Assembly: GCA_902793605.1 (NCBI GenBank)
Contig: CADBEB010000013.1
Location: 1-64,000, forward strand
DNA length: 64,000 nucleotides
Source: an uncultured Eubacteriales bacterium
Lineage (GTDB): Bacteria; Bacillota; Clostridia; Christensenellales; Aristaeellaceae
Reading direction: 5' to 3'
In this document: positions 1-64,000 of the stretch, piece after piece
How positions within the stretch are numbered: the stretch's first letter is position 1
Layout of the letters: each line of letters opens with the position of its first letter
Notes under the pieces: model-generated
What the model saw: the letters and a program-made list of their open reading frames with translations, nothing else
The model's database searches: none
What the model was told of the DNA's origin: nothing
Position numbers and translations under genes: made by a program

Positions 1-60
1 GAACCTCCTGGCTTTTGTGTTGGTTTGGTCGCTTAACACTATACCACTTGGTTCTCTCTT
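1..60 (-). promoter_or_regulatory. Promoter and ribosome binding site of a gene starting off the left edge
   Basis: Read on the minus strand, AGGAGG lies at positions 9-4, so a minus-strand gene should start just outside the window. An extended -10 box (TGGTATAGT, positions 46-38) sits upstream. No good -35 box is visible, as expected for a TGn promoter. Confidence 0.5.
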
Positions 61-101
61 TTTTTCTTTTTTGTTACCTATGTATTGTACTTATACATTT
101 A

Positions 102-144
102 GAGACATCAGTGTTGAAATTCTGAGACATCAGTGTTGAAATTC
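102..144. repeat. Two tandem copies of a 21-bp sequence
   Basis: The same 21 bp (starting GAGACATCAG, ending GAAATTC) occurs at 102-122 and 124-144, one base apart. It lies between the promoter at the left edge and the end of the LysR gene. Repeats like this can be regulator sites or the end of a mobile element; nothing else nearby decides which. Confidence 0.7.
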
Positions 145-194
145 ACGGCCGAAGTTCCGCCTGTGTGAATACCCTGACCCATGATTCCTGATCC

Positions 195-1115
195 CTAAAC
201 CTTCAGGTATCTTTCCAGTTCGCGGATATACTGTTCAGCCAGTTTGCTGAGGATCATATTCTGCTTCACGATATATCCGATCTCCATCCGTCCGGCTGCG
301 ATCTCTTCCTCCTCTGCCTCAAAGGCGATGGCCACATAGTCCGGCCCGTTCAGTTCCTCGCAGATGATCCCGCTGCACAGGGTATAACCATTCAATCCGA
401 CCATCAGGTTCAGCATGGTCGCCCGGTCCGTGGCTTTGATCGTCCGGATGTAGTCGTAGGTGCTCAGGATTTCCTCGGCAAAATAGAAACTGCCGCCGGG
501 CCCCTGTTCAAAGCTCAGGCAGGGATAATCCCGCAGTTCGGCCAGCCGGATGCTCTTCTGTTTCGCCAGCGGGTGCCCCTTCCACAGGTAGACATATGGT
601 TCACACTGGATCAGCGGATGGAACTCCAGCTGGTTCGTCTTCAGGAATTTTCCGATGGCTTTCCGGTTGAAGTCGCTCAGGTAAAGGATGCCAACCTCGC
701 TTTTGCCCGTCGTCACATCCTCGATCACTTCACTGGTCTTTGTTTCCCGGATGGCAAACTCATATTCGTCCGTATCAAATTGCTTCACCATCTCAACAAA
801 GCTCTTCACGGCAAAGGAATAGTGCTGCGTGCTGATGCCGAACTTCTTCCTCAGCGTTCCGCTCCTGCCGTATTTCTCCAGCAGCCGGTCGTATTGGGCA
901 ACCACCTGCCGCGCATACTGGAGAAATTCGGTCCCGTCATTGGTCAGGGTAACGCCCTTCCCCCCGCGGTTGAACAGGGTGATCCCCAGTTCCTTTTCCA
1001 GTTCGCGGACTGCGCTCGTCAAAGAAGGCTGCGTGATGAACAGCACCTCCGCAGCCTTGTTCAGGGATCCGTTTTCCGAAATTGTGATGATGTATTTCAG
1101 TTGCTGGATTGTCAT
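195..1115 (-). CDS. LysR-family transcriptional regulator
   Basis: A 306-residue protein of normal LysR length. The N-terminal winged helix-turn-helix (about residues 1-60) has the family pattern of a start-proximal helix, then QPSLTSAVRELEKELG. The rest is a type 2 periplasmic-binding-protein-like effector domain. LysR proteins bind a small co-inducer and act on a promoter nearby, often of a divergent gene. Here the gene follows the small membrane protein gene at 1122-1532 by six bases on the same strand, so the two are probably co-transcribed. The effector cannot be named from sequence. Confidence 0.93.
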   Translation of the reverse strand: MTIQQLKYIITISENGSLNKAAEVLFITQPSLTSAVRELEKELGITLFNRGGKGVTLTNDGTEFLQYARQVVAQYDRLLEKYGRSGTLRKKFGISTQHYSFAVKSFVEMVKQFDTDEYEFAIRETKTSEVIEDVTTGKSEVGILYLSDFNRKAIGKFLKTNQLEFHPLIQCEPYVYLWKGHPLAKQKSIRLAELRDYPCLSFEQGPGGSFYFAEEILSTYDYIRTIKATDRATMLNLMVGLNGYTLCSGIICEELNGPDYVAIAFEAEEEEIAAGRMEIGYIVKQNMILSKLAEQYIRELERYLKV

Positions 1116-1121
1116 ATGTTA

Positions 1122-1532
1122 TTAATCCGCCGGCTCGCATTTATTTGTGGCATAGCACTCGCGGCAGACCTTGCGGAACCTCGTTCCCATCTTGTCAACA
1201 ATTTTGGCGTTCACCAGGTCCGTCGTCTTTCCGCAGATCTCGCACTGCCCGCGCAGGGCCTGGTTTTCGTTCAGGTAGCTCGCATAGCTGGGCTTCGGGA
1301 TCAGCTTGTCCCCCAGCCGTTCCAGTTTCGCGTGCGTATCCCCGATGCCATAGACGATCATTGCCCCCAACAGGGACAGGATGATCCCCCCGGCACCGAT
1401 CACGATGCACCACAACAGGTCCAGCGTCTTTCCCAGGTAAAGCAGTACGCCCGCTGCGGCCGACCCCGTAACCCCGAGGATCGCCCAAGCAGCGGCAATA
1501 CCCTTCAGCTTCCGTCCGATATGGTTGAACAT
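1122..1532 (-). CDS. Small membrane protein with C-terminal zinc ribbon
   Basis: A 136-residue protein of no recognised family. Two hydrophobic segments (about residues 11-33 and 38-64) suggest a membrane hairpin. The C-terminal tail carries CEIC and, after 20-odd residues, CREC plus one more Cys, a typical four-cysteine zinc-binding ribbon on one side of the membrane. The start is supported by GGGGAGG five bases before the ATG. It is the first gene of a two-gene unit with the LysR regulator. Function unknown. Confidence 0.75.
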   Translation of the reverse strand: MFNHIGRKLKGIAAAWAILGVTGSAAAGVLLYLGKTLDLLWCIVIGAGGIILSLLGAMIVYGIGDTHAKLERLGDKLIPKPSYASYLNENQALRGQCEICGKTTDLVNAKIVDKMGTRFRKVCRECYATNKCEPAD

Positions 1533-1607
1533 GGGTGCCTCCCCTTTCAGATTTGTTGAACGCTCAGATATAGAAAGATCCTATCACACTTTCGCGGTTG
1601 TGTCAAA

Positions 1608-1634
1608 AGACCGGACGCAGTCAGCGTCCGGTCT
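1608..1634 (-). terminator. Intrinsic terminator of the binding-protein / Cna-B operon
   Basis: An 11-bp perfect stem (AGACCGGACGC at 1608-1618 pairing with 1624-1634) has a 5-base loop. On the minus strand it is followed by TTTT. It lies just after the stop of the gene at 1649-4048. Confidence 0.8.
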
Positions 1635-1648
1635 GTACTCATCCGGGA

Positions 1649-4048
1649 TCAGTCCTCGAAGGATTCCGTGTCTTCGGCGCCTTCCCCTTCCGTCTCCTCG
1701 GGCACGGTCTCATAGGATTCGAGCGCGAAGTAGGCGGGCAGGATCGCCTGGGACCAGGTTACCTGGCCGGTGATATAGTAGTTCTGCAGGTACTGGTTGA
1801 AGAAGTCGAAATAGATATTCGAGTAGATCGGGATAGTAGGCAGCACTTCGTTGTAGCGCTCCTGGAACGCGACCCACTTGGACACATATTCGAAGATGTC
1901 GCCGGGCTCGGTCCGCCGCATGTTCACAGCGTCATTCCAGAGCAGCTCATCGTCGGAATAGGTGTTGTTCCAGATCTCGTGGTTCTTGGTCTTGTCCGTC
2001 GAGTAGGTGATGGACGGGTCCACGATGACGTGGAAGTTGGTGGCCAGGTAGATCATGTCGGTTGTGCGTTCCGTCTCACGGTAGTAAGCCTTGAGCAGGT
2101 CCGTCATCGGTGCGGGCACAAGCTCCAGCTTGATGCCGACCCGGGCCAGGTTGTCGATGAAGTTCTTGGACCAGTCACGGCCTTCCACGGCGATCTCGTC
2201 CTTGCCGGCTTCCATCATGATCTCCGCCATATGGTTGCCTTCCGGGTAGAGCATCTTCAGGTCCATCGGCAGGAACGTGCCGTCTTCCATTTTCTTGCAG
2301 CGGACGTCGTCCTTGCCTGCCTGGTACGCGCCGCCTTCGCGGTTGTAGGTCCAGCCGGCCTTGTCCAGCAGGGCGTTGGCCTTGTCCAGGTCCACGCTGT
2401 ATTTTGTGAGCTTGTCCTGCCACTCCTCCGTCAGAGCCTGCCAGGCCGCGATATACATATCGTATTCTTCCTGGGAGGTCGCGTAGAGATTCCGCTTCTT
2501 CAGGTATTCCTTCCGCTTCTCTTCACGGGCTTCCTCGTCCTCGGCGCTGAGCACCTCGGTAACAGGCGGGACCACCTGGTCCAGGAAGTTGACGGGATAA
2601 TCCATCTGGCCGGTCACCAGCAGGTATTCCCACTGTTCGATACCGAAGTAGCCGTCCACACGGGTGCCGAAGCTGACCTTGGTATCGGCGCCTTCCACGG
2701 AATAGCCGCAGTATTCGTTCGTCAGCAGGTCGCGGTCCATGCAGTACGCGATCGCCTGGCGCACTTCCATGTCGTGTACGGTCGGCCAGTCGTAGGTGAA
2801 GGTCAGGAAGGACAGTCCGATCCGCGGATAGTTCTGGGCCTGGATGCCGGCTTCGCGCGCGACGTCACCCTGCAGGCCTTCCCGGATGGTGGGTCCGTAG
2901 GTGACTTTGTTGACCAAGTGCAGCTCGCCGTCGGCCAGCTTCTGGATCATCGTATCGTTGTCCGCTTCGACGAAGGCAATCTTCTCAATCGTGGGCTTGA
3001 CCAGCCAAATCTCACTTCCGCTTGTGTCCAGCTTCGGAACGCCTTCCTCATCCAGCACCTGGATGTAGCGGACGGGGCCGGAATAGTCCGGGCCGGGCAG
3101 GTTGTTGTGATACCAGGCGCCCTTGAAATAGGGGTTAATCTCGTAATGGCCCTCGCCGGTTTCCTTGTCCCAGGACTTCATGATATAGGGGCCGGAAACG
3201 ACGGAAGGATGGGAATTGTAGCCGGTCTCGGGATCCAGGATCGTCTTCTTCAGCAGGTCCACGGTAAACCGGTTGGTCGTATCATTCTGGTCTTCATTGC
3301 CGATATAGACACCGAATCCTTCGTCATAGACCTTGCATCCGGGCGCGATCACCTTGATCGGATACGGAACGGTCATCAGAAGGCCGGTCTCGAAGAAGTA
3401 AGGCAGGAAATCAGCGTCCAGGGTAATGACAAGCTCGTAATCGTTGCGGACTTCCACACCGCTCAGGGAGAGTACGTCGCCTTCGGGGCTGAGGTCCAGG
3501 GGCTCACCGGCCACGACCTTTTTCCGGGTGGCGATGTAGTCGTCATAACCGAGCAGATGCTCCGCACGGTAGATCTTTCCGCCGATCGACGGATCTTCGA
3601 TCTCGGGGCTCATCATCAGCAGGATGGAGAAGGCATAGTCCCATGCGGTGATCTGCGTGCCGTCTGAATAGTACAGGTCGTCCGCAATGAGCATGTCGTA
3701 GGTCTTGTTCCCGACTTCGTCCATCGTGACCTTATATTCGGTGACCACACTGGGGTCAATCACGTAGGTGCCCTGGTTCTGGTCCCAGTTCACCAGGTTG
3801 TAGCCGTGGATCAGGGCGCGGACGTCGATGTCCGCGGTATCGTTGCCGAACAGTTCGGTAAAGAAGTCGCCCTTGGTGATCGTGGGATGGCCGACGATCA
3901 GTTCCTCCGGGAATTCAACATCCGCCGGGGCTTCGGTCGCTTCAGGTTCAGTTTCAGTCACTTCCGCTTCTTCCGCCAGGGAAAGCACAGGCGCCTGGAG
4001 GAGCAGGAGAGCCAGCAGCAGGCTCATGATTTTCTGCAGCTTGTTCAC
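1649..4048 (-). CDS. Large ABC-transporter solute-binding protein (family 5, peptide type)
   Basis: A 799-residue secreted protein with a signal peptide (about residues 1-25, ending LSLAEE). It has the fold signature of oligopeptide/dipeptide binding proteins, including an ADNDTMIQKLADGEL-type segment and a later RQAIAYCMDRDLL segment. It is longer than the usual 500-600 residues; an insert of charged helical sequence near residues 480-540 and an acidic C-terminal tail account for part of this. No lipobox cysteine follows the signal peptide, which is unusual for a Gram-positive binding protein. It lies 22 bases downstream of the Cna-B gene, before a terminator. No permease or ATPase is adjacent, so the transporter partner is unknown. 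Confidence 0.88.
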   Translation of the reverse strand: MNKLQKIMSLLLALLLLQAPVLSLAEEAEVTETEPEATEAPADVEFPEELIVGHPTITKGDFFTELFGNDTADIDVRALIHGYNLVNWDQNQGTYVIDPSVVTEYKVTMDEVGNKTYDMLIADDLYYSDGTQITAWDYAFSILLMMSPEIEDPSIGGKIYRAEHLLGYDDYIATRKKVVAGEPLDLSPEGDVLSLSGVEVRNDYELVITLDADFLPYFFETGLLMTVPYPIKVIAPGCKVYDEGFGVYIGNEDQNDTTNRFTVDLLKKTILDPETGYNSHPSVVSGPYIMKSWDKETGEGHYEINPYFKGAWYHNNLPGPDYSGPVRYIQVLDEEGVPKLDTSGSEIWLVKPTIEKIAFVEADNDTMIQKLADGELHLVNKVTYGPTIREGLQGDVAREAGIQAQNYPRIGLSFLTFTYDWPTVHDMEVRQAIAYCMDRDLLTNEYCGYSVEGADTKVSFGTRVDGYFGIEQWEYLLVTGQMDYPVNFLDQVVPPVTEVLSAEDEEAREEKRKEYLKKRNLYATSQEEYDMYIAAWQALTEEWQDKLTKYSVDLDKANALLDKAGWTYNREGGAYQAGKDDVRCKKMEDGTFLPMDLKMLYPEGNHMAEIMMEAGKDEIAVEGRDWSKNFIDNLARVGIKLELVPAPMTDLLKAYYRETERTTDMIYLATNFHVIVDPSITYSTDKTKNHEIWNNTYSDDELLWNDAVNMRRTEPGDIFEYVSKWVAFQERYNEVLPTIPIYSNIYFDFFNQYLQNYYITGQVTWSQAILPAYFALESYETVPEETEGEGAEDTESFED

Positions 4049-4070
4049 GATGATCAGATCCTTCCTTGTA

Positions 4071-6002
4071 TTAGTCGAAGCAGTCGCCTACATGGTTGAT
4101 CACGACGTTGACGCCCAGCGGCGTATCATAGTCTTCAAAGACGTACCAGGTATTCCCTCTGGTCCTGGGCCGGCGGCCCGCCGTCGGATTCTCCGGGCGC
4201 TCCCAGACCTTGTTGGTGAAGACCATGAGGTTCCCCTGCTGCGTCACGCCTTCGAGCGAGTAACTGAGGACCTGCTGTTCTTTCCAGGCATACTGCGCAT
4301 TCTGTCCGTTCACCACGGTGGGGAGATTATTGACGGTGGCCGTCCAGCCGTTGGCTTCGTTCAGCACGACCACTTTGACGACCTTCTGCCCGTCGGACAG
4401 GCTCATGGCGATGGAAGCAGGCCGGAGGTTCTGCTCGTTGTTGTTGTCGTCCCAGACCTTGGAAACGGAAACGCTCGTAACCTCGGGCTGGTAGTCGTTT
4501 ACGATATTGTAGCCGTTGACCGTCGCTGCGTACATCGCAACCGCGTCTTCACCGACCGTGTAGACAATTTCTGTCTTGTTGTCCTCCTGGTAACGCGGTT
4601 TCTCGGCAAAGGTGAACTGCCAGTTTTCGGCAGCTGTCAGCACATGGCTGTCCACTTCCACGCCGTCGGCATACAGGCGGGCTGTGACGGAAGCGGGCCG
4701 GTTGCCGTCCGCGTTGTTGTTGTCGTTCCAGGTCTTGGTCACCGGGATATCCACAAACTCAGCGTCAGGTTCCGGTGTCGGCGGGATCACATACTGGTTG
4801 AACAGTTTCGCGGTGGCCGTCCCGTCCGCCTTCACATCAACCGCCAGGCCCGTGGTGCTGTTGCTCGTCAGCGTATAATACTTCACCAGTTTTTCCGCGT
4901 TGCGTTCGACCACGGTGTAAACGCCGGGCTCCAGGTCCGGCAGCTCATACTTGCCGTTCTTGAAATCAGAGTATTTGATCGTCAGCGGCGTCGTCCGCGC
5001 GTCGGGTCCGAGGATCTCGAAGGTCAGGTTACCGATATTGGCCAGGGGATCATAATCCTCCTCCACTTCTTCATCAATGGGTTCCTGGAGTTTCCAGGTG
5101 TATCTGAACTCCAGCGTGCGACTTTCACCGTTCTTGACATAAACGGCGTCAGCCACCTTGCTGTTCGCGGGATCCATCACATAGCCTTCGACCAGTGTAT
5201 CCGCATTGGTATCGCGGACCAGGTAGGCGCCTTCGAGCACGGGGCCCAGGCTGACAGTTCCGCCCTTAACATCCGCATAGGTCAGCGTCTTCTTCAGCAG
5301 CGGATCCGGACCGTCAATAGCGAGCTTCAGCCCGCTCAGGTCCGCCCCTTCCGGCGCGTCCAGCGAAACCTTCAGGTTGAGGGTACCCGTTTTCAGGGTA
5401 TTTGTCACCGTCAGTCCGCTGCAATCCGTTGTATACGCGGAGAGCGATTCCATCTGCTTCACGGTATATTCGATATCGCCAGGCAGATTCTCCCAGGTTG
5501 CACTCCAGGCCGGAGCTTTCACCGTCTTCGGTTCGCCGACAGGTTTGCCGTCCCCCTCCAGAATCAGCTGAACGGATTCCGGGCGGGTCTTCCGGCTGTC
5601 GTCAACAGGTTCCCACACCACCTCGGCGGTCTTTGAAACGGTCGGAACGGTCTTTTTGCTGATCCGGTAGATCGTGATTCCGTCTTTATCGGAAACCTGA
5701 ACCGGACTATCATAGCCAGCCGTATTATATTCAAGCCTCCATGATCTGGAATCGGGCACGCTGAGAATCTCACCCGTCCAGTTGTTCGCCTCTGACAAGG
5801 TGATCGGCTTATCGCCATAGTGGGCCGTGATTTGATCCGGTCGGGTTTTGTCGGCATTGTTGTCGTCCGACCATTCGATACCGATGACATGGTAGTCCTC
5901 CTGCGGTTCAGTGGACTCGGCGAGCGCGGTTGTGGTTACACAGCCGAATGCCAGCGCCAGAACGCACAGCAGGGACAGGATTTGGCGTAACCGTTTCTTC
6001 AT
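4071..6002 (-). CDS. Secreted multi-domain Cna-B surface protein
   Basis: About 643 residues with a signal peptide (KKRLRQILSLLCVLALAFG, then cleavage near TTALAES). At least four Cna-B type beta-sandwich repeats are visible from the recurring W-DDNN-x-RP motif (for example KTWNDNNNADGNRP and KVWDDNNNEQNLRP), with SpaA/prealbumin-like segments between them. These domains usually form stalks of adhesins or pili. No LPXTG sorting motif or C-terminal membrane anchor is present; the protein ends in a short tail, GVNVVINHVGDCFD. Of three nearby ATGs (6059, 6008, 6002) the one at 6002 has the best-spaced GAGGGGAG. It is co-transcribed with the downstream solute-binding protein gene. Confidence 0.85.
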   Translation of the reverse strand: MKKRLRQILSLLCVLALAFGCVTTTALAESTEPQEDYHVIGIEWSDDNNADKTRPDQITAHYGDKPITLSEANNWTGEILSVPDSRSWRLEYNTAGYDSPVQVSDKDGITIYRISKKTVPTVSKTAEVVWEPVDDSRKTRPESVQLILEGDGKPVGEPKTVKAPAWSATWENLPGDIEYTVKQMESLSAYTTDCSGLTVTNTLKTGTLNLKVSLDAPEGADLSGLKLAIDGPDPLLKKTLTYADVKGGTVSLGPVLEGAYLVRDTNADTLVEGYVMDPANSKVADAVYVKNGESRTLEFRYTWKLQEPIDEEVEEDYDPLANIGNLTFEILGPDARTTPLTIKYSDFKNGKYELPDLEPGVYTVVERNAEKLVKYYTLTSNSTTGLAVDVKADGTATAKLFNQYVIPPTPEPDAEFVDIPVTKTWNDNNNADGNRPASVTARLYADGVEVDSHVLTAAENWQFTFAEKPRYQEDNKTEIVYTVGEDAVAMYAATVNGYNIVNDYQPEVTSVSVSKVWDDNNNEQNLRPASIAMSLSDGQKVVKVVVLNEANGWTATVNNLPTVVNGQNAQYAWKEQQVLSYSLEGVTQQGNLMVFTNKVWERPENPTAGRRPRTRGNTWYVFEDYDTPLGVNVVINHVGDCFD

Positions 6003-6286
6003 GGTCATTCTCCCCTCTGGTTTCGCTTGGGATTTCGCTTCCGTTTTAAGATAACGCAACTAGGCCCGTCAGCAGGATCGTTCCTGCTTTTTCCGGGCAC
6101 ACTTCTACAGAATTGATTATAGGGCGTAACAGGCCAAAAAGCAAGCTCCTTTCAACTTTTGTACGAACGAGTTTGCCGGTATGTAACCGGATGGCGCCGA
6201 AACCGCCTGCGATCTGCCAAAATTGTTTTTTTATTGTTTTTCGAAGGGTAATGTTACCGGTAACGATTTCAATGAAATCAATGGTT

Positions 6287-7297
6287 TCAGGCGTTTTTGC
6301 CCTCCGTCTCCGGAGCGGTTTCCTCTCTCCAGCGGCGTTCTTCACTCTCCCATGTCCGGGCGGAGATGATATAACGGGGCCGGTGTTTGGCCTCCAGGTA
6401 GGTCTTTCCGATATACTGGCCGATGATGCCCAGGCTGATCAGCTGAATACCACCCAGCAGGCAGATGATGCAGATGGTGGACGTCCAGCCGGCTACGGTC
6501 TTCCCAAGGATGGATTGCACAATGGCCCAGATCATCAGAATCAGGCCGATCACGCTGAAACCCACGCCGCAGCCGGTGATCAGGGTGATCGGCTTGACGG
6601 ACAGGCTCGTGATCCCGTTGAAAGCCAGCGCAAGCATCTTCCTCAGGGGATAGTGGCTCTTCCCCGCCAGGCGTTCCGCCCGTTCATAGCTGACGGTCGT
6701 GCTCGGGAAACCCACCAGCGGGACCAGGCCCCGCAGGAAGATATTCACTTCCCCGAATTCGGCAAAATGCTCCAGGACGCGGGCGGAGATCAGGCGGTAG
6801 TCCGCGTGGTTGAAGACAACTTCGGCCCCGAGTGCCTTCATCAGCTTGTAGAAGCCCTCCGCGGTCGTGCGCTTGAAGAAGGAATCCTTATCCCTCCTGG
6901 AGCGGACGCCGTAGACGACTTCCGCGCCTTTCAGGTATTCCTCCACCATCCGGTCCATCGCGTTGATGTCGTCCTGGCCGTCGCAGTCGATGGAGATCGT
7001 GATATCACAGCGGTCCTTTGCCTCCATCAGGCCGGCCAGCACCGCGTTCTGATGGCCCAGGTTTCGGCTCTGGCAGATCCCGATATAATGTTCGTCCGAA
7101 GCCGCCAGTTCCCGGATGATGTCCCAGGTCCGGTCTTTCGAGCCGTCGTTGACGAACAGGATCCGGCTGTTTGCGCTGATCCTGTCCGCTTCCGTCAGTT
7201 CCCGGAGCTTCTTCAGGAACATCGGGGCCGTCAGGGGAAGCACCTGCTCCTCGTTATAGCATGGGATCACGATCCACAGAATCGGTCGTGCGCTCAT
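6287..7297 (-). CDS. GT2 glycosyltransferase, GtrB/DPM1-like
   Basis: A 336-residue GT-A glycosyltransferase. It begins with the family signature VIPCYNEE, has NDGSKDRT and the metal-binding SIDCDGQDD, and ends with two membrane helices (about residues 236-262 and 269-296). This architecture is that of enzymes which move a sugar from a nucleotide donor to a polyprenyl phosphate on the cytoplasmic face, supplying cell-wall or glycolipid decoration. It stands alone; the product and final acceptor are not predictable. Confidence 0.92.
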   Translation of the reverse strand: MSARPILWIVIPCYNEEQVLPLTAPMFLKKLRELTEADRISANSRILFVNDGSKDRTWDIIRELAASDEHYIGICQSRNLGHQNAVLAGLMEAKDRCDITISIDCDGQDDINAMDRMVEEYLKGAEVVYGVRSRRDKDSFFKRTTAEGFYKLMKALGAEVVFNHADYRLISARVLEHFAEFGEVNIFLRGLVPLVGFPSTTVSYERAERLAGKSHYPLRKMLALAFNGITSLSVKPITLITGCGVGFSVIGLILMIWAIVQSILGKTVAGWTSTICIICLLGGIQLISLGIIGQYIGKTYLEAKHRPRYIISARTWESEERRWREETAPETEGKNA

Positions 7298-7316
7298 TTC
7301 GCTTTCCTTTCAAAAT

Positions 7317-7385
7317 CCACAGTGAGTCATTCTGAAGCCGAAGGCCTTCCATATTGTTCTGAGGCTGACGGCCGAAGAATCCTTT
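7317..7385. repeat. Intergenic repeat of the GTCATTCTGA...GAAGGCC type
   Basis: The stretch contains GTCATTCTGAAGCCGAAGGCC followed by TTCTGAGGCTGACGGCCGAAGAATCC. It resembles the short interspersed sequence at 25334-25365 (GTGTCATCCTGAACGCAGTGAAGGATCT). Both are non-coding. They look like members of one dispersed repeat family rather than regulatory sites. Confidence 0.4.
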
Positions 7386-7443
7386 TAGCCAATTTATTGT
7401 AGTTTTTAACCGGCATCAAGTCAAGCCGCGACCAAATCGCCGG

Positions 7444-7473
7444 TTGCCACCGGCAGCGGAACGGGTGTATACT
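7444..7473 (+). promoter_or_regulatory. Promoter of the first potassium uptake operon
   Basis: TTGCCA at 7444-7449 and TATACT at 7468-7473 are 18 bases apart, upstream of the ribosome binding site GAGGGG and the ATG at 7498. Confidence 0.6.
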
Positions 7474-7497
7474 CTTCCCCGGAAAGAGGGGAAAGAC

Positions 7498-8880
7498 ATG
7501 AAGCGCCCGAACCGTTCAAAGGAAACCCGGAAGTCCCGCCTGCGCCGGCGTGCCTACAGCATCAGCCGGATCATGGCGTTTACCTTCATGGGGATCATCC
7601 TCCTCGGCACGCTTCTCCTGGATCTGCCTTTTTCCTCCCGGAACGGGCAGTCCGCCGGGTTTGTCAAATCCCTTTTCACCGCCACCTCGGCCACCTGCGT
7701 CACCGGCCTCGTCCTCGCGGACACCTGGTCCCAGTGGAGCAATATCGGCCAGGCCGTCATTCTCCTGATGATCGAGGTCGGGGGCCTTGGCTTCATGTCC
7801 GCGGCTTCCCTGGCCTATTTCAGCCTCCGGCGGAAGATCTCCATCCAGCAGCAGCTGGTCATCGCCGAAGCCATCGGGGCCAACGATATGAGCGATGTGG
7901 TCAACCATCAGCGCCGCCTGCTGATCCGCGCCTTTACGATCGAAGGGATCGGCGCGCTGATCCTCACGATCCGCTTCCTTTCCGAATTCCCCTTCCCGGT
8001 GGCGCTGAAGCTGGGCGTCTTCCATTCGATCTCCGCCTTCTGCAATGCCGGGTTTGATATCCTGGGCTTCAAAGCCCCGGGGGCCAGCCTGATTGTCTAT
8101 CAGAAGGATCCCGTCATCTGCCTGACGCTGACCGTGCTGATCATCGTGGGCGGCCTCGGCTTCCTCGTCTGGGACGAGCTGCTGCGCGAGCACCGGCACC
8201 GGAAATGGAGCGTCTATACCCGCCTGGTCCTGATCACGACCGCCTCCCTGCTGCTCGTCGGCACGGTTCTGTTCTGCCTGCTGGAGTGGAACAATCCGTC
8301 CACCCTCGGCCCGATGACAGTTCCGCAGAAGCTGCTGAACGCCTTTTTCCAGTCCACGACCCTGCGTACGGCCGGCTTTGCCGCCGTGGATCAGGGTCTG
8401 CTGACGCAGTCCGGCAAGGCCGTATCGATCTTCATGATGCTCATCGGCGGCTCCTCCGGCTCCACCGCCGGCGGCCTGAAGACCGTTACCTTCGTAGTCC
8501 TGCTGATGTTCCTGTGGAACCGGGTCCGCGGTCGGCAGACAGTCAGTGTCTTCCACCGGACCATCTCCAACGATCATGTGCTGAATGCCATCACGATCTT
8601 CATGCTCATGATCCTGCTGGCCTTCTTCGGCGCGGCGTTCATCTGCGCCACTTCTCCGGTGGGTTTTGCCGACAGCCTCTTTGAGACCGCGTCCGCTCTC
8701 GGAACCGTCGGCCTGACCGCCGGAGTCACGTCCCGGCTGTCCCTGCCGGCCAGGTACATGATCATCCTGTTCATGTACTTCGGCCGCGTCGGACTGCTGA
8801 CGATCAGCTTCGGCTTCCTGAAGAAGAAGCCCGCCGGCGAGAAGTATAAATTTGCGAATACCGATCTGCTGATCGGATAA
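7498..8880 (+). CDS. ktrB: Potassium uptake channel subunit, TrkH/KtrB family
   Basis: A 460-residue integral membrane protein with the four-fold membrane-pore-membrane repeat of Trk/Ktr channels. The filter-region motifs are visible: SATCVTGL, GFDILGF-type, TLRTAGF and ASALGTVGLT, each with its conserved glycine. It conducts K+ across the membrane, gated by a cytoplasmic TrkA/KtrA ring, which is the next gene 16 bases downstream. The start at 7498 is preferred over an upstream one because GAGGGG is six bases before it. A second homologue lies at 27911-29275. Confidence 0.94.
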   Translation: MKRPNRSKETRKSRLRRRAYSISRIMAFTFMGIILLGTLLLDLPFSSRNGQSAGFVKSLFTATSATCVTGLVLADTWSQWSNIGQAVILLMIEVGGLGFMSAASLAYFSLRRKISIQQQLVIAEAIGANDMSDVVNHQRRLLIRAFTIEGIGALILTIRFLSEFPFPVALKLGVFHSISAFCNAGFDILGFKAPGASLIVYQKDPVICLTLTVLIIVGGLGFLVWDELLREHRHRKWSVYTRLVLITTASLLLVGTVLFCLLEWNNPSTLGPMTVPQKLLNAFFQSTTLRTAGFAAVDQGLLTQSGKAVSIFMMLIGGSSGSTAGGLKTVTFVVLLMFLWNRVRGRQTVSVFHRTISNDHVLNAITIFMLMILLAFFGAAFICATSPVGFADSLFETASALGTVGLTAGVTSRLSLPARYMIILFMYFGRVGLLTISFGFLKKKPAGEKYKFANTDLLIG

Positions 8881-8896
8881 ACAGGAGGTTCTCCCG

Positions 8897-9541
8897 ATGA
8901 AATCCTACATTGTGATCGGCCTGGGGCGCTTCGGCGCCGAACTCGCCACCAAGCTCTATGAATGCGGCGAGGAGGTCCTTGCCGTGGACACGAACGAGTC
9001 CATCGTGGACAAGATTGCCGACCACGTGACGCGGGCTGTGACCGCCGACGCGCGGGATCTGGATGTGCTGGAAAAGCTCGGCGCGGAGAACTTCGACCGC
9101 GCCGTGGTGGCTGTCGGTTCCGACCTGGCCGCCTCCGCGCTGATCACCATGAACCTGAAAACGCTGAATGTGCCCTTCATCATGTGCAAAGCGCACGACG
9201 ATACCTACCGGGAGATCCTGGAAAGGCTCGGCGCCGACCGGGTCGTCCTTCCGGAGCGTGAGGTCGCGGATAAGCTGGCCCTCGGCCTGACCCATGCCGG
9301 AGTCATGGAATATATCGAACTGTCCGAAGAATTCGGGATCGTGGAGATGGAGCCGATCGATGAATGGATCGGCAAGTCGATCAAGGACCTGGAACTCCGT
9401 ACCCGCTATGGGGCCAACGTGATCGCCCTGCGTGACAAGGATGATATCCAGATCCCGCCGGACATCACCACTCCCATCACCGCGGATCATATCATGGTCA
9501 TGCTCGGCAGCTATGAAATGCTTGAGAAACTGAAGAAATAA
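8897..9541 (+). CDS. ktrA: Potassium channel gating subunit, TrkA/KtrA family
   Basis: A 214-residue cytoplasmic RCK protein. The N-terminal Rossmann domain begins VIGLGRFGAELA (nucleotide loop), with an acidic residue after beta-2 (AVDTNE); the C-terminal RCK_C domain is about residues 135-214. Such rings bind ATP/ADP or NAD(H) and, in many Firmicutes, c-di-AMP through RCK_C, and gate the KtrB channel encoded just upstream. It has a good AGGAGG site. No clear terminator separates it from the convergent phosphodiesterase gene, only a weak G/C hairpin near 9565-9590. Confidence 0.94.
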   Translation: MKSYIVIGLGRFGAELATKLYECGEEVLAVDTNESIVDKIADHVTRAVTADARDLDVLEKLGAENFDRAVVAVGSDLAASALITMNLKTLNVPFIMCKAHDDTYREILERLGADRVVLPEREVADKLALGLTHAGVMEYIELSEEFGIVEMEPIDEWIGKSIKDLELRTRYGANVIALRDKDDIQIPPDITTPITADHIMVMLGSYEMLEKLKK

Positions 9542-9587
9542 CAAAACAATACATCAACCGAGGGGGGGAAGGTTTTGGAGCGCCCCC

Positions 9588-10070
9588 TTATTCTTCATCC
9601 GGATCAAAATCGATCCGGATCACCCGATTCACCCTGCCGTTTTGCAGGGTGATTTTTGCCATGGTCACATCCCCGCCAAACCGCGCGCGTCCGCAGCTGC
9701 CCGGGTTCAGCCACAGCCGTCCGTCCTTCGTTTCCTCGCTGTAACGGTGCGAATGCCCGTAAACGACCACATCGACTCCGTTCAGGTCCCGCGGTACATC
9801 CATCCGGTCGTGGACCATCAGGAAGTTCACCCCGCCGATCCGGAACCGCAGGACCCCCGCCAGATCCCGAACGCCCTGCATCCACCAGTCGTTGTTTCCC
9901 CTGACCGCATACAACTGCCCGTACAGGGCCAGTTCATCCAGGTCACTCTCACGGATGATATCCCCCGCGTGCAGGATATGGCTGCAGTCCTGAACTTCCC
10001 GGATCACACACCGCCGCAGCCACCCGTGGCTGTCCGAGAGGACCGCAATCCTGATCTCTTTTTCGCTCAT
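9588..10070 (-). CDS. YfcE/MJ0936-type metallophosphoesterase
   Basis: A 160-residue calcineurin-like phosphodiesterase. Metal-ligand motifs are in the expected order: SDSHG near the start, HAGDI, RGNND, and GHSHR near the C-terminus. Members hydrolyse phosphodiester model substrates with Mn2+; the physiological substrate is usually unknown. The ATG at 10070 is preferred because AGGAG lies eight bases upstream; another ATG six bases earlier is too close to that site. It often neighbours RNase PH and RdgB in Firmicutes, but not here. Confidence 0.9.
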   Translation of the reverse strand: MSEKEIRIAVLSDSHGWLRRCVIREVQDCSHILHAGDIIRESDLDELALYGQLYAVRGNNDWWMQGVRDLAGVLRFRIGGVNFLMVHDRMDVPRDLNGVDVVVYGHSHRYSEETKDGRLWLNPGSCGRARFGGDVTMAKITLQNGRVNRVIRIDFDPDEE

Positions 10071-10087
10071 TAACATATCTCCTGCGC

Positions 10088-10121
10088 AAAAACGGGAGGG
10101 CTGCGTCTGCAGCCCTCCCGT
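10088..10121 (-). terminator. Intrinsic terminator after the EF-P operon
   Basis: A 13-bp perfect stem (ACGGGAGGGCTGC, 10092-10104, pairing with 10109-10121) has a 4-base loop. On the minus strand a run of T follows (10091-10088). It ends the transcript of the gene at 10134 and separates it from yfcE. Confidence 0.85.
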
Positions 10122-10133
10122 CATTGGCGTGAT

Positions 10134-10571
10134 TTATTTCTTATCCTCCGGTTCGGCTTCTCCGTCCAGGCCTTCCTCCGGCAGTTCGGGGAAAAGCTCT
10201 TTACCGCACTGGGGACACAGCGCGTCCTCGTCAAAGTCCACTTCGTCCGGATCGATCTCGATCTTCGCGCCGCAGTGGGGGCATTCGTATTCGATCACGC
10301 CTTCAAATTCATCGTCGGTTTCTTTCTTCGCCACGTCCTCGTTCTCGTCGTCATAGAGGTCGGCTTCCAGGTCGGCGAGATCCTCGTCGATGCTTTCCAC
10401 ATAGTCGCTCAGTTCCCCGTGGGATTCCGCGAGTGCTTCAAAAGATTCGCCCACCTCGCCCAGCACCTCGAGAATGCCGAGGATCAGCCTGTGGGAATCT
10501 TTGTCCGGATTCAGCTTCATACCTTCCGCCAGGCCCTGGAGAAAGCTGATTCGATCCGTCAGTCTGCTCAT
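10134..10571 (-). CDS. CD1247-like protein with C-terminal zinc ribbon
   Basis: A 145-residue acidic protein. The N-terminal half (LTDRISFLQGLAEGM and a following helical region) resembles the small clostridial domain named after CD1247; the middle is very acidic. The C-terminal third has CPHCG and CPQCG, a rubredoxin-like zinc ribbon. Role unknown. It is the last gene of an operon with the aminopeptidase and elongation factor P, an arrangement that hints at a translation-linked role, but that is only context. Confidence 0.75.
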   Translation of the reverse strand: MSRLTDRISFLQGLAEGMKLNPDKDSHRLILGILEVLGEVGESFEALAESHGELSDYVESIDEDLADLEADLYDDENEDVAKKETDDEFEGVIEYECPHCGAKIEIDPDEVDFDEDALCPQCGKELFPELPEEGLDGEAEPEDKK

Positions 10572-10599
10572 GCTGTTTCCTCCTGTGCGTGTCAGGCGC

Positions 10600-11157
10600 T
10601 TACGCCCTCTTCAGGTACTCGCCGGAGCGGGTATCGATCTGGATCTTGTCGCCGGTGTTGATGAACAGCGGCACCTGCAGGCTGAAGCCGGTCTCCAGCG
10701 TCGCGGGCTTGTAGGTATTGGAAGCGGTGTCGCCGGCAAAACCGGGCTCGGTGTCGGTCACTTCCAGTACGACGAAGTTCGGTGCTTCAACGGAGAAAGC
10801 GCTGCCCTTGAAGAAGCGGACGGTCACATTGGTGCCTTCCTTCACGAAGGGGATGGCGTCTTCCACCTGGTCCTTGCTCAGCGGCAGCTGCTCATAGCTC
10901 TCGGTGTCCATGAAGTAGTACAGATCGCCGTCGTTGTAGACGTACTGCATCTCCTTGGTCTCGATGATGGCCTTGGGCATTTTGTCCGTGGGGTTGAAGC
11001 TGCGCTCGACCACGGCGCCGGTCATCACGTTCTTGATCTTGGTGCGGACGAAAGCCGCTCCCTTGCCGGGCTTGACATGCTGGAAGTCAACGATGTTCCA
11101 GACGCCTCCGTCCCACTCAATGGTAATGCCCTTTTTGAAATCGCCAGCGGTTATCAT
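10600..11157 (-). CDS. efp: Elongation factor P
   Basis: A 185-residue protein of normal length with three beta-barrel domains. The N-terminal KOW-like domain carries the loop [10 protein letters not shown] with the lysine that is modified in some bacteria; the C-terminal OB fold ends with [17 protein letters not shown], the family signature. EF-P enters the ribosomal E site and rescues stalls at polyproline. GGAGG precedes the ATG. It lies 39 bases after the aminopeptidase gene, a common clostridial pairing. Confidence 0.98.
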
Positions 11158-11196
11158 GGTGTCATTCCTCCGTTCGTTCTTTCTTTCTGGGTATAT

Positions 11197-12312
11197 TTAC
11201 AGGATGATCAACTGCTTGTCCGCTGTCGTCAGCGGGGTGCAGCCGTTTTCCCTGACCAGGCAGGTATTCTCGATCCGGACGCCGCCCACGCCGGGCAGAT
11301 ATACGCCGGGTTCCACGGTGATCACGACGCCGGCCTTCAGCACGTCCCTGCAGTTCTGGCTCAGCCGCGGATCCTCGTGGATGTCGATCCCCAGGGAATG
11401 CCCCAGCCCGTGACCGAAGCGGCCCGCGTAACCCCGGGCGTCAATGTAGTCCCGGGCAAGCTTGTCGATCTCAAAGCCGGTCTTTCCCGCGGTCAGGGCG
11501 TCCTCGCACATCGTCTGCGCCCGCAACACCGTATCGTACACCTTACGCATCTCTGCGGAAGGCTCTCCGAGTGCGACCGTCCGGGTCATGTCACTGCAGT
11601 ATCCGCCGACCTTCGCCCCGAAATCCATGGTGATCATGTCGCCGTTTTTCAGGGGCCGGCTTCCGGGGATCGCGTGGCAGAGGCTGCCGTTCTCGCCGGA
11701 GGCGATGATCGTGTCAAAGGCCATCTCATCCGCGCCCAGCCGCAGCATCGTAAAGTCCAGTTCGATCTGCAGCTCCTTCTCGGTCATGCCCTCCCGGATC
11801 TTCGGCAGAATCGCGTTGAAAGCTTCACTCGTAATGTCGCAGGCCTTGCGGATCGCCAGCACTTCCGTCTGACTCTTGACCTCGCGCAGCTTTTGGACCG
11901 CCCGGTTCAGCGGCAGGCAGGAGATCTCCTCCCCGATTGCCGAGCACATCTTTTCAAAATCGTCCACCGGGAGGTAATTCGTCTCCGCCCGGAGTTCCGT
12001 AATGCCGTCGGCTTTGATCAGTTCCGCCAGGATCTGGTTGTGATTCCGTCCCTGTTCCGTCATCTCCACCCGGAAGCCGGGCGCCTGGCGTTCCGCCTGC
12101 TCGGTATACCGGAAGTCGGTGACGATCACCTTCTGTACCTCGGAAAGATAGACCAGGCCCTCGCCGGTATACCCCTCCGTCATGTAGAACATGTTGGACG
12201 GATCATGCAGCACGACAGCCGACTTGCGGCCGGCATGCAGATGATTCAACAGCCGCTCCGCTGCTGTCAAGAGAATCACGCCTTTCCGGATGTCACCCGC
12301 CTTCGGACACAT
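11197..12312 (-). CDS. Xaa-Pro aminopeptidase (M24 family)
   Basis: A metallopeptidase of up to 371 residues with an N-terminal creatinase-like domain and a C-terminal pita-bread domain. Metal ligands are visible in MDFGAKVGGYCSDMTRT, GHGLGHSLG and the final EPGVYLPGVGGVRIE. It removes an N-terminal residue followed by proline. The ATG at 12312 has no clear ribosome binding site; a TTG about 45 bases downstream, preceded by GGAAAGG, would begin the protein at TAAERLL and fits related proteins better. It is first in the operon with EF-P. Confidence 0.92.
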   Translation of the reverse strand: MCPKAGDIRKGVILLTAAERLLNHLHAGRKSAVVLHDPSNMFYMTEGYTGEGLVYLSEVQKVIVTDFRYTEQAERQAPGFRVEMTEQGRNHNQILAELIKADGITELRAETNYLPVDDFEKMCSAIGEEISCLPLNRAVQKLREVKSQTEVLAIRKACDITSEAFNAILPKIREGMTEKELQIELDFTMLRLGADEMAFDTIIASGENGSLCHAIPGSRPLKNGDMITMDFGAKVGGYCSDMTRTVALGEPSAEMRKVYDTVLRAQTMCEDALTAGKTGFEIDKLARDYIDARGYAGRFGHGLGHSLGIDIHEDPRLSQNCRDVLKAGVVITVEPGVYLPGVGGVRIENTCLVRENGCTPLTTADKQLIIL

Positions 12313-12370
12313 CCAAACGTTAGTTTAACATATTCCGCTCGATTTGAAAAGGAAAAATTGGTTCCCTGTC

Positions 12371-13864
12371 TCAGTCGAATTCGCTGATCACGGCCGGCCC
12401 CATCGCGTCGCGCTCACAGACTGCGGTATGGCGGACCGGCAGGTCCCGCAGTTCCCGCACCTGCTTCGGCATCGGCATACCGGTGATCCGCTCCAGCTCT
12501 TCGCTGCAGGCAAAGGGATCCAGGTCCTTCACGGCATCCTCGCCCGCCACGCCTCGCAGCACGTCCGCCGCAAACTTGTAGGGGCTCGCGGTCGACAGCA
12601 CGATCGTCAGCGTCGGATCGTTCCGCTGCAGGCGGTACTGGCGCAGCACATGCGAAGCGACCGCCGTATGCGGATCCATCAGGTAATGGTTTTCGTGGAA
12701 CTGCTTCCGGATCTCCAGCAGGGTGTCCTTGTTGTCCGCGCAGTCGCCCCAGAAAACATCTCCGATCCAATCGCGCCGCTGCTCACCGACGGAGTAACTC
12801 CCGCATTCCTTCAGCTGGTTCATCCATACGCGGATCAGCGCGCCGTCCCGGTCCGCCGCCTCATACAGCAGCCGTTCCAGGTTGGAGGACACCAGGATGT
12901 CCATGCTCGGGCTCAGGGTTCTGAAGAAAGTGCGGTGGGTGGAATAGATTCCCGTGTTCAGGAAGTCCGTCAGCACGTTGTTCCGGTTGCTCGCGCAGAT
13001 CAGCTTGTTGATCGGCAGGCCCATGTTCCGGGCGTAGAACCCCGCCAGGATGTCACCGAAGTTGCCCGTCGGCACGCAGAAGTTGACCGGATCCCCGGGC
13101 GCGATGGCGCGCGCGTTGATCAGGTCCGCGTAGGCGGAGAAATAGTATACGATCTGCGGCACCAGGCGGCCGAAGTTGATCGAGTTGGCTGAGGACAGAA
13201 CCTTGCCCCTCGCGTCCATCTCCTTCGCGAAGCTCTCCGAATTGAACAGCTCCTTCACGCCGGTCTGGGCATCGTCAAAGTTCCCCTTCACGGCGATCAC
13301 GTGCGTATTGTTTCCCCCGGTCGTCACCATCTGCAGCTTCTGCACGTCGCTGACCCCGTCCATCGGGTAGAACACGGTGCAGCTGGTCCCTTCCACATCG
13401 CGGAAACCTTCCAGCGCGGCCTTGCCCGTATCGCCGCTGGTCGCCACCAGGATGCTGACCTCCCGCTGTTCCCCGTTCTTGACGGCAGCAAGCTTCATCA
13501 GGTGGGGCAGCAGCTGCAGCGCGATATCCTTGAACGCCAGCGTCGGTCCGTGGAACAGCTCCATGATCCAGGTGGCGTCGTCGAGCTTCTTCAGGGGCGT
13601 GATCCGCGGATCGTCAAATCGCTCGGGACTGTAAGCCGCGCGGACCGCCTGCTCGATCTCTGCGGAGGTATAGTCCTCCAGATAAACCTTCAGGACGTCC
13701 GCCGCGCGCCCGGCATAATCCTTGCCGTACAGATCGGCCATCTGTTCCGGGGCAAAGGCGGGAAACATGGCGGGAACATACAGCCCGCCGTCAGGAGCCA
13801 GTCCGCGAAGCACGGCCTGGCTGGCGATCACGCAGCTCTCACCGCGGGTGGAAAAGTAAGCCAT
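12371..13864 (-). CDS. thrC: Threonine synthase
   Basis: A 497-residue PLP enzyme that converts O-phosphohomoserine to threonine. It is the long (E. coli/yeast-like) type, starting MAYFSTRGE. The PLP lysine lies in GPTLAFKDIALQ and the phosphate-binding loop is near VATSGDTGKAALEGF. The start at 13864 has GGGGAG upstream; the reading frame is open further but without a site. The gene is single, with no homoserine dehydrogenase or kinase nearby. Confidence 0.96.
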   Translation of the reverse strand: MAYFSTRGESCVIASQAVLRGLAPDGGLYVPAMFPAFAPEQMADLYGKDYAGRAADVLKVYLEDYTSAEIEQAVRAAYSPERFDDPRITPLKKLDDATWIMELFHGPTLAFKDIALQLLPHLMKLAAVKNGEQREVSILVATSGDTGKAALEGFRDVEGTSCTVFYPMDGVSDVQKLQMVTTGGNNTHVIAVKGNFDDAQTGVKELFNSESFAKEMDARGKVLSSANSINFGRLVPQIVYYFSAYADLINARAIAPGDPVNFCVPTGNFGDILAGFYARNMGLPINKLICASNRNNVLTDFLNTGIYSTHRTFFRTLSPSMDILVSSNLERLLYEAADRDGALIRVWMNQLKECGSYSVGEQRRDWIGDVFWGDCADNKDTLLEIRKQFHENHYLMDPHTAVASHVLRQYRLQRNDPTLTIVLSTASPYKFAADVLRGVAGEDAVKDLDPFACSEELERITGMPMPKQVRELRDLPVRHTAVCERDAMGPAVISEFD

Positions 13865-13963
13865 GGTAAGATCACTCCCCGTTCTGATTTCGGATTCCTG
13901 TCCGGATTCTTTGAAAAAGCGGCCGCGGAAACCGCTGCCGCTCACCTATGATGCTTGTCAGGA

Positions 13964-14374
13964 TCAGATCAGATACTGTTTCAGGAAAGCCGGCAGCTCT
14001 TCCGGATCGGCGCTCAGGCTCAGGACAAAGTCCACATCCTGCTTGGATCCAAGCTCTTTGAGCACGTTCACGACAGGCTCGGTGTCCGCCAGTTCGGTGT
14101 GGCAGAGCTTCAGGAACGCGTCAATGAAGACGGTACCGACGTCAAAGTTGGAGGAAAGGATACCGCACAGGAAGCCGATGAACATATCGGCGCTGGAAAT
14201 ATGATATTCTTCGGCGTTGATGAACCGGACTTTACGGTCCACGTCGAACATGTAGCGATTGTCGTCATCCAGGAACACCACGTCGTGCGCAGCTTCCCGG
14301 GCTGTGGTATTGGTCAGGTCAATCAGCCGCTTCGTTTTGCCGGAGCCCTTCTTGCCTGCGATTACCTGTATCAT
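13964..14374 (-). CDS. Small P-loop NTPase-like protein
   Basis: A 136-residue protein beginning IQVIAGKKGSGKTKRL, a perfect Walker A motif. A possible Walker B-like stretch is DVVFLDD. Similar short clostridial proteins are sometimes labelled PilT-like, but there is no sign of pilus genes. Function unknown. It has its own near-consensus promoter (14412-14440) and good GGAGG spacing, so it is expressed independently of the mobile-like region upstream. Confidence 0.8.
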   Translation of the reverse strand: MIQVIAGKKGSGKTKRLIDLTNTTAREAAHDVVFLDDDNRYMFDVDRKVRFINAEEYHISSADMFIGFLCGILSSNFDVGTVFIDAFLKLCHTELADTEPVVNVLKELGSKQDVDFVLSLSADPEELPAFLKQYLI

Positions 14375-14411
14375 GGGGATACGCCTCCTTTTGGGTTTTT
14401 TCTCTGCAGTT

Positions 14412-14440
14412 ATTATACGCTACTTTTCCTCTTCACGCAA
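14412..14440 (-). promoter_or_regulatory. Promoter of the P-loop gene
   Basis: On the minus strand TTGCGT (14440-14435) and TATAAT (14417-14412) are separated by 17 bases, about 40 bases before the start at 14374. Confidence 0.75.
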
Positions 14441-14454
14441 GGGTGTGTCAGGAA

Positions 14455-14600
14455 ACAAGGGACCGTGCCGTTCGGGTGTTCTTCGAGTGTCGAGTGTTCA
14501 AGTGTCGCCCCTGTTAAAACCGGGAACAAGCGGGGAACAAAGGGACGCAACCTTTTTGTTACACTTCAGTGGAACATAAAGGGGTCGTCCTCGCCGTTCC
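14455..14600. other. Gene-less stretch with GGGAC palindrome fragments
   Basis: No credible gene. The stretch holds GGGACCGTGCC (near 14460) and an imperfect palindrome at about 14535-14564 in which GGAACAAAGGGACG faces CCTTTTTGTTAC. These resemble palindromes at 46893-46931 and 48386-48414. Confidence 0.5.
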
Positions 14601-14658
14601 AGTGTTCATCAGTGTTTAGTGTTCATTAGTGTTTTAGTGTTTTAGTGTTTTAGTGTTT
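14601..14658. repeat. Tandem AGTGTTTT octamer array
   Basis: Seven units beginning AGTGTT run head to tail; three consecutive perfect copies of AGTGTTTT lie at 14628-14651, flanked by degenerate 7-10 base versions. The array lies just before the stop of the ATPase gene, at the edge of the presumed mobile remnant. Confidence 0.85.
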
Positions 14659-14662
14659 GGCC

Positions 14663-15799
14663 TTACGCGCTCTTGATCAGTTTCCCGATCATATTGCTGT
14701 CAAGCCAGTACTCGTCTTCCACATCCTTATACCGGTTGCGGACGGTTTGCTTCGAAACGCCCATTTTCTTGGCCATGTCGTCGATCTTTACCGGCCTTCC
14801 CTCTTCGGATAATTCTGCATATGCCCGATTGAACGATTCTTTCCGATTTTCCACGGGCACCCGTTTGCTGCTCTTTGTCAGGTTGGATTCCCTGCTGCCC
14901 GCAACGCTGCTTTCATCCAGCAGGCCTTCCGTATCCGGGATGTGGATTGGAAACCGGAACCAGCAGTTGATCGGCTCGATCGCCGGAAATTCCCGCAGCA
15001 CAGCTTCTATCCGCCAGGCGGTCGTCTGCCTTCCGCCCATACGTTCCTGTGCTGCCGCGGATGGATCCAGCTGGATCAGGTCCAGGATCGCGTCCGGATC
15101 CCGGCCGAATACACCACTGCCGGAAGAACGGTCCAGCACCTGCTTGTTTCCCTTGACGCCCTTGGAATGATGGTGGGAGAAAATGACAGCGCAGTCACCC
15201 TCCCGTGCAATCCAGTCCAGCGTGTTGCACACTCTTCCGATCTCTCCCGCGCTGTTCTCATCCCCGCTCAGCACCTTGTAGATGGGATCAATGATGACAA
15301 CATCGATCTCCTTTTCCATGCACACGAAAGCGATCGGTTTGGCTAACGCCTGGATTGAGTGGGTGTAACCGCGCATATTCCATAATGTCAGGTTGTCTTC
15401 TAGTTCGTCTTCGAGCGCGTATTCTTTTCTCTTGATCCCGAGTTCCCTGAACATTCTTTCGAATCGCTGGAATGCCGTATCCCTGTCAAGCTCCAGGTTG
15501 ATATACAGAACGTTGCTTTTTTTGCACGGAAACCCCATCCAGGATGTTCCTTCCGTCAGGGCGATCGCCAACTCCATCAGCAGGCAGCTCTTGGCTGACT
15601 TGGAAGGCCCGGACAGCAGCATTTTCCGTCTCTTCCTCAGGATTCCCCGGATCACTTCATCCGGAGATTCACAGCCTTCCCTCGCCATATCACTGTATAT
15701 ATCAAGCCCCGGCAGGACAAGCCTGTCAAACATTACATTTTTTTCATAAAGGTTATACCCTGCATCCTCGTACTTCTCATACCAGTTTTCACTGTACAC
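14663..15799 (-). CDS. RepA-like AAA ATPase with C-terminal helix-turn-helix
   Basis: A 378-residue RecA-fold ATPase of the plasmid/phage RepA (AAA_25) type. Walker A is GPSKSAKSCLL (about residues 60-70), Walker B is near IDVVIIDPIYK, and a sensor-like SHHHSKG follows. The C-terminal part (about 325-378) has a helix-turn-helix, DDMAKKMGVSKQTVRNRY. Such proteins act as hexameric replication helicases or partition-like ATPases on mobile elements. It starts two bases after the XRE gene and is surely co-transcribed with it. Confidence 0.8.
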   Translation of the reverse strand: MYSENWYEKYEDAGYNLYEKNVMFDRLVLPGLDIYSDMAREGCESPDEVIRGILRKRRKMLLSGPSKSAKSCLLMELAIALTEGTSWMGFPCKKSNVLYINLELDRDTAFQRFERMFRELGIKRKEYALEDELEDNLTLWNMRGYTHSIQALAKPIAFVCMEKEIDVVIIDPIYKVLSGDENSAGEIGRVCNTLDWIAREGDCAVIFSHHHSKGVKGNKQVLDRSSGSGVFGRDPDAILDLIQLDPSAAAQERMGGRQTTAWRIEAVLREFPAIEPINCWFRFPIHIPDTEGLLDESSVAGSRESNLTKSSKRVPVENRKESFNRAYAELSEEGRPVKIDDMAKKMGVSKQTVRNRYKDVEDEYWLDSNMIGKLIKSA

Positions 15800-15801
15800 G
15801 T

Positions 15802-16578
15802 TTACTCTCCTTTGGCTCTTTCGTCGCTTCTCTCCATGAAGGCATCCAGTATCTTCTTCACATTCCGGTCGATTGACAGATCCCCGGCCCGTTCCCGGAT
15901 CTCATTCATGAGCTTTCTCAGCACCGGGATCAGGAAGTCTCCACCCGGCATGACATCGCTGACGATGAGGGAAACCTCAGTCGGATTCCGCCTGTCCTGC
16001 AGGATCATTTCGATCCATTCACACGGTTGGTCGTCTTCGTCCTGTCCCAGGTCGATCGTTCCCTTCAGCGGCACGATCCACACCACGGAATTCTCATCCA
16101 GCGGTGTGGAGAATACGTCTCCGGCAACAGTTGCGTCATAGTCCGGCAGCGCCATGGAACGAATAACATGCAAGTTCTTCTCTTTTCCGTTTTTCCTCTG
16201 CAGCATCGGCAGATCGGCACGCGGACGTTTTCCGGTGATCATCTCGTTGATCTCTCCATACGGGTATAAAGTCCACTGCATCGTACCGCGATGGGTCATC
16301 TCAAAAAGCCGGTCCAGGAAACGGCGTGTATAGGCGCTGTCATCGCTCTCCGGGATCGCGGAGCCTTCAATCAGCCACTGGATGTTCACGTCCAGAGCCT
16401 GTGCCATTCGGTAAGCAATATCCAGCGCCGGCAGCTTCTGCGGATCGCTCTTCATCCGGGCGATATACCCGCCGTATACGCCGATCTCGCCTTCCAGCGC
16501 CGTCGCCGTATAACCCATTATACCCATTCGGTACTGCAGGTTCTCCAGAAACTTGTTCCGATCCAGTTCCAGAATCAT
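15802..16578 (-). CDS. XRE-type DNA-binding protein of a mobile remnant
   Basis: A 258-residue protein with an N-terminal Cro/C1-type helix-turn-helix (about residues 8-70, ending in ALDVNIQWLIEG) and a unique C-terminal region of about 180 residues. It probably represses its own promoter, and is paired with the RepA-like ATPase gene. It is transcribed from a near-consensus promoter at 16600-16628. The pairing resembles control/replication modules of integrated elements; no integrase is present. Confidence 0.75.
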   Translation of the reverse strand: MILELDRNKFLENLQYRMGIMGYTATALEGEIGVYGGYIARMKSDPQKLPALDIAYRMAQALDVNIQWLIEGSAIPESDDSAYTRRFLDRLFEMTHRGTMQWTLYPYGEINEMITGKRPRADLPMLQRKNGKEKNLHVIRSMALPDYDATVAGDVFSTPLDENSVVWIVPLKGTIDLGQDEDDQPCEWIEMILQDRRNPTEVSLIVSDVMPGGDFLIPVLRKLMNEIRERAGDLSIDRNVKKILDAFMERSDERAKGE

Positions 16579-16599
16579 GTGAACGCCCCCTTCGATACC

Positions 16600-16650
16600 A
16601 GTCTAATACGATACAGCAATCTTGTCAATATGTAATTGTAATTTCGTAAT
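16600..16650 (-). promoter_or_regulatory. Promoter and possible operator of the XRE/ATPase pair
   Basis: On the minus strand TTGACA (16628-16623) and TAGACT (16605-16600) are 17 bases apart. Immediately upstream, 16631-16650 has repeated GTAATT-like units (GTAATT, GTAATT, GTAAT), a likely site for the XRE protein. Confidence 0.65.
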
Positions 16651-16762
16651 GTTGATTTATGCTTTTGCCAAAAAAGCAAGCCAGGCGGCTCCTGTTGGCA
16701 GTTTCCGTTCACCGGATTGTCAAAGGATCGTGTTCGCTCACGCGGGCGCGCGGGCGCGGGCG

Positions 16763-16930
16763 ATATATACAGACTTCATATCTTGCGGAAGGGGCAAGCA
16801 TTATGCCCCCTTCCGCAAGGAAGTATATATAAGTCTGATTTGGAAAACAAAAAGGAGGATTTCTCCTTTTTGAATTTCCGGGTCAAAAAGGAAAATTCGC
16901 CCTTTTTGAAAATTCAAAACAAAAAGGAAA
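16763..16930. repeat. Cluster of three hairpins
   Basis: Hairpin 1 has a 13-bp perfect stem (CTTGCGGAAGGGG, 16782-16794, with 16807-16819), extended imperfectly by ATATATACAGACTTC/GAAGTATATATAAGTCTG flanks. Hairpin 2 is AAAAAGGAG..CTCCTTTTT (about 16849-16871). Hairpin 3 is TCAAAAAGG..CCTTTTTGA (about 16883-16909). A further CAAAAAGGA follows. There is no gene here. Confidence 0.85.
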
Positions 16931-17140
16931 TCGTCCGCCATGAAGGCAGAACAAGTCAACTTTATTCGCTCGGGAATGGTTCTGGACAATCAGGCCAAAG
17001 ATCAGGGTGCAGACAATCAGCAGCACCCTTCGGTGACCCTTGCCAATGTAAGTGTCAGTCAGCACGAAAAATGCCAGCATGACCGTCAGCAGAACGGACG
17101 GGAGAAGAACTGACAGATCCGAAACCAGTTCTTGCGTCAT
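16883..17140 (-). pseudogene. 5' fragment of a membrane protein gene
   Basis: The ATG overlaps the addB stop codon (TGATG), typical of translational coupling, so this was once a real gene following addB. The first 55 or so residues have two hydrophobic segments (LLPSVLLTVMLAFFVL and VLLIVCTLIFGLIV), as in the membrane part of a sensor kinase or diguanylate cyclase. After about residue 52 the frame runs into the hairpin cluster and becomes low-complexity, ending at 85 residues. The rest of the gene is not in the window, so it looks truncated by insertion or deletion at the edge of the mobile-like region. Confidence 0.6.
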
Positions 17141-20100
17141 CAGGGGTGTCCTTCTCCTCTCTTATGTACTCCCGCTGCAATATGGCAGAATGTGATGCCC
17201 TTTTCCAGGGGTCTTTCGTCTTCCTTCCGGGCCCTGCAGATCCCGTGATACTCGCAGTAACGGCAGGATGAGAGCTCACCGTCCGTCACCGGCGCCGCGT
17301 CGATTTCGCCGCTGCGAATCCGGTCGCACAGTTCCCCGGCTTTTTCTTCCGACGCATCCATAAGGCCCCGGATGATCGGTTCCTCCACCGCCCAGTCGGC
17401 GGACTTGCTGACCGATCCGTCCTTGTTGAAGACCTTATCCACAGAGTAGGGAGCGATATCCCGGTCCATTGCCCGGACGACATCCTCCTCTGCGGTCACG
17501 ATCCCCTTCATCCGGACATTCTTCATCCGGTCGCTCTCGATCGCGGCCGGGTCGTCGTTTTCCGCCGCGACCTCCTTGTCCTCCACGGGAAAATACATCG
17601 CGCCGGCAACGTGCGCCTGCGGATTGGCATCTGCCACGGCTTTGAGGTAGATCATCAGCTGCAGCTGCTCCCCGTTTGCCATCCGGGCGGCGTCCGGCTT
17701 CCGGCCGCTGCTCTTGTTGTCGACAATCCGCAGCCACAGTCCTTCCCCGTTCTCGTAGGTATCGACCCGGTCGATCTTCCCGCGGATCGCCGCCTTGCTG
17801 CCGTCCTTCAGGGTCAGCACCACCGGCGGCAGGCCGTCCGCCTCGCCGAAGGACTGCTCAGTGGCAATCGTCCGGAATTCGCTGTTTGCCGCGAAACGGG
17901 TCAGCACCCGCGCGGCATGCCGTACCCGGCGGAGATAGCCCTCGCCCTGCCAGGCGCCTACGGCATCCTCCTGCAGCGGACCTTCCTTCCATTCCTCTGT
18001 CAGCTCGTTCAGGATTCCGTCCATCAGGCGGTCCGCCTGCTCGTCGGAAAATCCCGGCCATTGCCGGTCCTTTCCGGCTTCTTTCAGGTAGCGGTCAAGC
18101 GCCTCATGAAAGAAGGATCCGGCTGCGTCGCTCCGGAAGTCAAAGGTCTCCTGACGTACCGGCCGGAGGCCGTAGTCGATGAAATGCCGGTACGGGCAGG
18201 AGGCGAACTGTTCCAATCGGCTGACAGACAGCAGGTCCGTCATGAACAGCCTGCGGGCGATCTCCGGAGGAATCTGTTTCCGCGTCTTCTCCGGGATCAT
18301 TTCCCGGAGGATATTTCGCACGGTTTCCCCGTAAACGCCGCTGTGCAGCAACTGTACGACCGCCGCCCGCCAGGCGGCAGGCAGATCCTCTTCCTTCCCG
18401 CTCTTCAGCTCAGCCAGGCGGATGCCGAGCCCGTTCAGCACTGCTACGGGCGTCACCGGCTCCGCTGCTCCCGGGTCGCCGGCGATACCGCCTCCGGTCT
18501 TCAGCGCCGGGAAGATCGTCCGGATCTGTTCGACCAGTCCGTCAGGCTGCAGGGCGCCGCCGTCTTCTCCCTTCAGGCTCCAGCTGACCAGCAGGTGCTT
18601 CCCGGGCAGGGTCAGCGTACGGTAGAAGTCATATTTCCGGATCAGGCACGCCTGGTCCCGGCTGATCCCGATCTCGCGGCCGGTGGCTTCCTCCATCCTC
18701 CGTCGTTCCGGATCCGTCAGCCATCCGCTTTCCGGAGCAGCCAGGATCCCGTCCTGCACGCCTGGCAGGATCAGGGCATCCGTTTCACCCGCCAGCAGGT
18801 GACCCACTTCCCCGATCATTACCCCGTCCTGTCTTTCGGGCAGGGCGGCGATCTCCGCCCCGGTCAGGGCGCTCCCGATCATCTGTTTCAGGTCACCGAT
18901 GACAGCCCTCCGGCTGCCCAGCAGGGTCCACAGCTGTTCCAGCACGTCCGTCAGCAGCTTCCAGACCTGTCGGTTGATCACCGCCTCCCGGTACATTTCC
19001 CGGTCAAGCAGGTCTTCTTCCTGTTCGTGCAGGCGATCCCAGACCTTTTCCGTTTCCAGAAAAGCAACGATCGCTTCCACTGAAGCCGTCGCCTTCCTCG
19101 CCTGCGCAAGTCCATGGCGCAGTTCCTCCACCGGTGTGATCAGTCGCAGGCGCAGCTCTTCGGCCTCCGCGGCGTCCTGCCCGGCGGCAAAGGGCTTCAG
19201 CCACCGTCTTCCCTCGATGCCGTGCGCCCGGGCATAATCCTCCAGCTGCAGGCCTTCCTCCGCTGTCAGGGTGGAATACCCGCTCCGGGCCATCGTGATC
19301 ACCGAGTCGGTCCGGTATCCGTCACCCAGGCAGCTGAGCGCCGCGAGCAGCAGCCGGCATACGGGATGCTCCGCCGCCCGGTCCTTTTCCTGGTAGTCGA
19401 AGGGGATGCCGTTGATCCGCAGGTTCGCGCGCAGCATGCTGCCCAGTTCCGACTCCTGCGGCAGCGCGATTGCCATCCCTGTCCACGGGATGCCTTCCCC
19501 GTGCCACTTCCGCAGCGTCGCGGCGATATGCTCCGCTTCCTGCCACGGAGCAGCGCCTGCATACAGGGCAACCGCTTCGTCCGGGTCCGCGTTCCATTTA
19601 TCCGGAACTATCGCAAACAGGTTCCGGTCCAGAAAGCGCAGCGCGGGGGCACAGTGTTCCCGCTCCCCTTCGTTCCGGACTTCCTCCAGCCGGCAGCCCG
19701 CATCCTCCAGCGCCTGCCGGAGTCGTCGGATGCTCTGGTACTGCTGCGCGTAGATCCTGCCGTCCGGCGCGTCCGCGCTGTCCATGGTCAGGAAGACCGC
19801 TGCGGAATGCACTCTCCGGCACAGTCCGGCCAGCAGCTCCCGCAGGTCAGGCCGGATGCTGTCAAAACCGTAGACTGCCAGATCCGCACCGTCCCACAGG
19901 CCGCTGCGTTCCAGCCGCCTGACCATGTCGGTCCAGACCGTCCGGTCATCGTCAAATTGTTCAGTGATCAGTTCGTCATAGGCGCTCCGGATGATCTGCA
20001 GGTCCCGGAGCTTCGCACGCTCCAGGCCTGTATCCGCGCCTTCGGCGCAGTGTTCCAGTTCTTCCGCGGTCAGCTCGCTCTCGCTGATCTCGTCCAGCGC

Positions 20101-20466
20101 TTCCCCGACCCGCATGACCACGCCGGGAAGATCCGCCATGTTCCGGTAATAGGTCAGGTCTTTCGCATTTTCTGACATCACCCGGTGTACAGCCATGGCA
20201 CGGCCGAACTCGTTCAGCGGTTTCCGTGCACCGCTGCCCATCCGTTCCCTGACCTGCTGGCGAAGCTTCCGCGGGCTGATCACCTGGATATCCAGCAGGC
20301 CCGGAAGGCTGAGTCCGGTGATCAGATCACGCTCCGCCTGCAGGGTATACTGTTCCGGAACATACAGGATCAGCAGGCGGCCTTCCTGCCGGCTTTCCCG
20401 CACAGTTCTGAGCACCCGGGGCCAGACGCACCCGCTGCGGCCCGGAACGATCTTTACCGTCGCCAT
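17140..20466 (-). CDS. addB: ATP-dependent exonuclease subunit B (AddB)
   Basis: A 1108-residue homologue of AddB/RexB, part of the AddAB helicase-nuclease that processes double-strand breaks for RecA. The C-terminal nuclease is intact: a first Cys in FASCPYRHF, then GKIDRVD, VDNKSSG and QLMIYLKAV, and CRYCEYHGIC for the 4Fe-4S cluster. The N-terminal Walker A is degenerate: GRSGCVWP replaces GxxGxGK(S/T), with no lysine. addA, normally next to addB, is not here; a truncated membrane gene follows instead. Confidence 0.95.
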   Translation of the reverse strand: MATVKIVPGRSGCVWPRVLRTVRESRQEGRLLILYVPEQYTLQAERDLITGLSLPGLLDIQVISPRKLRQQVRERMGSGARKPLNEFGRAMAVHRVMSENAKDLTYYRNMADLPGVVMRVGEALDEISESELTAEELEHCAEGADTGLERAKLRDLQIIRSAYDELITEQFDDDRTVWTDMVRRLERSGLWDGADLAVYGFDSIRPDLRELLAGLCRRVHSAAVFLTMDSADAPDGRIYAQQYQSIRRLRQALEDAGCRLEEVRNEGEREHCAPALRFLDRNLFAIVPDKWNADPDEAVALYAGAAPWQEAEHIAATLRKWHGEGIPWTGMAIALPQESELGSMLRANLRINGIPFDYQEKDRAAEHPVCRLLLAALSCLGDGYRTDSVITMARSGYSTLTAEEGLQLEDYARAHGIEGRRWLKPFAAGQDAAEAEELRLRLITPVEELRHGLAQARKATASVEAIVAFLETEKVWDRLHEQEEDLLDREMYREAVINRQVWKLLTDVLEQLWTLLGSRRAVIGDLKQMIGSALTGAEIAALPERQDGVMIGEVGHLLAGETDALILPGVQDGILAAPESGWLTDPERRRMEEATGREIGISRDQACLIRKYDFYRTLTLPGKHLLVSWSLKGEDGGALQPDGLVEQIRTIFPALKTGGGIAGDPGAAEPVTPVAVLNGLGIRLAELKSGKEEDLPAAWRAAVVQLLHSGVYGETVRNILREMIPEKTRKQIPPEIARRLFMTDLLSVSRLEQFASCPYRHFIDYGLRPVRQETFDFRSDAAGSFFHEALDRYLKEAGKDRQWPGFSDEQADRLMDGILNELTEEWKEGPLQEDAVGAWQGEGYLRRVRHAARVLTRFAANSEFRTIATEQSFGEADGLPPVVLTLKDGSKAAIRGKIDRVDTYENGEGLWLRIVDNKSSGRKPDAARMANGEQLQLMIYLKAVADANPQAHVAGAMYFPVEDKEVAAENDDPAAIESDRMKNVRMKGIVTAEEDVVRAMDRDIAPYSVDKVFNKDGSVSKSADWAVEEPIIRGLMDASEEKAGELCDRIRSGEIDAAPVTDGELSSCRYCEYHGICRARKEDERPLEKGITFCHIAAGVHKRGEGHP

Positions 20467-20549
20467 GCCTTCCTCCGGAATCTTTTTTCCCAGGCATTAT
20501 ACCATCATCCTTCCGCAGCCGACAAGCACTTGCCCCCGCCGGCGATCTA

Positions 20550-20572
20550 TGATAGATTGTTTGATAGATTGT
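20550..20572. repeat. Short direct repeat TGATAGATTGT x2
   Basis: TGATAGATTGT occurs at 20550-20560 and 20562-20572, a 12-base period, between the divergent addB and YitT starts. It could be a regulator site. Confidence 0.5.
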
Positions 20573-20600
20573 ATGTACTGACCATGAAAGGATGCTCCCT

Positions 20601-21497
20601 ATGCGCGAAAAACTGCGGAACGCTGTCCGGGCGAGGCCTGCGGCAGCGGAACGTTTCTTCTCCTATATGCAGATCCTGATCGGGTGCGTAATCGGCGCCG
20701 CGGCCTATCCGCTTTTCATGACGCCGAACCGGATTGCCCCGGGCGGGATCACCGGCATCGCCACGATCCTCAACCACCTGTTCCGCTGGCCGGTCGGTAC
20801 CGTTTCACTGATCCTGAACATGCCCCTCTTTGTGATCGGCTATAAAGCCATGGGCAGGATCTTTGTCTTCCGGAGTTTCATCGCGACGATCCTCTTCTCC
20901 GTGCTCATCGATCTCCTGCCGCTCAAACCCATGACGAACGATCCGCTCCTGGGCACCCTCTACGGCGGGGTCATGCTCGGTGCGGGCCTGGGGATCATCA
21001 TGCGCGGCGGGGCAACCACCGGCGGATCCGACATGATCGCCCGGATGGTGCACAAGCGCTTCCCGTTCATTTCCGTCGGTTCCTTCCTTTTTGCGATCGA
21101 CTGCGCGGTAGTGATCGCCGCCGGCTTCTTCATCGGCACGACCGAGGCTCTCTACGCGCTGATTAACATCTTCCTGACCGCCAAAGTCATGGATGTGGTC
21201 ATCATCGGTTTCTCCGGCAACAAGGCCTGCTTCGTGATTTCCGATCGCTGGCAGGAGATCTCCGACCGGATCATCCAGGACATGGGCCGGGGTATCACCC
21301 ATCTCATGTCCCGCGGCGGGTATACCGGCACGGAGCGGCCTACGCTCCTGTGCGTCATCAGCCGCAGCGAGATCATGGCCTTCAAGCGCATCCTCCGCGA
21401 GATCGATGAGAATGCCTTCGTCATCATCACCGAAGCCCACGAAGCCATCGGCGACGGTTTCACCAACCTGAGGGATTCAGGCGCCAAACCTCAATAA
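20601..21497 (+). CDS. YitT-family membrane protein
   Basis: A 298-residue protein with an N-terminal membrane part (five to six hydrophobic segments up to about residue 180; YitT domain) and a soluble C-terminal DUF2179 domain (about residues 215-290, including GYTGTERPTLLCVISR). The family is widespread in Firmicutes; its transport or regulatory role is not established. The ATG at 20601 has AAAGGA eight bases upstream, so an in-frame ATG nine bases earlier is less likely. A strong terminator follows. Confidence 0.9.
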   Translation: MREKLRNAVRARPAAAERFFSYMQILIGCVIGAAAYPLFMTPNRIAPGGITGIATILNHLFRWPVGTVSLILNMPLFVIGYKAMGRIFVFRSFIATILFSVLIDLLPLKPMTNDPLLGTLYGGVMLGAGLGIIMRGGATTGGSDMIARMVHKRFPFISVGSFLFAIDCAVVIAAGFFIGTTEALYALINIFLTAKVMDVVIIGFSGNKACFVISDRWQEISDRIIQDMGRGITHLMSRGGYTGTERPTLLCVISRSEIMAFKRILREIDENAFVIITEAHEAIGDGFTNLRDSGAKPQ

Positions 21498-21501
21498 AAC
21501 A

Positions 21502-21533
21502 GGGTCCTGCGCAAAAGCGCAGGACCCTTTCCT
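21502..21533 (+). terminator. Intrinsic terminator after the YitT gene
   Basis: An 11-bp perfect stem (GGGTCCTGCGC, 21502-21512, with 21517-21527) has loop AAAA, followed by TTTCCTTT. Confidence 0.92.
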
Positions 21534-21542
21534 TTCCCCGTA

Positions 21543-22436
21543 TTATTCTGCGGGGTTTTCTGTCTTCGTTTCCTCCGTGCCGCCCAGGTTCAGGATCGGC
21601 ATCGTGGAAGAACCTTCGCCCGCCATATAGGTGGGCAGTTTGCCGTCCCAGGCCTTGATCTCGTTGAATCTGATCAGGTTCTCGGTCAGGGATTCGGCGA
21701 TCTTCTTATTGGCTTCCGCTTCCGCTTCGCTGCGCACCTGCAGGGCATAGGCGTCCGCGTCCGCGTTGATCTTGGCCACGTTGGCCTCCGCCTCGGCGTT
21801 GATGCGTTTCCGTTCCGCCTGCTGCTGGGTCTCCATCGTCATCTGGCCCTGCTCGATTTCCGCCTGCAGCTTCTTCTGCGCGGCGACCTGCTTGGCTTCG
21901 ACCGCGTCGGTAAAGGCGTCGGTAAAGTCCAGGTTCTCGATGCTCACGCTGATCACGTTGATCCCGTACTGGTCCAGTTCGGCATGCAGGCCTTCGCGGA
22001 TCGCTTCGCTCAGCCGCTGGCGGTTCGCCACCAGGTTCTCCGCCGTGTACTTGCTGAAAACGCCCTTGGTGATCTCCAGCATCCGGGGATAGACCAGCTT
22101 GTTGAAGTAGTCCGTGCCGACTTCCTTGAACAGGTTCATCGCCGTGCTTTTGTTGATCGCGTAATTGATCGAGCCGATGATGTTCACCTGCTGGATATCG
22201 CTCGAGAAGGCTTCCGTGGTGAAGGTATCCTTCTGCTCCCGGTTATCCATGGAAATGATCTTCTGGAAGGGCGTCTTGAAGTGGAAGCCCGCTTCCAGGG
22301 TCATATCCTCCACCTTGCCGAAGGTGGTCACGATCCCGGTATAACCGGTCTGCACCGTTGCCGTGCAGGTCAGCGCCACGATCAGCGCCAGCGCCGCTGC
22401 CGCGACCAGGACGATCAATCCTTTTTTCATCTTCAT
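21543..22436 (-). CDS. Prohibitin/SPFH-domain membrane protein
   Basis: A 297-residue protein with an N-terminal membrane anchor (about residues 5-27) followed by an SPFH/band 7 domain (TVQTGYTGIVTTFGKV onwards to about residue 190) and an alanine/glutamate-rich coiled coil (QAEIEQGQMTMETQQQAERKR onwards). The layout is that of bacterial prohibitin-like scaffolds that form ring assemblies at the membrane and associate with proteases or lipid domains. No NfeD or FtsH gene is adjacent, so a specific partner cannot be named. Confidence 0.9.
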   Translation of the reverse strand: MKMKKGLIVLVAAAALALIVALTCTATVQTGYTGIVTTFGKVEDMTLEAGFHFKTPFQKIISMDNREQKDTFTTEAFSSDIQQVNIIGSINYAINKSTAMNLFKEVGTDYFNKLVYPRMLEITKGVFSKYTAENLVANRQRLSEAIREGLHAELDQYGINVISVSIENLDFTDAFTDAVEAKQVAAQKKLQAEIEQGQMTMETQQQAERKRINAEAEANVAKINADADAYALQVRSEAEAEANKKIAESLTENLIRFNEIKAWDGKLPTYMAGEGSSTMPILNLGGTEETKTENPAE

Positions 22437-22667
22437 AATCTTTCTCCGTCCTTTCCCTTTTCTCCCGTTGCCGGGCTGTTCACCCGGGCCGCTTCCCGGG
22501 CTGTGATGTCATTATACCCGTATAAAATTCCCGGATAAACGACGTACTCCGCCATTTATCCGGGGTTATTTCTCGGTTTGGTACTGAAATTCACACCTTC
22601 AGGTTTTCAATCAACTGATTGTTGTCATCCAAAGGGAGCGTGCGATTCCCTGCGGAAAGCCCCCCAA

Positions 22668-23531
22668 TTATCTTTCTGTTCCCAAAAAGAACAGCGCCAG
22701 CGTCCCGGGTCCGGAATGTGCCCCGATCACCGAACCGATCCAGGTGATCAGCGTGACTTCTTTCCCGTATTCCTTCTCCAGGATCTCCTTCAGCATCTCC
22801 GCATCCTCAGCGCAGTCCCCGTGTGAGATAAAGATCGGCGACTCCGGCAGGATCGTCTCGCCCAGCCTCTCCGCCATCTTGCGGATAGACTTCTTCCTTC
22901 CGCGCACCTGCGTCATCTTGATCAGGTGGCCTTCATTATCGACATGCAGCACGGGCTTCACGTTCAGCGCGGTCCCGAGCAGCGCCGTGGTCCGGCTGAT
23001 GCGTCCGCCGCGTTTCAGGTACACCAGGTCATCCACCGTGAACCAGTGGCAGACATGCAGGACGTATGCTTCCAGCGCCCTGGCATTGTCTTCCAGGCTC
23101 ATCCCGCTGTCCCTGTTCTGAACCGCCAGGTATACGAACAGCCCCTGCCCGGCGGAAGCCGCCAGGGAATCGATCACGACGATCTTCCGGTCCGGATACT
23201 TCTCCTGCAGCGTCGCGGCCACCTTTTTGCCGTTCTCGCAGGTTACGCTCAGGCCGCTGGAAAATGCCAGGTAAATAAGATCCTTCCCTGCTTCCAGGAT
23301 CGGGGTGAACGCATCGACAAACCGGCTCTCATTCACGCTCGAGGTCTTCGCGACCCGTCCGTCACGCATGGACTTGTAGAATTCCCTGATGGGTTCCTCA
23401 TGGTCCAGCTGTTCCTTGCCGGTATCCGTGAACAGATAGGCCAGCGGGATCATCTCCACTTTCCACTCTGCCAGTTTCTCCGGCAGGATGTCGCATGCGG
23501 AGTCAGTGATCAGAACATAGTTGTCTGCCAT
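22668..23531 (-). CDS. DegV-family fatty-acid-binding protein
   Basis: A 287-residue two-domain DegV protein. It begins VLITDSACDILPE; the fatty-acid pocket motifs include TSSVNESRF and SGLSVTCENG. Members bind a fatty acid and, as FakB, present it to the kinase FakA for phospholipid synthesis; not every DegV copy is a FakB. AGGAGG precedes the ATG, and a consensus-like promoter lies at 23583-23611. No fakA is nearby. Confidence 0.92.
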   Translation of the reverse strand: MADNYVLITDSACDILPEKLAEWKVEMIPLAYLFTDTGKEQLDHEEPIREFYKSMRDGRVAKTSSVNESRFVDAFTPILEAGKDLIYLAFSSGLSVTCENGKKVAATLQEKYPDRKIVVIDSLAASAGQGLFVYLAVQNRDSGMSLEDNARALEAYVLHVCHWFTVDDLVYLKRGGRISRTTALLGTALNVKPVLHVDNEGHLIKMTQVRGRKKSIRKMAERLGETILPESPIFISHGDCAEDAEMLKEILEKEYGKEVTLITWIGSVIGAHSGPGTLALFFLGTER

Positions 23532-23582
23532 GTCGTTCCCTCCTGTACCGGCGCCTGTCTTGACTGCGTCAGTAACTAAAGA

Positions 23583-23611
23583 ATAATATCATTCGCCCCT
23601 TTTTCTGTCAA
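23583..23611 (-). promoter_or_regulatory. Promoter of the DegV gene
   Basis: On the minus strand TTGACA (23611-23606) and TATTAT (23588-23583) are 17 bases apart. It is divergent from the leader promoter at 23657. Confidence 0.8.
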
Positions 23612-23656
23612 CCGAAGGAAAGGCGAGGAAAAACATTCAGAGTACAAAACAAACAG

Positions 23657-23685
23657 TTGACAAGGTGTGTTCCCGGTTTTATGAT
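23657..23685 (+). promoter_or_regulatory. Consensus promoter of the phenylalanine leader
   Basis: TTGACA (23657-23662) and TATGAT (23680-23685) have exactly 17 bases between them. Transcription should start near 23692 and run through the leader peptide and terminator into the phenylacetate-CoA ligase gene. Confidence 0.9.
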
Positions 23686-23728
23686 GCTTTCAACGGCACG
23701 GCTTCCGTACAGAGAGGAGATCTCACCG

Positions 23729-23776
23729 ATGAGATTGTACACCGCCTTCTTTTTTACCAGGTCAGCGATGGATTGA
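23729..23776 (+). CDS. Phe-rich leader peptide (attenuator)
   Basis: A 15-codon reading frame encodes MRLYTAFFFTRSAMD. Codons 7-9 (TTC TTT TTT, 23747-23755) are consecutive Phe codons, after a Tyr codon at position 4. GAGGAG (23714-23719) lies nine bases before the ATG. The design copies enterobacterial pheA-type leader peptides: a ribosome starved for Phe-tRNA would stall just before the segment 23765-23774 that can form an antiterminator. Too short for ordinary gene callers; its reality rests on promoter, ribosome binding site, Phe run and paired structures together. Confidence 0.75.
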   Translation: MRLYTAFFFTRSAMD

Positions 23777-23838
23777 TCCGGCGCATCAAGCGTTTTAATC
23801 CACCGCCTTTTGAGTTGGAAAAGGCGGTGGATTTTTTT
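23765..23838 (+). terminator. Attenuator: terminator and competing antiterminator
   Basis: Terminator: a 14-bp perfect stem ATCCACCGCCTTTT (23798-23811) with 23819-23832, a 7-base loop, then TTTTTT. Antiterminator: GCGATGGATT (23765-23774), which overlaps the leader stop codon, can pair with AATCCACCGC (23797-23806), 9 of 10 pairs, destroying the terminator. The Phe codons end ten bases before this segment, so a stalled ribosome would leave it free while a finished one would cover it. Confidence 0.8.
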
Positions 23839-24021
23839 GAGGAATTGTCCAAATCTCCGATTTGGGTAACAATTCCCATGCTACAGCTGTCAAAGGCAGG
23901 GAGCTGAAAGCGAACCTGGCTTTGGTAACAGCGATCGCAGAGGAATTCTTCTCAGACCCCGTCGCTGACCTGTATCGTAAGCCCTTCCAACGCATCAAAT
24001 GATCAGGAGGTATCCCGCGTT
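23839..24021 (+). other. Leader-to-gene spacer with hairpin and an open frame
   Basis: A second hairpin (GGAATTG at 23841-23847 with CAATTCC at 23870-23876, inner CAAATC/GATTTG) follows the terminator. A frame without a start codon is open from 23841 to the stop at 24000-24002 and encodes protein-like sequence (for example ELKANLALVTAIAEEFFSD). It may be the 3' remnant of an old gene. Otherwise nothing is seen before the AGGAGG of the next gene. Confidence 0.35.
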
Positions 24022-25326
24022 ATGAAACAGTATTACCAGCCGGAGATCGAAACCGCCCCCCGGGAAAAGATCCTGGAGATCCAGAACGAGAAGATCGTCA
24101 AACAGGTTCGCCATGTCTGGGACAATGTGCCCTATTACCGTCACCTGATGGAGAAGAAGGGCGTCACCCCGGACGATATCAAAAGCGTAGACGATATCCG
24201 CAAGCTCCCCTTCCTCAGCAAGGACGACCTGCGCGAAGCCTATCCCTACGGCCTGCTGGGCACGGACCTGAAGGACTGCGTCCGCATCCAGTCCACCTCC
24301 GGCACCACCGGCAAGCGCGTAGTCGCCTTCTATACCCAGCATGACATCGACCTCTGGGAAGACTGCACTGCCCGCGCGATCGTCGCCGCCGGCGGCACCA
24401 AAGAGGACGTCGTCCAGGTCTGCTACGGCTACGGCCTGTTCACCGGCGGCCCCGGGCTTCACGGCGGCTCCCATAAGGTCGGCTGCCTGACCCTGCCGAT
24501 GTCCTCCGGCAATACCGAACGGCAGATCCAGTTCATGATGGACCTGAACGCCACCATTCTCTGCTGTACGCCCTCCTATGCCGCCTACATCGGCGAGACG
24601 CTGGCGGAGCAGGGATATAAGCCGGAAGACAACCATCTGAAAGCCGGTATCTTCGGTGCTGAACCCTGGACGGAGGAAATGCGGCAGGAGATCGAGAAAA
24701 GTCTGGGTATCAAAGCTTACGACATTTACGGCCTCACGGAGACGAGCGGTCCCGGGGTGGCCTATGAATGCGAAGAGCAGAACGGCATGCACATCAATGA
24801 GGATCACTTCTATGCCGAGATCATTGATCCGGAAACCGGGGAAGTCCTTCCGGACGGAACAAAGGGCGAACTGGTCTTCACCTCCCTGGACAAGGAAGCC
24901 TTCCCGCTTCTGCGCTACCGCACGAAGGATATCTGCGTCCTGAACCGGGTGCCCTGCTCCTGCGGCCGGACCCATGTGCGCATGAGCAAACCCATGGGCC
25001 GCAGCGATGACATGATGATCATCCGCGGCGTCAACGTCTTCCCGAGCCAGATCGAAGCCGTGCTTCTGAAGGAAGGCTACACCCCCAACTACCAGATCGT
25101 GGTGGACCGCGTCCGCAACAGCGATACCTTCGACATCTATGTCGAGGTCGCGCCGGATCAGTTCTCCGACCTGATGAGCCAGATCCAGCTGATGGAAAAG
25201 AGCCTCGAGTCCGCCCTGCGCACCATGCTCGGCATCGGGCCCAAAGTCCACCTCGTCGCTCCCAAGACCATCACCCGCAGCGAAGGCAAAGCCGTTCGTG
25301 TGATTGACAAACGGAAGCTCCACTGA
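24022..25326 (+). CDS. paaK: Phenylacetate-CoA ligase (aryl-CoA ligase)
   Basis: A 434-residue adenylate-forming enzyme of the PaaK type, which makes aryl-acetyl-CoA from the acid, CoA and ATP. Motifs: the P-loop STSGTTGKRV, DIYGLTETSGPG in the active site, the C-terminal YRTKD hinge region, and a last lysine-containing EGKAVRV. Four Cys in the CSCG region may bind zinc. In rumen and gut anaerobes these ligases serve reductive carboxylation of phenylacetate (or indoleacetate) to the 2-oxo acid and then Phe/Trp. That fits the Phe-controlled leader upstream and the ACT protein downstream. The exact arylacetate is not determined. Confidence 0.93.
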   Translation: MKQYYQPEIETAPREKILEIQNEKIVKQVRHVWDNVPYYRHLMEKKGVTPDDIKSVDDIRKLPFLSKDDLREAYPYGLLGTDLKDCVRIQSTSGTTGKRVVAFYTQHDIDLWEDCTARAIVAAGGTKEDVVQVCYGYGLFTGGPGLHGGSHKVGCLTLPMSSGNTERQIQFMMDLNATILCCTPSYAAYIGETLAEQGYKPEDNHLKAGIFGAEPWTEEMRQEIEKSLGIKAYDIYGLTETSGPGVAYECEEQNGMHINEDHFYAEIIDPETGEVLPDGTKGELVFTSLDKEAFPLLRYRTKDICVLNRVPCSCGRTHVRMSKPMGRSDDMMIIRGVNVFPSQIEAVLLKEGYTPNYQIVVDRVRNSDTFDIYVEVAPDQFSDLMSQIQLMEKSLESALRTMLGIGPKVHLVAPKTITRSEGKAVRVIDKRKLH

Positions 25327-25333
25327 TTTCTCC

Positions 25334-25365
25334 GTGTCATCCTGAACGCAGTGAAGGATCTCCTT
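25334..25365. repeat. Interspersed repeat GTGTCATCCTGAACGCAGTGAAGGATCT type
   Basis: This non-coding stretch between the ligase and ACT genes matches a short sequence type found scattered in many bacterial genomes, and resembles the stretch at 7317-7385. Its role is unknown. Confidence 0.45.
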
Positions 25366-25461
25366 CGGAACAGGTTTCAACCTGAATCAGGGGATCCGTC
25401 AACAATCTCATGATGAAAATGTTGAATGATGAATTATGAATTAAGCAAGGAGGTTTGACCC

Positions 25462-25887
25462 ATGGCGATCACACAGTTATCCGTCTTTCTGATGAACCAG
25501 CCCGGCGCGCTGGTGGATGCCGTCAGCGCCATTTCCGGTGCCGGAGCGAACATCCGTGCCATGAGCATTGCCGAAGCCAACGACTTCGGTATCCTGCGGA
25601 TCATCGTGTCCGACTCGGACCGGATCTGTAAACTTCTCGGTGACAAGTACCTGATCTCCAAGACCGAGGTCGTCGCTGCCCGCATGGATGACCGCAGCGG
25701 CGCGCTCTATCCGATCCTGGCCGTTCTGAGCGAAGCCAACATCAACATCGAATATATGTACGCTTTTACCGGTTCCGGACCGGACGAAGCCTATGTCGTC
25801 TTCCGCGTCAACGATGCGAAAACCGCCGAGGAGGTCCTGAATGCCAACGGCATCAGCACCCTCTCTGACGAGAACCTCAAACTGTAA
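25462..25887 (+). CDS. Tandem ACT-domain protein
   Basis: A 141-residue protein made of two ACT domains (about residues 3-68 and 72-138). Each has the beta-alpha-beta start with a glycine turn (NQPGALVDAVSAISGAGANI in the first). ACT pairs bind amino acids and regulate enzymes allosterically. Proteins of this kind are commonly found beside phenylacetate-CoA ligase and indolepyruvate ferredoxin oxidoreductase genes, so aromatic amino acids are the likely ligands. AAGGAGG precedes the ATG; about 135 bases separate it from the ligase gene on the same strand. Confidence 0.92.
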   Translation: MAITQLSVFLMNQPGALVDAVSAISGAGANIRAMSIAEANDFGILRIIVSDSDRICKLLGDKYLISKTEVVAARMDDRSGALYPILAVLSEANINIEYMYAFTGSGPDEAYVVFRVNDAKTAEEVLNANGISTLSDENLKL

Positions 25888-25907
25888 CCCTCCTGAAAAA
25901 CTGTTCT

Positions 25908-25938
25908 TTTCCGGTATTTGATTTGCAAATACCGGAAA
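25908..25938 (+). terminator. Hairpin after the ACT gene
   Basis: A 13-bp perfect stem (TTTCCGGTATTTG, 25908-25920, with 25926-25938) has a 5-base loop, further extended by CTGTT/AACAG. No T-run follows, so termination is probable but not certain. Confidence 0.6.
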
Positions 25939-25997
25939 CAGCACCTGCAGCCCTTGAAATTTGTACCTTTTGGTCAACTTTCCCCTGTTGTGTTCCA

Positions 25998-26026
25998 TTG
26001 TTGCGCGCGCGTATATGTGGTATAGT
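25998..26026 (+). promoter_or_regulatory. Promoter of the 75-residue protein gene
   Basis: TTGTTG (25998-26003) and TATAGT (26021-26026) are 17 bases apart, with GTGG directly before the -10. Confidence 0.65.
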
Positions 26027-26091
26027 AAGCGCCGCGGAGAAGATTCCGCAGTTCATTTTGATCAGGCGCGCTGCGCGAAAGGAAGAGGAAA

Positions 26092-26319
26092 ATGAAGAAG
26101 GTTATTTGTAAGGTCGAGTACGATACCGAAGCTTCCGAACTGATCCAGAAGAAAGTTTTCGGCGTATTCGGCGATCCCAAGGGCTATGAAGAATCCCTGT
26201 ACAAGACCCAGGACGGCAAGTTCTTCCTGTATGGTCTGGGCGGCACCGAGTCTCCCTATAAGGAAGAGACCATCAAGCGGATGGCTGCTGACAAGGTTAA
26301 GGCCTGGCAGAAGGCGTAA
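26092..26319 (+). CDS. Small conserved-looking protein of unknown function
   Basis: A 75-residue soluble, lysine-rich protein (begins KKVICKVEYDTEASEL). It is not recognised. Its own promoter, a GGAAGAGG ribosome binding site, and a strong terminator right after the stop make it a convincing stand-alone gene. The compact sequence, with aromatic GKFFLYGLGG in the middle and a helical tail, suggests a small folded domain. Confidence 0.75.
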   Translation: MKKVICKVEYDTEASELIQKKVFGVFGDPKGYEESLYKTQDGKFFLYGLGGTESPYKEETIKRMAADKVKAWQKA

Positions 26320-26334
26320 GCAATCGCCTGCATA

Positions 26335-26369
26335 ACCGTCCGGCAATTCAGATTTGCCGGGCGGTTTTC
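26335..26369 (+). terminator. Intrinsic terminator after the 75-residue protein gene
   Basis: A 12-bp stem (ACCGTCCGGCAA, 26335-26346, with 26354-26365, one G-U) is followed by TTTTCT. Confidence 0.88.
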
Positions 26370-26447
26370 TATTGCCCGTTTTCTTGCAAAGTGTGTCTGC
26401 AAACAGGTATAATGCAGGAAAAGAACGACAGGAAGGAGGACGATCGC

Positions 26448-27836
26448 ATGAAGTTCCGGAAGCTTTTGCTGTTCACGGCAGTCCTGCTGCTTGTCTTGTC
26501 GGCCGGCACGGCCTGCGCGCTGGAGCTCTCCACCGATGAAATCGTCCCCTTCGGTCAGAACACAGTCATCGTCCGTTCGGATACGGCGGGTCACCTGACG
26601 CTGACGCCTTCCCTTCCGGACTATGATCTGATGCCGGCCGTCACGGGCTTCGCCGTCGAAGGCGGGGAAACATCCGTTTCCTGGGACGGGCTCAGCTGGT
26701 TCGGTGAGCCGCTGCCGTCGGGAAAGCTGACCCTGAATGCCCGGCTTGAGGATGCCTCCGGAACCGTTTCGGAAGCATCCCTGCAGATCAGGGTAACCTC
26801 TCCCCTGTGTGCCGCGGTCAGCTGCCTGCCCGCTGCCGACGTCTTCTGCCCCTCGGAGGATGCCCTGCGCGTCGAATGCGGGCTGAGCCGCAAAGGCACG
26901 GTGAAGCTGGAGATCTCCTCCGCCAATGAGCCGGATAAGGTCCTGCGCACCTTAGAGGGAAAAGCGAAGGATACCGTTCCCGTTACGCTGAAATGGGACG
27001 GGAAGAATCAGAAGCACAAGGTCCTGCCGGAGGGCGATTATCTTCTTACCGCTTATTCCGCGAGCCTCCCGGAACGCCGGGTCAGCGCAAAGGTCACCCT
27101 GTCCGCCTCCCCCGTTCCAGTTCAGGCTGTCTCGGAGACCGGGGAAATCATCCCCGCCGATCCGGAAAACGATGAGGAAGTCTGGGCCGCCCTGACCGCG
27201 CCGGCCGTCGTCGGCGCCGGCACCGAGGGCCAGGGGCTCTACCTGATGAAAAAGAAAAAATACTCCCCGGGCGGGAGCATCTCGGCGCGGACAGCGGCTG
27301 TCCGCGTGCTGGAGGTCGACGGCGGCTGGTGCCGCGTGGCCGCCTGGCGCCAGGCCGTCGGTGAATACATGGAGGGCTGGGTTCAGACAGAGAAGCTGAC
27401 CGTCATCCCGCCCCGCCTGCATTACGGCGTGCTCATCAATAAAAAGGACCATACCATGACCGTCTATGAGGACGGGAAACGGATCGGCCGGATCCGGGTC
27501 TCCACCGGCCTGCTGAATTCAGCGAATCCGCTGGCCGCCACCCCGCCCGGCGTATATCTCATCGGCTCCCGCATGAAGGATTTCCAGATGGACGGATTCC
27601 ATTACGACTATCCCATCCGCCTCCACGGGGATTATCTGCTGCATACCGTCGGCTATAAGACAAGGGACTCCGTCCGGTATTATACGCAGGAACTGGAAGA
27701 CCTTGGCGGCGCCGCCAGCCACGGCTGCATCAGAATGGATATCCGGGCAACGGAAGAAAGCGGCGGCCTGAACGCCTGGTGGGTGTGGACGCACCTGAGC
27801 CGGGACACCCGTGTCATCGTGACCGACGGAGAATGA
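26448..27836 (+). CDS. Secreted L,D-transpeptidase (YkuD)
   Basis: A 462-residue exported protein. Signal peptide about residues 1-24 (ends TACALE); two FlgD-like/Ig-like beta domains (each with a W(D)G..P.GKL or W(D)GK..VLPEGDY pattern); an SH3-like domain (about residues 265-315); then the YkuD catalytic domain with SHGCIRMD containing the nucleophilic Cys. These enzymes make 3-3 cross-links or attach groups to peptidoglycan. GGAAGGAGGA precedes the ATG at 26448. It ends at a hairpin shared with the convergent trkH. Confidence 0.93.
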   Translation: MKFRKLLLFTAVLLLVLSAGTACALELSTDEIVPFGQNTVIVRSDTAGHLTLTPSLPDYDLMPAVTGFAVEGGETSVSWDGLSWFGEPLPSGKLTLNARLEDASGTVSEASLQIRVTSPLCAAVSCLPAADVFCPSEDALRVECGLSRKGTVKLEISSANEPDKVLRTLEGKAKDTVPVTLKWDGKNQKHKVLPEGDYLLTAYSASLPERRVSAKVTLSASPVPVQAVSETGEIIPADPENDEEVWAALTAPAVVGAGTEGQGLYLMKKKKYSPGGSISARTAAVRVLEVDGGWCRVAAWRQAVGEYMEGWVQTEKLTVIPPRLHYGVLINKKDHTMTVYEDGKRIGRIRVSTGLLNSANPLAATPPGVYLIGSRMKDFQMDGFHYDYPIRLHGDYLLHTVGYKTRDSVRYYTQELEDLGGAASHGCIRMDIRATEESGGLNAWWVWTHLSRDTRVIVTDGE

Positions 27837-27875
27837 CTTAGCCCGGGCCCGCCCGGCGGACTGCGCGATTTCTCT

Positions 27876-27904
27876 GAACCCCCGGCAGAGTGAGCCGGGG
27901 GTTC
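27876..27904. terminator. Bidirectional hairpin between convergent genes
   Basis: An 11-bp perfect stem (GAACCCCCGGC, 27876-27886, with 27894-27904) lies between the L,D-transpeptidase (plus) and KtrB (minus) stops. The plus side is followed by TGTTGTT. Confidence 0.75.
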
Positions 27905-27910
27905 TGTTGT

Positions 27911-29275
27911 TCAACCGATCATGATCCTCTCCTCGGGATGTTTGGAGAGGGTTTTAATTCTGCCCTGGCGTTTGGCGACGGCAAACGCCAGCGTCAGCGG
28001 GCCGACCCGTCCCAGGAACATCATCGGCAGCAGCACAGCGCGGCTTGCCGGATGCAGGTTCGGCGTCCCGATGGCAGACACACCGACGGTACCCATGGCG
28101 CTGGAGGCTTCAAAGAGGATATCCGCGAGCGGAAAGCGCCCGTTCTCGATAAAGGAAATAATCAGAGTCCCGGTAACCAGCGTGGTCAGGAACAGAACCG
28201 CCACGGCGAGTGCCCGCCGCGCAATATCAGTGGACAGCCTGCGCCGCGCGACGTTGACCTCGTTCTCGCCCCGGACGACACTCAGCATCAGCAGGACCAG
28301 CGCCGCGAAGGTTGTGGTCTTGATGCCGCCGCCTGTGGAGGCGGGAGAGGCGCCGATCATCATCAGAACGCTGCTGAACAGCTTGGAACCATCCCGAAAG
28401 CGGGACAGGTCGAAGGAATTGAATCCGGCCGTGCGCATGGTCACAGACTGGAAGAAAGCATTCAGGATCTTTTCCCCTTCGCCGAAGCCGGCCAGCGTCT
28501 CCGCGTTCGACCGCTCCGCCAGCCAGTAAAAGACCGTGCCAGTCAGCACCAGCCCGAGTGTGGTCAGCAGGACGATCCGCGTATGCAGGGTCAGGCTCCG
28601 GAACCCCTGGCGGTTGCGCAGGGTCTCCAGGATCACCGCAAAACCCAGTCCGCCGAGGATGATCAGCACCGCGACGGTCAGCAGCACCAGCGGATCCCCC
28701 GAGAATGCGGTCAGGCTTGCGTAATTCCCGAAAAGATCAAACCCGGCATTGCAGAAAGCGCTGACTGAATGAAACAGCGCCATCCAGATCCCGTGCTTCC
28801 ATCCGAGAAGCGGTACCAATCGGATGGACAAAAAGACCGTGCCGACAGTCTCGATCGCGATGGACAGGAGCAGGTACAGCCATGTCAGGCGGCCGAGATC
28901 CGACAGGGAGGCTCCGTTCATGGATTCGCGGATCAGCATCCGTCCCCGGATGGATATCTTCCGGCCGAGCGCGACCATGATCATCGTCGCGAAGACCATA
29001 AAGCCCAGGCCGCCCACCTGGATCAGGACCAGCAGGACGATCTGCCCGAAGACCGAGAAGGTCGTCCCCGTATCCACGGCGACCAGACCCGTCACGCAGA
29101 CCGCGGACGTTGCCGTAAACAGGCTGTCGAACAGGCCGATGCCCTTCCCGCTTCGGGAGGCAGCCGGCAATGCCAGCAAAACGGTTCCCAGCAGGATCAC
29201 GGCCAGAAAGCCGAGAGCAAGGATGCTCTCGGCATGCTGAAATCCTTTCCCTTTCTGCTTTACAGGAAGACTCAT
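27911..29275 (-). CDS. ktrB: Potassium uptake channel subunit, TrkH/KtrB family (second copy)
   Basis: A 454-residue membrane protein, homologous to the one at 7498 and with the same four pore-loop motifs (SAVCVTGL, AGFDLFG, TMRTAGF, AMGTVGVS). Its start overlaps the kdpE-like stop by four bases (ATGA), so it is the last gene of a sensor kinase / response regulator / channel operon. The gating RCK partner is the divergent gene at 32177. Having the two-component system in the operon implies the channel, not a Kdp ATPase, is the regulated system. Confidence 0.94.
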   Translation of the reverse strand: MSLPVKQKGKGFQHAESILALGFLAVILLGTVLLALPAASRSGKGIGLFDSLFTATSAVCVTGLVAVDTGTTFSVFGQIVLLVLIQVGGLGFMVFATMIMVALGRKISIRGRMLIRESMNGASLSDLGRLTWLYLLLSIAIETVGTVFLSIRLVPLLGWKHGIWMALFHSVSAFCNAGFDLFGNYASLTAFSGDPLVLLTVAVLIILGGLGFAVILETLRNRQGFRSLTLHTRIVLLTTLGLVLTGTVFYWLAERSNAETLAGFGEGEKILNAFFQSVTMRTAGFNSFDLSRFRDGSKLFSSVLMMIGASPASTGGGIKTTTFAALVLLMLSVVRGENEVNVARRRLSTDIARRALAVAVLFLTTLVTGTLIISFIENGRFPLADILFEASSAMGTVGVSAIGTPNLHPASRAVLLPMMFLGRVGPLTLAFAVAKRQGRIKTLSKHPEERIMIG

Positions 29276-29997
29276 TGCGCGTCCTCCGTCGTCCGGTCCT
29301 GCCGGAGCATCCGGTATCCGATCCCGATATGCGTCTGGATATAGGGCTGTGCGTCCCCGCCGACCTGCAGCTTTTTCCGCAGCATCGCCATGAACACCCG
29401 CAGGGAGCCGACCTCCGAAGAGGTATAGCTGCCCCAGATTTCCTTCAGGATATAGTTATGTGTCAGGACCTTGCCGGTGTTCCTGGCCAGCAGGCACAGG
29501 AGCCGGTATTCGATGGGGGTCAGGTGGATCTCCTCGTCCCCGATCCAGGCGCAGCCCGCAGCATAGTCGATCCGCAGGCTCCCGTTCTCATAGCAGGTAT
29601 TCTCGCGGCTGACCGCCTGCTGGTCCGCGTTGAGCCGGCGCAGCGCCACCCGGATCCGGGCCAGCATTTCGTCCACGGAGAACGGCTTGGTCAGGTAGTC
29701 GTCCGCTCCGGCGTCCAGCGCCTCCACCTTGTCGGAATCCTCGCTTCGCGCGGAGATCACGATAATCGGCATGGCGGACCAGCTCCGCACCTTGCGGATG
29801 ATCTCCACGCCGTCCATATCCGGAAGGCCCAGATCCAGCAGTATCACGTCCGGCTGATGGGTCGTGGCTTCAATCAGCGCCTCCGTACCGTTGGGGGCCA
29901 GGTGATAGCGATAGCCGCGGGTCTCGAGCGTCACAGCCATCAGGTTGCGGACCGCCGCGTCGTCTTCCACCACCAGGATCATCGGTTTATTGCTCAT
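29272..29997 (-). CDS. KdpE-like response regulator
   Basis: A 241-residue OmpR/PhoB-class regulator. The receiver domain (about residues 1-120) has the acidic pocket VEDDA, the phospho-acceptor Asp in ILLDLGLPDMDG and the lysine in LTKPFS. The winged-helix output domain spans about 135-230 and ends GYRML. It overlaps the kdpD-like gene by 11 bases and the ktrB gene by four. Target sites are likely the 11-base-period repeats at 32042-32090. Confidence 0.95.
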   Translation of the reverse strand: MSNKPMILVVEDDAAVRNLMAVTLETRGYRYHLAPNGTEALIEATTHQPDVILLDLGLPDMDGVEIIRKVRSWSAMPIIVISARSEDSDKVEALDAGADDYLTKPFSVDEMLARIRVALRRLNADQQAVSRENTCYENGSLRIDYAAGCAWIGDEEIHLTPIEYRLLCLLARNTGKVLTHNYILKEIWGSYTSSEVGSLRVFMAMLRKKLQVGGDAQPYIQTHIGIGYRMLRQDRTTEDAQ

Positions 29998-31960
29998 ACT
30001 CCATTACCTCCGCGATCGGAAGAGTAAAACTGACCTTTGCGCCGTGCGGCCGGGCGTTCATCATCCAGATCTCACCGCCATGGGCCTGGACGATGGAACG
30101 GCAGAGCGACAGCCCCAGGCCGATTCCGCGGCGGCTGTCCGCTGAGTGCTTGACGCCCGTGTAGAACATATCGAACACCTTGTCCTCCGTCCCTTCCGGT
30201 ATGCCCTGGCCTTCATCCTCCACCCAGAGCAGCGCCATATTGCCTTCCGCTTTCGCGCCGATGGTGATCTTCGCGTCCTCCGGCGTATACTTGACGGCGT
30301 TGTTGACCAGGTTGATCAGCACCTGTACGATCAGCGCGGAATCCATCTGCGCCAGCAACAGGTCGTCCTGCAGGTCTGTGACAATCTTCCGTTTCTCCGC
30401 GTTCCGGTCCAGGTGGCGCAGCGCCTCCTCAATCGCATCCGAGACCAGCTCCGGCTGAATGTTCAGCTTCATCGTTCCGTTCTCGGTCCGGGTGATCGTC
30501 AGCAGGTTTTCCACCAGCCCGTTCAGCCAGATGGCGTCGTCATAGATGGAATCGTAAAGCTCCTTCTTTTTCCCTTCATCCAGATCTCCCGTGTCCTCCA
30601 GCAGAATCGCGGCATTACCGGAGATACTGGTCAGCGGAGTGCGCAGGTCGTGGGATATCGCGCGCAGCAGGTTCGCGCGCAGTGTTTCCTGCCGGGCGCT
30701 CTCCTCCATGCGCTGCTTTTCACGGGTCATGTGATCCTTCTCGATGGCCAGCGCGCACTCGTCCAGGATCGAGATCATCAGGTTCTTCCGGTACTCGTCG
30801 ATCGAAGGCGCGTTGTCAGCCCGGATGCCGACGACTGCCTGAACGCCGCTTTCACTGCGGATCGCCATGTACAGGCATCTCGCCTGCGGATACTTGCGCG
30901 TCGTGCGCCCGGCATGCTTGCCGTTCCGCCCGACCCATTCCGCCGCGTCCCGTTCTTCGGCGAGATAGACTTGATCAAAGCCGCCGTCTCCGTCGACCTC
31001 CCGGAGCACGGGCTGCTCCGCGAGCGCACCATCCTTCCGGTCGTAGCAGAGCACGCTGTGCTCAAGAAGACGGCTGAGCTGCTGCAGCACGACATTCAGG
31101 ATCGCCTCCCGGTCCTCTGCCTTTTGCAGCAGCTGGCTGGTGGAAAGCAGCACTTCCGTCTGGTAGGCCTTGTTCGCTGTCTGAATCGACTGGGTCTTGA
31201 TCCGGCTGGTCAGCGAACTGGAAAGCAGGGCCGCCGCAAACATGACGGCGAAGGTTGCGAAATAGTCGGGGCTCGACTGCAGAGAATAGAACGGTTCCGT
31301 AAAGAAGAAATTAAAGATCAGAACAGAGAGCAGCGATGAGAGCACACTGCAGAGATACCCGGTCGTGAGCAGTGCGACCGCCATCACGCCCAGGATATAG
31401 ATCAGCACCACGTTCGTGTTCGCCAGGCCAATGGCCTTGATCAGGAAGCCCAGACCGGTGCAGACGGTCAGGATCAGGACCGTCCGGAACAGGTCGCCCG
31501 CGGTGATGCGTTCCTGCTTCAGCCGGCCCTTCAGGCTGAAACTCCGGCTGTCGTCCTGCAGGCGGTTCGGCACGATGATGATCTCCACGTCCGGAGCCAG
31601 CTCGTTCAGCCGGGACATCAGCGTTTCCTTCGGCGCGAGGAAGCGGTGGCGCTCCGGACTCTTTCCCAGCACGATCTTCGTGATACCGCTGACACGCGCG
31701 TACTGCGCGATTGCCGTGGCCGGATCGTCCCCGTAGATCGTCGTCAGGATTGCGCCCTGACGCTGCGCCAGGTCCAGATGCTCATGGACCGCTTTTTCCT
31801 GTGTGTCGTTCTGCGATTCCGGATCTTCCACGTACAGGGCGATCAGCTCCGCCCCCATCGAACGGGAAAGCCGGGCTGCGCGCCGGATCACCTCCGAACT
31901 GGTCGGCGAAGCGGAAACGCATACGAGGATCCGTTCCCTCTCTGTGCTTTGAACCGCCAT
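29987..31960 (-). CDS. Short KdpD-like sensor histidine kinase
   Basis: A 657-residue kinase. It lacks the large N-terminal KdpD domain (usual KdpD is close to 900 residues) and starts with a universal-stress-protein domain (about residues 1-130), then four membrane segments of a DUF4118 region (about 170-260), a GAF-like region, and the kinase core with AISHDLRTPLTS (H box), NLVNNAVKYTP (N box) and GQGIPEG/GLGLSL (G boxes). Its SAS-(20 residues)-LIALY motif matches the c-di-AMP signature known from staphylococcal KdpD USP domains. AGGAGG precedes the start. It is first in the operon. Confidence 0.93.
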   Translation of the reverse strand: MAVQSTERERILVCVSASPTSSEVIRRAARLSRSMGAELIALYVEDPESQNDTQEKAVHEHLDLAQRQGAILTTIYGDDPATAIAQYARVSGITKIVLGKSPERHRFLAPKETLMSRLNELAPDVEIIIVPNRLQDDSRSFSLKGRLKQERITAGDLFRTVLILTVCTGLGFLIKAIGLANTNVVLIYILGVMAVALLTTGYLCSVLSSLLSVLIFNFFFTEPFYSLQSSPDYFATFAVMFAAALLSSSLTSRIKTQSIQTANKAYQTEVLLSTSQLLQKAEDREAILNVVLQQLSRLLEHSVLCYDRKDGALAEQPVLREVDGDGGFDQVYLAEERDAAEWVGRNGKHAGRTTRKYPQARCLYMAIRSESGVQAVVGIRADNAPSIDEYRKNLMISILDECALAIEKDHMTREKQRMEESARQETLRANLLRAISHDLRTPLTSISGNAAILLEDTGDLDEGKKKELYDSIYDDAIWLNGLVENLLTITRTENGTMKLNIQPELVSDAIEEALRHLDRNAEKRKIVTDLQDDLLLAQMDSALIVQVLINLVNNAVKYTPEDAKITIGAKAEGNMALLWVEDEGQGIPEGTEDKVFDMFYTGVKHSADSRRGIGLGLSLCRSIVQAHGGEIWMMNARPHGAKVSFTLPIAEVMEYEQ

Positions 31961-32041
31961 GCTTCACGCCTCCTGTCGCATTCCTTGACAGGATGATTAT
32001 AGCTCATCCTGTGTAAAGAGGAAGACAAAGGTTGGCTGTCG

Positions 32042-32090
32042 GTATTAAAACTGTATTAAGACAAAATCGTCAGCTTTAACGCAGCTTTAA
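32042..32090. promoter_or_regulatory. Two pairs of 11-bp-spaced direct repeats (KdpE-type sites)
   Basis: GTATTAA occurs at 32042 and 32053, and CAGCTTTAA at 32071 and 32082; both pairs are spaced 11 bases, one helical turn, as OmpR-family dimers require. They lie between the divergent sensor-kinase operon and ktrA, so the response regulator at 29272-29997 probably acts here on one or both. Confidence 0.7.
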
Positions 32091-32176
32091 TGCCACAGCG
32101 GGATGATTAACAGCGTGTTGACGTAAGCCGTGATAGACTGAAAAAACTCCGGACAGGATATTGCGGGAGGTTGATC

Positions 32177-32824
32177 ATGAAAAATGTTCTGCTGATCGGT
32201 CTGGGGCGCTTCGGGCGCCACATGGCCCAGAAAATGTCCGATATGAACCACCAGATCCTGGCCATTGACAAGAGTGAGCATAAGGTCCAGGAAGCGATGA
32301 GCTATGTGACCAACGCGGAGATCGGGGACGCGACCGATCCTGTCCTGATCGCTTCCCTGGGCGTGAAGGATTTTGACCTGTGTGTCGTCACCATGAGCCA
32401 CGACCTCCAGGCCTCTCTGGAGATCACAGCCCTGCTGAAGGAAAACGGCGCGCCGTTTGTGCTGGTCCGCGTGTCCCGGGATACGCATGCTCGTTTCCTG
32501 CTGGCCTGCGGGGCGGACGAGATCATCTATCCGGAAAAGCAGATGGCTGACTGGGCAGCGGTCCGCTACACCGGCGACCATGTCTACGACTATACCCGTC
32601 TTTCCCCGGATCATGCCATCTATGAAACGGAGATTCCTGATTCCTGGATCGGCCATACGGTAGTCGACCTGGGCGTCCGCCAGCGCTACCGCCTGAACAT
32701 CCTGGCCCTCCGTCGCGACGGCAATGTGGACCCGATGTTCGGACCGGCCACCGTCCTGCAGGCCGGTGACCGCATCATCCTGCTGGGCAGCGACAAGGAC
32801 GTGCAGAAATTCCTGCGCTTCTGA
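32177..32824 (+). CDS. ktrA: Potassium channel gating subunit, TrkA/KtrA family (second copy)
   Basis: A 215-residue RCK protein with nucleotide-binding LIGLGRFGRHMA, AIDKSE after beta-2 and a C-terminal RCK_C domain. It should gate the divergent KtrB at 27911. The ATG at 32177 with GGGAGG six bases upstream is preferred over a TTG at 32171. It is divergent from the kinase operon, with the direct-repeat sites between them, and is followed by a terminator. Confidence 0.94.
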   Translation: MKNVLLIGLGRFGRHMAQKMSDMNHQILAIDKSEHKVQEAMSYVTNAEIGDATDPVLIASLGVKDFDLCVVTMSHDLQASLEITALLKENGAPFVLVRVSRDTHARFLLACGADEIIYPEKQMADWAAVRYTGDHVYDYTRLSPDHAIYETEIPDSWIGHTVVDLGVRQRYRLNILALRRDGNVDPMFGPATVLQAGDRIILLGSDKDVQKFLRF

Positions 32825-32854
32825 AATACCTGCAAAACCGAATCACATGTCCCT

Positions 32855-32888
32855 GAGCGGTGCCGCCGGGCGCCGCTCTGTTTTTTTT
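32855..32888 (+). terminator. Intrinsic terminator after ktrA
   Basis: A 10-bp stem (GAGCGGTGCC, 32855-32864, with 32869-32878, one G-U) is followed by TGTTTTTTTT. Confidence 0.9.
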
Positions 32889-33021
32889 CGCGGTTCTTCT
32901 TCGCGATGGATGCGACTGTTTGGATTTTCACCGGGCGCGCGTCCATGCAGGAGAGGGATCCGGATCAGCTTTTCCCGAAATGCTCACCATAGTTCCGGCC
33001 GGTCTCTTTCGCTGCCGCCCG

Positions 33022-33855
33022 TTACGGATTCAGGGCTTTGACAAGATCAGGAATCGTCGCCTCAAAATCCACCCCGTACCAGGGATTCTCCGGATTCTCC
33101 AGGGTTTTCGCAATCGTCAGCGCCGTATAATCGGCGGCGGTTTTCAGTGCGCCGGTCCTTTCGATGCCCAGCACAAACGCACCGGCCAGTACGCTTGAGA
33201 AGATATCCCCGGTGCCGTGATAGGCCGCCGGGATCCTGTCGTTCTGGTAATGGAAGAATTCTTTCTTCGCTGAATCATACCCCATCGCGCCGGTCTTTCC
33301 CTCGCTGAGGGAAACGCCGGTCAGGATCGGTGTTTTTGTTCCCAGATCCGCAAGCGCAAGCAGCAGTTCCCGGACATATTCTTCCTCATAGGTTTCCCGG
33401 TAAGGAAGACCTGTCAAAAAAGCGGCTTCCGTGATATTCGGATCAGCAATATCCGCAACAGCACAGAGATCGGCGTTCTTCTTCGCGTAATGCTCATTGA
33501 AGGCCGGATACAGTTTACCGTTGTCGCCCATGGCGGGATCAATAAAAACGAGCGTATGGTCGTTCCGGAAGGTATTGATGATCCCGATGACCGTATCAAT
33601 CTCCTCTTCCGTGCCCAGGTATCCCGTGTAGATCGCGTCGAAGGTGATCCCTTCCCGCTTCCAGTGATCAGCGATGGGCGTCAGCTGATCTGAAAGATCC
33701 TTGCATGTATAGCCTTTGAATAAGGTATGCGTACTGAGTACCGCTGTCGGCAGGATCGCAGTTTCGATCCCCATCGCCGAAAGGAGCGGCAGCGCGACCG
33801 TCAGGGAGCATTTCCCGAAGCAGGAGATATCCTGAATCGTCAGTATTCTTTTCAT
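33022..33855 (-). CDS. pdxY: Pyridoxal/pyridoxamine kinase
   Basis: A 277-residue ribokinase-fold enzyme that phosphorylates pyridoxal-type vitamers to PLP precursors. It opens TIQDISCFGKCSLTVALP, has FIDPAMGDNGKLY (substrate/Mg region) and the catalytic AYHGTGDIFSSVLAGA near the C-terminus, where the GTGD Asp is the base. CCGGGAGG precedes the ATG. It stands alone on the minus strand. PLP demand is high in this window (thrC, the sulfhydrylase and NifS). Confidence 0.93.
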   Translation of the reverse strand: MKRILTIQDISCFGKCSLTVALPLLSAMGIETAILPTAVLSTHTLFKGYTCKDLSDQLTPIADHWKREGITFDAIYTGYLGTEEEIDTVIGIINTFRNDHTLVFIDPAMGDNGKLYPAFNEHYAKKNADLCAVADIADPNITEAAFLTGLPYRETYEEEYVRELLLALADLGTKTPILTGVSLSEGKTGAMGYDSAKKEFFHYQNDRIPAAYHGTGDIFSSVLAGAFVLGIERTGALKTAADYTALTIAKTLENPENPWYGVDFEATIPDLVKALNP

Positions 33856-34174
33856 GATCGTTCCCTCCCGGATGAAGGATTTTGTTTTTTACCGGAACAG
33901 TATAGAACAGATCTGGCTATACTGAAATATCCAGATTCGAAAAAAAGTATATGACCAGATTGAATTCACTTTCTGTTAACCCGGTATGCTTTATCCGGAT
34001 ACACGGTCTGTTTCACATCCCGGAAAATTGAGGATCACATGAATCGTATCATCATTTACCTGCCGGGGCAATCGGTTAATTGTTGGTTGAGTTTTTCCGC
34101 CTGTCGTCATAAAATGATAGCATTCTGTTCCGAAAGTACGGATCCTGACCGGAATAACAGGAGCGTGATCCTAT
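33856..34174. promoter_or_regulatory. Divergent intergenic region with promoters
   Basis: No gene. Toward the amidotransferase gene, TTGAGT (34087-34092) and TAAAAT (34110-34115) are 17 bases apart. Toward pdxY on the minus strand, TTTCAG and TATACT are 17 bases apart near 33901-33930. Between them CCAGATT occurs twice (33931 and 33954 regions), a possible regulator site. Confidence 0.5.
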
Positions 34175-34840
34175 ATGCTGAAGATCGCTTTACCCACAAT
34201 TCAGATCAATACAAACACCCGGAATTATATCAATGCCCTGGTTCTCTCCGGCGCTGAGCCGGAAACCGGTTCTGTGATTCATCCGGAAAATTGCGACGGA
34301 TTGCTGTTACCCGGAGGTATTGATGTCAATCCTTCCCTGTTCGGACAGGATAAAGCTCCGGAAACCGAATTTGATTCCGCATTGGATACATTGCAGCTGG
34401 GTGTCCTCCGCCGATTCATGGACCTTGGCAAACCGGTCTTCGGCATCTGCCGCGGTCATCAGCTGATTAACGTTGCGCTGGGCGGAACGCTGATCCAGCA
34501 CCTTCCAGCTGCGGAAGACCACATGGAAATCTGCCCGGGTGCGGATCACGTTCACCTGTGCGACGCCGTTCCGGATTCCTTTATCGGCAGGCTCTACGGT
34601 ACGCAATTCACCGTCAACAGTTCCCATCACCAGGGAGTGGGCATCCCCGGAAAGGGCCTCCGGCCGGTTCTGCACGCGCAGGACGGCGTGATCGAAGCAA
34701 TGGAACATGAAACGCTCCCGATCTGGAGCGTTCAGTTCCATCCGGAACGGATGTGCTATGCCCGCAGAAGATCGGATACCGTTGACGGCAGCCTGCTCTT
34801 CCTGTTTTTCCTGGAGAAATGCAGAAAGCAGGATCAGTGA
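34175..34840 (+). CDS. Class-C26 gamma-glutamyl hydrolase-like amidotransferase
   Basis: A 221-residue class I glutamine-amidotransferase fold. The nucleophile is in FGICRGHQLINVALGG; the His-Glu pair is in WSVQFHPER; NSSHHQGV is a family motif. Homologues (PuuD-like) hydrolyse gamma-glutamyl bonds such as gamma-glutamyl-GABA, and clostridial copies are often shorter like this one. AGGAG precedes the ATG by 11 bases. No puu genes are near. Confidence 0.9.
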   Translation: MLKIALPTIQINTNTRNYINALVLSGAEPETGSVIHPENCDGLLLPGGIDVNPSLFGQDKAPETEFDSALDTLQLGVLRRFMDLGKPVFGICRGHQLINVALGGTLIQHLPAAEDHMEICPGADHVHLCDAVPDSFIGRLYGTQFTVNSSHHQGVGIPGKGLRPVLHAQDGVIEAMEHETLPIWSVQFHPERMCYARRRSDTVDGSLLFLFFLEKCRKQDQ

Positions 34841-34894
34841 TCCCGGATCGTACTGAGAAAAACCTTTGCCTGTTCTGACGCCGGAAGTTCACAT

Positions 34895-36079
34895 TTACGC
34901 GCCCTGAACGAAGGCGATAAATGCCTGTGCTTCCTCAAAGGTCTCCAGCCGGGCAGTGTACATATACCGGCCCATCTGCGGCCAGTTCATCGGCGGCATC
35001 TCTTCCTGCATCATCATTCTGCTGCCGTATTTCGCCATGATCTCCTCATGCGTCCGGGCATAGGTATGCCCATCCTTGCGGCTGGCATAGACGCAGTATG
35101 CGTGCGCCGGGGATTCCGGAACCTTCCGCTCGTCAAAGGCGACCATATCCGCGTAGATCTGATAGACGTCCGTGGAATGGGCAAAGTCCATCATGTCGGG
35201 CGTATAGCCGCCGGCGGGGCGCATGTTGACTTCCAGCGCGACAAAATCTCCGACCTTTCCCAGGCTCTTCCGGGCTTTCGTCAGGCGGAAGAACTCCAGG
35301 TGAACGAACCGCCGGTCCACGCCGAAGGCCTTCACGGTCTTCCGTCCCAGCTTCCGCAGTCCTTCCGGAACCTCCGGGCAGGTGTAGTACATCAGGTCAA
35401 GATCCTTGTTCACAATGTCCATGACCGGCGGCCAGACCGTCATGCTCTCAAACAGCGGCTCGCACCGGGAATCGAGGATCGCGTCATAGGAGCAGATCTC
35501 GCCCTCGATGAACTCCTCCATCACGTACGGCGCAGCGGGCAGGTTGTCGTAGAAGGCTTCCAGGTCAGCGTCGTTCTCCAGTTTCCAGGTATGGGTCGCG
35601 CCGACGCCGACATCCGGTTTCACGATCACCGGATATCCGACCTCCCGGATGAAAACCTTTCCCGCTTCCCTGTCGGTGACCACGTGCTGCCGGGCGGTCG
35701 GGATTCCGGCCTCCAGGTACAGCTTCTTCATCAGCGATTTTTCCTTGATGAAGCTGATCCGGTCCTCGCGAATCCCCGTCGTGATATTGAAATCCGTCCG
35801 GAGCCGGGCATCCTGCTCCAGCCAGTATTCATTCATAGACTCGATCCAGTCGATCTTACCGTATTTGAACGCAAAGAAGGCCACTGCCCGGTATACCCGG
35901 TCGTAATCCTCCAGGCTGTCCACGCGGTAATATTCCGTCAGGGCTGCCTTCAGCGGCTCCTCCAGGCTGTCGTACGGCGCGTCGCCGATGCCCAGCACGT
36001 TCAGCCCGTTCTTCTTCAGCCGGTCGCAGAACTGCCAGTAGGTATGCGGAAAATGCGGGGAAACAAATACGAAATTCAT
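34895..36079 (-). CDS. ATP-grasp domain enzyme
   Basis: A 394-residue ATP-grasp protein. An N-terminal Rossmann-like preATP domain (FVFVSPHFPHTY) is followed by the ATP-grasp core with VGYPVIVKPDVGVGATHTW and, later, FVALEVNMRPAGGYTPDMMD for the metal-binding Glu/Asn. Such enzymes join a carboxylate to an amine or thiol using ATP. The substrate is unknown. It lies 20 bases after the esterase gene and is co-transcribed with it. Confidence 0.88.
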   Translation of the reverse strand: MNFVFVSPHFPHTYWQFCDRLKKNGLNVLGIGDAPYDSLEEPLKAALTEYYRVDSLEDYDRVYRAVAFFAFKYGKIDWIESMNEYWLEQDARLRTDFNITTGIREDRISFIKEKSLMKKLYLEAGIPTARQHVVTDREAGKVFIREVGYPVIVKPDVGVGATHTWKLENDADLEAFYDNLPAAPYVMEEFIEGEICSYDAILDSRCEPLFESMTVWPPVMDIVNKDLDLMYYTCPEVPEGLRKLGRKTVKAFGVDRRFVHLEFFRLTKARKSLGKVGDFVALEVNMRPAGGYTPDMMDFAHSTDVYQIYADMVAFDERKVPESPAHAYCVYASRKDGHTYARTHEEIMAKYGSRMMMQEEMPPMNWPQMGRYMYTARLETFEEAQAFIAFVQGA

Positions 36080-36099
36080 CTGTCTGACTCCTTCTTTTG

Positions 36100-36837
36100 T
36101 TAAACGCCCGGCATGAATGGCAGGAAGTAGCGCATCTGCTTAAACCACCAGGGCCAGTCGTGGGCCACATCGTATCCCCAGAAATCGCACCAGGCATGGA
36201 TACCCTTATCCCGGAACACGCTCTCAAGGTACTTCAGGGAACGCACGCCATCCCATTCCCAGGCGCCCTGGCCGACGCAGAGGATCATCTTCCGCTCGTT
36301 GTAGAGCCTGATATAGGGATGATCCTTCGGCATGTTCGGCAGGAAACGGTCCGGTGCATTATCATACAGTGTCGGATTCATCCACCCGTCAAAGAAGTAG
36401 TCCGTATCGTAGACGCCGCTCAGCGCGATCACGCCCCGGAACAGCTCCGGCCTGCGCAGGAAAGTGATGACCGCGTGGTTCGCGCCGAGGCTCAAACCGG
36501 TCACCGCCGGCGTCTCCGGATTGCGGCAACTGATCAGCGGGACCGCTTCATCAACGATGTAGTGGTAATACTGTTCCTGCCGGGCGGCCCGCCATTCCGG
36601 GTTGCCGTCCTTGGGTGACCAGCTTTCCCGGTCCACCGTGTCCACCACAAACAGCTGGATCCTCCCGCCGTCAATGAAGTCGGCCAGCTGATCCGTCATC
36701 CCGAAATCCTCATAGTTATGGCACAGGGAATCCTGCGTCGGAAAGCACAGGAAGGGGATCCCGCCGTAGCCGTAGATCATCATGTGCATTTCCCGGTCCA
36801 GTGTCGGACTGTATTGGGTAACCTGTTCCTTCTGCAT
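36100..36837 (-). CDS. Esterase-fold alpha/beta hydrolase
   Basis: A 245-residue putative esterase (esterase D/antigen 85-like fold). The nucleophile elbow is GLSLGANHA, the acid is probably near the C-terminal third and the His is in the terminal VAHDWPWW segment. The start at 36837 (MQKEQVTQ) is preferred because GGGAG lies 11 bases upstream; the upstream ATG at 36864 has no site. It precedes the ATP-grasp gene in an operon. Substrate unknown; a joint role in making or trimming an amide or ester product is possible but only inferred. Confidence 0.85.
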   Translation of the reverse strand: MQKEQVTQYSPTLDREMHMMIYGYGGIPFLCFPTQDSLCHNYEDFGMTDQLADFIDGGRIQLFVVDTVDRESWSPKDGNPEWRAARQEQYYHYIVDEAVPLISCRNPETPAVTGLSLGANHAVITFLRRPELFRGVIALSGVYDTDYFFDGWMNPTLYDNAPDRFLPNMPKDHPYIRLYNERKMILCVGQGAWEWDGVRSLKYLESVFRDKGIHAWCDFWGYDVAHDWPWWFKQMRYFLPFMPGV

Positions 36838-36925
36838 GTTTGCGCTCACTCCCGAATCCTTCATGATCGAAAAAACGATCCGGCCGGAAAGACCAGCCGA
36901 ATCGTACCATTATTCGCCTGCTGAG

Positions 36926-37372
36926 TCAAATCTCATACAGATCCCATTCGCCTGTCAGTTGCTGCCTGCAATCCGTCAGGAATTCCGAGAGCGTCTTGCT
37001 TTCAGCGAAGTCGATCATCGTCCGGTTCATTTTCTGCCACAGGCAGGCATTCACCGCGTCCCGCAGGGTTCCGCTGTTCCCGGTTCCCGGTTTCTCCAGG
37101 ATGCTGTTGTCCAGCGCGTCTAGGATCTCCGACAGCCGGATCTTCCCCGCTGGCCGGGTCAGCGCGTATCCGCCCCGCAGACCTTTCTGCGCGCGGATCA
37201 GGCCGGCCTGCTTCAGGTGGGTCAGGATCTGTTCCAGGTATTTCTGTGAGATTCCCTGACGCTCCGCGATATCCGGCGCCGAAACGCTGGATCCGTTTTC
37301 GGAGTGCAGTGCGATATCGGTCAGTGCAAGCATCCCGTATTCAACTCTTGTGGAAACTTTCACGACAGACAC
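36926..37372 (-). CDS. Rrf2-family regulator (CymR/IscR-like)
   Basis: A 148-residue winged-helix regulator with the Rrf2 opening STRVEYGMLALTDIA and the wing motif KGLRGGYALTRP. It has only one cysteine in the region where IscR/NsrR have three (ACLWQK), so it probably does not hold an Fe-S cluster by itself; in this it resembles CymR, which senses cysteine status through CysK. It follows the amino-acid transporter genes and lies in the same direction as the sulfur genes. Likely sites are the shared 19-bp sequences at 41992 and 43677. Confidence 0.9.
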   Translation of the reverse strand: MSVVKVSTRVEYGMLALTDIALHSENGSSVSAPDIAERQGISQKYLEQILTHLKQAGLIRAQKGLRGGYALTRPAGKIRLSEILDALDNSILEKPGTGNSGTLRDAVNACLWQKMNRTMIDFAESKTLSEFLTDCRQQLTGEWDLYEI

Positions 37373-37397
37373 CGCCTTTCATTTGTTATCTCACAGC

Positions 37398-37428
37398 CGG
37401 GGGACGGCTGCTGTCGCTTCGTCCCCCG
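37398..37428 (-). terminator. Hairpin between transporter operon and Rrf2 gene
   Basis: A 9-bp stem (CGGGGGACG, 37398-37406, with 37420-37428) has a 13-base loop, between the binding-protein stop and the Rrf2 gene. No T-run, so it may tune rather than stop transcription. Confidence 0.5.
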
Positions 37429-37443
37429 CGCTTATCATCATAC

Positions 37444-38289
37444 TTATTCGGCAACCCCGCCGCCTTCGAGCACCAGGCTGTCCTCATAGTCGAGGCCGTA
37501 GGTGTCCACCAGCGTGGCTTCATAGTCCTTGTGGAAGAAGTTCTCCGCCGCCAGCGCCTTGATCTCGTCGTTGATCCAGGTCAGCAGCGTCTCGTTGCCC
37601 TTGCTGACTGCCGGCGCGATCGTATCCTGGCTGCCCAGGGAGGGAATGCCGACCGTATAGCCCGCGTTCTCCAGCGCGAAGGCGATCACTTCCGTGTTAT
37701 CGTTCGCCCAGGCGACCGCGTTGCCGTTCTCCAGCGCGTTCTTGGCATTGGCGTAGGTGTCGTACTTTTGCAGCGTGATCTCGGGATTGTTCTTGATCAG
37801 GTAATCCTCCGCCGTCGTACCGGAGATGACGATCACCTGGTCCCCTTCCCCGATCTCGGACAGATCCCTGATGACCCGGCTGTCGGGAGAGACGACGCCC
37901 AGCGCGACGTTCATGTAGGGCAGCGCGAAATCGACCTTCTCCGCCCGCTCGGCGGTCACCGTGAAGTTCGCCAGGATGATGTCCACCTTGCCGGTCTCCA
38001 GGTATTCGACCCGGTTCGCCGCTTCGGTGGAAATGTAGTTGACCGTCAGGCCCAGGTCTTCGCCGATCCGCCTGGCGAAATACACGTCGTAACCCTGGTA
38101 TTCGCCGTTCTCATCCACGTAGCCGAAGGGATTCTTGTCGGAGAAAACACCGATGTTGATCGTGCCGCTTGCCTTGATCTCGTCCAGTGTCCTGTAAACC
38201 TTGCCGCTCTCGGCATTCGCAAATGTCAGGGAAAGAACCATCGTCAGAAGAACCAGTACCGCCGTAACCTTCAAAGTAATCTTTTTCAT
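37444..38289 (-). CDS. Amino-acid ABC transporter binding protein (cystine-type candidate)
   Basis: A 281-residue family 3 solute-binding protein with a signal peptide (about residues 1-27). It has GVFSDKNPFGYVDENGEYQGYDV and DFALPYMNVALGV, the polar-amino-acid binding pattern. There is no lipobox Cys. It is the last structural gene of a four-gene transporter (two permeases, ATPase, binding protein) behind O-acetylhomoserine sulfhydrylase, so cystine or another sulfur amino acid is the likely ligand by context. Confidence 0.9.
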   Translation of the reverse strand: MKKITLKVTAVLVLLTMVLSLTFANAESGKVYRTLDEIKASGTINIGVFSDKNPFGYVDENGEYQGYDVYFARRIGEDLGLTVNYISTEAANRVEYLETGKVDIILANFTVTAERAEKVDFALPYMNVALGVVSPDSRVIRDLSEIGEGDQVIVISGTTAEDYLIKNNPEITLQKYDTYANAKNALENGNAVAWANDNTEVIAFALENAGYTVGIPSLGSQDTIAPAVSKGNETLLTWINDEIKALAAENFFHKDYEATLVDTYGLDYEDSLVLEGGGVAE

Positions 38290-38328
38290 GATAATCTCCT
38301 TCTCGGGCTTTGCCCGTCGTTGTTTTTG

Positions 38329-39093
38329 TTATTGGGGAATCGTTCTGTTTGTCCTTGCGTATTCGAACGACTGCAGGAACCTGCGCGCCAGGTCGGTCTT
38401 CGGATGCTCGAAAAACTCCTCCGGCGTCGTGTCATCCTGGATTTTTCCTTCATCCAGGAGGATGATCCGGTCCGCCACCGCCCTGGCAAACTGCATCTCG
38501 TGTGTCACGATCAGCATCGTTTTTTTCTGATCCGCCAATTGCAGGATGACTTCCAGCACCTCCCGGACCATCTCCGGGTCCAGTGCCGCCGTCACCTCGT
38601 CAAACAGGAGGATCTCGGGGTGCATACACAGCGCTCTGACAATCGCTGCCCGCTGCTTCTGTCCTCCGGACAGCTGTCTGGGATAGCTGTCCGCCTTATC
38701 CGCAAGGCCGACGCGTGTCAGCAATGTCATCGCTTCTGTTTTCACCTCCTCCTTCGCCCTGTGCTGGGCCTTTGTCGGCGCCAGCAGAATATTGTTCATC
38801 ACCGTCAGGTGAGGAAACAGCTCATAACTCTGGAAGACCATTCCGATCTTCTGCCGGATCTCCGGCAGATCCTTCGCTCCGGCACTGATCTGCCGGTCAC
38901 CCAGGCGGATCTCACCGCTCTGGATCTCCTCCAGCGCGTTGATGCAGCGCAGGAGGGTGCTTTTCCCGCTGCCGCTGGGGCCGACGATGACGATGACTTC
39001 ACCCTTATGGACCTGCAGGCTGACGTCGGAGAGCACGTGCTGACCGTCATATTTCTTCGTCAGGTGCTCAATCGTCAGTACCGGTTCGGCCAT
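38329..39093 (-). CDS. Amino-acid ABC transporter ATPase
   Basis: A 254-residue GlnQ-type ATPase. Walker A GPSGSGKST, signature LSGGQKQRAAI, Walker B LLFDEVTAALD (note V in place of the usual P) and the H-loop VTHEM are all present. It powers the permease pair encoded just upstream. The ATG has GGGGGTGAG before it; four bases separate it from the permease stop. Confidence 0.96.
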   Translation of the reverse strand: MAEPVLTIEHLTKKYDGQHVLSDVSLQVHKGEVIVIVGPSGSGKSTLLRCINALEEIQSGEIRLGDRQISAGAKDLPEIRQKIGMVFQSYELFPHLTVMNNILLAPTKAQHRAKEEVKTEAMTLLTRVGLADKADSYPRQLSGGQKQRAAIVRALCMHPEILLFDEVTAALDPEMVREVLEVILQLADQKKTMLIVTHEMQFARAVADRIILLDEGKIQDDTTPEEFFEHPKTDLARRFLQSFEYARTNRTIPQ

Positions 39094-39097
39094 GGTC

Positions 39098-39772
39098 TCA
39101 CCCCCATCGTTTCTCCAGCCGCTTCGCCAGCAGGCTCACCGGCCAGCAGAGCAGGAAATAAAGCAGGAATACTGTCAGGTATACGCCGAACGCCGCGTTC
39201 GGACTGGATTTCCGGTTGGCCTCAATGATCTGCTGCGCAACCTTCAGGATCTCCACCACGCCGATCATCAGCACCAGGCTGGTGGTCTTGATCATCCGCG
39301 TGATCAGGTTGATGGACTGCGGGATCAGCCGCCGGATCGCCTGGGGCAGGATCACGTACCGGTACACCTGCACCCGGCTCAGTCCCAGGGCCATCGCGCT
39401 CTCATGCTGGATCACCGGGATGCTGGTCACTGCCCCGCGGACCAGGTCGCTCATTTCCGCCGTTCCCCAGAGGGAGAAGACGATGATTGAGCTCACTTCG
39501 CCCGAGAGGTTCCAGCCGAAGGCCTTCGCCGTTCCGAAGAACACAAGGAACAGCAGCACCATCTGCGGCATGATGTGGATGAACTCCAGGTAACATCGCA
39601 TGACGGCGCCGGCGATCCGGTTCTTCCGGCCGACCAGGATGCCGAGGAGGATGCCAAGCACCATGCTGATCGCGATGGAGATCAGGCTGATCTTCAGCGC
39701 CGCCCACAGGCCGCCCAGCAGGCGGGCGAAGTTTTTGCCCTTGAACAGGACCTCAAGTCCCAAACTCTGCAT
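39098..39772 (-). CDS. Amino-acid ABC transporter permease
   Basis: A 224-residue HisM-type permease with about five membrane segments and the EAA loop (ESAMALGLSRVQVYRYVILPQAIR) that docks to the ATPase. AAGGAGG precedes the ATG. It overlaps the upstream permease gene by 20 bases; the two probably form a heterodimeric pore. Confidence 0.95.
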   Translation of the reverse strand: MQSLGLEVLFKGKNFARLLGGLWAALKISLISIAISMVLGILLGILVGRKNRIAGAVMRCYLEFIHIMPQMVLLFLVFFGTAKAFGWNLSGEVSSIIVFSLWGTAEMSDLVRGAVTSIPVIQHESAMALGLSRVQVYRYVILPQAIRRLIPQSINLITRMIKTTSLVLMIGVVEILKVAQQIIEANRKSSPNAAFGVYLTVFLLYFLLCWPVSLLAKRLEKRWG

Positions 39773-40412
39773 GCCGGAGCCTCCTTTCGATCAGGCTTCC
39801 CAGCAGCGATACCGGGAGCAGGATCACCAGGTAGAACACTACCAGCAGCGCCAGGCACTCGGTCGTCTTGTAGTACAGGCCGATCTGGTCCTTCGCAGTG
39901 AACATCAGGTCCATCAGACTGATGGCGGAGAACACGCTCGTCTCCTTCAGCAGGAAGATCACGTTGGCCGTGATTCCCGGAAAGCTGATCGCGAACGCCT
40001 GGGGAAGGATCACATACCGGAAGGTCTGCAGTCCCGTCAGCCCGAGGCTCAGCGCGCTCTCATGCTGGATTCTGCCGACGGCCTCCAGGCCGCTCCGGAA
40101 GGCTTCTGCCATATAGCTTCCGCCAAGGAAGGCCAGACCGGCGACGCCGCAGGTTTCCGGGTCCGTCCGGATGCCGATCTTCGGCAGTCCGTAGTAGATG
40201 AAGAACAGCTGGACCAGCAGCGGCGTATTCCGGCTGAGTTCGATATAGACCGAAGCCAGCTGCTTCAGCACCGGAATCTTCATCTGGCGGACCACCGAAC
40301 ACAGCAGGCCGACCAGGATGGCAAAGAAGATGCCGAGCACGCCGATCCGGACGGTCAGCACCGCCGCCTTTCCGTACAGCGGCAGGATCTTCTCCACATA
40401 CTCCCAGTCCAC
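39753..40412 (-). CDS. Amino-acid ABC transporter permease (partner)
   Basis: A 219-residue permease like its neighbour, with EAA loop ESALSLGLTGLQTFRYVILPQAFA. It follows the sulfhydrylase gene by 18 bases, so the whole transporter is read from the Cys-controlled leader upstream. Confidence 0.95.
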   Translation of the reverse strand: MDWEYVEKILPLYGKAAVLTVRIGVLGIFFAILVGLLCSVVRQMKIPVLKQLASVYIELSRNTPLLVQLFFIYYGLPKIGIRTDPETCGVAGLAFLGGSYMAEAFRSGLEAVGRIQHESALSLGLTGLQTFRYVILPQAFAISFPGITANVIFLLKETSVFSAISLMDLMFTAKDQIGLYYKTTECLALLVVFYLVILLPVSLLGSLIERRLRHAEFGT

Positions 40413-40430
40413 GCTCGTTCTCCCTTTCTT

Positions 40431-41714
40431 TTACTTCAGTGCAGCGAAACCCTTCTCAAGATCTCCGATGATATCGTCGATGTGCTCGGTACCGATGGAA
40501 AGCCGGATCGTATTCGGCCGGATTCCCTGGTCCAGCAGTTCTTCTTCGGACAGCTGCGAATGCGTCGTGGAAGCCGGATGGATCACCAGGCTCTTCACGT
40601 CCGCCACATTGGCCAGCAGGGAGAAGATCTCCAGGTGGTCGATAAACGCCCAGGCTTCCTTCTGCCCGCCCTTGATCTCAAAGGTGAAGATAGATGCCCC
40701 GCCGTTCGGGAAATACCGCCGGTACACCGCATGGTCCGGATGATCCGGCAGGGAGGGATGGTTCACCTTCTCCACCAGCGGGTGGTTCTGCAGGTATTCA
40801 ACGACTTTCTTCGTGTTCTCCGCGTGCCGGTCCAGCCGGAGGGAGAGCGTCTCCACGCCCTGCAGCAGCAGGAACGCGTTGAACGGGGAGATAGACGCGC
40901 CGGTATCCCGCAGCAGGATCGCCCGGATGTAGGTCACGAAGGCCGCCGGACCAACCGCGTCGTAGAAGGAAACCCCGTGATAGCTCGGGTTCGGGGCAGC
41001 GATGCCCGGATACTTCCCGCTTGCCTTCCAGTCGAACTTACCGGCCTCCACGATCACGCCGCCGAGCGTCGTGCCGTGGCCCCCGAGGAACTTGGTCGCG
41101 GAATGCACCACGATGTCGGCGCCATGCTCGATCGGACGGATCCAGTAGGGGGTTCCGAAGGTGTTGTCGATCACCAGCGGCAGGCCGTGCCTGTGGGCGA
41201 TCGCTGCGATCGCGTCAATATCCGGTATGTCGCTGTTCGGGTTGCCGAGGGTCTCCAGATAGATCGCCCGGGTATTCTCTTTGATCGCGCCTTCCACTTC
41301 CTGCAGGTTGTGTGCGTCCACGAAGGTGGTCTCCACGCCGTACTGCGGGAGGGTATGCGCCAGCAGGTTAAAGCTGCCGCCGTAGATCGTCTTCTGGGCT
41401 ACGATGTGGCCGCCGTTGGCTGCCAGGGCTTCGATCGTGTAGGTGATCGCCGCCGCGCCGGAAGCCACCGCCAGCGCCGCGCTGCCGCCCTCCAGAGCCG
41501 CCACGCGCTTCTCAAGCACATCCTGGGTGGAATTGGTCAGCCGGCCGTAGATGTTGCCGGCGTCCGCCAGACCGAAGCGGTCCGCTGCATGCTGGCTGTT
41601 CCGGAATACATAGGATGTCGTCTGGTAAATCGGTACAGCGCGCGCGTCGGTAGCCGGATCGGGCTGTTCCTGGCCTACGTGAAGCTGAAGGGTTTCGAAT
41701 TTATACTGACTCAT
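40431..41714 (-). CDS. O-acetylhomoserine sulfhydrylase
   Basis: A 427-residue PLP enzyme of the Cys/Met metabolism family, converting O-acetylhomoserine and sulfide (or methanethiol) to homocysteine (or methionine). It begins [15 protein letters not shown]; the PLP lysine is in [13 protein letters not shown]. The start at 41714 has GGAGAG upstream; the frame extends further but into the leader terminator. It is the first gene after the Cys leader and heads the transporter operon. Confidence 0.96.
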
Positions 41715-41767
41715 GGTTTTCTCTCCTTTATTCATTGTTAATTGTTTTTGTTCTCCGGTAAATGAAA

Positions 41768-41796
41768 GCCCGGGGGCTTTCACAAAGCTCCCGGGC
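41768..41796 (-). terminator. Terminator of the cysteine attenuator
   Basis: On the minus strand GCCCGGGAGCTTT (41796-41784) pairs with AAAGCCCCCGGGC (41780-41768), 12 of 13 pairs, loop of three, followed by TTTCATTT. It lies between the leader peptide and the sulfhydrylase start. Confidence 0.8.
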
Positions 41797-41833
41797 ATTT
41801 GACTTTCAGATGCACCGCGTCAACAGCGGTCCG

Positions 41834-41941
41834 TCAGGAGGCGCCAGAGGACAGGCCGAACGCCCCAGTCATTGTACATGCCCGGGAGATAAGCATTCGA
41901 CAACACATCGCGCCGTGGAAGCGAACCGTGTTCGTGAACAT
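41834..41941 (-). CDS. Cys-Cys leader peptide (attenuator)
   Basis: A 35-codon frame starts MFTNTVRFHGAMCCRM. Codons 13-14 (TGT TGT, 41905-41900) are tandem Cys codons, with another Cys at 22. AAGGAG lies nine bases before the ATG. Codons 18-22 contain CTCCCGGGCAT (41888-41878), the exact reverse complement of ATGCCCGGGAG (41798-41788) in the terminator's first arm, so it can act as antiterminator when a ribosome stalls on Cys codons. Control of sulfhydrylase and transporter genes by charged tRNA-Cys follows directly from this design. Confidence 0.8.
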   Translation of the reverse strand: MFTNTVRFHGAMCCRMLISRACTMTGAFGLSSGAS

Positions 41942-41976
41942 CCTCCGCCACTCCTTCCCTCTCTTGGAATGGCTGT

Positions 41977-42010
41977 ATGATATCACCATAAACCTACTAT
42001 GTCAATAGGT
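41977..42010 (-). promoter_or_regulatory. Promoter of the Cys leader with candidate Rrf2 operator
   Basis: On the minus strand TTGACA (42005-42000) and TATCAT (41982-41977) are 17 bases apart. The 19-bp site ACCTACTATGTCAATAGGT (41992-42010), an imperfect palindrome with ACCTA/TAGGT arms, covers the -35. The same site, 16 of 19 identical, lies over the nifS -35. Confidence 0.85.
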
Positions 42011-42055
42011 ATTTGGAAATTTCCTGAAACTTTTTTCAGTTCTGTCTGAAATCCT

Positions 42056-42430
42056 TTATTTCTGCCGGCTGCGGTAGTCTTCCAGCGCCGCGTGGATGGC
42101 TTCCTCCGCCAGCACGGAGCAGTGCATTTTGTATGCCGGCAGGCCGTCCAGCGCCTCCGCGACCGCCTGGTTGGTCAGCTTTTCCGCTTCCGAAACAGGC
42201 TTGCCCTTGATCAGCTCCGTTGCCATGGAGCTGGAAGCGATCGCGCTTCCGCAGCCAAAGGTCTCGAACTTCACGTCCTGGATGACGTCATCCTCGATCT
42301 TCAGGTACATCTTCATGATATCGCCGCACTTGGCGTTGCCGACTTCGCCGATGCCGTTCGCGTCCTCGATCACACCAACGTTCCGGGGATTCCGGAAATG
42401 CTCCATTACCTTTTCACTGTATAGTGCCAT
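42056..42430 (-). CDS. nifU: Fe-S cluster scaffold, NifU/IscU type
   Basis: A 124-residue U-type scaffold with three cluster cysteines: CGD in GNAKCGDIMK, CGS in FGCGSAIASS and the C of MHCSVLAEEA. Clusters are built on it with sulfur from the cysteine desulfurase NifS encoded immediately upstream (12 bases). GTAAGGAGA precedes the ATG. Confidence 0.96.
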   Translation of the reverse strand: MALYSEKVMEHFRNPRNVGVIEDANGIGEVGNAKCGDIMKMYLKIEDDVIQDVKFETFGCGSAIASSSMATELIKGKPVSEAEKLTNQAVAEALDGLPAYKMHCSVLAEEAIHAALEDYRSRQK

Positions 42431-42442
42431 GGTTCTGTCTCC

Positions 42443-43627
42443 TTACAAAATATGTTCTTTCTTCCCTACTTCCAGGTCTCTCCAGATTGGGGAAAAACTC
42501 CTGAGGTATTCCACTACTTCCGATACGGACCGGATGATATAGTCTGCGTCCTCCCTGCTCAGGTCCTCCCCGATGCTCAGCCGCAGCGATCCGTGCGCCA
42601 CGTCGTGCACCCGTCCGATCGCCAGCAGCACATGGCTCGGATCCAGGGACCCGGAGGTGCAGGCGCTGCCCGAGGAGGCCTCGATCCCCTTGTCGTCCAG
42701 CAGGAGCAGCAGGGACTCGCCTTCGATCCCCTCAAAGCAGAAGTTGACGTTGCCCGGCAGTCTTCGCTTTGCGTCTCCGTTCAGGGCGGAATGCGGGATT
42801 TTTGTCAGACCTTCGATCAGCCGGTCCCGGTTGGCCGTCAGCAGGGCCGCGTTGCGGTCCATATTTGCCACCGCATCCTTCAGCGCCGTCGCCATGGCCG
42901 CGATCCCCGGCACGTTCTCGGTGCCTGCGCGCTTTCCCCGTTCCTGGGCTCCGCCTTCGATCAGATTCGTCAGGCGGACTCCCTTCCGGGCATACAGGAA
43001 ACCGACGCCCTTCGGCCCGTGAAATTTGTGTGCCGATGCGGACAACAGGTCGATCGAATCCTCGTTCACATCCACCGGTATATGGCCGACAGCCTGTACC
43101 GCGTCCGTATGGAACGGAATCCCGTGTTTCCGGCAGACCGCCCCGATCTCCCGGATCGGCTGTATGGTGCCGATCTCGTTGTTGGCGTACATGATCGTCA
43201 CCAGGCAGGTATCCTCCCGGATTGCCTGCTCCAGTTCCTCCGGACGGACGAGACCGTCCTCATGCACGTCCAGCAGGGTGATCTCAAAGCCTTCCTTCTT
43301 CAGCTTCTCCAGCGTATGCAGAACCGCGTGGTGCTCAAACGCGGAGGAGATGATATGGGTCTTCCCCTTCTTTTTCCCTTCCTCCGCCATGGAGCGGATC
43401 GCCTGGTTGTCAGCCTCGCTTCCGCCGGAGGTGAACAGGATCTCCCGCGGCTCAGCCCCGATGGCCTCCGCGACCGTTTTCCGCGCCTCCTCGAGGGTCT
43501 CCTTCGCCTGCTGGCCGATCGAGTACAGGCTGGATGGGTTTCCGTAGTTTTCATTAATTACGGAGATCATGGTATGAACAGCCGCTTCGCTCATCTTTGT
43601 CGTCGCGGCATTGTCGGCATAGATCAC
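42443..43627 (-). CDS. nifS: Cysteine desulfurase, NifS/IscS type
   Basis: A 394-residue PLP enzyme that takes sulfur from cysteine. Motifs: IYADNAATT at the start, the PLP lysine in [12 protein letters not shown], and the catalytic Cys loop [16 protein letters not shown]. The start is a GTG at 43627, nine bases after AAAGGAG; no suitable ATG lies near. It is first in the nifS-nifU operon, under a promoter overlapped by the candidate Rrf2 site. Confidence 0.96.
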
Positions 43628-43660
43628 GTTCCGTTTCTCCTTTCTCCGAATTTCGCACTG

Positions 43661-43695
43661 ATTATACCCTCCATTTACCCTATATGTCAATAGGT
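43661..43695 (-). promoter_or_regulatory. nifS promoter with candidate Rrf2 operator
   Basis: On the minus strand TTGACA (43690-43685) and TATAAT (43666-43661) are 18 bases apart. The site ACCCTATATGTCAATAGGT (43677-43695) covers the -35 and matches 41992-42010 at 16 of 19 positions. Confidence 0.85.
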
Positions 43696-43707
43696 AAATA
43701 GCCCGCT

Positions 43708-43736
43708 AAAAAGGACGGCACCATGTTGTGCCGTCC
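43708..43736 (-). terminator. Intrinsic terminator after gdhA
   Basis: A 9-bp perfect stem (GGACGGCAC, 43713-43721, with 43728-43736) is followed on the minus strand by TTTTT (43712-43708). Confidence 0.9.
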
Positions 43737-43755
43737 GGAATACTGATTTGGTTGA

Positions 43756-45111
<1,356 letters not shown>

Positions 45112-45124
45112 TCAGTTTAAAGAA

Positions 45125-45169
45125 TAAGACGCCTTTAACACATGCTTGTTAAAGACGCCCTTGTCTTAA
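45125..45169. promoter_or_regulatory. Nested palindrome upstream of gdhA
   Basis: Inner arms CTTTAACA (45133-45140) and TGTTAAAG (45147-45154) sit inside outer arms TAAGAC (45125-45130) and GTCTTA (45163-45168). The position just upstream of the gdhA start suggests an operator for a nitrogen-responsive regulator. Confidence 0.55.
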
Positions 45170-45247
45170 CGGAGAAGAGTTTATGCCCGGACTGCTGCCT
45201 TTGTCAATGGATCCGGTATACAATTTCCGTATTCTTTCTGTTTTTTG

Positions 45248-46936
45248 TCATTCCGCCGCGCCGTACTGCCCGTCCATCCAGGCGGTCCTCTCCGCGATCC
45301 AGTTCTTCAGGTAGCTGAATGCCCTGTCGAAACTGCCGCCCGCTTCCGGCGCGCTCGTTTCGCTGTTGATCCCCCAGCGGGTGAAGTTCATTGCAGCGGA
45401 TGCCTCGATCTCCGCCCGGTATTCGTCCAGGGAGCGCAGGGATCCGCCGGGCTTCCCCTCCGCCTCTCCGAGCAGCACAGCCGCCGCCGGCCGGAAGGTC
45501 TCTTTCCAGGTTTCCTTCACCTGCGTCATGAAGGATTCCTGCCGGCTCAGCAGCCACCAGATATTGGCGTCCCGCTGCGACAGCGTCACATGCCGGCCCC
45601 GCGGGCTGTATCCCCTGTCCTGCATGTTCCCGAAGCACAGATCGTAGTCCCACGAAGGGCCCGCGTAGATCAGGGGATCAACCAGATCCGAATCCTTGTA
45701 CAGGAACTGGCTCCCGCCGATGAAGTCATAGTTCTCGCACCAGTCCTCGATCAGGAAGCGCTGTGCGAAGGAGGTCGTGTCCAGGTATTCGTCAAACCGC
45801 TTCCCTGTCTTCGGATTGACCCCGTCCTTCGCGATCAGGGCGTCCTGCATCTCCGTGATCCGCCGGGCCAGGTAGACTGTCTGCGCCCTGCTCGGGTATG
45901 TCGGTTCCTTGATCTGGACACTCAGCCCTTCCACGGTCCTGAAGCCGGCGATCACCGTATCCCGCATCCGGTGGTATTTTTCGATCGTCGCGATATACCC
46001 CCCGGTGATGTCCTCCGGATCCGTGATCGACGGATAGCTCCGCATCAGCGGGAATTCCCCGCCCTTTTCCGTCTTGATCTTTCCCGGGTTCAGCGGCGCC
46101 GTGTTCACCTGCTCCGTCGCTTTTTCCAGGTTGGTGACCGGGATCCGTTCCTTTCCGATCTGGATCTTTTCGGTCACGAGATACAGTCCCTGGTACAGGC
46201 CGTTGATCCAGATGTCCGCCGGAACACACCCGACGGCGTTTTTCAGGCCGATCTCCCGGCTCATGTCCAGCACGATCCGGTTCCGCAGCTGGCTGATATC
46301 CGTCCAGTTGGCCAGCAGCACCCAGGTCTTCGCCTTCCCCATGCCGCCCAGGGACGCCTTCTCCCCCAGCTTGATCTGGTAGGGTTTTTTGTTATAGCGG
46401 AAGGTATTGTTCCCCCTGCCCTTCAGTTGCGTCAGCGCGCCGTCGTAGGTAACGGTACCGTCCGCTTCCGTCCAGACCGCGCGGCCTTCGGTCACCGCCG
46501 TGTACTTGCTCCGTCCGGCCGCCTTCAGCTTTTCCGCGTCGCATTCGATAAACAGGGCCGGGACCGCGCTTCCCTGCAGGATCGTCAGCCTCCCGACCAG
46601 GACGCCCCGGTGATCCCACAGTTCCGTTTTGTTCCCGAGCAGGTCCGTCACATCGACCGGAACCCCGGCGGAGATCTCCCGTTTTTCCTTGCCGATCATC
46701 ACCTTGTCCGACCCGGGGATTTCGAGGGTCACCGCGGTCAGATCCCAATATCCCGGGAGGCTCAGGGTAATACCGTCTTTCTTCGTATACGAAAGCACCG
46801 TCTCCCCGCTGCGGGACGGACACCCCGCCTGCAGCGTTTTATCCCCGCCCGCGGATGCCGGCACGCACAGGATCAGCACCAACACAAACACCAAAATGGA
46901 ACAAAGGGGACGGTTCTTTTTGTTCCATTTTTTCAT
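45248..46936 (-). CDS. CotH-kinase family protein
   Basis: A 562-residue exported protein with a signal peptide (about residues 1-29). The CotH domain has the family blocks KGRGNNTFRYNKKPYQIKL, KTWVLLANW (ATP region), LVTEKIQIGK and the catalytic-metal DYDLCFGN. CotH kinases phosphorylate serines of spore-coat or secreted proteins. No coat gene is near. Codons 2-14 are encoded by a GGGAC palindrome (46893-46931). It overlaps the ABC ATPase gene by four bases at the end of a long operon. Confidence 0.88.
   Translation of the reverse strand: MKKWNKKNRPLCSILVFVLVLILCVPASAGGDKTLQAGCPSRSGETVLSYTKKDGITLSLPGYWDLTAVTLEIPGSDKVMIGKEKREISAGVPVDVTDLLGNKTELWDHRGVLVGRLTILQGSAVPALFIECDAEKLKAAGRSKYTAVTEGRAVWTEADGTVTYDGALTQLKGRGNNTFRYNKKPYQIKLGEKASLGGMGKAKTWVLLANWTDISQLRNRIVLDMSREIGLKNAVGCVPADIWINGLYQGLYLVTEKIQIGKERIPVTNLEKATEQVNTAPLNPGKIKTEKGGEFPLMRSYPSITDPEDITGGYIATIEKYHRMRDTVIAGFRTVEGLSVQIKEPTYPSRAQTVYLARRITEMQDALIAKDGVNPKTGKRFDEYLDTTSFAQRFLIEDWCENYDFIGGSQFLYKDSDLVDPLIYAGPSWDYDLCFGNMQDRGYSPRGRHVTLSQRDANIWWLLSRQESFMTQVKETWKETFRPAAAVLLGEAEGKPGGSLRSLDEYRAEIEASAAMNFTRWGINSETSAPEAGGSFDRAFSYLKNWIAERTAWMDGQYGAAE
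46893..46931. repeat. GGGAC-core palindrome inside the CotH gene
   Basis: A 13-bp perfect inverted repeat (AAAATGGAACAAA, 46893-46905, with 46919-46931) surrounds the core GGGGACGGTTCTT. Similar cores occur at 14455-14565 and 48386-48414. Confidence 0.8.
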
Positions 46937-47679
46937 TGCCTGCCCTCCAGGATCGTCCGGATGAACTCCCTGGAACGGTTCTCCTTCGGGTTTTCAAAGA
47001 AATCTTTTGACGGCCCTTCTTCGATGATCTTCCCGTTTTCCATGAACACGACTTTGTTCGAAACGCTGCGGGCGAAATCCATCTCATGGGTCACGACCAG
47101 CATGGTCATCCCATCCTCAGCCAGCTGCCGCATAACCGCCAGCACCTCGCCGATCAGTTCCGGATCCAGCGCGCTGGTGGGCTCGTCAAAGTAGATGATC
47201 TCCGGGTCGGTCGCCAGCGCCCGCGCAATGGCCACCCGCTGCTGCTGCCCGCCGGAAAGCTGCGATGGATAGTTTTTCAGTTTATCCGCCATGCCGACGC
47301 GCTCAAGCGCGTCCATGGCGATCCGTTCCGCTTCCTGCCGCTTCATCCCGGCTCCGGCGGTCAGGCCCAGGGTTACGTTCTGCAGCACAGTTTTGTTCAG
47401 AAACAGGTTGTAGTTCTGAAATACAAAAGCGGTCTTCTTCCGGATCGCGGCGATCTCGGCCTTGGTCGCGCTATGAAAATCCACCTTCTGCCCGTCAAAG
47501 AGGAGCGTCCCCTCGTCTGCCTTTTCCAGGAAGTTCAGGCAGCGGAGGAAGGTAGTCTTCCCCGATCCGCTCGGTCCGAGGATTGCGACCACGTCGCCCT
47601 TCTCCACGTCCACGCTGACTCCGTCCAGGACCGTCAGGCCGTCAAAACTCTTTTTTACATCACGGATCTGAAGCATCAT
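46933..47679 (-). CDS. Amino-acid ABC transporter ATPase (second system)
   Basis: A 248-residue GlnQ-type ATPase: Walker A GPSGSGKTT, signature LSGGQQQRVAI, Walker B IIYFDEPTSALD, H-loop VTHEM. Overlaps the permease gene by four bases upstream and CotH by four bases downstream. Confidence 0.96.
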   Translation of the reverse strand: MMLQIRDVKKSFDGLTVLDGVSVDVEKGDVVAILGPSGSGKTTFLRCLNFLEKADEGTLLFDGQKVDFHSATKAEIAAIRKKTAFVFQNYNLFLNKTVLQNVTLGLTAGAGMKRQEAERIAMDALERVGMADKLKNYPSQLSGGQQQRVAIARALATDPEIIYFDEPTSALDPELIGEVLAVMRQLAEDGMTMLVVTHEMDFARSVSNKVVFMENGKIIEEGPSKDFFENPKENRSREFIRTILEGRQ

Positions 47680-48350
47680 GCGCGGACACCTCCGTAACTG
47701 GCCAGACGTTTCTCGCCTTTCCGCTGCAGCCAGGAGAGCAGTGTGCAGAAGGCAAGGTAGATCACCGCAACCTCACAGTACAGCCCCAGAGACTCGTAAA
47801 CCCGCCCGTTGATCACCTGCGCCTGGCGGAACATCTCCATGACTGAGATGGTCGCAGCCATGGAGGTTTCCTTCAGCATGGAGATCATGCTGTTGCCAAG
47901 CGCCGGAAAAGCCGTACGGAAAGCTTGCGGCAGCACCACATGCCACATGATCTTCGGAAAGTTCAGCCCAACGCAGTAGCCGGCCTCCAGCTGTCCGCGG
48001 GAAACGCTCTCCATCGCGCCGCGGATGGTTTCCGCCATGTAGGCGCCTTCGTTGAATCCGATCACCAGCATGGCTGCGATGAAGGCATCCAGTTTGATTC
48101 CGATTCCGGGCAAGCCGAAAAACACGATATACAGCTGGACCAGGAGCGGCGTGCCCCGGGTGATCCAGATATAGAAACGGCAGACCTGCCGCAGCCCTTT
48201 CATGTTAGCATACTGGATCAGGGCGACCAGCAGCGCGACCGACAGCGCGATTGCGAAGGAAAAGACGGTCAGCGGCACCGTCACCCGGATCCCGTACCCC
48301 AGCAGCTTCGGGAAAGAATCGACCAGTATGTTCCAGAGTCTTTCGTTCAT
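47676..48350 (-). CDS. Amino-acid ABC transporter permease (second system)
   Basis: A 224-residue permease with the EAA loop QLEAGYCVGLNFPKIMWHVVLP. It is the only permease in the set, so the pore is probably a homodimer. AGGAGG precedes the ATG. Two hairpins separate it from the binding-protein gene. Confidence 0.95.
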   Translation of the reverse strand: MNERLWNILVDSFPKLLGYGIRVTVPLTVFSFAIALSVALLVALIQYANMKGLRQVCRFYIWITRGTPLLVQLYIVFFGLPGIGIKLDAFIAAMLVIGFNEGAYMAETIRGAMESVSRGQLEAGYCVGLNFPKIMWHVVLPQAFRTAFPALGNSMISMLKETSMAATISVMEMFRQAQVINGRVYESLGLYCEVAVIYLAFCTLLSWLQRKGEKRLASYGGVRA

Positions 48351-48361
48351 GGTTCATCCTC

Positions 48362-48414
48362 CTGTCCGGAATCCGGACAGTGTCAAAGTCACAGGGACCG
48401 GGTCCCTGTGACTT
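48362..48414 (-). repeat. Double hairpin between binding-protein and permease genes
   Basis: CTGTCCGGA/TCCGGACAG (48362-48380) and AAGTCACAGGGACC/GGTCCCTGTGACTT (48386-48399 with 48401-48414, 14 bp perfect) are adjacent. No T-run. Such hairpins often protect the upstream binding-protein mRNA so it is made in excess. Confidence 0.8.
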
Positions 48415-48430
48415 CAGCAGGTTCCGTTTT

Positions 48431-49213
48431 TTACTGTGCCTGTGTCAGGTCTTCGCCGAAATACTTGGCGGACAAGGCCGCGAGCGTCCCGTCGTTCCGC
48501 AGGTTTTCCAGGATCCCGTTGATCGCATTCAGCAGGGTCTCCGTGTCTTCCCCCTTGCGGATCGGATAACAGACCGGTTCACCGGCGAACACCTGGACCA
48601 TCTTGATCTCCGCGTCCGGATGCTCACGCAGGTAATCATCCACGGAACCCTTGGCGTTGATTGTGGCATCCACGCGACCGTCGATCACCATCATCATCGT
48701 CTCGCCCAGGGTATCCACATAGTCCACCGTAGCGCCCATTTCCTCTGCCTTCAGGGCATAGGTGGAGTTAGGGGAATTACTGGTCTTCTTTCCGTTCAGG
48801 TCCTCGAGGGTTTTGATCTCTTCGTTGTCCTTCCGGACCACAAGCACCGCCTCGGTATAAACGTACGGGGTTGAGAAGGAAAACTTTTCCGCCCGCTCTT
48901 CGGTGTAACCCACGCCGTTGCACGCGATGTCAAACACGTTCGTTTCCACGCCGACGAGGATGGATTCCCACGGGACTTCCTGGAAGTCTGCCTTCACGCC
49001 GAGGCCTTCGGCGATCAACGTGCCGATCTCGATATCGAAACCGGTCAGCACATCGTTTTCATCATGGTATGTCCAGGGGCTCCAGTTGCCTTCCGTGGCA
49101 ATGATCAGGGTCCCTCGTGCCTTGATTGTATCAAGCTGGTCTCCCTCAGCAACAGCGGCAAAGGAAACGGTCAGCAGCATCAGCGCCGCCAGCACAGCCA
49201 GTATTTTTTTCAT
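48431..49213 (-). CDS. Amino-acid ABC transporter binding protein (second system)
   Basis: A 260-residue family 3 binding protein with a signal peptide (about residues 1-22). It contains WSPWTYHDENDVLTGFDIEIG and FSFSTPYVYTEAVLVV. It follows the MarR-type regulator gene by 31 bases and the thioredoxin pair, which suggests a thiol or sulfur amino acid ligand; this is context only. Confidence 0.92.
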   Translation of the reverse strand: MKKILAVLAALMLLTVSFAAVAEGDQLDTIKARGTLIIATEGNWSPWTYHDENDVLTGFDIEIGTLIAEGLGVKADFQEVPWESILVGVETNVFDIACNGVGYTEERAEKFSFSTPYVYTEAVLVVRKDNEEIKTLEDLNGKKTSNSPNSTYALKAEEMGATVDYVDTLGETMMMVIDGRVDATINAKGSVDDYLREHPDAEIKMVQVFAGEPVCYPIRKGEDTETLLNAINGILENLRNDGTLAALSAKYFGEDLTQAQ

Positions 49214-49244
49214 GGTCTTTCTCCCTTCATTGGTATTCTTTTGT

Positions 49245-49736
49245 TCAGTCCTCTTTGCACGCAGCCCCCTGTGCCTCCGGTTTGATCGTGTCCAGCAGTT
49301 TGTGAAGCAGTTTGTAGAGCTGGAAGGCGTCCTGTTCCGGTAAGTCGATGCACTGCCCGGCGATCGCCGGCAGGTCCTTCACCTTTTCGCGCAGCTCCCA
49401 TCCCTTCTCAGTTACGGAGACGTAAACCACGCGCTCGTCCTGTTTGCAGCGGCAACGGTCGATCCAGCCGTTTTCCTCCATTTTCTTGAGCAACGGCGTC
49501 AGCGTACCGCAGTCCAGGTACAGGTTCTTCCCGATTTCACCCACCTTGATCTTCCCGTTCTCCCACAGGGCCATCATGACGATATACTGGGTATAAGTCA
49601 GTCCCAAAGGCTTCAGAAGCGGTGTGTAGACACATACCACCTTCCGTGCCGCCGCATAGAGCGGAAAGCAGAGCTGTCCTTCCAGCAGCAGCTGCGGATA
49701 ATCCCTTCGTCCACATTCACATTCCTGTTTGCCCAT
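49245..49736 (-). CDS. MarR-family regulator, OhrR-like redox sensor
   Basis: A 163-residue winged-helix MarR protein. The N-terminal helix has a Cys in LCFPLYAAARKV at the position of the peroxide-sensing Cys of OhrR; several more Cys occur (ECEC near the start, CRCK in the wing, CKED at the end). The operator helix is near LDCGTLTPLLKKMEENG. Lying between thioredoxin and transporter genes in one transcript, it probably represses the operon until thiols are oxidised. Confidence 0.88.
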   Translation of the reverse strand: MGKQECECGRRDYPQLLLEGQLCFPLYAAARKVVCVYTPLLKPLGLTYTQYIVMMALWENGKIKVGEIGKNLYLDCGTLTPLLKKMEENGWIDRCRCKQDERVVYVSVTEKGWELREKVKDLPAIAGQCIDLPEQDAFQLYKLLHKLLDTIKPEAQGAACKED

Positions 49737-49777
49737 GAGTTCCTCCTCCTTTGATCTCTCTGTCCTGATTTTATCGA

Positions 49778-50092
49778 TTAAAGGTTCCCCTTGATCCAGG
49801 CTTCCACCTGCGGGCCGGGACGGAAACCGACAGACTGGTCCACAGCCTTCCCGTTCTTCATGACCAGCAGGCAGGGGATCGATTGAATCCCGTATCGCGC
49901 TGCCAGTTCCGGTACTTCATCCACGTCCACATTGTAGAAGTTCACCTGATCACCCAGCTTTTCGGAGATCTCTTCAAGCACCGGGGCCATCATCCGGCAG
50001 GGACCGCACCAGGTGGCGGAAAAATCGACCACTGCTACGGGAGCCTTCATCGCTTCATTTTCAAATTCCTGTCCGTTCACTTTCTTAACCAT
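49778..50092 (-). CDS. trxA: Thioredoxin
   Basis: A 104-residue thioredoxin with WCGPC active site (about residues 28-32) and the cis-proline region IQSIPCLLV. It keeps protein dithiols reduced. GGAGG precedes the ATG at 50092, which overlaps the reductase gene by eight bases, so the two are translated as a pair. Confidence 0.96.
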   Translation of the reverse strand: MVKKVNGQEFENEAMKAPVAVVDFSATWCGPCRMMAPVLEEISEKLGDQVNFYNVDVDEVPELAARYGIQSIPCLLVMKNGKAVDQSVGFRPGPQVEAWIKGNL

Positions 50093-50966
50093 TGTTTTGT
50101 CCTCCGTTCTTTTTTTTCCGTTCGATATACGCCGCCGCGCTGATCGCGGCCACATTTCCCTCACCGGCTGCCTTCACATACTGGTAAGGTGTCCCAACAA
50201 TGTCCCCGCAGGCGAAGACGCCCGGCAGGCTGGTCTCCATGCTGCGGTTTACCTTTACGTGTGGACCTTCGGTCTCCAGCCCGGGCACCAGCTGCCCCGG
50301 CGCGACCGCGTCCCGCAGGATGAACACGCCATCCGCGGGATACTCCCCGCCTTCCGTTTTCACGACCCGATGCCCGTCCGCCTGTGCGATCCCCGTGACG
50401 GTTTCCCGTATGACCTCCACGCCTTCAGGCAGGTCCGGTTCCCCTTTGTACATCGGGAAATACGTCACTTTGGCACAGACATCGTTCAGGAAAGCAGCTT
50501 CCTTCTCTTCCGCGGAGCTGTAGCCGATCACAGCCGCCGTCTTTCCCCGGTACAGAGGTGCGTCACAGGTTGCGCAGTAGCTCACCCCGCGGCCCAGGAG
50601 TTCTTCCTCCCCCGGCAGGGGTTTGGCCTGCACCACGCCGGTCGCGAGGATCACCGTCTCAGCCTCGATCATCTCCTCCCCGGCCTGCAGGGCAAAGTAA
50701 TCACCCATGGCATAGACGGCGCCGATCCGCTTCTCCGTAACCGCTATACCCATCCGGTCCAGTTGCTCCCGAAAGGCCCCTGCCAGGTCCTCCCCTTTCA
50801 CAAAGGGAAGTCCCGGATAGTTCCGGATCTCATGTGCTTTGGCAACCTTCTGGCTCATCTCCCGGCTGCCGAACAGGAGGATCCGCTTGTTCCGGTTGCT
50901 GGCCGTCAGCGCGGCGGAAACGCCGGCCGGGCCGGTACCGATGATCGCGATCTCCACTCTTTCCAC
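50085..50966 (-). CDS. trxB: Thioredoxin reductase-like flavoprotein without NADPH motifs
   Basis: A 293-residue protein with the FAD motif IGTGPAGVSAA and redox CATC. The central nucleotide domain has GYSSAEEKEAAF in place of the usual GGGxxA(V/A)E loop, and lacks the HRRxxxR motif that binds the NADPH phosphate (VTYFPMYKGE is there instead). Reductases of this form in clostridia take electrons from ferredoxin. Start is a GTG eight bases after AGGAGG. It feeds the thioredoxin encoded next. Confidence 0.85.
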   Translation of the reverse strand: MERVEIAIIGTGPAGVSAALTASNRNKRILLFGSREMSQKVAKAHEIRNYPGLPFVKGEDLAGAFREQLDRMGIAVTEKRIGAVYAMGDYFALQAGEEMIEAETVILATGVVQAKPLPGEEELLGRGVSYCATCDAPLYRGKTAAVIGYSSAEEKEAAFLNDVCAKVTYFPMYKGEPDLPEGVEVIRETVTGIAQADGHRVVKTEGGEYPADGVFILRDAVAPGQLVPGLETEGPHVKVNRSMETSLPGVFACGDIVGTPYQYVKAAGEGNVAAISAAAYIERKKKNGGQNNG

Positions 50967-51008
50967 TCGGTATGCCTCCTATCCTTTCCGGATTTCGTTT
51001 ACGATAAT

Positions 51009-51036
51009 ATTGTATCAAATATTTTTGTTTTGTCAA
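51009..51036 (-). promoter_or_regulatory. Promoter of the thioredoxin/transporter operon
   Basis: On the minus strand TTGACA (51036-51031) and TACAAT (51014-51009) are 16 bases apart in an AT-rich stretch. TGTAT and ATACA arms surround the promoter, a possible MarR site. Confidence 0.7.
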
Positions 51037-51131
51037 TACATTTTTTTAAATTATATATTATTCGCAAAATTTACTGATTTGAAATATAGTAAGGCAAGAT
51101 TATCAGATTAGTAATCATTCTGAATTTTAAA

Positions 51132-51161
51132 TTGTTATTTATTCCCGCCGCATAGTATAAT
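51132..51161 (+). promoter_or_regulatory. Promoter of the HAD phosphatase gene
   Basis: TTGTTA (51132-51137) and TATAAT (51156-51161) are 18 bases apart, before AAGGAGG and the GTG start. Confidence 0.75.
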
Positions 51162-51191
51162 ATCCCCATCTTATCCAAGGAGGTCCCTTCC

Positions 51192-51866
51192 GTGACTGCA
51201 CCGCGCAAAGACACCCTGCTCCTCTTCGATCTGGACGGAACTCTCTGGGACTCTGCTTCCGCTGTTGCGGAAGCCTGGAACGAAGTGTTCCAGCAGGAGG
51301 ATCCCTCCCTGCCGCTCCTCACCGTGGACGATATTCACGGTGTCATGGGGATGACCATGAAGGAAATCAGCGAGACGCTCTATCCCGATTATCGCTCTTC
51401 CCGCCGCGCAGCCATCTTTGACCGGTGCTGCACTTATGAAGTGGAGTATCTCCATTCTCACTGCGGAACCCTTTATCCGGACTTCCGTCCTGTCCTGGAA
51501 TCCCTGAAGGCGCAAGGCTACGAGCTCGCCGTCGTCAGCAACTGCCAACGGGGCTATGTCGAAGCCTTCCTCTCATCCTCCAATGCGTCGGATCTCTTTA
51601 TCGACTATGAGGAATGGGAGCGTACCGGCCTGTCCAAGGGAGAGAACATCCGCCTGGTCATGGAGCGCAACGGCTATACCAAAGGCATCTACATCGGCGA
51701 TACAAAAAAAGACCGGGAAGCCGCTCTCCATGCCGGCATCCCGTTCATCCACGCTGCTTACGGCTTCGGCAAAGTCCCCGATGCCGCCGGTGTCATCCAT
51801 TCCCTCACCGATCTTCCGGGTGTGCTGGAACAGTTACCGAAGGTCCAGGGTGATCGGGAAGCCTGA
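51192..51866 (+). CDS. HAD-family phosphatase (Gph-like)
   Basis: A 224-residue HAD subfamily IA hydrolase. Motif I is FDLDGTLWDS, motif II Ser is in AVVSNCQ, and the motif IV acids are in GDTKKDREAA. The cap domain is helical. The family ranges from phosphoglycolate phosphatases to sugar phosphatases; the substrate is unknown. Starts with GTG, eight bases after AAGGAGG. Confidence 0.9.
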   Translation: MTAPRKDTLLLFDLDGTLWDSASAVAEAWNEVFQQEDPSLPLLTVDDIHGVMGMTMKEISETLYPDYRSSRRAAIFDRCCTYEVEYLHSHCGTLYPDFRPVLESLKAQGYELAVVSNCQRGYVEAFLSSSNASDLFIDYEEWERTGLSKGENIRLVMERNGYTKGIYIGDTKKDREAALHAGIPFIHAAYGFGKVPDAAGVIHSLTDLPGVLEQLPKVQGDREA

Positions 51867-51888
51867 AAAGCCTTATTCCCGAAAGGGT

Positions 51889-51919
51889 CCAGGGGGATCG
51901 GAAAGCCCCCTGGTTTTAT
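51889..51919. terminator. Bidirectional terminator
   Basis: An 8-bp perfect stem (CCAGGGGG, 51889-51896, with 51906-51913) is followed by TTTTATT on the plus strand, between the convergent HAD and DUF4037 genes. Confidence 0.75.
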
Positions 51920-52860
51920 TATACACAATATAAGATATGCAGATTTCTTATATTGCTGTCCCTGATCCCGTCATTCACTGAATACGCGTGCTTCTCCAGA
52001 TCGCCGCAGACCGCCTCGGTCAGTCCCTGCTCCTGCAGCTGCCCGATGATCTCCGACGCAATCCCCTCCATGCAGAAATACTTGTCCTCGGCCATCGCCT
52101 CGCTGTTGTCCGTCGTCAGCAGCCACTCCAAGCTCCGCCCCAGGTCTTCCCCGCCTGGCAGGGTCTTCAGCGCGCGGAAGCTCCATTTGTAATACGGCAT
52201 GTAGGTCCTGTTCAGCAGAAACACTGCGGAAAGCGTGTTCCGCACAAACTCGCCCACAGCCAGCTGGGCCGCCCCGGTTTCCCCGTGTTTCAGGCATCGG
52301 CGGTAGTTGTACTGCCCGCTCTGGGCCATCAGCAGCAGATGCCCGGCCAGCCGCTTTCTCCGGACATCCTCCGGCATCTCCCGCAGGATCTTCCGGCAAT
52401 CCGTCAGCAGCCCGGCTTCATCCCGGAACACCTCGCCGTTCACAGCCTCCGCCAGCGCGTAGTCCGGCAGGCGGAGCCAGCGTTCCGCCGTCAGTTCCTC
52501 CGCCGGGCACCCGATCTTATCCGTAAAGTATTCATCGATCCGGAATACCCCGTGGCGCTGTCCGCCGACGGGGTTCATCTTTTGCCGCCGGAATCCTTCA
52601 AATTCAGCCGGAAGCTTCGCGTACGCCCGTTCCATCTGAAAAGCCATCCGCCGGTCCACGATCTCCTCTCCGGGGATGAACAGGCAGAACCCCGGCTCAA
52701 AGTCGTGATCCCGGGATACCTCGTCGTCAAACCCGTAGCATTCCGATCCACTGCCCGTGAGCGCCGCGGCGATGATCCCCTCGTATTCCGGGAACTGTTC
52801 CCGGATCATCGGGATCCCGTATACCTCCCAGTATGCCCGAGCCAGTTCAATCCCCGTCAT
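51919..52860 (-). CDS. DUF4037 nucleotidyltransferase-like protein
   Basis: A 313-residue protein of the DUF4037 family. The N-terminal part (about residues 30-55, GSGSECYGFDDEVSRDHDF) looks like the nucleotidyltransferase active-site G(S/G)...D.D pattern, followed by a helical region. Function not established. It overlaps the upstream TPR protein gene by 14 bases, a pairing that suggests a joint complex. Confidence 0.82.
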   Translation of the reverse strand: MTGIELARAYWEVYGIPMIREQFPEYEGIIAAALTGSGSECYGFDDEVSRDHDFEPGFCLFIPGEEIVDRRMAFQMERAYAKLPAEFEGFRRQKMNPVGGQRHGVFRIDEYFTDKIGCPAEELTAERWLRLPDYALAEAVNGEVFRDEAGLLTDCRKILREMPEDVRRKRLAGHLLLMAQSGQYNYRRCLKHGETGAAQLAVGEFVRNTLSAVFLLNRTYMPYYKWSFRALKTLPGGEDLGRSLEWLLTTDNSEAMAEDKYFCMEGIASEIIGQLQEQGLTEAVCGDLEKHAYSVNDGIRDSNIRNLHILYCV

Positions 52861-53671
52861 GGATCTCCTTTGCCCTCCTCATCAGTTCCGCTTCCGTTGC
52901 GAAATATCCGTAATGTCCGAAGACCGGTGCGCATTTTTCGCACACAAAGGCATAATACCCGTTCCGCGGCAGGCTTTCGGCATCCAGCAGTTCCTCTGCC
53001 GTGTCCAGGTAATCCTCGACCTTTTCTTCCGCCGCTTCCGCGCCGAGGGCTGCTTCTGCCGCGTCCGCCATGTTCAGCCAGGTGATCGCCTGTTCCAGCT
53101 CACCGTACTCCTGCTGCTTCATGACCGCGATCGCCTTGCGGAACATTTCCTCCGCCTCGTCGTACCGGCCGCAGACCGACAGCGCCAGGGCCATGTTGTT
53201 GTACAGGCCGCCCAACCGGCCGTCACTCCCGGACAAATTCTTCTCATAGTTGGCCCGGGCCATCTCGAAGAAGGCCAGCCCGCCGACAGGGTCGCCAAAG
53301 GCCTCCCGGACCGTTCCCGCGTTCACCCAGGTCGTCCCCGCGGTGACCGTATCCTCCATGCCAAGCTTCCCGACCAGTTCCGTTGCGCGATCCGCATGGG
53401 CAAATGCTTCCTCCTGCCTGCTCTGCTTCCGGTAATAGCCCATGAGCTCATTGTTCAGCATCAGCTGGCCCCGCTCGTCGTGGTTCGCTTCCGCCTCCGC
53501 CAGCCAGTACTTCAGGTGCCGTTCCACCGCTTCCCAATCGCTGCGGTCCTCGTATTCCCGCAGCTTGTCCAGGATCCTGCCGACCGGCACCGGTTCCGTG
53601 CTGACTTCCTCTCCGGGTTTTCCGCACAGCACACAGTTCGGTTCGATATAGTCTTCCTTTTCCAGTTTCAT
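52847..53671 (-). CDS. TPR-repeat protein with CxxC pair
   Basis: A 274-residue protein with about five tetratricopeptide-type helical pairs (about residues 40-225). One CxxC near the N-terminus (NCVLCGKPG) and another near the C-terminus (CEKCAP) could bind one zinc. TPR arrays bind other proteins; the DUF4037 protein translated from the overlapping gene is the obvious candidate. Unknown function. Confidence 0.82.
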   Translation of the reverse strand: MKLEKEDYIEPNCVLCGKPGEEVSTEPVPVGRILDKLREYEDRSDWEAVERHLKYWLAEAEANHDERGQLMLNNELMGYYRKQSRQEEAFAHADRATELVGKLGMEDTVTAGTTWVNAGTVREAFGDPVGGLAFFEMARANYEKNLSGSDGRLGGLYNNMALALSVCGRYDEAEEMFRKAIAVMKQQEYGELEQAITWLNMADAAEAALGAEAAEEKVEDYLDTAEELLDAESLPRNGYYAFVCEKCAPVFGHYGYFATEAELMRRAKEIHDGD

Positions 53672-53686
53672 ATCTGCCTCCCGACT

Positions 53687-54142
53687 CTACAGCCTTCTGT
53701 TTATTATTCCCCTGCATCCTTCTTCGATCTGCCGGAGCGCGCCGCGGAAATCCCGCGTATACCAAGGATCGTCGATCTCCATTCCCGGTTCCCCGGCCCA
53801 GGCCCGCAGCAGGGAGATCTTCCCTTCCGGGTCTCCCCCGTAGATCCGCTTCATGTCATACAGGTTCTCCGTGTCCATCCCGATCAGGCAGTCGTACCGG
53901 TCGTAGTCCGCCCGGACCGTCTGCCGGGCCGCATGCGGTTCACATCGGTAGCCGTTCTCCTGCAGCGCGCGCTTCATCGGCGGATAGATATCGTTGCCGA
54001 TCTCCTCCCGCGTCGCCGCGGCTGAATCCACCTCGATATCACTGATCCGTCTTTCCCGGATCATCTGCTTCAGCACCATTTCCGCAGCCACACTTCGGCA
54101 GATATTGCCGTGGCAGATAAATAAAATACGTGTCTGGGTCAT
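53687..54142 (-). CDS. Low-molecular-weight protein-tyrosine phosphatase
   Basis: A 151-residue LMW-PTP with the CX5R loop FICHGNICRS at the start and the catalytic-acid DDPWYT near residue 122. It dephosphorylates protein tyrosines, often counteracting BY-kinases of polysaccharide export. AAAAGGAGG precedes the ATG. No kinase gene is nearby; the IS element lies directly upstream. Confidence 0.94.
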   Translation of the reverse strand: MTQTRILFICHGNICRSVAAEMVLKQMIRERRISDIEVDSAAATREEIGNDIYPPMKRALQENGYRCEPHAARQTVRADYDRYDCLIGMDTENLYDMKRIYGGDPEGKISLLRAWAGEPGMEIDDPWYTRDFRGALRQIEEGCRGIINRRL

Positions 54143-54365
54143 GAAAAACCTCCTTTTGCCGCGATATGCCGCGTTTCCAAAGTCTTCCGGCGTTCAGAAT
54201 TCTGTTCATACTATCCACATGACATCTTTAAAGTACTCCCCATGTCAAGGACAATCGAATTTAACACCCTGGAAAACAGCTACCAATCATGGTAGACTTC
54301 AGATGCCAGCAATCGGAGGATAAGGCAACGCAGAGGTGCGACCTGAGCGCCGGCTGGCTTCCGAA

Positions 54366-54434
54366 GGGGCGGTGCCATACGGTATCGCTCTTTTCTGTTG
54401 CATGCTGACAGAAGAGATACCGGTGGCGAGCCCC
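54366..54434. repeat. Long imperfect hairpin inside the IS
   Basis: A 69-base imperfect palindrome: GGGGC-GCCA-CGGTATC-TCT-TTCTGT on the left and ACAGAAGAG-ATACCG-GGC-GCCCC on the right. Immediately after lies a perfect CAAGGGGC-AGA-GCCCCTTG hairpin (54464-54482) at the end of orfB. Confidence 0.75.
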
Positions 54435-54462
54435 TGAGGAACAAAGCGATAAACCTCGGGGT

Positions 54463-55428
54463 TCAAGGGGCAGAGCCCCTTGGGACTCCTCCCCTAGGAG
54501 GTTTGCCGGGCAGCGGGTACTCCCCGGTAGTGACGTAATGGTAGAACTGGCTGGGTGACAGCTTGGCCAGCTGCCATTGGTACCGATCATGGTTGTAGTA
54601 ATCGAACCAATCGTCGATATCCCGCTTCACATCTTCGAAGCAATCCCAGTATGCCATCTTGTCTGCCAGTTCATCCTTCATGTGCCCGTAGAAGCTTTCT
54701 TGTGGAGCATTATCCCAGCAGTTTCCGCGGCGGGACATGCTCTGCCGGAGCCCAAAGTCGTTTACAATCTTAATGAACTGTACGCTGGTGTAGTGTGGAC
54801 CTTGGTCAGAATGAATCATGGTTTCTGCATTAAGTGAAACACCATAATCCCGTTGCATGTTTTTTACGGTTTCCAGCACAAAATCAATCTCCAGGCTGTT
54901 GCTGAGCACATGGGCCAGAGCTTCTTTGGTGTAGGCATCCAGGATTGTTGACAGATACAGGAAGCCATCCTGAAAACCAATGTAAGTGATATCTGTCAGC
55001 AATACCATTCTGGGCCCATGCGATTCGAATTCCCGGTTCAGCAAATTATCTGCCACATTGTTTGTCCGAAGAGCCTTTGCCATTCTCCTGTACGGATTGG
55101 CCTTCCGGATCGGACAGAAAAGATTGAACTTGTGCATGAGCCGCCGGATCTTCTTGGGATTCATGACGATTCCCATGTGGAGAAGCCTCATATTAATGCT
55201 GAGGACACCCTTCTTGTAGCCGCGGAAGTTGTATGCTTCCAGGATCAGTTCAAAGTCGGCCCGATCATTCGCTTCCTTTTTCTCACGGTTAGCCTCTGAC
55301 TTGACCCAGTTATAGTATCCGGACGTTGATACGCCTGCGATATCGCACAATGCAACTACTGTCAGGGAAGAGGATTTATCCTTGAGCGATTCGTGGATGA
55401 TTTCAAAGACTGCTGACTGAACACCCAC
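54463..55428 (-). CDS. IS3-family transposase orfB
   Basis: A 321-residue DDE transposase (rve integrase core). Catalytic acids are visible in LLTDITYIG, MIHSDQGPHYTS and the final Glu in NAPQESFYGHMKDEL. Start is a GTG two bases after the orfA stop, so reinitiation or a frameshift could join the two. The C-terminus ends in a GC-rich hairpin-encoded tail. Confidence 0.95.
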   Translation of the reverse strand: MGVQSAVFEIIHESLKDKSSSLTVVALCDIAGVSTSGYYNWVKSEANREKKEANDRADFELILEAYNFRGYKKGVLSINMRLLHMGIVMNPKKIRRLMHKFNLFCPIRKANPYRRMAKALRTNNVADNLLNREFESHGPRMVLLTDITYIGFQDGFLYLSTILDAYTKEALAHVLSNSLEIDFVLETVKNMQRDYGVSLNAETMIHSDQGPHYTSVQFIKIVNDFGLRQSMSRRGNCWDNAPQESFYGHMKDELADKMAYWDCFEDVKRDIDDWFDYYNHDRYQWQLAKLSPSQFYHYVTTGEYPLPGKPPRGGVPRGSAP

Positions 55429-55430
55429 TG

Positions 55431-55868
55431 CTATTTGCCTCGCTTTCCAGATATCAACTGCTGAGAGATTTTTTTTAGAAACTCCACTTCCTTCCTCAGA
55501 TAGATGACTTCATTTTTCAGCTTGGCATATGAGCCGGGATTGCACTCGAGCTGTTCGATTTCTTCCTCGCTCATACGAGTTCCGGCAGTTCTCAGATAAC
55601 CCTCATGGAGACCGTTCTTCGACTCTGCTTCCCGTCTGACGTTGCGCACCATGTTCTTCATGCGCTGTTCACCGAGCATCTTAGGATCATAGCCCAGTTC
55701 TTCCACAATCCGCCTGGATGTCCATCCTGCTTGATGAAGTTCAAGAATAACCTTCTTTGCTTCGAGTGTAATCGAAAGTCGGCTCGCTGTTACAGCTGAA
55801 GTATTCGGATTCTCTTTCAGGATCCGAATATCTTCTTGAGTAAAGCTTGAATACTTTCGCATAGTCAA
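55431..55868 (-). CDS. IS3-family transposase orfA
   Basis: A 145-residue DNA-binding protein with a helix-turn-helix (about residues 40-62, HQAGWTSRRIVEELGYD) and a leucine-zipper-like coil at the C-terminus (KNEVIYLRKEVEFLKK), as in IS3-family orfA. It recognises the element ends. Confidence 0.9.
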   Translation of the reverse strand: MTMRKYSSFTQEDIRILKENPNTSAVTASRLSITLEAKKVILELHQAGWTSRRIVEELGYDPKMLGEQRMKNMVRNVRREAESKNGLHEGYLRTAGTRMSEEEIEQLECNPGSYAKLKNEVIYLRKEVEFLKKISQQLISGKRGK

Positions 55869-55956
55869 CAGTCCTTTCTTTTGCTAGTATATCACCTCCA
55901 TTCCTTGTGTCACAAGGATTCTGACGTCTTGTCCTTGATAAAGCGCTGATTTCATT

Positions 55957-56105
55957 GTCCGGATTTACGGATTCTGGATAAATAGTCTTGTCCACATTAT
56001 GGGATTGGTGCTTTTTCCAACGTCCATATTATGGGATTCATGCTATTTCGAATGTCCACAAACCGGGATCGTGTTAAATTCATGTGTCCATTCTACGGGG
56101 AGTAT
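55957..56105. repeat. Five subterminal repeats with 32-base period
   Basis: GTCC occurs at 55957, 55990, 56022, 56054 and 56086, steps of 33, 32, 32 and 32. The better copies read GTCCACATTATGGGATT and GTCCATATTATGGGATT. The last coincides with the right inverted repeat. Confidence 0.8.
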
Positions 56106-56111
56106 TTTACT

Positions 56112-56322
56112 TCATCAGTGTCATATCGCTGAAAAACGCTGCAAAATGCGTCAAAAATCGAGGCCGTCAAAAGTAGTAGAAAAGTAGTAAAATGGCGAAT
56201 GCAGTACTACTCTCACTTTTCGGCATACGATTCACTTCATCATCAATATCCCAAATCATCATTCATTACTTGCTTACCATGCTCGTAAATTTATCACCAA
56301 AACTGTTCATCCTTATCGAAAA
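56112..56322. other. Spacer between the IS and the restriction locus
   Basis: No gene seen. It has AAAGTAGTAGA and AAAGTAGTAAA (near 56167 and 56180) and AGTACTACT (near 56200), a small repeat/inverted-repeat group, and becomes AT-rich toward the next gene. Confidence 0.5.
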
Positions 56323-57381
56323 TCAATCCGGATGAAAGAATCCAATCCATTTCTTTTTACTTTCATAATACTCCATAACATTTTCGGAAAAAGTAGATAA
56401 TCCCGTAAGTGAAGCTGATACAATTGCAGCAGGATAATTTGTGTTTGCTGCAGCAATTATTGTTGCTGGTATAGAACAGATAGACACAAATTTTGACCAA
56501 CGTTTAACTTGTTCAAATCTTCTATGAATAATATTATTTATATATTGTTGTCGCATCCGTAGTTCCTCTTTAATTATATCTGATGTAATGTCTTCTCCAC
56601 TAATGCTAAGTCTTTTTACAATGTCCTCTATTTCGTTACGCAGCTGAAACAATTCATCATAATCACGAAAAGATAATACTTTATTCATATATTCTTTTGT
56701 TTTTTTCTCAAAACTAATACTACACTCTTCTTCACGATTACACGTTGAACATTTTTTGTCACTTGTTAAGACATATTCTGGAGGAATAATCCCGTTTGGT
56801 AAAATAAAGGAGAAAAGATCATCATAGATGCTTGTAAAAGTCTTAGAATTCATTCTTAGTCCGTTCAGTTTTTCTTTATACTTCAAGAATGTATATGTAT
56901 GATCGTTAAATAAGCATTGAGCTTCTATTGACTCAGCTATAAATAGACTAGCATATATTGATTCTATATATGGAAAGCAGTATTCCTGATTGTCTATTAT
57001 TATATTCAGATAATCATTCCCCTTTATATCGTGTATTTTTACCACATCAGGCAATCTTTTACTCATTTCTCTTAAGTCATTGACTACTCTTGTTTGTATA
57101 TTTTCCAATGCAAATGGTTGTACATTAAATTCATCATCACCAATCAATTCAATAAGATTATGCTCTTTTAAAATTTGCAGCATTATAGAGATAGCTACAT
57201 CTGTTTTATCATGACTTTCATTATTGATACTGTTTAAAAATATATCTTCTGGCAAACATATTTTATCAACCCAAAGCATTGTGGATGCATTGTGAAATAG
57301 CCATGAAAAATCCATATTACACGCATCACATAAGCCTATTTTTTTCCCCACACCTAATCCCGTAATCAAAACTTTTTGCAT
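56323..57381 (-). CDS. AT-rich unknown protein with Cys motifs and membrane tail
   Basis: A 352-residue protein of no recognised family. Visible: CDAC near residue 18; a second Cys cluster CSTCNREEEC near 213; a helical middle; and a hydrophobic C-terminal region (about residues 300-335, ICSIPATIIAAANT onward) that could insert in a membrane. It is clearly more AT-rich than hsdR and hsdM, with many ATA, TTA and AAT codons. AAGGAG lies nine bases before the ATG. It is the last gene of the type I restriction operon, so a defence-related role is possible, not shown. Confidence 0.75.
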   Translation of the reverse strand: MQKVLITGLGVGKKIGLCDACNMDFSWLFHNASTMLWVDKICLPEDIFLNSINNESHDKTDVAISIMLQILKEHNLIELIGDDEFNVQPFALENIQTRVVNDLREMSKRLPDVVKIHDIKGNDYLNIIIDNQEYCFPYIESIYASLFIAESIEAQCLFNDHTYTFLKYKEKLNGLRMNSKTFTSIYDDLFSFILPNGIIPPEYVLTSDKKCSTCNREEECSISFEKKTKEYMNKVLSFRDYDELFQLRNEIEDIVKRLSISGEDITSDIIKEELRMRQQYINNIIHRRFEQVKRWSKFVSICSIPATIIAAANTNYPAAIVSASLTGLSTFSENVMEYYESKKKWIGFFHPD

Positions 57382-57434
57382 AGTATTATACTCCTTGTTT
57401 TTTCTAATCCGGACTCATTTCAAGTGTTCTTTAG

Positions 57435-60400
57435 TTATGCCACCGTAGCGTTAGCGTTCACCTGCTCAATGGCCTTCCGGATACCCGCCCATATGGAGAG
57501 ATCGGTAAAGACTTCGACAATACTGCCCTGATCCGTAAACGGTGAATCCTGCAGCACTGAAAGATCCTTCATCATCCCGTTGTGGACGATGTATTCTACG
57601 ATCTGGTTCACAAAGTAGATCTGCCGACTGTCCAGTTGTGTGCTGTCAAGATAATCAGCAAAGGCAGCTTTAGCTGCTGTCATATCCAGTCCGATAACAC
57701 TCCGGACAAATTCACCCAGAGGAACCGATCCAATCTCCCGCTCATAATCCTGCTTTGTTCCAACTTCACTCCACAGGATCCTTTCCAGTTCCGCCACATC
57801 ATCTTCTGTCAGCGGAATATTGCTTTTCAGTTTTGCGATCGCTTCATTCTCCTGATGCTGGCGCACATAGTATTCCGCTTTAGCCTTGTAATCCGCCAGA
57901 TAATCGTTCTCCAGTTCTGATTCATGGAACGTCATAGAAAGAATCTCGTCATCGAAATTCGTATTGTAAACAACCTGTTTGTTGGGAATGTATTTGATCA
58001 GATCCCGTATATTCTCCCGGATATTTTCAAACTCATTGATTCCGGCATTATCCAGATAATCCGTCTTCAGGATTTTCTGGATCAGTTCCTGCTGCGCCAT
58101 AATCTCCGGAATATTGGCAACCCCAGCGACTGCTTGCACCTTGTTGATCAAATCATGCCGGGCTTTGGAATACTTTTTCCCGACCAGGTATGCCAGTTCA
58201 ATCCCGTACAGCAGCGCGTCAAACCGTAGAGCCTTCGCGTCATCCGGATCCGGCAGGATCAGCGGTGCCAGTTCATCCGTCATGAACAATGTGTCCTCAT
58301 AGGTGAGGGCCTTATAGCTCTCCGGATCACTGTACAGTTCCACATATTTCAAATGCTGTTTCACCGCAAAATTCTCCCGGTCCAGCTCCTGTACTTTTTC
58401 CAGCAACTCCTGCACCAGGGATTTCCGGAAAGCAATCAGTTCCTCCGTCTGATATGCCATATCCTGCAGCTTATATATAATCTGCGCTTTCAGGCTGAAC
58501 AGCATCGCGGAAAGGGCCAGGGTATTGTTGTTGGCTTTCCCTTTGTTCATCCGGAAAAACTCAAAGTTGCCGCAGAAATCAAAGATATAGAATTTGCTCT
58601 TGTCCTCCCCGTCGATCAATCCGGGACACAGCCGGGTTCCGCGGCCGATCATCTGCCAGAACTTCGCCTTGCTCATCACCTTTTTGAAGAATACCAGGTT
58701 CAGCACTTCCGGCACGTCGATGCCGGTATCCAGCATATCCACGGAAATGGCAATCTGCGGCAGCTTGTCCGGTTCAGAGAATTCATCGATAGCGCTCTGG
58801 GCATAGGTCATGTAATTGTCGATGACCTTTGCCCATCCGGGCAGATGCGGGAATTCCTTCCCGAAGTTCTTCAGAATCTCCTCGGCATGCTTATGGTTCT
58901 TCGCGAAGATGATGGACTTCCCGATCTTGTTCCCGTAATCGATCTTCAGTCCTTCCTTCATCAGGATCCGTAGGACTTCCCGGATCGTGTCCTCATTGAA
59001 AATCCATTCATTCAGGGCTGAGGAAGCAATACTCTCCGGCAACTCACCATTCTCGTCCTCAAATGTGTTTTCATAAGCCTCCCGGTCCTCTTCAGAGAGT
59101 TCATCATATACGATACCTTCCTGAATGAATTTCAGGGTCGTCTCCACGCTGATAAAGTCCACCAGATATCCATCCTTTACCGCCTGGGCTAGTTCATATC
59201 CATAGGTCGGAATCCCGTTCTGCAATTCAAAGATCTCATAGGTGTTCTTGTCGATATCATCCTTAGGCGTGGCAGTCAGGCCCACCAGCGGCGCGTCGAA
59301 GTAATTGAAGATATCCCGGTATTTGTTATAGATGGACCGATGCGCTTCGTCGCAGATCACCAGATCAAAATGCCCGGGCGTAAACAACCGCTGCTCTTTT
59401 TCATCCTGCACGGTATCGATGCAGTTGTACATCGTCTGGTAGGTGGAGAAGACGCAGTGGGCTGTATAGTTCGTCTTGTCCTCGCACAGGTTCACCACGG
59501 ACAGGTCCGGAAGCAGATTGACAAAGTTCCGCTTTGCCTGGGTCACCAGGGAGTTCCGATCCGCCAGGAACAGGATATCCCGAACCCATCCTTTTTCCAT
59601 CAGCACCTTGCATAGGGCAATCACCGTCCGGGTTTTTCCGCTGCCGGTCGCCATCACCAACAGGGCTTTCCGGCGATTCTTTTTGTCAAAGCTCTCACAG
59701 ACGGCCTTGATTGCTTCCTCCTGGTAATACCGTCCGGCGATGTTCCTGTCCACATGGATCAGGCTCATCGGCTGGCGCATCCGGCGCAGGTTGAACATCT
59801 TTTCCAGATCCCGTTTGCTGAAAACAGCCGCGACCCGGCGTTCCGGATACTGTCCGTCATCAATCCGGGTTTCAAAACCGTTTGTCAGGAAGATTACCGG
59901 GCGGCGGTTATACTGCTTCTCCAACAGGTCAGCATACAGCTTTGCCTGCTGGCGCCCCTTCGCCACGTCCACACAGGTTCGTTTCGCTTCAATCACCGCC
60001 AGGGCTTTTCCGTCATCCCCATACAGCACATAATCCGCATAGCCGACTTCGCTCTGGTTGGGCATGCCGGGCAGTTCCACCTCATCCAACCAGTCCTTGC
60101 CTTTGGTCCAGCCGGCATCCTCCAGCATGACGTCGATATACAGTTTCCGGGTCTTATATTCCGAAATCTCCAGGGGTTTGGGCGTATAAGCCTGCTGCTG
60201 TTCCTCGCGCCGGACCGTCAGTTCTTCCTTCAGGGCGGCGTTTTCCTCAATCAGTTTTGCCAGCTGGATCTCCGTTTCCGGCGGAACCACATACACCGGC
60301 GCGGTGGACTGTTCCGGCAATGCGGGATCGAAAGTACCTGACTGATAATCCCTGCTGTAGCAGCAAGCCACAAAGTCCATGAATACCCACAGATTCTGCA

Positions 60401-60731
60401 GGCACAGCATCGCTTGTTCCTTTGTGATCTTCTTCCCGTCGTGAGCGGCGAAATTGCCGATCTTGCGGATATACTCCAGTCGCCGTATCAGGTTCGTGTC
60501 CACAATATCCCGGAATTCCTCCGTACTCAGCAGGCTGACCAGCTTATCATCCCAGGGCATGGAAAGAGCACTGTCCACGGAATACATCCATTTAACAGCA
60601 AACTCCATCGCCCGGCGGCAGTTCAGCACGCAGGCTGCCGGATCTATGCTGTAGATTTTTTCTGCTGCCACCGCAACTTCCCCGAAGGGAACGAAGTCCG
60701 GTACGGAAAGGAGGAAATCAAAGTTGGTCAT
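57435..60731 (-). CDS. hsdR: Type I restriction endonuclease subunit R
   Basis: A 1098-residue translocase-nuclease. It starts with a DUF4145-like helical domain (about residues 1-120), then the PD-(D/E)XK nuclease with VIEAKRTCVDVAKGRQQAKLYA, an SF2 helicase with MATGSGKTRTV (Walker A), CDEAHRS (DEAH-like box), ATPKDD and a C-terminal helicase lobe with GRGTRLCPG, and an EcoEI-type C-terminal region. It cuts unmethylated DNA with HsdM and HsdS after translocation. Confidence 0.95.
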   Translation of the reverse strand: MTNFDFLLSVPDFVPFGEVAVAAEKIYSIDPAACVLNCRRAMEFAVKWMYSVDSALSMPWDDKLVSLLSTEEFRDIVDTNLIRRLEYIRKIGNFAAHDGKKITKEQAMLCLQNLWVFMDFVACCYSRDYQSGTFDPALPEQSTAPVYVVPPETEIQLAKLIEENAALKEELTVRREEQQQAYTPKPLEISEYKTRKLYIDVMLEDAGWTKGKDWLDEVELPGMPNQSEVGYADYVLYGDDGKALAVIEAKRTCVDVAKGRQQAKLYADLLEKQYNRRPVIFLTNGFETRIDDGQYPERRVAAVFSKRDLEKMFNLRRMRQPMSLIHVDRNIAGRYYQEEAIKAVCESFDKKNRRKALLVMATGSGKTRTVIALCKVLMEKGWVRDILFLADRNSLVTQAKRNFVNLLPDLSVVNLCEDKTNYTAHCVFSTYQTMYNCIDTVQDEKEQRLFTPGHFDLVICDEAHRSIYNKYRDIFNYFDAPLVGLTATPKDDIDKNTYEIFELQNGIPTYGYELAQAVKDGYLVDFISVETTLKFIQEGIVYDELSEEDREAYENTFEDENGELPESIASSALNEWIFNEDTIREVLRILMKEGLKIDYGNKIGKSIIFAKNHKHAEEILKNFGKEFPHLPGWAKVIDNYMTYAQSAIDEFSEPDKLPQIAISVDMLDTGIDVPEVLNLVFFKKVMSKAKFWQMIGRGTRLCPGLIDGEDKSKFYIFDFCGNFEFFRMNKGKANNNTLALSAMLFSLKAQIIYKLQDMAYQTEELIAFRKSLVQELLEKVQELDRENFAVKQHLKYVELYSDPESYKALTYEDTLFMTDELAPLILPDPDDAKALRFDALLYGIELAYLVGKKYSKARHDLINKVQAVAGVANIPEIMAQQELIQKILKTDYLDNAGINEFENIRENIRDLIKYIPNKQVVYNTNFDDEILSMTFHESELENDYLADYKAKAEYYVRQHQENEAIAKLKSNIPLTEDDVAELERILWSEVGTKQDYEREIGSVPLGEFVRSVIGLDMTAAKAAFADYLDSTQLDSRQIYFVNQIVEYIVHNGMMKDLSVLQDSPFTDQGSIVEVFTDLSIWAGIRKAIEQVNANATVA

Positions 60732-60749
60732 TTTATATCAACCCCAGTA

Positions 60750-61958
60750 TTAATCTTTATGCTTGAAATCTTTTTCTTCAAGCAAACCCGTTTTAGTTGT
60801 GAAAAGTCTCTCACAATCTTCCATTGTTATTCTTTCTCGTAAAAGCTCTTCAAATAATCGAAGCAACGTTCTTGTTTCTATAATTAGGCTCTCGTTACGC
60901 TTTGCTAGTTTTATTTGATTCTCATGTACTGGCTCTCGTTCAGATAGAGGTCTAGTTCTTAACGGATTGATAATAAGGATTTGATGGACATTTTCTTCTG
61001 TTCCACTTTCTTGTAGAGTATCTATATACTGCTGATAGTGATTCTCCAATTGTGAAATATTATCATTTTTGACATTTGATGTAATACCTTTAATTTCCCC
61101 TATAAGAGTATATTCTTGTTTTTTTACTAGAAAATCTTCTTTCTTTTCATCAACAAATCCCGAAAGATCATAGTCCAACATCTTTTCTAGCATTACATAA
61201 ACAACTTTTACTAATTCATCTCCATTAGTATATAGTATTGATTTGTATAACATGTTTTCACGTAGCCGATCTTTTGCATGTTCAATTTGATTCTTCGCCT
61301 GTCTTACTTTCTCTTCACAATCACATATTATACTTGTTTGGATCTCATCATCTCCAAATGTTATTTGTTCCATCCAATCAGGAATCTCAGTTTTATTTCT
61401 GATAGGTACTATCTGATTCAGGAAATTCTCAGTTTTTTCTGTTGATTCTATAATATCTAGGGTCGTAACATACAGCCTATTATTTACCTTGATTGTAGTT
61501 GCCTTTTGGCTTTTTATCGATTCTGATAAAACATCTATGTTTGAATTAAAGTAAAAAGCCGCTTTATACAACAATTCACCTATTTTTGTTTTTGTGTTTT
61601 CATATATCAGTTCTGGTAAATACAGACCTCCCGGCAAAACACAAGGCAATATTTTGGTCCATAAATTAGGAATATTGTCTTTCATTTTTACTGTATTGTA
61701 CACATATCTATCTGAATTGAAATGTTTATGATACTTAAAATCAACATTTTGTGGTAGAACAAATAAAAGCAACGTTGATCTACTCAATTCAGCCATCTTC
61801 TGTAGACTGGTAAAATCATATATCTTATTAACACTTCTGGGTTGCTGCCCATCACAATACCATAGATTTTCACTAGTAAGATCAATAATATTCACATCAT
61901 ATTCATCTAGTGATTGGGGGGATTGCATAGATGAATAGTTTATTGTCTGATACGTCAT
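60750..61958 (-). CDS. AT-rich unknown protein with PD-(D/E)XK-like motif
   Basis: A 402-residue protein of no recognised family, placed between hsdS and hsdR with gaps of 12 and 18 bases. The C-terminal third (about residues 260-390) has an acidic residue in KKEDFLVKK, then GEIKG 11 residues on, then a helix QLENHYQQYIDTL and a strand QILIINPL: the order of a PD-(D/E)XK nuclease core with a RecB-like Q-x-Y motif. The N-terminal part is unrecognised. It is distinctly AT-rich. GAGGAG precedes the ATG. Confidence 0.75.
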   Translation of the reverse strand: MTYQTINYSSMQSPQSLDEYDVNIIDLTSENLWYCDGQQPRSVNKIYDFTSLQKMAELSRSTLLLFVLPQNVDFKYHKHFNSDRYVYNTVKMKDNIPNLWTKILPCVLPGGLYLPELIYENTKTKIGELLYKAAFYFNSNIDVLSESIKSQKATTIKVNNRLYVTTLDIIESTEKTENFLNQIVPIRNKTEIPDWMEQITFGDDEIQTSIICDCEEKVRQAKNQIEHAKDRLRENMLYKSILYTNGDELVKVVYVMLEKMLDYDLSGFVDEKKEDFLVKKQEYTLIGEIKGITSNVKNDNISQLENHYQQYIDTLQESGTEENVHQILIINPLRTRPLSEREPVHENQIKLAKRNESLIIETRTLLRLFEELLRERITMEDCERLFTTKTGLLEEKDFKHKD

Positions 61959-61970
61959 TTGGGATTCTCC

Positions 61971-63125
61971 TCATCCAAAGTATTGCTGCATCAGGCTGTT
62001 AAACAGCAGATGGGCTTGGTCTAATAACTTTTGTACTACAGATTTTGATTTGTCGACCTGGGAGACGAAGGCGTAGTATTGCTCTTGAACAGTCTTTGGT
62101 GGTTTTATGATCTGGAAAGCAGAAACAATTGGGACATTCAAATTTGGCATGGTTTGCCCAACCGCCATATCTTCAATTGTTCGTTTAAACGAAGGGAAAG
62201 AGATGATTCTCTGAATATAGTCCGCGCTCAAATCGCCTTTGGTCCTAATAAGCAGGCTTCCTGTTCCACAGAGGAGACCTGGACGATCAACAACTGCGCA
62301 TCTACCCATCTCACCCCGGCGCCCCATTACAACATCACCTTCAATCAAGTGATATGGTGCTAATTCTTCATACTTCTCATCTGTGAGTGTCAAGTCAATG
62401 TCTGGGGATATTCTACTATCAACAATATGCGATGGGTTTATCAGAGCATGTCCTCCTGTAATGTAGTCTTCTTTGTGGAGCAATGATCCAAATGGGCCGA
62501 TCCTGATTTCTGCTTCATCCGATAACGCTCGTTTCTCCCACCCTTTCGGATTGGCAACTGGATCCCCAAACATCTCGACAAATCGGGCTTTGATGAGGGT
62601 GTCGAGGGTGCGGAGTTGGCGCTGGTAGCTATCAATTATCTCTGAGGCCTTATCAAGTATGGTAACTATTCTCTCTTGTTCTTCAATGGGATGGATATCA
62701 ATAACCACTTCAGACAGTGTTGCCTTGTTGAGTGTTTTGCCCATCACGGCTTTGTTTGTTCCTTCGTCCCAGTTTCTGTGCAGCAAGAGATAATAGAGAT
62801 ATTCAGGTTTGATTTTGACGATACCTTTATCAATAAACGCCATGATTGCTTCATTAGAATACATAGGCACCGTCGTGATGCTGACTTTACCTATCGACAG
62901 TTTGAAACTCATTAGCACTGTTTGTGCAGGGATAATCTTGATACCACTTTCCTCAACTGCCTGCCGTGAAAGTGACTCCTTAGTATCATAAATATATTTA
63001 TCGGCATTGGACAAATCGGCAATAGATATCCACGGAAATTCCGGTTGAGACCAGTATTCTGGATTATCACGAGATGGTGTTTTACCCATCTGTAGCACGA
63101 ACAAATCTGAAAGTTTATATTTCAT
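61971..63125 (-). CDS. hsdS: Type I restriction specificity subunit S
   Basis: A 384-residue HsdS with two target-recognition domains (about residues 1-155 and 200-340), each followed by a conserved helical spacer (IVTILDKASEIIDSYQRQLRTLD and YAFVSQVDKSKSVVQKLLDQA). It sets the bipartite DNA sequence read by the methylase and nuclease. No strong ribosome binding site is seen; it starts 24 bases after hsdM. Confidence 0.95.
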   Translation of the reverse strand: MKYKLSDLFVLQMGKTPSRDNPEYWSQPEFPWISIADLSNADKYIYDTKESLSRQAVEESGIKIIPAQTVLMSFKLSIGKVSITTVPMYSNEAIMAFIDKGIVKIKPEYLYYLLLHRNWDEGTNKAVMGKTLNKATLSEVVIDIHPIEEQERIVTILDKASEIIDSYQRQLRTLDTLIKARFVEMFGDPVANPKGWEKRALSDEAEIRIGPFGSLLHKEDYITGGHALINPSHIVDSRISPDIDLTLTDEKYEELAPYHLIEGDVVMGRRGEMGRCAVVDRPGLLCGTGSLLIRTKGDLSADYIQRIISFPSFKRTIEDMAVGQTMPNLNVPIVSAFQIIKPPKTVQEQYYAFVSQVDKSKSVVQKLLDQAHLLFNSLMQQYFG

Positions 63126-63149
63126 CCCATCATCCCCACAAATCCGAAT

Positions 63150-64000
63150 TTATTGCGCCAACAGCTTCTCCAACTCGTCCATCTCTTTTCCAATCTGCAT
63201 TTCCAGCTTCCGCAGCTCGGCCATGATCTCTGTTGTCGGCGGATACTCCACAGGTTTGTACTCTGTCTTTTTATACTTGTTGATGGACAGATCGTAATCA
63301 TTCTGTACGATCTCTTCCTTTGGCACCAGGAAGGACTGTTCTGTGCGTTTCCGGTCTTCTTCCCCTTCCCGATTCCTGAATCGTGCGACGATATCCGGAA
63401 TATCGTTTTCTTTCGTTTCGCTGCGCTTGTCGTCCAGGCTGAAGCCGTCTGCTTTCATGTCGTAGAACCAGACCTTGTCTGTTCCGCCGTGGTTCGTCTT
63501 GGTGAAGATCAGCACAGCTGTGCTGACGCCGGCATAGGGCTTGAAAACACCGGAGGGCATCGAAATGACAGCTTCCAGACGGTTGTGGTCTATGATCTCC
63601 TTCCGGATCGCCTTATGCGCAGTAGAGGAACCGAACAGCACGCCGTCCGGAACGATGCAGGCACATCTTCCGCCGATCCTCAGCATCTTGAGGAACAGGG
63701 CCAGGAACAGCAGTTCCGTCTTCTTGGTTTTGCAGACCTTCAGCAGGTCGGTGCTGACGATCTCCGCGTCCAGGCTGCCCTTGAAGGGAGGATTGGCCAG
63801 AATCAGGGAATACTTCTCCCGGTCCGGATTCTGGTCGCTGAGGCTGTCCCGGTATTCGATGAAGGGATTCTCCACCCCGTGGGTCATCATGTTCATAGCA
63901 CCGATCCGAAGCATGGTGCGGTCCATATCAAAGCCGGTGAACATCTCGTTCATATAGTGTTCCCGGTTTTCCTTGTTGAAGAAGACTTCGGATTTTTTGT
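63150..64000 (-). CDS. hsdM: Type I DNA methyltransferase subunit M (5' part off the window)
   Basis: The frame is open to the window edge (through KSEVFFNKENREHYMNEMF), so the start lies to the right and only about 280 C-terminal residues are seen. The catalytic motif IV NPPF is in LILANPPFKGS; the helical C-terminal tail ends LEMQIGKEMDELEKLLAQ. It methylates adenine N6 at the site chosen by HsdS. It is the upstream gene of the operon as seen. Confidence 0.96.
   Translation of the reverse strand, partial: KKSEVFFNKENREHYMNEMFTGFDMDRTMLRIGAMNMMTHGVENPFIEYRDSLSDQNPDREKYSLILANPPFKGSLDAEIVSTDLLKVCKTKKTELLFLALFLKMLRIGGRCACIVPDGVLFGSSTAHKAIRKEIIDHNRLEAVISMPSGVFKPYAGVSTAVLIFTKTNHGGTDKVWFYDMKADGFSLDDKRSETKENDIPDIVARFRNREGEEDRKRTEQSFLVPKEEIVQNDYDLSINKYKKTEYKPVEYPPTTEIMAELRKLEMQIGKEMDELEKLLAQ

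Follow-up and report, generated by a model that had tools for sequence, protein, structure and literature searches.

The gene of an arylacetate-CoA ligase, paaK, is probably treated as a phenylalanine-biosynthetic gene in Clostridia of the ruminant gut. It is found behind three apparently independent sensors of Phe-tRNA, and one of these comes from an RNA family that would also govern pheA, aroF and aroB-aroC across several families. In the window, i.e., the whole stretch of 64 kb that was analyzed, the elements in front of paaK very probably constitute a ribosome-mediated attenuator that responds to the charging state of tRNA-Phe and acts on a PaaK-like ligase together with an ACT-domain protein (Table 1).

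The probable attenuator in front of paaK

Upon re-reading of the sequence the promoter, the Shine-Dalgarno stretch GAGGAG, the leader peptide, the three Phe codons and the antiterminator were all found at the coordinates given in the original prediction. The -35 hexamer TTGACA (23657-23662) and the -10 hexamer TATGAT (23680-23685) are separated by a spacer of 17 nt, and in a consensus scan of 10 kb, which gave six promoter-like sites, this one belongs to the top two. GAGGAG is located at a distance of 9 nt from the ATG of the leader. The antiterminator is built from GCGATGGATT (23765-23774) and AATCCACCGC (23797-23806) with nine of ten positions paired, the exception being an A.C mismatch. The tenth base past the Phe codons is the first of its 5' arm, and the last base of this arm is also the T of the TGA stop codon (23774-23776). 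The terminator is present as predicted; the 14 bp originally given for its stem were slightly too few, as it comprises 15 perfect pairs (23797-23811 with 23819-23833), closed by a loop of 7 nt and followed by a T-tract at 23832-23838.

Table 1. Features of the attenuator and of the genes that it precedes, in positions of the window.
Feature	Position	Strand	Support
Sigma-70-type promoter, TTGACA-17-TATGAT	23657..23685	+	consensus scan; similar hexamers at the equivalent place in relatives
Shine-Dalgarno sequence of the leader peptide, GAGGAG	23714..23719	+	sequence; SD-like stretch before the leader in relatives
Leader peptide MRLYTAFFFTRSAMD with stop codon	23729..23776	+	sequence; homologous leaders upstream of paaK at 21 loci in the genus
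Phe control codons TTC TTT TTT	23747..23755	+	of the 21 paaK leaders of the genus, 18 have FFF and 3 have FAF
Antiterminator 5' arm (region 2), encoding AMD and the T of the stop codon	23765..23774	+	GCGATGGA invariant in 24 loci
Small hairpin at the antiterminator tip, GGCGC/GCGTT here	23780..23794	+	compensating stems in relatives
Antiterminator 3' arm (region 3), common to the terminator 5' arm	23797..23806	+	sequence, pairing
Intrinsic terminator, 15 bp and T-tract	23797..23838	+	fold, terminator scan, conservation
PaaK-like aryl-CoA ligase (regulated gene)	24022..25326	+	AMP-binding, AMP-binding_C_2; TIGR02155
Double-ACT-domain protein (PF19571), downstream gene	25462..25887	+	Pfam

Two hallmarks of an attenuator, an SD-led leader ORF with a Phe run and a terminator before the structural gene, are both present at the locus, and the third, an alternative antiterminator whose 5' arm would be free at a Phe stall and covered at the stop codon, is found in terms of geometry and pairing. 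This geometry presumes the usual size of a ribosome footprint. With plentiful Phe-tRNA the ribosome would pass the FFF run up to the stop codon and cover 23765-23774; with this 5' arm covered the terminator hairpin (23797-23838) would form and transcription would end before paaK. With Phe-tRNA in short supply the ribosome would stall on the Phe codons, its footprint would leave 23765-23774 free by a narrow margin, and the free arm would pair with 23797-23806, by which the terminator would be prevented and paaK transcribed. We infer the stalling of the ribosome, the termination and the direction of the response from the arrangement of these elements in the sequence.

A stretch within the leader, ACCGCCTTCTTT (23741-23752), could form pairs with AAAAGGCGGT, the 3' arm of the terminator, and does so in the minimum-energy structure calculated for the entire leader. 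It was not retained as a part of the attenuator: this pairing, which in the leader extends from 23740 onward, depends on ACCGCC, which is present only in the leader of this genome. Because it is missing in the relatives, it is probably specific to this genome.

A dispersed repeat of this genome (23838-23942) is located in the gap between the terminator and paaK and begins with the near-palindrome GGAATTGTCCAAATCTCCGATTTGGGTAACAATTCC. Copies with matches of 40-104 bp and 76-88% identity are located on contigs C27, C9, C16, and C32, the latter with two places, and a similar stretch lies between terminator and paaK in genome G001 (L012). The repeat is possibly a small element, either mobile or structured.

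Conservation within the genus

The genus was sampled with 45 species, in which 26 loci with a paaK orthologue were found (86-100% amino acid identity over the whole or nearly the whole length). A homologous leader, in which FFF or FAF is followed by AMD and a stop codon, is present at 21 of the 26 loci together with the antiterminator arms and the terminator, and the spacing between Phe run and antiterminator is constant across these leaders. The hypothesis thereby survived a check of homologous loci for a missing Phe run or terminator. GCGATGGA, CCACCGCCTTTT, and AAAGGCGG are invariant in the genus, and the remaining leader and the tip of the antiterminator are variable. The hairpin at this tip is kept by compensating changes (GCGC/GCGC, ACGC/GCGT, GCGT/ACGC, and CGCG/CGCG). 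The two main helices barely covary, and because they are nearly invariant, covariation within the genus cannot test them.

Upstream of five of the 26 orthologues (L014, L020, L021, L025, and L026) the element is absent, and at L020 and L021, for example, promoter-like sequence near paaK takes its place. As the five non-carriers sit beside carriers on the PaaK tree, a single gain or a single loss explains the pattern. The presence of orthologues without the element also means that the control is not essential to the enzyme.

The same element at genes of aromatic biosynthesis

Further members were searched with a covariance model of the leader and then with a version widened with the first new members; each retained match was read by eye and only matches with an aromatic leader were retained. 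Representative downstream proteins were assigned by Pfam (PDT, CM_2, DAHP_synth_1, and DHQ_synthase) and the others were named by eye from similarity. Within the genus, the element is located upstream of prephenate dehydratase (pheA/PDT) and DAHP synthase (aroF) at L079 (FFF, MRPYVSGFFFSRSAMD), upstream of chorismate mutase-prephenate dehydratase, aroB and aroC at L081 and L082 (MFAYSYFYFYSIAMDS and MFANSYYYFYSPAMDG, respectively) and upstream of aroB at L080 and L177. Other genera of the same family have it before the CM-PDT-aroB-aroC kind of operon (L172, L175, and L089) and, in one of them, upstream of paaK (L084). In another family of the order it precedes prephenate dehydratase and DAHP synthase at four loci (L179, L180, L182, and L183; e.g., MKLYTVNFFFTQESDV), and at class level one member (L282; MNKYSTKNFFFFRHAMDRSI, with FFFF) stands before chorismate mutase-prephenate dehydratase and aroB. 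The control codons are FFF or FFFF before pheA and runs of Tyr/Phe before the aro operons.

Five genomes (G008, G020, G021, G025, and G042) carry the element at a paaK-type locus and also at a locus of aromatic biosynthesis, with the paaK-type copy of G025 lying at a contig end and its downstream gene beyond the contig. This distribution suggests a regulon for the supply of aromatic amino acids, with paaK as a member. Directly upstream of PDT genes the attenuator was not found in most members of the genus, this genome included.

The genomes with FAF at the paaK-type locus (G042, G008, G021, and G025; leaders L004, L005, L007, and L083) are those with a Tyr/Phe-type leader at an aro/pheA operon (L173, L080, L081, and L177).

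Weak matches of the models were each read singly and rejected as ordinary terminators or chance without an aromatic leader. These are L085-L088, L090-L098, L174, L176, L178, L181, L184, L185, and L187, and at class level L281, L283, L284, L286, and L287.

Other phenylalanine sensors in front of orthologous paaK genes

Scanning named genomes for paaK orthologues yielded 80 loci (77-90% identity), almost all of them in Clostridia MAGs and many from the ruminant gut. The leader type of the window is present at three of these loci. Six loci of another clade carry a second, longer and unrelated Phe-rich leader (e.g., MNRTLCTVNNFFFSFYFSFTGARRKVDLSC) that is followed by a terminator; in shuffled upstream regions a comparable ORF was obtained at 1.8 loci per 80, compared with the six observed. 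The antiterminator of this second class is formed by GGTTRAT and an ATYRACC-like stretch in the terminator loop, and an A-U pair is exchanged for a G-C pair in half of the six loci, with the pairs read by eye.

In a third clade, a T-box is located shortly before paaK at eight loci, seven of which reach the Rfam gathering score (RF00230) at 83-129 nt upstream and the eighth of which (L245) was recognized by its pattern. In each of the eight, UUC follows the GAA that is conserved in the specifier loop (GAA-UUC), the specifier position being taken from the consensus and from general knowledge of T-boxes (compare PMC2494555). All eight also have the T-loop AGGTGGTACCACG, and this matches a tRNA whose discriminator base is A, the base to be expected for tRNA-Phe. 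At one locus (L258) a second T-box lies downstream of paaK (3885-4134) and reads CUG, which is Leu-like, at the specifier position, and the T-box before paaK reads UUC.

In a tree built from 106 PaaK proteins, the carriers of each type of sensor fall into one group. By these comparisons three sensors of Phe-tRNA charging at one gene are apparently non-homologous, which would be difficult to account for if the enzyme had no importance for the supply of Phe.

The regulated gene and its probable physiological role

The ligase matches TIGR02155 over the full length with 524.3 bits, which is below the curated cut-off of 646.3 and classifies the enzyme as PaaK-like only and not as an equivalog; phenylacetate is therefore a presumed substrate. 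At 74 of the 80 orthologous loci the ACT gene directly follows paaK, and at 38 of the 80 iorB directly precedes it. This genome encodes iorA (indolepyruvate ferredoxin oxidoreductase, above the curated cut-off) and iorB beside another CoA ligase. At this locus (L129, G000:C16:117883-119622) iorA-iorB directly follows this second ligase, which is AMP-forming and unrelated; it may duplicate the role of paaK or provide a different acyl-CoA.

Whether rumen anaerobes synthesize Phe from phenylacetate is an old question. PaaK would convert an arylacetate, probably phenylacetate, to the arylacetyl-CoA, IorAB would form the arylpyruvate from it by reductive carboxylation, and an aminotransferase would yield Phe. 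A prephenate dehydratase is also encoded in this genome and therefore the arylacetate route would be supplementary to synthesis from chorismate. A second prephenate dehydratase of the genome (L186, G000:C23, approximately 14700 onward) starts with the signal-peptide-like MKKNRMFIILLCAVLTMMNLTAFAIAEE, and this sequence suggests an exported PDT-like protein.

The Phe-tRNA control that was originally proposed is upheld by the conservation among the orthologues of the genus, by the same element at pheA, aroF, aroB and aroC, and by the use of other Phe sensors in two clades. Its proposed purpose, the assimilation of an arylacetate for Phe synthesis, continues to be the best reading and is the probable one; it fits the regulon and the linkage with IorAB, for a presumed substrate and a presumed direction of the reaction. 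It is conceivable though unlikely that the attenuator is real and sensitive to Phe-tRNA and the ligase has another role, e.g., toward another arylacetyl-CoA or as a step of oxidative aryl acid fermentation, in which case Phe would be a mere signal of the aromatic status. IorAB and acyl-CoA ligases are able to run oxidatively, the ligase scores under the equivalog cut-off, and no Phe sensor precedes those orthologues of the genus that belong to iorAB operons, as a search upstream of iorA in these operons revealed no leader. However, the three unrelated sensors at paaK all specify Phe, dedicated genes of Phe and aromatic biosynthesis are preceded by the same element, and an opening on starvation suits supply rather than breakdown.

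Constraint on the RNA

Outside the genus, the conserved parts of the attenuator change in a manner that points to selection on the RNA. In the other family the antiterminator GCGATGTGT/ACGCACCGC replaces GCGATGGAT/ATCCACCGC by compensatory changes with the A.C mismatch retained. In family f16 the nucleotides GCGATG are read as SDV-stop in three loci, i.e., in another frame, and as AMC-stop in one locus in the original frame, and conserved nucleotides that are read in two frames imply that the constraint is on the RNA. These data bear on the idea that the leader works through its AMD end, as an arrest peptide or otherwise at the level of the peptide, with the RNA helices of secondary importance. 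All leaders of the genus, as well as the Tyr-type leaders, retain AMD, yet the stop codon shifts (AMD-stop, AMDE-stop, AMDG-stop, and AMDGRG-stop) and in f16 the RNA is conserved and not the peptide, which makes an action of the peptide very improbable.

The A.C mismatch of the antiterminator is kept in every member, also in the other family with its changed neighboring pairs. It may have a role in tuning the balance with the terminator, as a G at this position would result in a perfect helix.

Chance and folding

For a test of chance occurrence the pattern was defined as a short ORF that is preceded by an SD and contains FFF, with a perfectly paired terminator stem of at least 11 bp no more than 110 nt downstream. 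It occurs once in the window and in none of 60 dinucleotide shuffles. Folding resulted in z = -4.4 for 23712-23838 and z = -4.0 for 23757-23838. When leaders were folded up to the terminator loop, the antiterminator helix was predicted in 36 of 36 (7-8 of 9 positions paired), and in these 36 leaders the terminator was predicted once region 2 was masked or from the 3' part alone. Equilibrium folding from region 2 onward prefers the terminator in most sequences, so that antitermination would have to be kinetic, as in known attenuators. On sequence grounds a chance origin of the element is ruled out, and its conservation is decisive for this. That an ordinary or constitutive terminator stands behind a spurious short ORF with no regulation at all is hardly credible: strong terminators are indeed common nearby (21 terminator-like sites in a scan of 10 kb), but the arrangement did not arise in the shuffles, and leader, antiterminator and terminator are conserved together and are reused at pheA/aro operons.

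Relation to known systems

The leader attenuators pheL-pheA and pheM of enterobacteria consist of a short Phe-rich leader and an antiterminator that competes with a terminator, and they open on Phe starvation. The element described here resembles them in its Phe-rich leader and its competing helices, and several copies in relatives likewise precede pheA; it differs in the taxon and in its target, which is an aryl-CoA ligase in the window. T-boxes are the rule in Firmicutes. The T-box RF00230, with a Stem I that contains the specifier loop and the antiterminator AGGTGGNACC, likewise senses uncharged tRNA, and Phe T-boxes take the same place before paaK in another clade. The window locus has no match to this family and, unlike a T-box, would read Phe-tRNA via translation of a leader peptide. 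Searches against Rfam 15 gave no match at gathering score in the window and none that is meaningful for 23600-24030 at a relaxed threshold.

Leader-peptide attenuators in or near the Firmicutes were described for other amino acids or genes and belong to other RNA families. His leader peptides were found in bacilli by authors who knew of none shown outside Proteobacteria and Actinobacteria, such leaders being rarely reported in Firmicutes (PMC2965389). A Leu-rich attenuator peptide was described in Staphylococcus aureus (PMC5794164), and uORFC-13-1 before aroF in Acholeplasma is a candidate leader with Phe codon(s) (PMC8632094). A Phe leader or a T-box on paaK was not found in the open-licence literature searched, which is weak evidence for novelty. 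To the PaaK enzymes of TIGR02155 with IorAB, the ligase is related by full-length similarity and by the IorAB neighbors of many orthologues, and it is distinguished from them by the ACT-domain partner and by control through Phe starvation instead of catabolic induction. The attenuator represents a known mechanism, classical ribosome-mediated attenuation, on an apparently undescribed target in Clostridia, with an RNA family outside Rfam.

The target enzyme is usually annotated as catabolic, and its regulation by three Phe sensors would give PaaK-like ligases, a large group in bacteria of the ruminant gut, a physiological role. The attenuator family provides a searchable signature for aromatic biosynthesis genes of uncultured Clostridia, and the question of Phe formation from phenylacetate in rumen anaerobes becomes testable by genetics combined with isotope labeling. 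If the proposed role is true, it would define a regulated pathway of Phe supply from environmental phenylacetate.
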